Below are positions 1 to 22,476 of a stretch of 22,476 nt of DNA, one piece after another; the stretch's first letter is position 1, and each line of letters starts with the position of its first letter. The DNA is from a virus: positions 1 through 22,476 of IMG/VR virus record IMGVR_UViG_3300006175_000034. One strand, given 5' to 3'. The notes below the pieces were generated by a model. It was given only the letters and a program-made list of their open reading frames with translations. It was not told where the DNA came from and did no database searches. Position numbers and translations under genes: made by a program.

Positions 1-132
1 GGCGTAGGTGTCGGCCGTGGCCAGGGCCACCAGTCTGTCGCGGCTGGCGGCCGGGACCCCGGCCCGCTGAACGGCCTGCTCGGCCTGGTCGGTGGCGGCG
101 GCGGCACTGGCCAGCAGCTCGTGCTCAGCCAT
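1..132 (-). CDS. Hypothetical protein, N-terminal 44 residues only (runs off the left edge)
   Basis: The start is ATG at 132, with an AAGGAG Shine-Dalgarno 7 nt upstream, and the gene overlaps the end of the 125-442 gene by 8 nt. The frame stays open to base 1, so the protein is cut by the window edge. The visible part begins MAEHELLASA and is Ala-rich and probably helical, with a run of alanines and several acidic residues. I see no motif that gives a function. Its place at the end of a chain of small overlapping early genes fits a small accessory phage protein. Confidence that it is coding rests on the Shine-Dalgarno and the operon overlap. Confidence 0.65.
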   Translation of the reverse strand, partial: MAEHELLASAAAATDQAEQAVQRAGVPAASRDRLVALATADTYA

Positions 133-442
133 CGGCGGACTCCTTCTGCCGCTTGCGGGCGGACCTGATGATCGCCCGGTCGATGAAGAACTGGGTCAGC
201 TCGGGCAGGTTCTCGGGATCGCGCATGTAGTTGGACGCTGTGAACTGGATGACGGCGAACATGAACGAGAACACCGCGCCGGTCACCCACTCGGCGAAAT
301 ACCGGCCGCCCCCGGCCGCGAATAGGCAGCACGCGACCGTGTTGATCAGCAGAACGTTGCCGACGCGGCTGTGCCTGCGGGCCCTCTTGCGGATCTCCTG
401 CCGGATGTAGGCGGCGGTCACCTGCTCGTCAGTTGCCGCCAT
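125..442 (-). CDS. Small membrane protein with two predicted transmembrane segments
   Basis: This 105-residue protein has a charged N-terminus rich in Arg and Lys, two hydrophobic stretches at about residues 27-44 and 51-70 separated by a short GGGRYF turn, and a polar C-terminal tail containing RSARKRQKES. That pattern predicts a helical hairpin in the cytoplasmic membrane with both ends on the same side, probably inside by the positive-inside rule. The ATG at 442 lies inside the end of the upstream gene (14-nt overlap), so the two are probably translationally coupled. The neighbour upstream is also a membrane protein, so the pair may work together. I do not recognise a named family. A role in envelope modification or superinfection exclusion is possible but not shown. 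Confidence 0.75.
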   Translation of the reverse strand: MAATDEQVTAAYIRQEIRKRARRHSRVGNVLLINTVACCLFAAGGGRYFAEWVTGAVFSFMFAVIQFTASNYMRDPENLPELTQFFIDRAIIRSARKRQKESADG

Positions 443-902
443 CGCTGCCCTCCTTCACAACCTTAACGATGCGGACGATGTTGGGGTACTCGGACATCCA
501 GGGGATGCGCCACCCCTGGGCCTCGACCTCGTACTGCCCGCCGCGCCGCAGCTGGCCGTACAGGTCGGAGCTGGCGAACTTGCCGTTGAGCAGGCTATCC
601 GTGTCCTTGAACGTGCCCGAGGTGGTGTAGATCAGGTAGTAGCAGCTGACGCTCTTGCCGGTGCTGTCGCACACCCGGTTCTTGTCGGTCACCGTGATGG
701 TCACATCGCGCTTGGTACCGTTCCACACGTTGAACCCGATCACAACCGCTGCGGCGACAATCGCCGCCAGCGTGGCCGTCCCGATCCAGAAGATCCGGCG
801 GGAGCGGCTCTCGGCGGCGGCGCGTCGCCGCCTGAGCTGGGCCTGACGGTCGGCCGCTGAGAATGTGGTCACAGTGTCGCCGTTCTCGTCCTGGTACTGC
901 AT
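429..902 (-). CDS. Single-pass membrane protein with extracytoplasmic domain
   Basis: The protein has 157 residues. Residues 1-36 are polar and end in a strongly basic run (RRRRAAAESRSRR). Residues 37-60 form one transmembrane helix. Residues 61-157 form a beta-rich domain with two cysteines (CDSTGKSVSC) that could form a disulfide outside the membrane. The later segment with SLLNGKFASSDLY and a GWRIPWMSEYPNI-type stretch resembles a membrane protein family I recall as common in phages, whose function is unknown to me. The start at 902 has a strong Shine-Dalgarno (AGGAGGGG). The topology (basic side in) places the C-terminal domain outside the cytoplasm. A structural role in lysis or exclusion would be a guess. 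Confidence 0.8.
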   Translation of the reverse strand: MQYQDENGDTVTTFSAADRQAQLRRRRAAAESRSRRIFWIGTATLAAIVAAAVVIGFNVWNGTKRDVTITVTDKNRVCDSTGKSVSCYYLIYTTSGTFKDTDSLLNGKFASSDLYGQLRRGGQYEVEAQGWRIPWMSEYPNIVRIVKVVKEGSDGGN

Positions 903-937
903 GGTTCCCCTCCTGCTGATTGATTTGACGGTACGGG

Positions 938-1312
938 TCAGATCTCTTGGCTGCGGTTCCAGTCGGCGATCGCGCGAGCCACGGCCCGGTTGTCGTTGTC
1001 GGCCAGCGCCTGGATGATCTCGCTCAGCGCGTGGACGGCCGCGTCGCGGTCGCTCTCGTACATATCGGCCTTGTCCTGCAGGTCGGCCAGCTGCTTCTCC
1101 AGGTCGTGCGCCCGGTCGTTGTGCGCGGACGCCGCCCGGCTCAGCCGGATCCGGTCGGCCACCAGCTCGGCGAACGCCGTCCCGCCGCGCGTGATCCGCG
1201 CGGCCAGGTCGTGCACCAGCTCGCCGCTGCCGTTCGGCAGCGCCCGGCCCAGATCGTCCTGCACCTGGGCGATCAGCTCGGTGACGGGCCGCTGCCGCTC
1301 GTGCTGGTCCAT
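938..1312 (-). CDS. Helical, coiled-coil-prone hypothetical protein
   Basis: This is a 124-residue, mostly helical and acidic protein. The stretch from about residue 68 to 95 (HDLEKQLADLQDKADMYES) has a heptad-like pattern and is likely to form a coiled coil. The start at ATG 1312 has a strong Shine-Dalgarno (GAGGAGGGG) and lies 40 nt inside the end of the upstream gene, so translation is probably coupled. The C-terminal NRAVARAIADWN segment is a second amphipathic helix. I do not recognise a domain. It belongs to the small-gene string downstream of the DinG-like helicase and may be a small early protein acting by binding a host or phage partner. Confidence 0.75.
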   Translation of the reverse strand: MDQHERQRPVTELIAQVQDDLGRALPNGSGELVHDLAARITRGGTAFAELVADRIRLSRAASAHNDRAHDLEKQLADLQDKADMYESDRDAAVHALSEIIQALADNDNRAVARAIADWNRSQEI

Positions 1313-1560
1313 GTCCCCTCCTCTATCCGGGCGAGCGTGTCGCCCTCGACTGTCTTGAACATCTCGCCCAGTTTGGACAGCGTCTCGATAGCCTCGACCT
1401 CCTGCATCAGCAGGTTGCCCAGGTGAGCCGCCTGCGCGGCCTGCTCCGGGGTCATCCGGGGCAGCGCCTCGACTGTGCGACGCATCATCTCCTCGGCCTC
1501 CTGGCGATAGGTGCTCTCACCTCGGGCGATCCGCCCGGCCGCCTCCTGCGACCACCTCAC
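1273..1560 (-). CDS. Small helical hypothetical protein
   Basis: The protein has 95 residues, and I place its start at GTG 1560 because it overlaps the stop of the preceding 49-residue gene as GTGA. The frame remains open further upstream (to 1743), but that extension overlaps the zinc-ribbon gene in another frame and has shadow-like composition. The protein is alpha-helical and rich in Glu, Met and Ala (EEMMRRTVEALPRMTPEQA), and ends in a Ser/Gly-rich tail that overlaps the next gene. No catalytic motif is visible. It sits in the early small-gene operon. Confidence 0.65.
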   Translation of the reverse strand: MRWSQEAAGRIARGESTYRQEAEEMMRRTVEALPRMTPEQAAQAAHLGNLLMQEVEAIETLSKLGEMFKTVEGDTLARIEEGTWTSTSGSGPSPS

Positions 1561-1706
1561 AGCGACCGCCGCTGGACGATCCGGAGCACCCAGGCGCCGC
1601 AGCGCGGGCACGCATAGGACTTGATCCACGTGCCTCCGGACCCGCCCGACCAGCTGGCCATCTTCCGGTCCGGGTGGCCGATCAGCGCGCACAGCAGCCG
1701 CCTCAC
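1557..1706 (-). CDS. 49-residue protein with a CPRCG zinc-ribbon knuckle
   Basis: This short gene runs from GTG 1706 to TGA 1557. It is joined by GTGA overlaps at both ends: its start overlaps the stop of the 1703-2044 gene and its stop overlaps the start of the 1273-1560 gene. The protein begins VRRLLCALIGHPDRKM and carries ACPRCGAW near residues 32-39. With the earlier Cys6 and His11 this gives a plausible C/H plus CxxC zinc site. Tiny proteins of this layout are common in actinophages, and I know of no firm function. The double overlap is the main evidence that it is real, since the long frame on the same strand here would need to run through it. Confidence 0.7.
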   Translation of the reverse strand: MRRLLCALIGHPDRKMASWSGGSGGTWIKSYACPRCGAWVLRIVQRRSL

Positions 1707-2044
1707 TGCGCCACCCCTCCCGCGTCCGCTTCCGACTGAACACTGACCGTGGTCCGCCGGACGCCCTGGGGGGTCAGCCGGATCTCGTGCGTGGCCGGTC
1801 GCCTGCCGACGTGCAGGGTGATCATGCCGTTCTGGGCCAGCCGCTTGAACATCAGCATGGTGCAGCTGTAGGACTTCCCGGCCGCGCCGAAGGTGCAGCG
1901 CCGGTGGTCCCGGGTGTCGGCCACCACCGGGATGTCGCTGTAGCGCTGATCGTCCCGGGCCACGGCGTCCACCGTCCGGCGGATGTCGTGCAGCGCCTTG
2001 CGCTGGGTGTCGGGCAAGTACATTCCCCTACTCGCCCGGGTCAT
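1703..2044 (-). CDS. Putative winged-helix-like small protein (paralogue 3 of 3)
   Basis: The protein has 113 residues. The start at ATG 2044 is preferred over ATG 2023 because a GGAG Shine-Dalgarno lies 7 nt upstream, while the second ATG has only a badly spaced one. The C-terminal half reads CTMLMFKRLAQNGMITLHV, then a short turn, then EIRLTPQGVR. This looks like a recognition helix followed by a beta-hairpin wing ending in the LTxxG signature common to winged-helix regulators. The same end pattern occurs in the genes at 2519-2773 and 2766-3116. Two cysteines (RRCTFGAAGKSYSC) are unique to this copy. DNA binding is inferred from this pattern only. An alternative is a small basic host-interaction protein. 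Confidence 0.7.
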   Translation of the reverse strand: MTRASRGMYLPDTQRKALHDIRRTVDAVARDDQRYSDIPVVADTRDHRRCTFGAAGKSYSCTMLMFKRLAQNGMITLHVGRRPATHEIRLTPQGVRRTTVSVQSEADAGGVAQ

Positions 2045-2522
2045 CGACCTTCTCCACCCAGTCCGCGTCGTCGGTGTAGACCGTGGCCGCGCCGGATTCG
2101 AAGCATACCGGGCGCCACGGTCCGTGCGGGCCCTGCCTGCCGAATCCCATGGCCATCAGCTCGCTGCCGTCCGGCACGGCCGCGACGTGGGTGCAGCGGA
2201 AGGTCCGTATCAGCTCGGGCGCCCGAAAGGGCTTGTTTTCGACGTAGTCCCGACCCGGCTTGAAAAACTCGGCGGCAGGCTCGTCGCCCCCGTCCGTGCT
2301 GCCGCCGTCGACGGCGGTGACGTTGCCCTCGTAGCGGAGGACGAACCGGGTCGAGTTGTCCGGCAGGACGTAGCCGTCGACCACGGTGACCCAGTGCTCG
2401 CCCTCCTTGACGTCCAGGTGGGCCACCCCCTCCAGCTCGATGACGACCCGGCTGGAGGGGGTGGTGGTCCAGGGGCCGTGGGTGATCACCGTGCCCCGGC
2501 CCTCGTTGGTGGGGGTGCTCAT
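2028..2522 (-). CDS. Hypothetical protein, probably beta-rich
   Basis: The protein has 164 residues. ATG 2522 overlaps the stop of the upstream gene as ATGA. The sequence alternates short hydrophobic strands with Gly, Pro and Asp turns (RVVIELEGVAHLDVKEGEHW; TRFVLRYEGNVTAV), which suggests a beta-sandwich or barrel. It has two cysteines (FRCTH and PVCFES) and an acidic C-terminus. It lies between two winged-helix-like paralogues but does not resemble them. I do not recognise a family and see no signal peptide or membrane segment. Confidence 0.75.
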   Translation of the reverse strand: MSTPTNEGRGTVITHGPWTTTPSSRVVIELEGVAHLDVKEGEHWVTVVDGYVLPDNSTRFVLRYEGNVTAVDGGSTDGGDEPAAEFFKPGRDYVENKPFRAPELIRTFRCTHVAAVPDGSELMAMGFGRQGPHGPWRPVCFESGAATVYTDDADWVEKVDDPGE

Positions 2523-2773
2523 GTCCTGATCCCTTCCGGTGTGAGTGAGATGAATGTACCGCCGTAGTCGCCCCGGTGGTACGCGGCCAGCCGTGCCCGG
2601 ACCAGGGCGTGGAACGTGGCCGGGTTCCAGCCCGGACCCGTCCGGCCGCCGGGGCGCCAGAACTGGCGGTTGGTCTGGTAGACCAGGATCCGCTCCCCCG
2701 TGTGGCGGGTCCGCTTCTGCAGATAGCGCAACAGGGCGGCCTCCGTGCGGGTCAGATCCCTGACCTCAGACAT
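2519..2773 (-). CDS. Putative winged-helix-like small protein (paralogue 2 of 3)
   Basis: This 84-residue protein begins MSEVRDLTRTEAALLRYLQK, whose TEAALLRYL helix matches the TEVNLLRRI helix of the neighbour at 2766-3116. It ends with ATFHALVRARLAAYHRGDYG followed by TFISLTPEGIR, which parallels the recognition helix, wing and LTxxGhR ending of its two relatives. The ATG at 2773 overlaps the upstream gene by 8 nt and has a modest AGGTGG Shine-Dalgarno. The central WRPGGRTGPGW loop is unusual. A DNA-binding role is inferred from the pattern. Fold prediction would decide it. Confidence 0.72.
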   Translation of the reverse strand: MSEVRDLTRTEAALLRYLQKRTRHTGERILVYQTNRQFWRPGGRTGPGWNPATFHALVRARLAAYHRGDYGGTFISLTPEGIRT

Positions 2774-3116
2774 CGGGCCACCTAAGCGAGGCGTGACGGA
2801 CGCCCTGCTCGGTCAGCTGGACCGTGACGCGGCCCGGCCGCATCTGGATACCGATCAGGTCCCGGTGCATCAGCCGGACGAACGTCAGGCTGCTGGCAGC
2901 AGTGATGGACCCGTCCGAGATCCGCCACGCCCCGTGCTCGTTGACGTGTACGGACATCCTGACCTGATGGATGTACCGATCCGTGTTGCGCTCGCTGCGA
3001 AAGCGCAGAGACGCCTCGCGGTAGATCCGGCGCAACAGATTGACCTCGGTGCGGGCCAGCTCGGGCGTGCGGATCTCCAGCACGCCGGGCACGTCGGTGG
3101 CGACGATCTCAGCCAC
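2766..3116 (-). CDS. Putative winged-helix-like small protein (paralogue 1 of 3)
   Basis: This 116-residue protein starts at GTG 3116 with a strong Shine-Dalgarno (AAGGAGGAGGAG). The layout is an N-terminal strand, a helix (TEVNLLRRIYREASLRF), a central beta-like stretch, a predicted recognition helix (SSLTFVRLMHRDLIGIQM), then a wing VTVQLTEQGVR. This is the longest and most regular of the three related genes in this string, and the family resemblance is clearest at the helix plus LTxxG end. It overlaps the upstream 68-residue gene by 8 nt. The target is unknown. Early phage winged-helix proteins often act as transcription modulators, so that is a reasonable but unproven guess. Confidence 0.75.
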   Translation of the reverse strand: MAEIVATDVPGVLEIRTPELARTEVNLLRRIYREASLRFRSERNTDRYIHQVRMSVHVNEHGAWRISDGSITAASSLTFVRLMHRDLIGIQMRPGRVTVQLTEQGVRHASLRWPDV

Positions 3117-3315
3117 GCCTGCTCCTCCTCCTTCGGGGCCAGACTCCGAGACGGTCGTTCTCCTCCTTGACGCTGTGCCACAGCGTGACCTGGCCCATGT
3201 TGAACAGGTCGCACTCCAGGTTGCGGCGCCGACGGCGGAACCGGTACTCGGCGAACTGGCCCGTGAGCCGCATGCCCGCCAGCGTCCGTATGAATCTGGC
3301 GTCAGACCGGCGCAT
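3109..3315 (-). CDS. Small very basic protein
   Basis: The protein has 68 residues and is strikingly rich in Arg, including FRRRRRN near residues 27-32 and WPRRRRSRRG at the C-terminus. The ATG at 3315 shares one base with the stop of the DinG-like helicase (TGATG), so it is almost certainly translationally coupled to it. The high positive charge fits nucleic-acid binding. It has one cysteine (LECDLF) and no recognisable domain. Because it directly follows the helicase it could be a cofactor, but this is inference. The longer frame starting at 3582 overlaps the helicase and is rejected. Confidence 0.65.
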   Translation of the reverse strand: MRRSDARFIRTLAGMRLTGQFAEYRFRRRRRNLECDLFNMGQVTLWHSVKEENDRLGVWPRRRRSRRG

Positions 3316-5261
3316 CAGTCCGCACCCCGCGCCGAGCGCAGCCCGGCGAAGAAGGCGGCGACCTCGTCCACCGACGACACCAGCGGGGCGGGGGGCAGGG
3401 CGCGGCGTACCGCCGACGCCCACCCGGCCCGCATGCGCGGGTCCAGGATGGCGACCGCTCCGGCGTCGTCGACCGACCGGATTAGGCGGCCGAACGCCTG
3501 GATCAGGACCAGCGACATCTCGGGGATGCTGACCCGGCGGAAGTCCGACCCCTTGCCGAACCGCTTGACCGTAAGGGCGCACCGGGCCTTGAACACCGGG
3601 TCGTCCGGGACGGGGAACGGCATCTTGTCGATCACGACCAGGCGGCAGGTGTCCCCGGCGAAGTCGACGCCCGTGAAGAAGCTGCGGGTGGCGAACAGGA
3701 CCGAGTCGGCGTGATCGGCGAACTGGCGGGCCAGCTCACGGTTGGGCGTACCGGCGCCCTGCAGGAATACCGGGAGCCCGTGCCTGCCCAGCCGGGGGCG
3801 CAGCGCGTCGTGCGCCTCGCGCATGGCCGAGGTGCTGGTGAACAGCAGCAGCGCGCCGCCGCCCGACACCAGGACCAGGTCGTACATCTGGTCCTGGGCC
3901 CATCCGCGCCAGTGCGGGTCCCTGGGCATCGGGGCGTCCGACGGGGGCAGCATCAGCCGGGCCTGCTTCGAGTAGTCGAAGGGCGTGCCGACATCCAGGC
4001 TGTCGTACTTGGACAGTCCGGCCCGGCGGGCCACGTAGGTCACGTCGCCGTTTATGCCCAGGGTGGCGCTGGTCAGGACGGTCGGCTTGCCCAGCTCCCA
4101 CACGGCCGCGTGCAGGAAGCCGCCGACCTCGACCGGGGCGATCTTCATCTCGACCCGGCCGCCGCGCCCTGCCTCCATCCACGTCACCCCCCCATGGTCC
4201 GTGTTCCGACTGAAGCCGGACATGTCCGCCGTCAGCCCGTCCACCCGGCGCGCGAACTCGCAGACGCGGTCGATCTCGCCGTCCTCGTCCGGCTCGGGGT
4301 CCTCGCACCGGCAGTCGGCGTCCTGGGCCGCCGTGTCGATCGTGCGCAGCAGGTCGGTCAGGCGGGCGGCCTCGGCCTGGTCGTCGACGTCCAGCTCGGC
4401 CGTGCGGGACTTGGGGTTGTCCTCGAAGAATCGCTGCAGGCGGCCGAACCAGGTGGCGGCCCGGTCGCGCAGCTCGTCGACCGCCTTCTGGGCTGCGTCC
4501 GGGTAGTGGCCCTCGATCCGGGAGCAGGTGTTCAGGATTCGTCCCAGGGTGACCGACACCGTCAGTCCGTCGGCGACGATGGAGGGCATCTCGTGGGCCT
4601 CGTCCACCACCAGGTAGTCGTACTCGCCCAGGATTCCGGCCGCGCCGTTGGTCATCGCGCGCAGACGCAGGTCCTGGGTCAATAGGCTGGTGTTCACGAC
4701 CAGGACCGTGGCGCGCAGAGCGCGGGACTTGGCCCGCTCCGAGTAGCACTCCCGGCCGAACGGGCAGCGCTTGCGCCCGATGCAGCCCTCGGCGTCGGTG
4801 GTCAGCTCGCGCCACTCGCGGTCGTCGACCGGCTGCACCAGGTCCTGCCGCTCGCCGTCGGTGCCCTCCTTGACGTAGGCGCCGCCGTTCTTGTCGGCCT
4901 CGCGCAGGCAGACGTAGTTGCTGCGCCCCTTCAGAACGGCGAAGGTCAGCTCGGGGAACAGCGTATCGCGCAGGGTCGGCAGGTCCTTGCCCGCGATCTG
5001 GTCCTGCAGCGCCTTGGTGCTGACGCTGACGACCACGCGCTTGCGGACGCGCAGGGCCTGCGCGATGATGGGGATCAGGTAGCCCAGGCTCTTGCCGACG
5101 CCGCAGCCTGCCTGCGCCAGCAGGACTCGGTGCTTGGCCTCGCCCCGGACGGTCAGCTGCACGGCCTCAGCCATCCGACGTTGCTGCGGACGCACGGAGA
5201 ACCCGGGCCACTGCTCGGTCAGGGCCGCTTCGGCCTCGTGCCAGCTCTGAATGGAAGTCAT
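3315..5261 (-). CDS. DinG/XPD-family superfamily 2 DNA helicase with probable Fe-S cluster
   Basis: This 648-residue protein should be an ATP-driven 5'-3' DNA helicase. Visible motifs are Walker A AGCGVGKS (residues 51-58), four cysteines at 118, 160, 166 and 172 (CIGRKRCPFGREC) placed as the Fe-S cluster of XPD/DinG helicases, the DEAH box (VVDEAHEM, 220-223), a TSATLG motif III-like segment, a FFTGVDFAGD stretch and a QAFGRLIRS motif VI near the end. Length fits the family. It is the first gene of the leftward early operon. The ATG at 5261 has no Shine-Dalgarno; instead a promoter -10 ends 6 nt before it, so the mRNA is probably leaderless. It probably serves phage replication or recombination with the primase and Sak4-like ATPase nearby. 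Confidence 0.93.
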   Translation of the reverse strand: MTSIQSWHEAEAALTEQWPGFSVRPQQRRMAEAVQLTVRGEAKHRVLLAQAGCGVGKSLGYLIPIIAQALRVRKRVVVSVSTKALQDQIAGKDLPTLRDTLFPELTFAVLKGRSNYVCLREADKNGGAYVKEGTDGERQDLVQPVDDREWRELTTDAEGCIGRKRCPFGRECYSERAKSRALRATVLVVNTSLLTQDLRLRAMTNGAAGILGEYDYLVVDEAHEMPSIVADGLTVSVTLGRILNTCSRIEGHYPDAAQKAVDELRDRAATWFGRLQRFFEDNPKSRTAELDVDDQAEAARLTDLLRTIDTAAQDADCRCEDPEPDEDGEIDRVCEFARRVDGLTADMSGFSRNTDHGGVTWMEAGRGGRVEMKIAPVEVGGFLHAAVWELGKPTVLTSATLGINGDVTYVARRAGLSKYDSLDVGTPFDYSKQARLMLPPSDAPMPRDPHWRGWAQDQMYDLVLVSGGGALLLFTSTSAMREAHDALRPRLGRHGLPVFLQGAGTPNRELARQFADHADSVLFATRSFFTGVDFAGDTCRLVVIDKMPFPVPDDPVFKARCALTVKRFGKGSDFRRVSIPEMSLVLIQAFGRLIRSVDDAGAVAILDPRMRAGWASAVRRALPPAPLVSSVDEVAAFFAGLRSARGAD

Positions 5262-5267
5262 AGGAGT

Positions 5268-5298
5268 AGTCTATCGTCCGATTTGTCAGGGTGTCAAG
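5268..5298 (-). promoter_or_regulatory. Promoter with embedded dyad (site S1) for the DinG-like helicase operon; leaderless
   Basis: On the minus strand, TTGACA (5292-5297) is followed after exactly 18 nt by TAGACT (5268-5273). Six nucleotides later comes the ATG of the helicase. The -35 is the first half of the dyad CTTGACACCCTGACAA (5283-5298), which recurs with small changes at three other operon heads. The initiation point expected 6-7 nt after the -10 falls on the ATG itself, and no Shine-Dalgarno is present. Confidence 0.75.
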
Positions 5299-5310
5299 GG
5301 CCGGAGGCCG

Positions 5311-5508
5311 TCAGATCTCGTCCGGCGGCGACAGCAGGCAGCGGTGCGTCTTGCTATCTACCTGCTTGGCCTGGAGGGCCACCTGGGCCAGAGTGGCGTG
5401 GGACAGTGCCCGGATAAGCAGAGCGGTCTCCCGGGACGTCCCGCGCACCAGCTCGCTCTCGGCTAGGTACCGCTCGGCGCGGTGGTAGTGGTGCCTCTCG
5501 TCTGCCAT
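5311..5508 (-). CDS. Small charged hypothetical protein
   Basis: This 65-residue protein starts at ATG 5508 (MADERHHYHRAERYLAESEL). A weak GGTGGA element lies upstream. A longer frame starting at 5580 exists, but its extra 24 residues are Cys/Trp-rich and unlike the rest. The protein is one or two amphipathic helices with an HHYHRAERYLAE start and a conserved-looking ATLAQVALQAKQVD helix. I recall small proteins of this composition being common in Streptomyces phages, without a known function. It stands alone between the candidate origin region and the helicase promoter. It could be a replication or antihost factor, but nothing in the sequence proves it. Confidence 0.65.
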   Translation of the reverse strand: MADERHHYHRAERYLAESELVRGTSRETALLIRALSHATLAQVALQAKQVDSKTHRCLLSPPDEI

Positions 5509-5547
5509 GGGCGCAGTCCACCATGCCCCTTGACCGGCCGTCCAGCG

Positions 5548-5672
5548 CCCACAACGGCACAACGCCTCCCGAGCAGACACCCCACATACACACGTAGCAC
5601 GGACGCGCGGACGCGGACGGACGCGTACACGTACGAGGGGCGTATTTCCCGGAGGCGTTGTGGCGTTGTGGG
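5548..5672. repeat. 22-bp inverted repeat (21/22) built of tandem CCACAACG units, 81-bp spacer
   Basis: The arms lie at 5548-5569 and 5651-5672 and match at 21 of 22 positions as an inverted repeat. Each arm holds two adjacent 8-bp units: CCACAACG and GCACAACG at 5549-5564, and CGTTGTGG twice at 5656-5671. Two further relatives, TGTTGTGA (5732-5739) and TGTTGTGG (5751-5758), lie to the right. This is an iteron-like arrangement in opposed orientation. Confidence 0.85.
5601..5625 (+). repeat. Three direct copies of GGACGCG
   Basis: GGACGCG occurs at 5601-5607, 5609-5615 and 5619-5625, inside the loop of the 22-bp inverted repeat, with a partial GGACG at 5615-5619. Spacing is 8 and 10 bp. It could be a second protein-binding array or simple slippage-derived repetition. 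Confidence 0.7.
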
Positions 5673-5713
5673 AGTACGGAAGCGCCGGTCATGGCATATA
5701 CGGACGACAACGG

Positions 5714-5754
5714 AACACATGTTGTTCTCTCTGTTGTGAGAGAGAGCATGTGTT
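5714..5754. repeat. Two-part hairpin with CT/AG-rich inner stem
   Basis: AACACATG (5714-5721) pairs with CATGTGTT (5747-5754). Inside, after a short asymmetric internal loop, TCTCTCT (5726-5732) pairs with AGAGAGA (5739-5745), leaving the loop GTTGTG. The total is 15 base pairs. No U-run follows on either strand, so it is not an obvious terminator. It may be a structured RNA or a cruciform element. Confidence 0.65.
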
Positions 5755-5849
5755 GTGGGGATTGAAAGACTGCAGCGGCAGTGGCTCTTCGTGATTGTTA
5801 CATCACTATCATAGTTACTGGATGTCACTGTGCGTGACTCCTCGTACAT

Positions 5850-5892
5850 ACAACACCGCCCCCCGGTCCTACAACAGGTGGGGGGCGGTTGT
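5850..5892 (-). terminator. Hairpin terminator downstream of the prim-pol gene
   Basis: CCGCCCCCC (5856-5864) pairs perfectly with GGGGGGCGG (5880-5888). Four more pairs (acaa at 5850-5853 with ttgt at 5889-5892) extend the stem past a 2-nt bulge. The loop is 15 nt. It lies immediately after the stop of the 5895-8405 gene on the minus strand and is followed by a T-containing but not uniform tail. Confidence 0.7.
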
Positions 5893-5894
5893 CG

Positions 5895-8405
5895 CTACAG
5901 GTCGTAGCCGGACGATGACACTACTCGCTGTGACCACTCGGGCGGTAGCTCCCAGTACCGGCGTCCCTCGGCCTTGCCCAGCAGGGACCTGCCGACCTCG
6001 CGCATCCGGCTGCCCTCGCATCCGATGGCCTTGAGTTCCTTGCGGATCGAGTCGGCCGTGCCGAGCTGCTGCTCGCGGTCGGTCAGGTTCTTGCGCTCGC
6101 GCCACAGGTCCGCCGTCTGCTCCACCGAGACCCACAGGGTGCGCCGGGTGCTGTCCCAGAACACCGGGGACCAGCCCTTGGCGCTGGTGGGCACCCCTCC
6201 GGAGCTAGCGGCGCGCAGCACCCACGGCAGGATCTCGCTCACCGCGAGGTTAGCCGCCCCCTCGTCGAACCTCTCGGAACACCACTTGTCGACCAGTGCG
6301 GCGTGGCCGATGTCTCCGGTGACCGCCTCCAGCACGCGAGCGCCCGTGCGCAGGATGCTGAGCTTGTCGGCGTGGCGCCCCCCGGTGTCCTTGAGGTCGG
6401 GCATCTGGGACAGGACGGGCGTGCCCGCGTCCAGGATCAGGGATACGACCGACCCGGCCAGGTCGGTCAGCCCGCCCACTCGGCCGCCGTATTTGGCGGT
6501 CAGGGCCACGATATCGTCCCACTGCAGACGGGACGGGTCGATCAGGCTGCGGCGGTCCCGGGGGGTGGAGAACTCCAGCCGGACCGCCCGGTCGCGCATC
6601 GCCTTCTCGGACATCATGGTGCCGCTGCCCTCGCCCGAGATCATGATCGGGCTGATCAGCTGCTGGTTGGTGGTGCCGACGTTGTCCGCGTCCTTCTTGC
6701 CCCGGCTGCCCTCGGAGGTGGCCTGCCGGACCACATCGGCTATCTGGGACACCTTGACGTCGGTCATGTCGTCCAGCCAGGCGATGCCGTTGCGGTGCGC
6801 GGCCACCGCGTCGCGGAAACTGGCCGGAGTGTGCTGCCCGGCGCCGTCCATCGACCCGGCCAGGGCGACCATCATGGCGAAGAATCCCGTGGTCTTGCCG
6901 GACTCGCTGCCCGCGTCCAGCATCATGAACGGGAACATCGAGCAGGGGTACCGGCCCTTGAGCAGGGCCATGGCCCACCAGGACCCGAACACGCTGGCCA
7001 CCGTCTCGTCCTGGAAGGTCAGCACCTCGCGCAGGATCTCGCGCGCCGTGCCGCGATCCGCCATCCCGTACCGGTACCGCACATGCCCGCGCAGATAGTC
7101 GGCCGGGACCAGCGCGCCATGCGGCTCTACGCCACCCCCTCCCAGGATGCCCTCCGGAATCACGAAACTGCCGTCGGCCTGGTGTCCGTAGTGGGGGGTC
7201 TGCTCAGCGGCCGGGGCGTCCTGGGACATCAGGTACCTAAGCAGCCGGGTGTTGGACGACACCTTGCACGAGTCGTTGGCCGGGGGAGCGATGCTGGCGT
7301 GGTGGGCGGTCAGCCAGACCGTGAGCCTGTAGATGTTGCCCAGGATGTCGGCCGGGAGCGGCTCGTTCTCGTAGATGGTGTGGCCGGTGACCAGGTCCAC
7401 GTAGAACGTGCGCTCGTCGTCGTCCTGCACGATCCGGCGGGCGCGCAGCTCGAAGTCGGACCACTCGGCCACCCGGACCAGGCCGTCCTCACCCTTGACG
7501 GTGGTGTACAGCCTGCCGTCCCGGGCGGCCAGGAATCCGCTGTCGGCCTCGAAGATCAGCCCGGCGCCGGAGTGCTGCTTGGCCCAGATGGAGTCGGCGA
7601 CCTTCAGGGCCTCGGCCTCGTCGAGAGGGTCGTCCAGGGTCGTGCCCAGGTGGCGCACCAGCGCGGTGTAGCCGTCCTGCATCGGCGCCGGGAACAGCTT
7701 GGCCAGGTGACCAGCCACCTGGGTCAGCCAGTTGTTGCGGCCGTCGCCCTCGGAGGACGGCGGGCTCTCGATCAGATTGCGCAGCAGGGATTTTACGTTG
7801 CTATTCTGACGCTTGTGTGCGCTGCTCGGCCTGCTGGCGTTGCTGGGCTTCAGTTCGACAACGTTTGAATCTTCAGTAGGCTTATCGGACCGGAGGGGGT
7901 GGCGCAGGCACTCCGGGGCGTCCAGCAGATCGCCCCCCGCCCACTCGTACCGGCGGCCGGTGGCGTGGACCGACGGCGGTATCACCACCCCCCCACCGTC
8001 CCCACGGAAGTCGTACCCCAGATCGTTGTCCGAATGCCCCGGCCACTCCCGCTCGTCCGTGTCGGGGATGCGGAAGTGCAGATGGACGCCGCGTCCGGTG
8101 GTGACCTTGAGCGCCCTGTCGTATAGATCTCCCAGCACCTCGCGCCAGCGCTGCTCGGCCTGGTCGCTGTCGATATCCAGGACCACCCGCCTGCTGATCT
8201 GGCCCGTGGCCAGCCACAGCCCCTTGGCCTCGTCGCCCTTGGCGAACGCCAGCCTGGGCCAGGGCTGCATGCGCTTGGCGACCCAGGTGCTGCGCCACTT
8301 GACACCGAGATCGCCCGGATTCTTTCCGCCCTCGGGCAACGGGAAGACGTACAGCCCCTCGGCCGCCAGTCTCTCCCATTCCCCCCGAACCGTGCCGTCG
8401 GACAA
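5895..8405 (-). CDS. Bifunctional primase-polymerase (prim-pol) fused to a P-loop ATPase
   Basis: This 836-residue protein should make primers and drive strand opening for phage replication. The N-terminal 160 residues look like an archaeo-eukaryotic-type prim-pol: LDIDSD (76-81) gives the metal-binding aspartates, GRGVHLHF (104-111) supplies the conserved histidines, and YDFRGDGGGVVIPPS follows. A polar, less GC-rich linker comes at about 175-215. Near residue 500 lies Walker A GSESGKTT, then IAWLDDM as Walker B and an Arg-rich segment (AMRDRAVRLEF), as in helicase-type ATPase domains. I place the start at TTG 8405, which has an AAGGAG Shine-Dalgarno about 8 nt upstream. No other good start lies nearby. 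It is a single-gene unit bounded by hairpins at 5850-5892 and 8472-8505. Confidence 0.9.
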   Translation of the reverse strand: MSDGTVRGEWERLAAEGLYVFPLPEGGKNPGDLGVKWRSTWVAKRMQPWPRLAFAKGDEAKGLWLATGQISRRVVLDIDSDQAEQRWREVLGDLYDRALKVTTGRGVHLHFRIPDTDEREWPGHSDNDLGYDFRGDGGGVVIPPSVHATGRRYEWAGGDLLDAPECLRHPLRSDKPTEDSNVVELKPSNASRPSSAHKRQNSNVKSLLRNLIESPPSSEGDGRNNWLTQVAGHLAKLFPAPMQDGYTALVRHLGTTLDDPLDEAEALKVADSIWAKQHSGAGLIFEADSGFLAARDGRLYTTVKGEDGLVRVAEWSDFELRARRIVQDDDERTFYVDLVTGHTIYENEPLPADILGNIYRLTVWLTAHHASIAPPANDSCKVSSNTRLLRYLMSQDAPAAEQTPHYGHQADGSFVIPEGILGGGGVEPHGALVPADYLRGHVRYRYGMADRGTAREILREVLTFQDETVASVFGSWWAMALLKGRYPCSMFPFMMLDAGSESGKTTGFFAMMVALAGSMDGAGQHTPASFRDAVAAHRNGIAWLDDMTDVKVSQIADVVRQATSEGSRGKKDADNVGTTNQQLISPIMISGEGSGTMMSEKAMRDRAVRLEFSTPRDRRSLIDPSRLQWDDIVALTAKYGGRVGGLTDLAGSVVSLILDAGTPVLSQMPDLKDTGGRHADKLSILRTGARVLEAVTGDIGHAALVDKWCSERFDEGAANLAVSEILPWVLRAASSGGVPTSAKGWSPVFWDSTRRTLWVSVEQTADLWRERKNLTDREQQLGTADSIRKELKAIGCEGSRMREVGRSLLGKAEGRRYWELPPEWSQRVVSSSGYDL

Positions 8406-8471
8406 CGCAGGTGCTCCTTGCCTCTACACATACGGACGTACTCACACAGTGTAGTCCCCCGGGGGACGGGC

Positions 8472-8505
8472 GGACCCGCCGCCCTTGGTACAGGGCGACG
8501 GGTCC
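8472..8505 (-). terminator. Hairpin terminator after the DUF669-like gene
   Basis: GGACCCGCCGCCC (8472-8484) pairs with GGGCGACGGGTCC (8493-8505) with one mismatch, 12 of 13 pairs, around an 8-nt loop. It lies 28 nt past the stop of the 8534 gene and before the prim-pol start. A GCGCG/CGCGC mini-hairpin (about 8510-8526) and the 14-bp palindrome GTCCCCCGGGGGAC (8454-8467) flank it. There is no clear U-run. Confidence 0.65.
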
Positions 8506-8533
8506 GATCCGCGCGCTTCGCGCGTGCGCGGTC

Positions 8534-9001
8534 CTAGAACAGCGGCACATCCTCCGGCTTGGTCTTGGCACCGCCACCGGCCGTCGCGGGAGCAGCGCCC
8601 TCAGGGGCGCCGTCCTCGGGCGGGAGCACCTGCTTGATGTCGTTGCCCATGTCGCCCTTGCGTACGCCGCCCTGGATGATGCGCTGCACGATGTAGAGGC
8701 GCACCGGCTTGCCGATCAGCTCGTCGGTGTCGGTGTCGGCCGGGACGCCGAACGCCTTGAAGACCTCGTTCAGGCGCCAGCGGGCCGCCTCGGACAGGGA
8801 GGTGTTCAGGAACATCTTGCGGGAGGTAAACCCCTCGTCGGTGAGCTTGAACACCCACCGCCAGTAGATGCCGTTGGCGCCGTCCTTGACCTCGACCTCG
8901 CCCTCCAGGACGGCGCGGTAGATGCCCTCGTCGATGGCCTCGAAATCCTGGCCCTCCGCCTTCTCGACCTCGGCCGCCACGTCGGCGCTGAGCTTCGGCA
9001 T
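8534..9001 (-). CDS. DUF669-like predicted single-stranded-DNA-binding protein
   Basis: This 155-residue protein resembles the DUF669 family, small beta-rich phage proteins usually found beside a Sak4-type ATPase and thought to coat single-stranded DNA. Family-like features are the beta segment YRAVLEGEVEVKDG, the WRWVFKLTDEG strand pair, the SRKMFLNTSL segment, a helix with LNEVFKAFGVPAD and ELIGKPVRLYIV. The C-terminus is a flexible Gly/Ala/Pro tail ending EDVPLF, like the acidic-hydrophobic tip by which bacterial SSBs recruit partners. The start at ATG 9001 has AAGGA 7 nt upstream. It follows the Sak4-like gene by 69 nt, consistent with an ATPase-SSB pair in homologous recombination. Confidence 0.85.
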   Translation of the reverse strand: MPKLSADVAAEVEKAEGQDFEAIDEGIYRAVLEGEVEVKDGANGIYWRWVFKLTDEGFTSRKMFLNTSLSEAARWRLNEVFKAFGVPADTDTDELIGKPVRLYIVQRIIQGGVRKGDMGNDIKQVLPPEDGAPEGAAPATAGGGAKTKPEDVPLF

Positions 9002-9070
9002 ATCAGTGTCCTTGTCTGTGTCTGCGTGTGCGTGTTGTTTTGTCTTCTGCGCGGAGACGGCCGCGCCCCG

Positions 9071-9985
9071 CTACTTGCTGTCCGCCGGGGGGGCGGACTC
9101 GGCCGGGCTGGTCTTCGCCCGTACCCGGTCCAGGTAGTCCTGCTGCGCAGGGTCGTCGTCCAGGGGCCAGTCTTGGAACACCAGGGCGACGAGCCGGTCG
9201 AACGAGGGGTCGGCCAGCACGGACGGCGTGCCGCCCAGCCGGTCCTTGCCCTTGTACTTGCCCGTATCGCGGAACACCCCCAGGTATCCGCTGGCGTCCT
9301 CGACGCCGGGGACCTTGCTGGTGTACGCGATCAGGTCGACGTACCCCATCAGATTAACGCCGAACTTGGGGGACAGCTGCGGCAGCATGACCAGGCCGGT
9401 GCCGGACTCCTTGTCCACCTCCCGCTTGGCCAGGCAGACAAACGCCGTGTGGCAGGGCAGGTCCCGGAATCGGCGCGCGATGACGCGCAGCTTCTCGGTC
9501 ACCACGCCGTGCTCACGTACGTCGACGTCGAATTCGGAATCCTCCACCTCCATCAGCAGGACGCCGTTCTTGTCGGTGGCCTTGCGCACTGCCTTAGCGT
9601 GACGAACGTCGACCTCCTCGCGCAGCAGCATCTGGTGTAGCTCGGTCATCGAGTCGAAGATGACACCGGCCACCGAGTCGGGGTCGTCGTCCAGCTCAGC
9701 CTTGATCCGCCAGTAGAAGGCGTCCAGCTGGGAGTAGGTGGTGATCGGCTTGCCCCGGTCGTCCCGGGCCGGGATGATGTTCTCGACCGGGATGCCCAGA
9801 CGGCGCAGCGGCCGGGCCTTGGCGCCGGACTCCGTGTCCACCAGGTACACCCGGCCCAGGCGGGCCATCCCGGCGGCGGCGGAGGTCTTGCCGGATCCGG
9901 GCTCACCGTAGTACAGCACGTTGGCGAACTCGGGCATGTCGTCCAGTGTGGCCTGCGGCCGAGGTGGTGCGACGGTTTCAGTCAT
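9071..9985 (-). CDS. Sak4-like RecA-fold ATPase (single-strand annealing or recombinase type)
   Basis: This 304-residue protein carries Walker A GEPGSGKT at residues 27-34 and a Walker B aspartate at 111 (GVIFDSM), with a short N-terminal extension. In Sak4-type phage proteins, a shortened RecA core promotes DNA annealing together with the phage SSB. Here the DUF669-like gene lies directly downstream. A late ELIGKP-like partner region is absent, and the C-terminus is a Pro/Ser/Ala tail. I cannot see a full RecA-type L1/L2 region, so Sak4-like is preferred to true RecA. The gene may be driven by the promoter at 10064-10094, with a hairpin in the leader. The Shine-Dalgarno is weak (GAGA). Confidence 0.85.
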   Translation of the reverse strand: MTETVAPPRPQATLDDMPEFANVLYYGEPGSGKTSAAAGMARLGRVYLVDTESGAKARPLRRLGIPVENIIPARDDRGKPITTYSQLDAFYWRIKAELDDDPDSVAGVIFDSMTELHQMLLREEVDVRHAKAVRKATDKNGVLLMEVEDSEFDVDVREHGVVTEKLRVIARRFRDLPCHTAFVCLAKREVDKESGTGLVMLPQLSPKFGVNLMGYVDLIAYTSKVPGVEDASGYLGVFRDTGKYKGKDRLGGTPSVLADPSFDRLVALVFQDWPLDDDPAQQDYLDRVRAKTSPAESAPPADSK

Positions 9986-10023
9986 TGATTCTCATCTCTG
10001 ATCCTGCCCGATCGGCGGAGCCA

Positions 10024-10052
10024 GCGGCGGGGGCTCGGGCCGCCCCCGCCGC
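10024..10052 (-). terminator. Perfect 11-bp GC hairpin between small gene and Sak4-like gene
   Basis: GCGGCGGGGGC (10024-10034) pairs exactly with GCCCCCGCCGC (10042-10052) around a 7-nt loop. It follows the stop at 10102 and precedes the Sak4-like gene. It could terminate the upstream operon. However, the promoter at 10064-10094 would start transcription just before it, so it may instead sit in the Sak4 leader as an attenuator or stabilising stem. Confidence 0.6.
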
Positions 10053-10063
10053 CGTACGATCGT

Positions 10064-10094
10064 ATCCCACCATACCGGTTGTCCGGCAGACAAT
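10064..10094 (-). promoter_or_regulatory. Dyad site S4 with candidate promoter for the Sak4-like gene
   Basis: On the minus strand, ATTGTCTGCCGGACAA (10079-10094) matches the shared dyad at 13 of 16 positions and has near-symmetric half-sites TTGTCT and GGACAA. TTGTCT (10088-10093) as -35 lies 18 nt from TGGGAT (10064-10069) as a weak -10. This is the least convincing promoter of the four, but the spacing is identical. Confidence 0.45.
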
Positions 10095-10101
10095 CCCCGG
10101 G

Positions 10102-10299
10102 TTACCAGTCCCGCTGGGCCTCCCGTACCTCCTCCACGAACATGGCCAGGGCGTCCCGGATCTGCTTAACCGCGCCCGCCAAGGCCTGTATCCGGGAATC
10201 CCCGCCCGCATCCACGGAGTTGATCAGGCGGTCCGCCTCATCGAGGTAGTCCGATACCCCCTCCCCGGTGACGTAGTGCTTGAACACCTGTTCGGACAT
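10102..10299 (-). CDS. Small hypothetical protein after the nuclease
   Basis: This 65-residue protein starts at ATG 10299, one base past the stop of the Cas4-like nuclease, with an AGAGG Shine-Dalgarno. It begins MSEQVFKHYVTGEGVSDYLD and continues as a likely helix-loop-helix with an AGAVKQIRDALAMFVEEVRE segment. It is acidic and may dimerise through that helix. I do not recognise a family. Its position suggests an accessory to the nuclease or Sak4-like ATPase. The longer frame from 10452 overlaps the nuclease gene in another phase and is rejected. Confidence 0.7.
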   Translation of the reverse strand: MSEQVFKHYVTGEGVSDYLDEADRLINSVDAGGDSRIQALAGAVKQIRDALAMFVEEVREAQRDW

Positions 10300-10300
10300 G

Positions 10301-11170
10301 TCAGTGCCTCTCTGCTCCGGGTGACCATCCGGTGTCCAGCAGGTACCTGCGCTCGCGGTCCTCGCCGGTCTTGCGACCGAGCAGGCAGGCGTCCCGGAAC
10401 TGGCACATCCACTTGCACCGATCCTTGTCCGGGTGCCGCTCGGCCAGCTCACCGGCCGCCCACATCTTGCGGGCCGTGGCGTACGCCTCGGTCGCGATCG
10501 TGTTCAGCTCGAAGTCGGTGCGCGCCAGCGGGAACCTGCGGAACCGGGACTCCAGGGTCTGCCCGGCAGTCTTGTTGCGCTGGGTCCGGGCGCCGTTCCA
10601 CAACCCGGCGAACATGTCGTACCCAACATGCTTCAGACCCCAGATGTACAGGCCGAACTGGTCGGCCATGTCCAGCTCCGCCTCGGACGGCAGGTTCTGG
10701 CCGGACTTGTGGTCGACCATCACCAGCTTACCCCGCATCGCGGCGTCCCTGACCAACAGGTCGATCTGCATCTTCAGGCGGAACCGGGAGCGGTGGCCCC
10801 GGGCGGTCAGCAGCGGCACTTCGATCTTCTGCTCGACCGCCAGGATCTCCCAGTCCTTGTCGGCGCCGTACATATCGATGTAACCGGCGTACATCCACTC
10901 CACCAGGTCGGCAACCTCGTCGAATCCCTCGCGCCGGGCCTGCACGATCTGCTGCCGCCCCGCGCGGACGGCGCCGTCCAGGTCTCCCGGCTGGTCCTTC
11001 AGCCACCGGTAGTGCCATTCCAGCACCTTGTGCCACAGGGTGCCCTTCAGCAGGGCCGGAGAGGTGGTCGGACCGGCCCACCTCTCCTTGTAGCCCAGCT
11101 TGTGCTGATGCGGGCACTGGCGGAACGACGCGATCTCGGAGTACGAGACAACGATCGGATCTGTCGGCAT
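10301..11170 (-). CDS. Cas4-like PD-(D/E)XK exonuclease with Fe-S cysteines
   Basis: This 289-residue protein looks like a single-strand exonuclease of the Cas4/RecB-nuclease type. One cysteine at 19 (FRQCP) and three at 252, 256 and 262 (CKWMCQFRDAC) make the usual four-cysteine Fe-S set. Nuclease residues are His47 (GTLWHKVLEWHY), Asp137 (QIDLLV), Asp153 and Lys155 (VDHKSG) and a QFGLYIW motif. It would trim DNA ends for recombination with the Sak4-like ATPase. No CRISPR array is present, so no CRISPR role is implied. I prefer ATG 11170 because GAGGA lies just upstream. ATG 11182, which overlaps the previous stop as ATGA, is the alternative and adds four residues. Confidence 0.88.
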   Translation of the reverse strand: MPTDPIVVSYSEIASFRQCPHQHKLGYKERWAGPTTSPALLKGTLWHKVLEWHYRWLKDQPGDLDGAVRAGRQQIVQARREGFDEVADLVEWMYAGYIDMYGADKDWEILAVEQKIEVPLLTARGHRSRFRLKMQIDLLVRDAAMRGKLVMVDHKSGQNLPSEAELDMADQFGLYIWGLKHVGYDMFAGLWNGARTQRNKTAGQTLESRFRRFPLARTDFELNTIATEAYATARKMWAAGELAERHPDKDRCKWMCQFRDACLLGRKTGEDRERRYLLDTGWSPGAERH

Positions 11171-11178
11171 TCGTGTCC

Positions 11179-11967
11179 TCATGTGTATTGGTTGGTAGAC
11201 CGCCGGTCCTTGGCGAACCGGATGTCGGGCACAACCACGTCGGTACCGGCGGACTGGCCCGTCAGTATCCTGACCTGGATGCTGCCGTCACCCTGGCGCC
11301 GCAGCACCCGGGCGCGGCAGACGGTGCCGCTGCGCATGGTCAGCGTACCCTCGTCCCCTGACACCGGGTGGCGGTTGTCGAGCATGTCGATCAGCCGCTG
11401 GGCCTTCAGCTGGCCGATCTCCTCGTCGGTCATCGTCCGCTCGACCCGGACGCGGGGGGCCTTGGGCTCGGTGATCTTGACTCCGGCCGACACCTTGTCC
11501 TGCCAGAAGGTGCTGCCGTTGCCGCGCCGGTCGTCCAGCCAGGCGGCGATGACCAGCGGCTTGTCCATCTCACCTGACTTCGGGTGGCGGACCTCCAGCC
11601 CGGCCATGTGCGCCTTGGCCAGGATGCTCTTGAACCGGGCGTCGTGTCCGGACAGGAACACTCCGCCAGCGCGCCGCGCCAGCTGCCCGCCGCAGCCGCA
11701 CCCGCAGATCTTGATGCGTCCCGAGAAGGTTGACGGGGACTGCTCCGACTCCGGGTCGGGCTGGTCGCCGGTCTTCGGCTGGCGGGCCGCCTTCTTGGCC
11801 TCCTGCTCGGCGTGGGCGGTGTGCCGGGCCTTGGACGCGGACGGCGACTTGGCCGTGAACCTGCGCCCGCACTCGCACGGGGTGGCCCAGTTCGGACCGT
11901 CGTCGTAGGCGACGCCGGGGGCGTGCCCCTGAACATCGGTCTTGGGGGCGGTGATGGTGGCAGACAT
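11179..11967 (-). CDS. Hypothetical protein with two Cys/His putative zinc sites
   Basis: The protein has 262 residues. Near the N-terminus CECGRRF (C31, C33) is followed by H49 and H52, an arrangement like a small CxC...HxxH zinc finger. A second cluster, CGCGCG with C88, C90 and C92 followed by a SGHDARFKSIL stretch (H108), resembles a zinc motif I have seen in actinobacterial and phage proteins of unknown function. The C-terminal 100 residues look like a beta-rich domain (TVCRARVLRRQGDGSIQVRI) ending near KDRRSTNQYT. DNA or RNA binding is plausible. The start has an AGGGA Shine-Dalgarno. The gene overlaps the nuclease-side ATG and lies in the recombination operon. Confidence 0.75.
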   Translation of the reverse strand: MSATITAPKTDVQGHAPGVAYDDGPNWATPCECGRRFTAKSPSASKARHTAHAEQEAKKAARQPKTGDQPDPESEQSPSTFSGRIKICGCGCGGQLARRAGGVFLSGHDARFKSILAKAHMAGLEVRHPKSGEMDKPLVIAAWLDDRRGNGSTFWQDKVSAGVKITEPKAPRVRVERTMTDEEIGQLKAQRLIDMLDNRHPVSGDEGTLTMRSGTVCRARVLRRQGDGSIQVRILTGQSAGTDVVVPDIRFAKDRRSTNQYT

Positions 11968-12026
11968 CGTAGCTGTCCCTATCTACGTGAAGGGGTGGAC
12001 CGGGATGGATCTCAATACGGGGGCGG

Positions 12027-12779
12027 TCAGCTCAGGATCATCCAGACGACAGGCAAAACCGACAGGAGGACGGCCCACACCCACCAGGATTCGGGCGATG
12101 TCGGCCGGGCCAGTGCCCGGACGGACGGTCCGTAGGAGGTACTCGGGGGCAGGCTGGCTGAGAACTGGCCGACGCCGTCCCGGGCGCGGGACCGGACGCG
12201 ACCGGCCGCCTTCGCCACCCCTCCCACGGCCCGACTGAACACTGACGCGCGGTCGTCGGTGTCGTCCTGCTCGTCGAAAGGGGGCGGCTCCACGCCGTGC
12301 CGGGCGCCCGGCTCGGACTTGATGATCGGCCGCTGCGGCCGGGGGATGACGCCCATGCTCTGCTGGCCGCGCACGTCGCCGTTGGTGTCGTCCAGCCGCT
12401 CGGGCGACAGCTCCTCGATCGGGTCGGTGTAGGCTCGGCGCCGATCGCGCTCCAGTTCCTGCGGGTCTCGGGACGCCATCTCCTCGACGAATTCGGCCGT
12501 CGCCCGTTGCTGGTCGGCGCCGACCTCGTGGGCGGGCCGGGAGGAAGGCATCGGCGGCGCCATGAAGTCGCCGTAGTGGGTCACGTCGCGCCAGGACCCG
12601 GCCGCGTAGATCTTGGTGGGCAGCGTGCCGGGTCGGCCGTACTGGCTCAGGTGCCAGATCATCAGGGCACCGTTAGGGTGCATCACCGCGACGCTGTCCG
12701 GCCACTCCTCGTTGCCTTCAAGAATGTGCGGGACCACGGTCACGCCGCGACGGGCCGGGCTCTCGGTGTTGACGGTCAT
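12027..12779 (-). CDS. Hypothetical protein with C-terminal membrane anchor
   Basis: This 250-residue protein is largely disordered-looking. Residues 1-70 are beta-like (AVMHPNGALMIWHLSQYG), then an acidic and Pro/Arg/Asp-rich middle follows, and the last 20 residues (SWWVWAVLLSVLPVVWMIL) form a strongly hydrophobic, Trp-rich segment. That is a tail-anchor layout with the bulk in the cytoplasm. The start at ATG 12779 has AAGGAA upstream. It lies between two putative zinc-binding proteins in the recombination operon. I do not recognise a family. Membrane recruitment of the replication or recombination machinery is one idea, but nothing proves it. Confidence 0.72.
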   Translation of the reverse strand: MTVNTESPARRGVTVVPHILEGNEEWPDSVAVMHPNGALMIWHLSQYGRPGTLPTKIYAAGSWRDVTHYGDFMAPPMPSSRPAHEVGADQQRATAEFVEEMASRDPQELERDRRRAYTDPIEELSPERLDDTNGDVRGQQSMGVIPRPQRPIIKSEPGARHGVEPPPFDEQDDTDDRASVFSRAVGGVAKAAGRVRSRARDGVGQFSASLPPSTSYGPSVRALARPTSPESWWVWAVLLSVLPVVWMILS

Positions 12780-12839
12780 ATCAGGTTCCTTACGTGGCAG
12801 GGCCGGGGGGCTGGCCGCCCTCCGGCGGATGGGTCGTGC

Positions 12840-13646
12840 TCAGCCCCAGGGCATCCCGTGCTTCTCGGCGCAGACCGGTCCGTATCCGAGCCGGATGCTG
12901 ATCTCGTGGGTCAGCCTGCATCCCTTGAAGATGCACTGGCCGTACAGGTGGCCGAACTCGGACGCCTGCTCGGGCGTCAGCTTCATGGCCGGGGTGAGCT
13001 TGCGGTAGGCGCCCACCGAGCGCGCAAGCTCGTAGTCCCAGGACGACCCGTCCCACGCCTTGGCGTAGGTCCGGGTGCCATCCTGGTTCAGAATGACCTT
13101 GACGTAAAGGTCATCCAGCTTGTAGAACCCCTCGCCGACCGGCTCGGAGCGCCGGGGCGCAGCCGGAACCGGTGCGGGCGCGGCGTGCAGGTCGCGCGAG
13201 CGCTTCCAGGGGCACTTCTTCAGGGCGTCGATCAGGTCGGATGCGGTCCGCCTGTCCACCTGGCCGCCGCCGAACACGCGGGCGGCCGTGCCGTGCAGCA
13301 GCGGCGCCAGCCCGGACCAGTCCCGGTCGCGCAGCAGGTTGCGGATGAACTCGTACTGCCTGGGCGTGGCGTCGATGCTGGCCGCCGCAGCCGGGCGCTC
13401 GCCGGTCCGGCCGGGCGCGCCGGACGGCGCCGGGGTGTCGTCGGCGGGCTCGTCCGGCACGAACGGCACGGACACGTTGATCAACTTGGCCGACTTGATG
13501 TCGTCCAGATAGGCGGACAGGCCCTTGGCCGCCGCAGAGTCCAGGGTGCCCTCCTCGCGGTGCACATCCAGCGCCTCCTTGACCATGCGCCGGATCTCCT
13601 TGACATCCTTCTCGCTGACTGCCCGACCCCTCAGTAGGACCGCCAT
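12840..13646 (-). CDS. Protein with a DUF6011-like zinc module and a TPRQYEFIRNLL domain
   Basis: The protein has 268 residues. The start is ATG 13646, with GGGAGGGGG upstream. The extension to TTG 13673 is rejected. Residues 1-60 are helical. Residues 92-145 (TPRQYEFIRNLL to DLIDALKKC) form a helical domain I have seen repeatedly in actinophage proteins. Residues 175-230 form a beta/helix region. The end (QCIFKGCRLTHEISIRLGYG, then GPVCAEK, C238, C243, C259) matches a DUF6011-type zinc ribbon. It is the first gene after its own promoter (13687-13717), so it heads the recombination operon. The function is unknown; nucleic-acid binding is likely. Confidence 0.8.
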   Translation of the reverse strand: MAVLLRGRAVSEKDVKEIRRMVKEALDVHREEGTLDSAAAKGLSAYLDDIKSAKLINVSVPFVPDEPADDTPAPSGAPGRTGERPAAAASIDATPRQYEFIRNLLRDRDWSGLAPLLHGTAARVFGGGQVDRRTASDLIDALKKCPWKRSRDLHAAPAPVPAAPRRSEPVGEGFYKLDDLYVKVILNQDGTRTYAKAWDGSSWDYELARSVGAYRKLTPAMKLTPEQASEFGHLYGQCIFKGCRLTHEISIRLGYGPVCAEKHGMPWG

Positions 13647-13686
13647 CTCTGCCCCCTCCCGACCCGAAACCAAGCCTTGTACGACC

Positions 13687-13717
13687 AGTACACCACTAGG
13701 ATTGCCCGGCTGTCAAG
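13687..13717 (-). promoter_or_regulatory. Promoter with embedded dyad (site S2) for the 13646-8534 operon
   Basis: TTGACA (13711-13716) and TGTACT (13687-13692) are exactly 18 nt apart on the minus strand. The -35 is part of CTTGACAGCCGGGCAA (13702-13717), and ACTTGACAGCC is identical over 11 bases to the site upstream of the HTH gene. The leader to ATG 13646 is about 35 nt and includes a Shine-Dalgarno. Confidence 0.75.
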
Positions 13718-13729
13718 TACCGGAGACGG

Positions 13730-13778
13730 CCGAGCCCGCCGCTACCCGGCGTGTCGATCCGGATAGTGGCGGGCTCGG
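13730..13778 (-). terminator. Hairpin terminator of the HTH regulator operon
   Basis: CCGAGCCCGCC (13730-13740) pairs with GGCGGGCTCGG (13768-13778) without error. One mismatch and then three more pairs (13742-13744 with 13764-13766) extend the stem. It sits 4 nt past the stop at 13782 and just upstream of the promoter of the next operon, neatly separating the two transcription units. A clear U-run is absent. Confidence 0.75.
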
Positions 13779-13781
13779 GGA

Positions 13782-14081
13782 TCAGACGACGGCCGGGTCC
13801 AGGTCCGCCGTCAAGTCGAATTGGGTGAGGAACCCGGAGTACGCGCTCCAAGCGTTGACGTTGAGAACGCGCAGGTCCAGAGTAGGGCTGTGCTTGCCGT
13901 GCTCCGGAGACCACGACTTGATATGCAGCTCGCCGTAGACCGACCCGGCCTCGACGATCATGCCGGAGGGCAGGTGGCGCCACTGCCGGTACGGGCGTAG
14001 CTCCTCGAACACCGATCGGTCGCTGACTTGCCGCACGAAGTCGTTCCGGACGGCCTCCAGATCCTTCATCTCTTCGGTCAT
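13782..14081 (-). CDS. Hypothetical partner of the HTH regulator
   Basis: The protein has 99 residues. ATG 14081 overlaps the HTH gene stop as ATGA. Longer frames upstream are shadows of the regulator gene. The sequence has an N-terminal helix (MTEEMKDLEAVRNDFVRQVS), an aromatic Tyr/Trp-rich middle (YRQWRHLPSGMIVEAG) and a beta-rich end with LDLRVLNVNAW. It looks like a compact alpha/beta protein. I do not recognise a family. Because it is translated together with the only clear HTH protein in the window, it may modulate it (antirepressor, inhibitor or antitoxin-like partner). That is inference from position. Confidence 0.68.
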   Translation of the reverse strand: MTEEMKDLEAVRNDFVRQVSDRSVFEELRPYRQWRHLPSGMIVEAGSVYGELHIKSWSPEHGKHSPTLDLRVLNVNAWSAYSGFLTQFDLTADLDPAVV

Positions 14082-14383
14082 GCCGCTGCCCGAGATCCCT
14101 TCTTGGACGCGCGTTCGTCCCGGGCCGCCAGCTCGGCCTGCCACCGATCCTGGTCGATGTCCTCGGGTCCGAACACACGGGTACGGATGTAGTAGCCGAA
14201 CTCTTCGCGCCCGCCCGCTATGGCCCGCAGCATCTCTGCCACATCCAGGCCGTAGGCGTCGGCGATCTTCTGGGCGGTCCGAGTGGACGGAACCCGGTCG
14301 CCGTTGCGGTAGCGGGAGGCGGTCGTGAAGTCCACGCCCACCTTCTCCTCGAACCCGCCGTTGGTCTCTGCCGGAGTATCCAT
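14078..14383 (-). CDS. Small helix-turn-helix (XRE-like) regulator, leaderless
   Basis: This 101-residue protein has a Cro/CI-type helix-turn-helix at about residues 10-45, with GVDFTTASRYRNGDRVPST as the turn and recognition-helix region and TAQKIADAYGL as the next helix. The C-terminal half (about 55-101) has a RTRVFGPEDIDQDRWQ segment and a basic tail. Candidate functions are immunity repressor or early/late switch regulator. Its ATG lies 6 nt after a -10-like TACAGT, with no Shine-Dalgarno, so the message is probably leaderless. It is flanked by sites S3 and S2 of the shared dyad, so autoregulation is the simplest model. No integrase is seen, so temperate status is unproved. Confidence 0.8.
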   Translation of the reverse strand: MDTPAETNGGFEEKVGVDFTTASRYRNGDRVPSTRTAQKIADAYGLDVAEMLRAIAGGREEFGYYIRTRVFGPEDIDQDRWQAELAARDERASKKGSRAAA

Positions 14384-14389
14384 GCCACT

Positions 14390-14419
14390 ACTGTACCACC
14401 GGACTTGACAGCCTGTCTA
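14390..14419 (-). promoter_or_regulatory. Promoter/operator with dyad (site S3) for the HTH regulator
   Basis: The dyad CTTGACAGCCTGTCTA runs on the plus strand at 14404-14419; read on the minus strand, TAGACA (14414-14419) is a -35 exactly 18 nt from TACAGT (14390-14395). ATG follows after 6 nt. The plus-strand TTGACA faces the antisense side of the lysin gene, where no plus-strand gene follows, which argues that the sequence is an operator rather than just two -35 elements. Confidence 0.7.
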
Positions 14420-14433
14420 CTCCATATCCGGGT

Positions 14434-15360
14434 TTATACGGCCCGGTACTCCAGCAGCCAGGCGCAGGGGGTGGCCGGGCTGTCGGAGGGAGACTGAGCC
14501 ACCCGGCCGATGGAGATCTTGCCCACGTTGGTGGGCAACGGGATGGACAGCCGGTCGTCGGTCGGCCGGATCGTGTGCAGGCTGACCGACCATCCCGCCT
14601 GGCCGTCGGACTTGACCGCGATGCGCAGCTGCACCGGGGCGAAGTCGCAGCCCAGCGACAGCCAGGCGTTACCCCACCCGGCCGCGCCGCCATTCGCGGG
14701 CGGCACGCACAGCTCGGTGGTGTTGCTGGGGAACACGGTGCCGGACTGGTCCTCGTAGAATCCGGAGTCGACCGGGCCGGTCTGGAAGGCGGGCATATTG
14801 TCTCCCGATGGAGTCGGTGCGGGGGCGGGCGGCCGGGTGTCCCACAGCACCAGGCTGTCGGAGACCACGGACAGGTCGTACGGGCGGCCGAGCTGGGCGT
14901 CGCTGGCGTACTGGGTCATGGCGGCGCCGGAGTCCAGGTGCGGCGCCTGGGTCCAAGATGCGGTCCAATAACCGGCCGACGGGCGCGGGTTCTGCTCGAC
15001 GGTGGACTGTGACCCGTACAGCAGCACAGTCCACCCGGCGGCGCGCACCACGCTGTCGAACTGTTCGAGATAGGTCGCGTCCTTGGCCATCTCGTAGTCG
15101 AGAGCCAGCGCACAGCCCGCCGGGACGTGGTGGGCGCGCATCCAGCCGACCGCGTCCCCGGCGTCCGAGACAGGGTCGCGACGGGCGGGGTTGTCGCATA
15201 CGTAGATCGGCAGACGCCAGCGCGCCGACTGGCCCGCGATCTCCGCGTCGGTCCACACGTGCGGGGTGTCGCCACCGATGTAGAACCCGCATACGTCCAG
15301 GTGCGGGTCCGGCGGCGGGGACGAGGCGTCGTAGCCGATGCGTACCGCTCCGGCGATCAC
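14434..15360 (-). CDS. Endolysin with DUF1906/GH25-like glycoside-hydrolase domain
   Basis: This 308-residue protein probably cleaves peptidoglycan sugars at lysis. I use GTG 15360 (GTGA overlap with the upstream gene, AAGGAGG about 10 nt away) in place of the longer frame from 15396. Residues 7-175 form a TIM-barrel-like domain of DUF1906 type: IGYDASS (D11 at the first strand), LALDYEMAKD (D88, E90) and YDLSV (D162). After an APAPTPSG linker, residues 188-308 form a second, beta-rich domain beginning MPAFQTGPVDSGFY, likely for wall binding but not recognised. Lysis genes lie directly upstream. No signal peptide is seen, so it would need a holin. Confidence 0.82.
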   Translation of the reverse strand: MIAGAVRIGYDASSPPPDPHLDVCGFYIGGDTPHVWTDAEIAGQSARWRLPIYVCDNPARRDPVSDAGDAVGWMRAHHVPAGCALALDYEMAKDATYLEQFDSVVRAAGWTVLLYGSQSTVEQNPRPSAGYWTASWTQAPHLDSGAAMTQYASDAQLGRPYDLSVVSDSLVLWDTRPPAPAPTPSGDNMPAFQTGPVDSGFYEDQSGTVFPSNTTELCVPPANGGAAGWGNAWLSLGCDFAPVQLRIAVKSDGQAGWSVSLHTIRPTDDRLSIPLPTNVGKISIGRVAQSPSDSPATPCAWLLEYRAV

Positions 15361-15536
15361 GATTCGGTGTCCTCCTTCTCGTCGGGCGGGTCGCACAGTC
15401 CCAGGACTGCCCCCATCTCGCGCAGGGACTGGACCACCCGGTTGACCTCCGGCGCCCGGTTGCGGACCGCCGTGGCGCGCTGCTGCGACCTGTGGCCCGC
15501 CCGCAGGGCCATCTGCAACTCACTGATCTGCTGCAT
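15357..15536 (-). CDS. Small helical protein in the lysis cassette
   Basis: This 59-residue protein starts at ATG 15536 (MQQISELQMALRAGHRSQQR), with a GAGAGG element 7 nt upstream. The alternative TTG 15566 adds ten residues and lacks a good Shine-Dalgarno. The start lies 17 nt inside the membrane/coiled-coil gene, and the stop overlaps the lysin start (GTGA), so all three are coupled. It has an Arg/Gln-rich helix, a VVQSLREMGAVLGL helix and an acidic end DEKEDTES. Its role in lysis, or merely between the lysis genes, is unknown. Confidence 0.7.
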   Translation of the reverse strand: MQQISELQMALRAGHRSQQRATAVRNRAPEVNRVVQSLREMGAVLGLCDPPDEKEDTES

Positions 15537-15918
15537 TGCCGGACCTCTCAGGTGGTTGAGCTTCAATGGCTTTGCGCATGGTGACCTCGGTCATCCTGGC
15601 CAGCTCGAACAGCTGGGCCAGCTGTTGCCGCGACAGGCTGCTGACCTGTGTCTCGCTGAAATAGGCGGCCTTCCAGGCGTCGCCCTGAGCGACCAACTGG
15701 TCCTCGCGTCGCCTGTGATCCTCGGCCTGACCGGCCAGCTGGGCCTGGTGGTCCTCCCGAAGGGACTTGATCTGATCTCGGTAGTCCTGGCGGACGGCGT
15801 CCACCTGTCCCTTGGTCTGTAACTTTCCTCTGAGAACGGCGGCCACTATGCCGACGACGAGGGACCCCAGCCCCACGGTCGGCAACGGCCAGCTCAGCAC
15901 TATGGTGGCGGCAGACAG
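15520..15918 (-). CDS. Membrane/coiled-coil lysis protein (holin or spanin-like candidate), probable CTG start
   Basis: The protein has 132 residues if it starts at CTG 15918. It has a hydrophobic segment at about residues 3-28 (IVLSWPLPTVGLGSLVVGIV), then a long charged helix (QVDAVRQDYRDQIKSLREDH), a QLVAQGDAWKAAY stretch and a C-terminal helix. This one-TM plus coiled-coil layout beside the lysin is typical of holin-annotated Streptomyces phage proteins. The strong AGGAGG at 15926-15931 is exactly 7 nt from CTG 15918 and 25 nt from the next usable start, GTG 15900, which would leave only a shortened TM. An in-frame TGA at 15946-15948 prevents a longer form. Confidence 0.72.
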   Translation of the reverse strand: MSAATIVLSWPLPTVGLGSLVVGIVAAVLRGKLQTKGQVDAVRQDYRDQIKSLREDHQAQLAGQAEDHRRREDQLVAQGDAWKAAYFSETQVSSLSRQQLAQLFELARMTEVTMRKAIEAQPPERSGNAADQ

Positions 15919-15925
15919 CTGAACC

Positions 15926-15931
15926 CCTCCT
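15926..15931 (-). promoter_or_regulatory. Shine-Dalgarno that decides an unusual CTG start
   Basis: AGGAGG lies 7 nt from CTG 15918, the ideal distance, but 25 nt from GTG 15900. It is the main argument for initiation at CTG in the lysis membrane-protein gene. No ATG, GTG or TTG in frame lies at proper distance. Confidence 0.6.
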
Positions 15932-15957
15932 AATCTGTCTGTCAGTCAGATGCGTGT

Positions 15958-16230
15958 TCATCGGACGCCGTCGAACCGGGCGTGCACCACCCCTCCATCC
16001 TCGCTCCGAGCCGCCTGAAAACTGAAGTCGGCATGTTTGAGCCGGAGCATGCGGGCGACCTTGGACGCGGCCGGACGGCTGGTGTGCCTGCTGACGACGG
16101 CCCAGCGTCCGGGATGCTGGCGCAGCGCCTCGATCAGGTCGTCCCGCTCAGAGTTCTTGGTGGGGTCCTCGGTCGTCAAGGAGTTCGCCCGGCTCTGTAC
16201 GGGCGGATCACTGAACTCGATGGCTGCCAT
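15958..16230 (-). CDS. Small hypothetical protein at the head of the lysis operon
   Basis: The protein has 90 residues. I choose ATG 16230, because a TACAAT -10 at 16238-16243 would start transcription near this ATG. The in-frame ATG at 16239 overlaps that -10 and lacks a Shine-Dalgarno. The sequence is a polar N-terminus, a helix with DDLIEALRQHPGRWAVVSRH, a basic segment SKVARMLRLKHADFSFQAAR and an end GGVVHARFDGV. I recall this PGRWAVV plus basic-helix pattern from several actinophages, without a known function. Its placement as first gene suggests a regulatory or lysis-timing role, but this is a guess. Confidence 0.65.
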   Translation of the reverse strand: MAAIEFSDPPVQSRANSLTTEDPTKNSERDDLIEALRQHPGRWAVVSRHTSRPAASKVARMLRLKHADFSFQAARSEDGGVVHARFDGVR

Positions 16231-16278
16231 GTCCGGCATTGTATCATCGGATCAGTAGTAGACGGATGACCGGACATG
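16228..16278. promoter_or_regulatory. Divergent promoter region with a 9-bp inverted repeat
   Basis: CATGTCCGG (16228-16236) and CCGGACATG (16270-16278) form perfect 9-bp arms 33 bp apart in the gap between the lysis operon and the glycosylation cassette. The left arm covers the ATG of the lysis head gene. TACAAT (16238-16243, minus strand) is a clear -10 but no TTGACA-like -35 is seen. On the plus strand TAGGCT (16280-16285) is a weak -10 candidate for the epimerase operon. The dyad could let one regulator control both sides. Confidence 0.5.
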
Positions 16279-16321
16279 CTAGGCTTGCCGCAGTCCGAGG
16301 TTCTGACGAATTGGAGTCCCA

Positions 16322-17326
16322 ATGAAGGTGGGCGTTACCGGCGGTGCCGGTTTCATCGGCGGCCACGTGGTCGACGAGCTGATCCGGCGGGGACACGAGC
16401 CGGTCATCTTCGACCACCGAGCCCGCAGCTTCATGTCCGTCGGCGGCGATCCCTCCGGCAGGAAGTGGATGAAGATCCACCACAATGAGAACCTGATGGT
16501 GCCCGTCATGTTGGGCGACGCGCGGGATGAGACGGCCGTGGTCGAGCTGGCGGCCCACGTCGAGGGCGTCATCCACCTGGCCAGCGTCCTGGGGACCCAG
16601 GAGACCGTGTTCAACCCGCGTCCGGCCGTGATGACCAACGTGGTCGCCGGGATGAACGTGATGGAGGCGGCGACCCAGTACCGGCTTCCGATGGTCAATA
16701 TCTGCGTCGGCAACGCCGGAATGTCCAACCCCTACTCGGCGTCCAAGACGTGTGTCGAGTCGCTCGGACACATGTACCGGCGCGACCGGGGCACCAGGAT
16801 CAACCAGGTGCGGGTGGTCAACGCCTACGGGCCGCGCCAGCTGATGGCGGCGCCGTACGGTCCGGGCAAGGTCCGCAAGATCATGCCCGCGTTCATCGGA
16901 CGATCCCTGACCGGGTCCCCGATTGAGGTCTATGGCGATGGGATGCAGGTGTCCGACTGCGTCCACGTCGCCGACGTGGCCAGGGCGCTGGTCAAGTCGC
17001 TGGAGCACGCGGCGTCGGGCGGGGTGGTGCCCGAGGTGGTCGAGATCGGCCCGTCCGATCACACGGCCGTGCGGTACGTGGCGCAGCAGGTCCAGCGGGC
17101 GGCCACGGACCTGGGATTCTCCCAGCCGGAACCGGCGATCGTCAACCTGCCGATGCGTCCGGGGGAGACGCCGAACGCCCGGGTGACCGCCGACAACAGC
17201 ACCTTGCACCTTATCGGCATGGACTCGGCGGAGCTGATCCCCCTGGAGACCGGCATCGCCGACACGGCCAAGTGGTACGCGGACAACTGGCTGCCCGAGT
17301 ACCTGCGGGAGCTGAAGACCCGGTGA
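16322..17326 (+). CDS. NAD-dependent epimerase/dehydratase of the extended SDR family
   Basis: This 334-residue protein should act on nucleotide-sugars. The Rossmann nucleotide-binding motif GGAGFIG is at residues 7-13 and the catalytic YxxxK is at Tyr138-Lys142 (NPYSASK). Length and layout fit the UDP-sugar epimerase or dehydratase family. The exact substrate cannot be read from the sequence. The ATG at 16322 has GGAG five bases upstream. It is the first gene of the plus-strand cassette and shares its stop with the next start (GTGA). With the two glycosyltransferases it probably supplies and attaches a sugar. The target could be the virion, phage DNA or host surface. Confidence 0.9.
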   Translation: MKVGVTGGAGFIGGHVVDELIRRGHEPVIFDHRARSFMSVGGDPSGRKWMKIHHNENLMVPVMLGDARDETAVVELAAHVEGVIHLASVLGTQETVFNPRPAVMTNVVAGMNVMEAATQYRLPMVNICVGNAGMSNPYSASKTCVESLGHMYRRDRGTRINQVRVVNAYGPRQLMAAPYGPGKVRKIMPAFIGRSLTGSPIEVYGDGMQVSDCVHVADVARALVKSLEHAASGGVVPEVVEIGPSDHTAVRYVAQQVQRAATDLGFSQPEPAIVNLPMRPGETPNARVTADNSTLHLIGMDSAELIPLETGIADTAKWYADNWLPEYLRELKTR

Positions 17327-18321
17327 AGGCCTTCTTCTGGGCCGCCGACGAGGGAGGCTGCGCCTGGTACAGGTGCCAGCTGCCCGCGCAGGCCCTGCGC
17401 GACCGGGGGCACGAGATCTCGGTGTCCATGGAGATGACCGACGAGCAGTTGGCCGACGACACGCTGCCTGTCGTCGGCCAGCGGGTGCACAACCACGGAG
17501 CGACGACCCAGTGGGCCCGCTGGTGTTTCGACCAGCGGCGGCGCACGGTGTTCGACGCGGACGACGACTACTTCCACATGGATCCGTCCAACTATCTGGC
17601 CTACCAGGAGTACGCACGCCGGACCGTGCGAGCCCGGCTGATGGGCAACTCTTACACGGCCAGCGTGGTGACCGTGGCCACCGAGCGGCTGGCCGAGCTG
17701 TTCCGCTCGGTCAGCAGCCGTGTGGTGGTCATCCCGAACGGGCTGCCCGAATCGCTGCTGTCGCGCCCCCGTCCGGATAACCCCAAGCCTGTCGTCGGCT
17801 GGGTCGGATCGTCCTCGACCCTGCCCGAACTGCCGATCGCGTGGTCCGCGTTCAGTAGGGTATCGGAATACGGGGGGGTGGCGCAGACGGTCGGCATACC
17901 TTACGCGCACATGCGCCGGTCCCGGCTGACCGTACCCGGCATGCGCCATACGTCGTGGGTGCAGACCGAACGGTACCTGGAGGCCATCGAGTTCGACGTG
18001 TGGGTGGCGCCGTACCGGCACACCGTGTACAACGGCGCCAAGTTCCCCACCAAGGCCCTGGAGGCCGCGTTCCTGGGAATCCCGATCATCTGTTCAGATA
18101 CGGACCCTTATGTGCAGTTCGTCCGGCACGGGGTCACAGGGTTCATCGCCAGGACCGAAGCCGACTGGCACGAGTATATCAGAATGCTGATCTCGGACGC
18201 GGACATGCGCGAGGAGATGGGCGAGGCGGCCCGCCAGCAGGCGGCCGAACACACCGTCGAGAAGTACGCCCACCTGTGGGAGTCCGTACTGTTCGGTAGA
18301 ATCAAGGGGTTCACACTGTGA
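17323..18321 (+). CDS. GT-B-fold glycosyltransferase (GT4-like)
   Basis: This 332-residue protein starts at GTG 17323 (VKAFFWAADEGGCAWYR), overlapping the epimerase stop as GTGA. The upstream ATG frame at 17272 is rejected. Features of a two-domain GT-B enzyme are the N-terminal FFWAADEGG segment, VVVIPNG (134-140) at the interdomain border, GWVGSSS (159-165) opening the second Rossmann domain, and a nucleotide-sugar site with GAKFPTKALEAAFLGIPIIC (238-257) followed by SDTDPYVQFVRHGVTGF. This is close to the GT4 donor-site pattern. An acidic FDADDDYFH stretch near 78-86 is notable. The acceptor is unknown. Confidence 0.85.
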   Translation: MKAFFWAADEGGCAWYRCQLPAQALRDRGHEISVSMEMTDEQLADDTLPVVGQRVHNHGATTQWARWCFDQRRRTVFDADDDYFHMDPSNYLAYQEYARRTVRARLMGNSYTASVVTVATERLAELFRSVSSRVVVIPNGLPESLLSRPRPDNPKPVVGWVGSSSTLPELPIAWSAFSRVSEYGGVAQTVGIPYAHMRRSRLTVPGMRHTSWVQTERYLEAIEFDVWVAPYRHTVYNGAKFPTKALEAAFLGIPIICSDTDPYVQFVRHGVTGFIARTEADWHEYIRMLISDADMREEMGEAARQQAAEHTVEKYAHLWESVLFGRIKGFTL

Positions 18322-19178
18322 TCGGTGGCAAGAAGGTCGTCGCCTGGACTCCGTACGGGCGGGAGACCACGGTGTCGATCCTGCTGGAGTACCTGCGCCG
18401 AGACCATGAGCGCGGCCTGGTCGACGAGTGGTGGCTGTACCTGAACACGGACGACGGCCAGGTGTCCGACCTGGTCTACGCGTACCGGCTGGCCCAGACC
18501 CACAAGTGGATACGGATCCTGGAGCGTCCGGCGGGACTGCCGCGCCAGCGTCCCAAGCAGCGCAACACCGGGTACGCCTACCGGTACATGACCGATCCGG
18601 ACGCGGTGTTCTTCCGGTTCGATGACGACATCGTGTACGTGCACCAGGACGCTGTCGAGAACACGGTGCGGTCCAAGCTGCTGCAGCCGGGCACCCTGGC
18701 CAGCTTCGCCCTGATGTGGAACAATGCCATCGTCAGCTGGTACATGCAGCAGGCGGGCGTGATCCCCAAGGAGTACGGCATCGTCCAGCAGCCGTTCTGC
18801 ATGGACCCGGTCGGCTGGGCCGACGGCCTGTTCGCCGTCAAGATCCACAACCTGCTGCTAGGGTGGATCGAGGACGGCGAACCGGAGAAAGCCTACTTGT
18901 ATCAGGACTACCCGCTCGCGCCGCGCCAGCAGTTCAGCGTGTCGTGCCACGTGATCGACGGCCAGGACTTCATGACCCTGCCGACACCAGGGGTGCTCGA
19001 CTTCCCGGAGGAGGAGCACTGGATCACGGTCCACCGGCCCGCCATCGTCGGCAAGATCAACAACATCGTCGGCGACGCCCTGGTATCACACTACACCTTC
19101 AGTCCGCAGCGTGACGAGGTGCACAAGACCGACATCCTCGACAGGTACCGACGCATCGCCAAGGAGCAGACCTCGTGA
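18318..19178 (+). CDS. GT-A-like glycosyltransferase with a DDD metal motif
   Basis: This 286-residue protein begins at GTG 18318 and overlaps the previous stop as GTGA. FRFDDDIVYVH (100-109) supplies the DxD metal/nucleotide-sugar motif of GT-A glycosyltransferases. The N-terminus (KKVVAWTPYGRETTVSILLE) fits the first Rossmann strand-helix. Later segments (FCMDPVGWADGLFAVK, a WITVHRPAIVGKIN tail) are unlike typical GT2 enzymes, so assignment to a specific family is uncertain. With the epimerase and the other transferase it forms a dedicated sugar pathway. The sugar and the acceptor cannot be inferred. Confidence 0.78.
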   Translation: MIGGKKVVAWTPYGRETTVSILLEYLRRDHERGLVDEWWLYLNTDDGQVSDLVYAYRLAQTHKWIRILERPAGLPRQRPKQRNTGYAYRYMTDPDAVFFRFDDDIVYVHQDAVENTVRSKLLQPGTLASFALMWNNAIVSWYMQQAGVIPKEYGIVQQPFCMDPVGWADGLFAVKIHNLLLGWIEDGEPEKAYLYQDYPLAPRQQFSVSCHVIDGQDFMTLPTPGVLDFPEEEHWITVHRPAIVGKINNIVGDALVSHYTFSPQRDEVHKTDILDRYRRIAKEQTS

Positions 19179-19435
19179 CGACCGAGACTGAAACCAAGCC
19201 GACCCAGGCGGAGCAACCGCAGCCCCTGCAGGTCCAGCTGGACCCCGGCGTGGTGGCCGAGCTGCTCCAGCAGAAGAATTCCAAACTGGTCAGTACCCTG
19301 GTGTACGAGAACGCCACCCTGGAAGCGGCATTGGACGCGTTGACCCGGGACAACGCCGAGCTGCGCGCCCAGATGGAGGCCATGAAGGCCGCCATGTTCG
19401 CGGCGCCCGCCGCCACCCCCACCGGTTCCGACTGA
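19175..19435 (+). CDS. Small coiled-coil protein at the end of the glycosylation operon
   Basis: This 86-residue protein starts at GTG 19175 as GTGA with the stop of the transferase. A polar Thr/Glu/Gln N-terminus is followed by a coiled coil at about residues 28-69 (VVAELLQQKNSKL; LEAALDALTRDNAELRAQMEAM) and a short Ala/Pro tail. The helix with YEN...LEAALDALTRDNAELRAQ resembles the helix of the minus-strand protein 19494-19682, which also ends in a Pro/Ala tail. It could oligomerise the transferases, or be a virion-associated acceptor. Neither is shown. Confidence 0.72.
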   Translation: MTTETETKPTQAEQPQPLQVQLDPGVVAELLQQKNSKLVSTLVYENATLEAALDALTRDNAELRAQMEAMKAAMFAAPAATPTGSD

Positions 19436-19442
19436 ATACTGA

Positions 19443-19495
19443 GACACGAACCGGCCTGGTCCTCGGCGTGGGGGAAGACCGGGCCGGTTCGTGTC
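19443..19495. terminator. Strong bidirectional hairpin terminator between convergent operons
   Basis: Fourteen perfect pairs (19443-19456 with 19482-19495) continue through a G-U pair and four more pairs (19458-19461 with 19477-19480), giving a 19-bp stem with a 15-nt loop. It lies 8 nt past the plus-strand stop and includes the last bases of the minus-strand stop at 19494. No U-run is needed for such a long stem. Confidence 0.85.
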
Positions 19496-19682
19496 AGGGG
19501 GTGGCCGTCGGGGGCTCGGGCGGCGCCGCCGACGGCAGGGCCAGCTGACCGCGCAGGCGGGCGTTCTCCTCGCGCAGCTCCTCGATGACCACCTCCTGGA
19601 TGGTCACCTGCCGGTTCAGGGAGGATATCTGCGCCTCATACCGGCGGCACACCTCGTCGGCGTTGGCTGTCAATACACTCAT
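19494..19682 (-). CDS. Small coiled-coil protein at the end of the tail operon
   Basis: This 62-residue protein starts at ATG 19682, overlapping the stop of the 19679-19912 gene as ATGA. The longer frame from 20306 lies antisense to real coding sequence and is rejected. Residues 8-48 form a coiled coil (YEAQISSLNRQVTIQEVVIE; ELREENARLRGQL), followed by a Pro/Ala tail (PSAAPPEPPTATP). It closes the tail operon at the terminator. Small coiled-coil proteins at the end of tail modules may help assembly, but no evidence here shows this. Confidence 0.75.
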   Translation of the reverse strand: MSVLTANADEVCRRYEAQISSLNRQVTIQEVVIEELREENARLRGQLALPSAAPPEPPTATP

Positions 19683-19912
19683 ACCAGGCCCGCCCGCCTG
19701 GCCAGGGCCTGCACCACCGGGTCGGGGTGACCCTGGACCGCCGCGCGCAGGGCGTCGTCGTCGGCCGCAGCCGCCTGTTGGGCGGCCAGGTTCTCCTGCC
19801 CGGCCCGCTCCAACTCGTCCCACTCCTCGTCGGTCACCGGCACCTCGGTGCTGGTGTTCTTGGACACGTCGATAACCAGGTGGACCGGTCGATCCTCTTC
19901 GTTTCTCGCCAT
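19679..19912 (-). CDS. Small acidic protein after the tail fibre
   Basis: The protein has 77 residues (MARNEEDRPVHLVIDVSKNT). A beta-like HLVIDVSKN start is followed by EVPVTDEEWDELERAGQENL, an acidic helix, then AAVQGHPDPVVQALARRAGLV. That layout recurs in small proteins just after tail fibre genes of actinophages, but I know of no function. The ATG lies 6 nt after a TAGAAT hexamer, and the only Shine-Dalgarno-like GAGG is 12 nt away, so this may be another leaderless start. No -35 is visible there, so read-through from the tail gene is also likely. Confidence 0.72.
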   Translation of the reverse strand: MARNEEDRPVHLVIDVSKNTSTEVPVTDEEWDELERAGQENLAAQQAAAADDDALRAAVQGHPDPVVQALARRAGLV

Positions 19913-19926
19913 AGGGGTATTCTACC

Positions 19927-21033
19927 TCAGGGGATGACGTACACGCTGAACTGGGAGCCGGATACGAAGGAGTTGGCCGACAGGAACATCTTGACAGAGG
20001 TGTGCGGGCCGACCGCCCCGGTGTACAGGCCTCCGGCGTTACCGATATCGTCGGCCGTCGTGGTGGCGAAGTTGGTGAACGACCCGCAGCAGGACGCGAA
20101 TCCGGTGGCGCTGCCCCATCCGTCGATGACGGTGTATCCGTTGCCGAAGTAGCTGGCCGTGTTGCCGTCTGATACTCCGATGTTGATGGCGGTGACCAGG
20201 GCGCCGGAGTGCGCGTTCGACGCCGTACCGGCGGACGCGGAGTTCTTATTCCACAGGTACACGCTGCCGGTGTTGCCGTCGATCTGCATCTGGACGAACA
20301 CACCACCAGACGCGCTGGAGCGGACTCGCCAGGCCAGCATTATTCGAGACACGGCGGGGAGGCCCGAGAAGGTCACCGAGGCCGTGGTGGACCCCAGGAC
20401 CTGGGTCAGGGCGGCCTGCTGGACCGGGTACAGCCAGCCGCCTGCCCCGTTGCTGTTGGCGAACAGGTTGGTGTCGGTCTCGAATATCTGGGTGCCGTCC
20501 TGCACGTTGGACGACGGGTGGGTGCTGCTGGTGCAGATGACGGGGCTGGTGTAGAACCAGCTGGTGCCGTTGAACGCAGCCGTGGCCTGCTTGTCGCTGG
20601 CGTACGCGAAGTCGCCCTGAAGGGAGGTGGCACTGGCGGGCAGCGACCCGGACGAGAAGGTGGCCAGTACCGGGTTCCAGGCCGCCGCGCCCCGGGACCG
20701 AGTGATGTGGGTGTCGGTCTCGTACATTAGCTCACCGGCCGTCAACCCGGAGGTGGGCCGGGAGGCGGCCGTACCGGTCATGGCCTGGTGGCTCATGTAG
20801 ACCCAGTTGGGGGAGGCGCTGGTGCCCAGGTTCTGGGCGTAGCGCTTGCTGTCCTCCTCGTAAATTCCCTGACCCTTGAACGTGGTGGTGGGCCGGGAGG
20901 TGGAAAGGCAGTCGACCATGCCCAGGAAGGTGTCTGTCCGGGTAAAGTTGTTGCCGATGTGGGTGGTGTAGGTGACCACATCGTTCGGGTCCGCGATCAG
21001 CAGGCCGATATTGGGGCTGAGAGAGTCGCTCAC
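19927..21033 (-). CDS. Minor tail / fibre protein with RPT-type beta repeats and lectin-like end
   Basis: This 368-residue protein starts at GTG 21033 (GTGA with the upstream stop, AAGGA upstream). The frame above it to 21249 is a shadow. After a short N-terminus the region 45-195 holds at least three repeats of the form xRPTxx...Gxx.YExDxxx...xxxW (for example TSRPTTTFKGQGIYEEDSKR, ASRPTSGLTAGELMYETD, GTQIFETDTNLFANSNGAGG), which build beta structures in many Streptomyces phage tail proteins. The C-terminal 140 residues (from VLGSTTASVTFSGLPAVSRI) look like a lectin or carbohydrate-binding domain. It probably binds the host surface. Confidence 0.82.
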   Translation of the reverse strand: MSDSLSPNIGLLIADPNDVVTYTTHIGNNFTRTDTFLGMVDCLSTSRPTTTFKGQGIYEEDSKRYAQNLGTSASPNWVYMSHQAMTGTAASRPTSGLTAGELMYETDTHITRSRGAAAWNPVLATFSSGSLPASATSLQGDFAYASDKQATAAFNGTSWFYTSPVICTSSTHPSSNVQDGTQIFETDTNLFANSNGAGGWLYPVQQAALTQVLGSTTASVTFSGLPAVSRIMLAWRVRSSASGGVFVQMQIDGNTGSVYLWNKNSASAGTASNAHSGALVTAINIGVSDGNTASYFGNGYTVIDGWGSATGFASCCGSFTNFATTTADDIGNAGGLYTGAVGPHTSVKMFLSANSFVSGSQFSVYVIP

Positions 21034-21491
21034 CTGGATCCTGTCCTTCCGGCGACGTGGGCCACCTGGGCGCGTACGGCGGCGACCCGAGACCGGGCGG
21101 CCAGGATCTCCGCCTGGCCGGGCCGGTGGACCGAGTGGATCCGCTCCAGGTGCCCGCCGGGGTCGGCGATCTCTATGCGTGACTTGATCTCCACCAGCCT
21201 GGACCGGTGGCGGTCCCACGCCACCCCTGGATGATTCAGGTACGGGCACAGCAGGGATTGGTCGTCCTGCGGGGCGAACCGCTCGTGCAGCATCCAGTCG
21301 ATCAGCAGCCTGCTGTCCTGGGGGTCGAGATCGTACTCGGCCGCCCGGTTGACGGCAGCGTAGTCCGGGATCTGGTGCAGGATCCGGTGAGAGGCGCCGT
21401 CCGGCGCGGTGATCAGCTGGGCGATCCTCCAGCAGCGCGACACCGGGTCGTGCTGTACGTCCTGGATCAGGACCATGGTCTTGTCATTCAT
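21030..21491 (-). CDS. Hypothetical protein between two tail fibre genes
   Basis: The protein has 153 residues. ATG 21491 has AGGAG 4-5 nt upstream, and the stop overlaps the next gene (GTGA). The sequence opens MNDKTMVLIQDVQHDPVSRC, has an AAEYDLDPQDSRLLIDWMLH helix, and ends in a basic helical region (RRSRLVEIKSRIEI..., then RSRVAAVRAQVAHVAGR). It is soluble with no signal. The first 60 residues look beta-like. Its location between two fibre-like genes suggests a structural or chaperone-like role in tail fibre assembly, but no motif shows this. Confidence 0.75.
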   Translation of the reverse strand: MNDKTMVLIQDVQHDPVSRCWRIAQLITAPDGASHRILHQIPDYAAVNRAAEYDLDPQDSRLLIDWMLHERFAPQDDQSLLCPYLNHPGVAWDRHRSRLVEIKSRIEIADPGGHLERIHSVHRPGQAEILAARSRVAAVRAQVAHVAGRTGSR

Positions 21492-21498
21492 GGCTCTC

Positions 21499-22476
21499 CT
21501 AGTTGCCCCACCTGGGCGCCCACCACTGGCACCGGCTGACCGTCGTGGTTCCCCAGGATATCGTGAATCCGGTACTGGACGAAGCGCTCAGGTAGCACCC
21601 CCGGGTGGCCGTGCCGCCCGTGGTGTCCAATACCCCCGGGACCGGCTGGATGACTCCGGCCATGGTCACGCCGTAGGTGATGGCGGTACCGCTGAATCCG
21701 GCCAACCCGCCGGTCTGGCCGCTGAACCATAGGTCGGTGCCGGACAGGGCAAAGAAGTCGATAAAGTTGCCGGTACCGTAGAAGTTGCCGTCGTCGCCGA
21801 CCCGCAGTGCGCCCACCGTGTTGCCCAGCAGGTCGCTGACCACCATGCGGACCTGGTCGCTGGCCACGGTGACCGCCGAGTACGGAACCCGGGTGGTGAC
21901 ATCGACGATCTGCAGCGCAGTGGTGCCGCCGTCTCCGACTACGGCCAGCTGGGCGTTCGAGCTGGTGGACACCGGGTTGGTGGGAGTGTACGACCCGCTG
22001 TTCACCTCCATGCCCACGCTGCCGTAGGTGGCGTTACCGGCGTAGGTGATGTTGCCCGGGGTGTTGACCCCGTCGCTCATGGAGATGACCGGGTTGGACT
22101 TGGACGTGTCCAGGGTGATCGACGAGCCGGAGGTGCCGTTCTTGCCCAGCACCAGGACCGGGGTGGAGCTGCTCACGTCGAAGATCTTGTTGCCGTTGGC
22201 GTCGTAGGCATGCAGCCCGGTGGAGTCCATGGCGACCCGCTGGCCGGACAACGCCGTCCCGATCTGGGCACCCAGGATGACCGACGCCGTGATCGTACCG
22301 GCGGTCAACTTGCTGACACTCAGGTCACTGATGTAGGCGTTGCTCCACAGCGTAGCCGTGGCACCGGCCGACACGCTGGGGTTGGACTTGTTGCCGCTGT
22401 TGTCGACCGCGATGATCTTGATGAACAGATTCTGGGCCGGTGGCTGGCCGGGCGGGATGGTCAGGGTGGCGACCAC
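21499..22476 (-). CDS. Tail fibre / minor tail protein, C-terminal 325 residues (partial)
   Basis: The frame stays open to the right edge, so the true start is outside the window; the GTG at 22476 is just the edge. The visible N-terminal part (PPGQPPAQNLFIKIIAVDNS) resembles the end of an FN3-type domain. Next comes AYISDLSVSKLTAGTITASV and GQRVAMDSTGLHAYDANGNK, patterns common in phage tail tip and fibre proteins. The remainder is beta-rich with Gly/Ser/Thr repeats, ending in a compact domain (GCYLSASSSTGFTISWGT; SRCQWWAPRW) that is probably receptor-binding or trimerising. The stop is TAG, 7 nt before the next start. Confidence 0.8.
   Translation of the reverse strand: MVATLTIPPGQPPAQNLFIKIIAVDNSGNKSNPSVSAGATATLWSNAYISDLSVSKLTAGTITASVILGAQIGTALSGQRVAMDSTGLHAYDANGNKIFDVSSSTPVLVLGKNGTSGSSITLDTSKSNPVISMSDGVNTPGNITYAGNATYGSVGMEVNSGSYTPTNPVSTSSNAQLAVVGDGGTTALQIVDVTTRVPYSAVTVASDQVRMVVSDLLGNTVGALRVGDDGNFYGTGNFIDFFALSGTDLWFSGQTGGLAGFSGTAITYGVTMAGVIQPVPGVLDTTGGTATRGCYLSASSSTGFTISWGTTTVSRCQWWAPRWGN

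Follow-up and report, generated by a model that had tools for sequence, protein, structure and literature searches.

A non-coding gap of about 385 bp, extending from the stop of a PrimPol-helicase gene to the start of a small ORF, is likely to be a phage replication origin at which the PrimPol-helicase, the product of the gene immediately upstream, would act. We infer origin activity from the sequence anatomy of the gap, the recurrence of such gaps 3′ of the corresponding genes, the structural kinship of the protein and the tracking of residues within one genus. The gap is located in a stretch of viral DNA of 22,476 nucleotides (IMG/VR record IMGVR_UViG_3300006175_000034), which is called the window in the following. 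An initial annotation of this DNA had already proposed an origin here. Sequence comparison supports the proposal by the conserved architecture of the gap and by the initiator-like adjacent protein, since known similar initiators have their origins immediately 3′ of the gene. The elements of the gap and the neighbouring genes are:

3315–5261, minus strand: Helicase_C_2 (DinG-like) DNA helicase, downstream
5311–5508, minus strand: small ORF, function unassigned, between candidate origin and helicase (phrog_16141, E 1.2e-5)
5509–5894, no strand: non-coding gap, candidate replication origin, without supported ORF; homologous loci have a repeat-rich gap in the corresponding place
5548–5672, no strand: 125-bp inverted repeat with the two doublets in the base of the stem, candidate for a stem-loop of the pRN1 kind (42-nt arms 79% complementary; fold z −7.4)
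5548–5566, minus strand: iteron doublet 1, ACAACG twice with 8-bp spacing, CCCACAACG/GCACAACG, the sole such ACAAC doublet in the window
5583–5635, no strand: alternating purine-pyrimidine tract including the GGACGCG copies, the strongest in the window, with no equal among 213 other scan windows
5656–5672, plus strand: iteron doublet 2, CGTTGTGG CGTTGTGGG, 8 bp apart, inverted relative to doublet 1
5704–5853, no strand: the 150 bp with the highest A+T content in the window (53.3%), candidate unwinding element
5707–5756: four single iteron cores at 5707 (minus), 5721 (plus), 5733 (plus) and 5752 (plus)
5714–5754, no strand: hairpin whose arms and loop contain copies of GTTGT (17 pairs, one bulge; z −5.5)
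5850–5892: three iteron cores around and inside the terminator-like hairpin, at 5850 (minus), 5871 (minus) and 5888 (plus)
5855–5889, minus strand: terminator-like hairpin of the PrimPol-helicase gene (10-bp perfect arms; z −3.8; weak T tail)
5895–8405, minus strand: PrimPol fused to a Cch/SaPI-Rep-like helicase with winged-helix-like C-terminus, proposed initiator (Pfam Prim-Pol, PriCT_1; AlphaFold pLDDT 86.9)
8534–9001, minus strand: 155-aa protein, function unassigned, upstream of the primase (phrog_2300; syntenic in relatives)
9071–9985, minus strand: Sak4/RecA-like annealing protein (phrog_124, AAA_24)

As stated in the initial annotation, no gene explains the gap, in which no ORF has a protein-family match (one reached E = 0.2). 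GTTGT/ACAAC occurs 11 times, a number that none of 2000 dinucleotide shuffles reached (shuffle mean 1.2), and the four copies of CGTTGTG were also matched by none of 2000 shuffles. The density of GTTGTG is 49 times that in the rest of the window. When the most repeated 5-mer was chosen freely, 4 of 2000 shuffles equalled the gap, and the enrichment is therefore clear rather than extreme; by its best k-mer score the gap ranks third, not first, among 423 contig windows. It is the arrangement that makes the gap distinctive. The two doublets, which belong to the 11 copies and confirm the previously noted inverted array of 8-bp iterons, are the only doublets with 8-bp spacing in the window and face each other across about 100 bp. 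Between them lies the alternating purine-pyrimidine tract, whose strength was equalled in 28 of 2000 within-gap shuffles and which contains the GGACGCG array seen before as three copies (5601, 5609, 5619). Doublets, spacer and arms together form one single 125-nt inverted repeat (z −7.4, RNA parameters), which had escaped the initial annotation.

Further elements named there were found with corrections. The hairpin at 5714–5754 is real, its 15 pairs becoming 17 with one bulge, and the palindrome ACTATCATAGT is present at 5805–5815, in a stretch that folds at chance level (z −0.1). The claimed terminator consists of the perfect-armed hairpin at 5855–5889 without a clean T run and was not called by the pattern scan. 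The most AT-rich segment, given before as about 5700–5850, is indeed located at 5704–5853 and adjoins the core of doublets and tract. DnaA boxes (TTRTCCACA), expected for a DnaA-dependent origin, are absent from the gap; the window holds one box with one mismatch, which is below the chance number. GC skew, suggested earlier as an origin mark, counts against the origin: neither in the window nor in four complete genomes did it show a clear switch at the gap.

For 79 homologous loci the repeats in the 400 bp 3′ of the gene were ranked against all stretches of the same locus. Three loci (L051, L053, L059), in which the matches are regular repeats spaced by 18 bp, were left out of the ranking. These 400 bp were the most repeat-rich stretch in 50 of the 79 loci, with about 0.4 expected, and first-ranking members were present in 40 of 67 clusters at 95% identity and 29 of 49 at 80% identity. 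About one third of the loci did not rank first; among these L037 and L042 show the layout by eye, but L022, L023 and L055 do not. The repeats in the homologous gaps occur in both orientations and are lineage-specific, many of them being close to TGTNNC: GTTACCCC in Hiyaavirus, and TGTTCTA, TGTTCCA, GTCATA, TGCTAGA, AAGATACA and others elsewhere. In four complete genomes the iteron density in the gap was 67 to 326 times that elsewhere, and only second arrays were comparable. Relatives with the same flanking genes thus keep the repeats in the same place and arrangement with a different sequence in each lineage; the architecture is conserved, the letters are not. Of 55 repeat-rich loci, 24 had an alternating tract within the top 5% of the locus, against about 3 expected. 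Hiyaavirus ori1 lacks the tract and Korravirus has a weak one, so that it is common rather than universal. Stem-loop strength in 130-nt windows separated repeat-rich gaps (median z −2.9) only slightly from other gaps (−2.3), and with this weak trend in relatives it was rejected as a general origin mark. A genome scan for chromosomal relatives gave five matches. As a side observation, tRNA-like halves in permuted order were seen in four loci (L008 9189–9340, L009 6150–6400, L010 9080–9320, L037 from 8768): T-arm and 3′ acceptor strand are followed after 4–8 nt by 5′ acceptor strand and D-arm, with 7 of 7 acceptor pairs in six of seven cases. Rotated models were called tRNA by ARAGORN and none was in direct order, except L009 6357; anticodons are not fixed by this test.

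All five Hiyaavirus records carry a second array; where the distance between the arrays was measured, in two records, it is about half a genome. In Keanu (78696–79035) it has the same order, orientation and spacing as the first array, with 72% identity over 354 aligned columns, and the arrays are 42.1 kb apart in a genome of 82.1 kb; in Hiyaa (79844–80180) the distance is 43 kb in 83.2 kb. The second array of Bogota (9848–10113) is inverted. In Keanu and Bogota core and iteron order are duplicated without the terminator, and the second arrays are therefore not gene ends. Phage P4 has a second repeat region, crr, which may be comparable to these arrays. No second array was found in the window or in an overlapping 34.7-kb contig, both of which are fragments, nor in the 77-kb record L035. 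In Jera (PP405127.1) two iterons, at 31021 and 31033, lie just upstream of the primase gene and are possibly autoregulatory.

The gap is embedded in a conserved series of genes, all on the minus strand: Cas4-like exonuclease, Sak4/RecA-like protein, 155-aa protein, PrimPol-helicase, gap, small ORF and DinG-like helicase. That the 155-aa protein (8534–9001) is SSB-like is a guess. This gene order is common to phages of Streptomyces, Arthrobacter and Microbacterium, often with DNA polymerase I further on, and their gaps measure about 325 to 610 bp. No gap was found at the locus of Gordonia phage Ghobes, and the 152-bp gap of Curtobacterium phage Parvaparticeps is without repeats. A sigma-70-like promoter (TTGACA-18-TAGACT) is located at 5268–5297 of the window on the minus strand, directly upstream of the DinG-like helicase gene. 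The N-terminal part of the PrimPol-helicase is a PrimPol of the pRN1 ORF904 type (Pfam PF09250, E 4e-20; Z 12.0 to 1rni). Its AlphaFold model matches SCCmec Cch (5dgk_A) with Z 20.3 over residues 283–836 and SaPIBov1 Rep (8tch_A) with Z 17.8, and a Foldseek match (E 5.8e-12) supports the same fold. In its predicted structure the helicase part has the fold of the self-loading helicases Cch and SaPI Rep. The C-terminal domain has the predicted topology H-H-H-strand-strand-H; folded alone it reached pLDDT 68.5 and gave no significant structural match.

Between lineages the iteron sequence changes, apparently in step with its presumed reader protein. In 15 loci of Korravirus (Arthrobacter phages) the core copies switch jointly between TGTTAC and TGTAAC within conserved spacers; outlying copies are mixed in some loci. 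Among seven neighbouring proteins, columns separating the two groups were found only in the primase, at positions 775 and 848 (DreamTeam numbering). Both are in or just before the C-terminal domain and outside PrimPol, and the alignment puts residue 848 immediately behind helix 3 of this predicted domain. On the Korravirus tree the iteron type changes four times and residue 848 follows in 4 of 4, these being four pairs only, with which a sign test is unable to reach 0.05. Of 702 labellings with four changes, 0.28% gave two tracking columns in the primase C-terminus and 1.6% at least one. Because the gap adjoins the C-terminal codons, linked exchange could contribute to the tracking, though adjacent variable columns fail to track. 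For Hiyaavirus the relation between the first base of the iteron and C-terminal residues is suggestive (L with T, T with C); L036 and L039 fit poorly. Across 47 lineages iteron similarity gave a partial r of 0.08 with the C-terminal domain (62 of 1000 permutations) and of 0.19 with the PrimPol part (0 of 1000). The C-terminal domain was thus not singled out as a specific lineage-wide predictor of the iterons in this domain-by-domain correlation, PrimPol being better. Since Korravirus hints at the C-terminus and the lineage-wide test at the PrimPol part, a reader can only be proposed: the C-terminal domain is our leading version, and priming at the iterons the main alternative.

In the mechanism that we propose, the winged-helix-like C-terminal domain would bind the GTTGTG iterons, and the doublets, inverted and separated by about 100 bp, could seed two helicase assemblies facing each other, for bidirectional replication. 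The helicase would then melt the AT-rich stretch, with assistance from the hairpin and from the alternating tract, which may take up supercoiling. The PrimPol domain would prime on the exposed strands, possibly at GTG or GTGG inside the iterons, and DNA polymerase would extend the primers.

The main alternative keeps the origin but assigns the iterons to the PrimPol domain, which would use them in single-stranded form as priming sites, instead of to a C-terminal domain that binds them as duplex. Priming is known at GTGG/GTGA and TTTGGTTA for NrS-1 polymerase and at GTG for pRN1 ORF904 (PMC8718748), the iteron of the window contains GTGG, and PrimPol similarity is the best predictor of iteron similarity across lineages. 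Nevertheless, we regard this reading as rather unlikely: the tracking residues of Korravirus are outside PrimPol, in or just before the C-terminal domain, and doublets and inversions suggest duplex binding, although both roles may coexist. Less probable still are operators, bound by a repressor or by the initiator itself for control of transcription. Iteron Rep proteins often autoregulate, and the two iterons upstream of the Jera primase gene and the promoter-like match at 5268–5297 would fit such a role. The arrays, however, are located 3′ of the gene, the sole promoter-like match is outside the gap, the iterons are confined to one or two arrays rather than scattered, and AT-rich core and large inverted repeat are more than an operator needs.

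Two further explanations appear highly improbable. An ordinary transcription terminator with chance repeats in a non-coding spacer would account for the terminator-like hairpin after the gene; as a full account it is refuted by the ranking of the loci (50 of 79 against 0.4 expected), by second arrays without terminator and by the concerted switching of iteron copies. A packaging or recombination site (pac/cos, resolution site) is conceivable in so far as repeats and hairpins are also among the features used by terminases and recombinases, but no terminase gene is next to the gap, and position and repeat type track the primase gene.

If the gap is an origin served by the PrimPol-helicase, an origin location would be suggested for 100-odd actinobacteriophage records with this protein, by the simple rule of a lineage-specific repeat 3′ of the PrimPol-helicase gene. 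The protein is matched by 147 records (duplicates included), and those inspected annotate no feature at the gap. The naturally switched pairs of iteron and initiator offer a way to study how an initiator changes specificity, and phage PrimPol-helicases would be linked to the origins of staphylococcal islands and archaeal plasmids. More tentatively, and less likely than not in our view, these origins may form a widespread undescribed phage family in which PrimPol-helicase and iterons change specificity together. Its fixed layout would be inverted iteron doublets on either side of an alternating tract, next to an AT-rich core. Some phages would have another copy at a distance of about half a genome, and the layout would also occur in phages with an unrelated primase type. 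The literature searched, with most subscription journals outside its scope, held no paper on these actinophage origins.

The known systems nearest to the window differ from it in part. SaPI origins have iterons directly downstream of rep that are recognised by the C-terminal domain of Rep, and the direct repeats to which Cch2 binds, likewise by its C-terminal domain, follow the cch2 gene and are where its partner primase starts (PMC7581432). SaPI Rep/ori and SCCmec Cch/Cch2 thus resemble the window in helicase fold, multiple short repeats and, if the gap is an origin, its place directly downstream of the gene. In contrast to them, helicase and PrimPol are fused in the actinophage replication module of the window, the doublets flank an alternating tract, and the repeats are lineage-specific. 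The 166 bp 3′ of orf904 that the minimal replicon of pRN1 requires include a terminator and a stem-loop of 100 nt (PMC4234260; 232 bp in PMC3869888), and the same arrangement was proposed by the pRN1 authors for Bordetella phage BIP-1 (PMC4234260, PMC3869888). Both have a PrimPol-helicase, as the window does, with a winged-helix C-terminus that is tentatively predicted for the window, and an origin 3′ of it with terminator and long stem-loop, for which the terminator-like hairpin at 5855–5889 and the 125-nt inverted repeat are the counterparts here. However, pRN1 is reportedly without iterons, whereas the stem of the window carries iteron doublets, and the helicase of the window best matches another subfamily. 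That ORF904 showed no specific origin binding in vitro (PMC4234260) counts against the mechanism proposed here. In phage P4 a single polypeptide, the alpha protein, contains a primase, a helicase and a winged helix and binds origin repeats (summarised in PMC4234260), but its primase is of the Toprim type. In two IMG/VR phages (L183, 5270–5540; L189, 4490–4770) a non-coding gap follows the helicase gene on its 3′ side and, like the gap of the window, has GTTGTGG doublets that face each other across an alternating tract. These phages differ in having a Toprim-type primase and a separate helicase, for which no Pfam relation is detectable, and the likeness may reflect either homology or convergence. 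Judged from its sequence, the gap in the window unites the stem-loop of pRN1 and the iterons of SaPI/SCC in one element.
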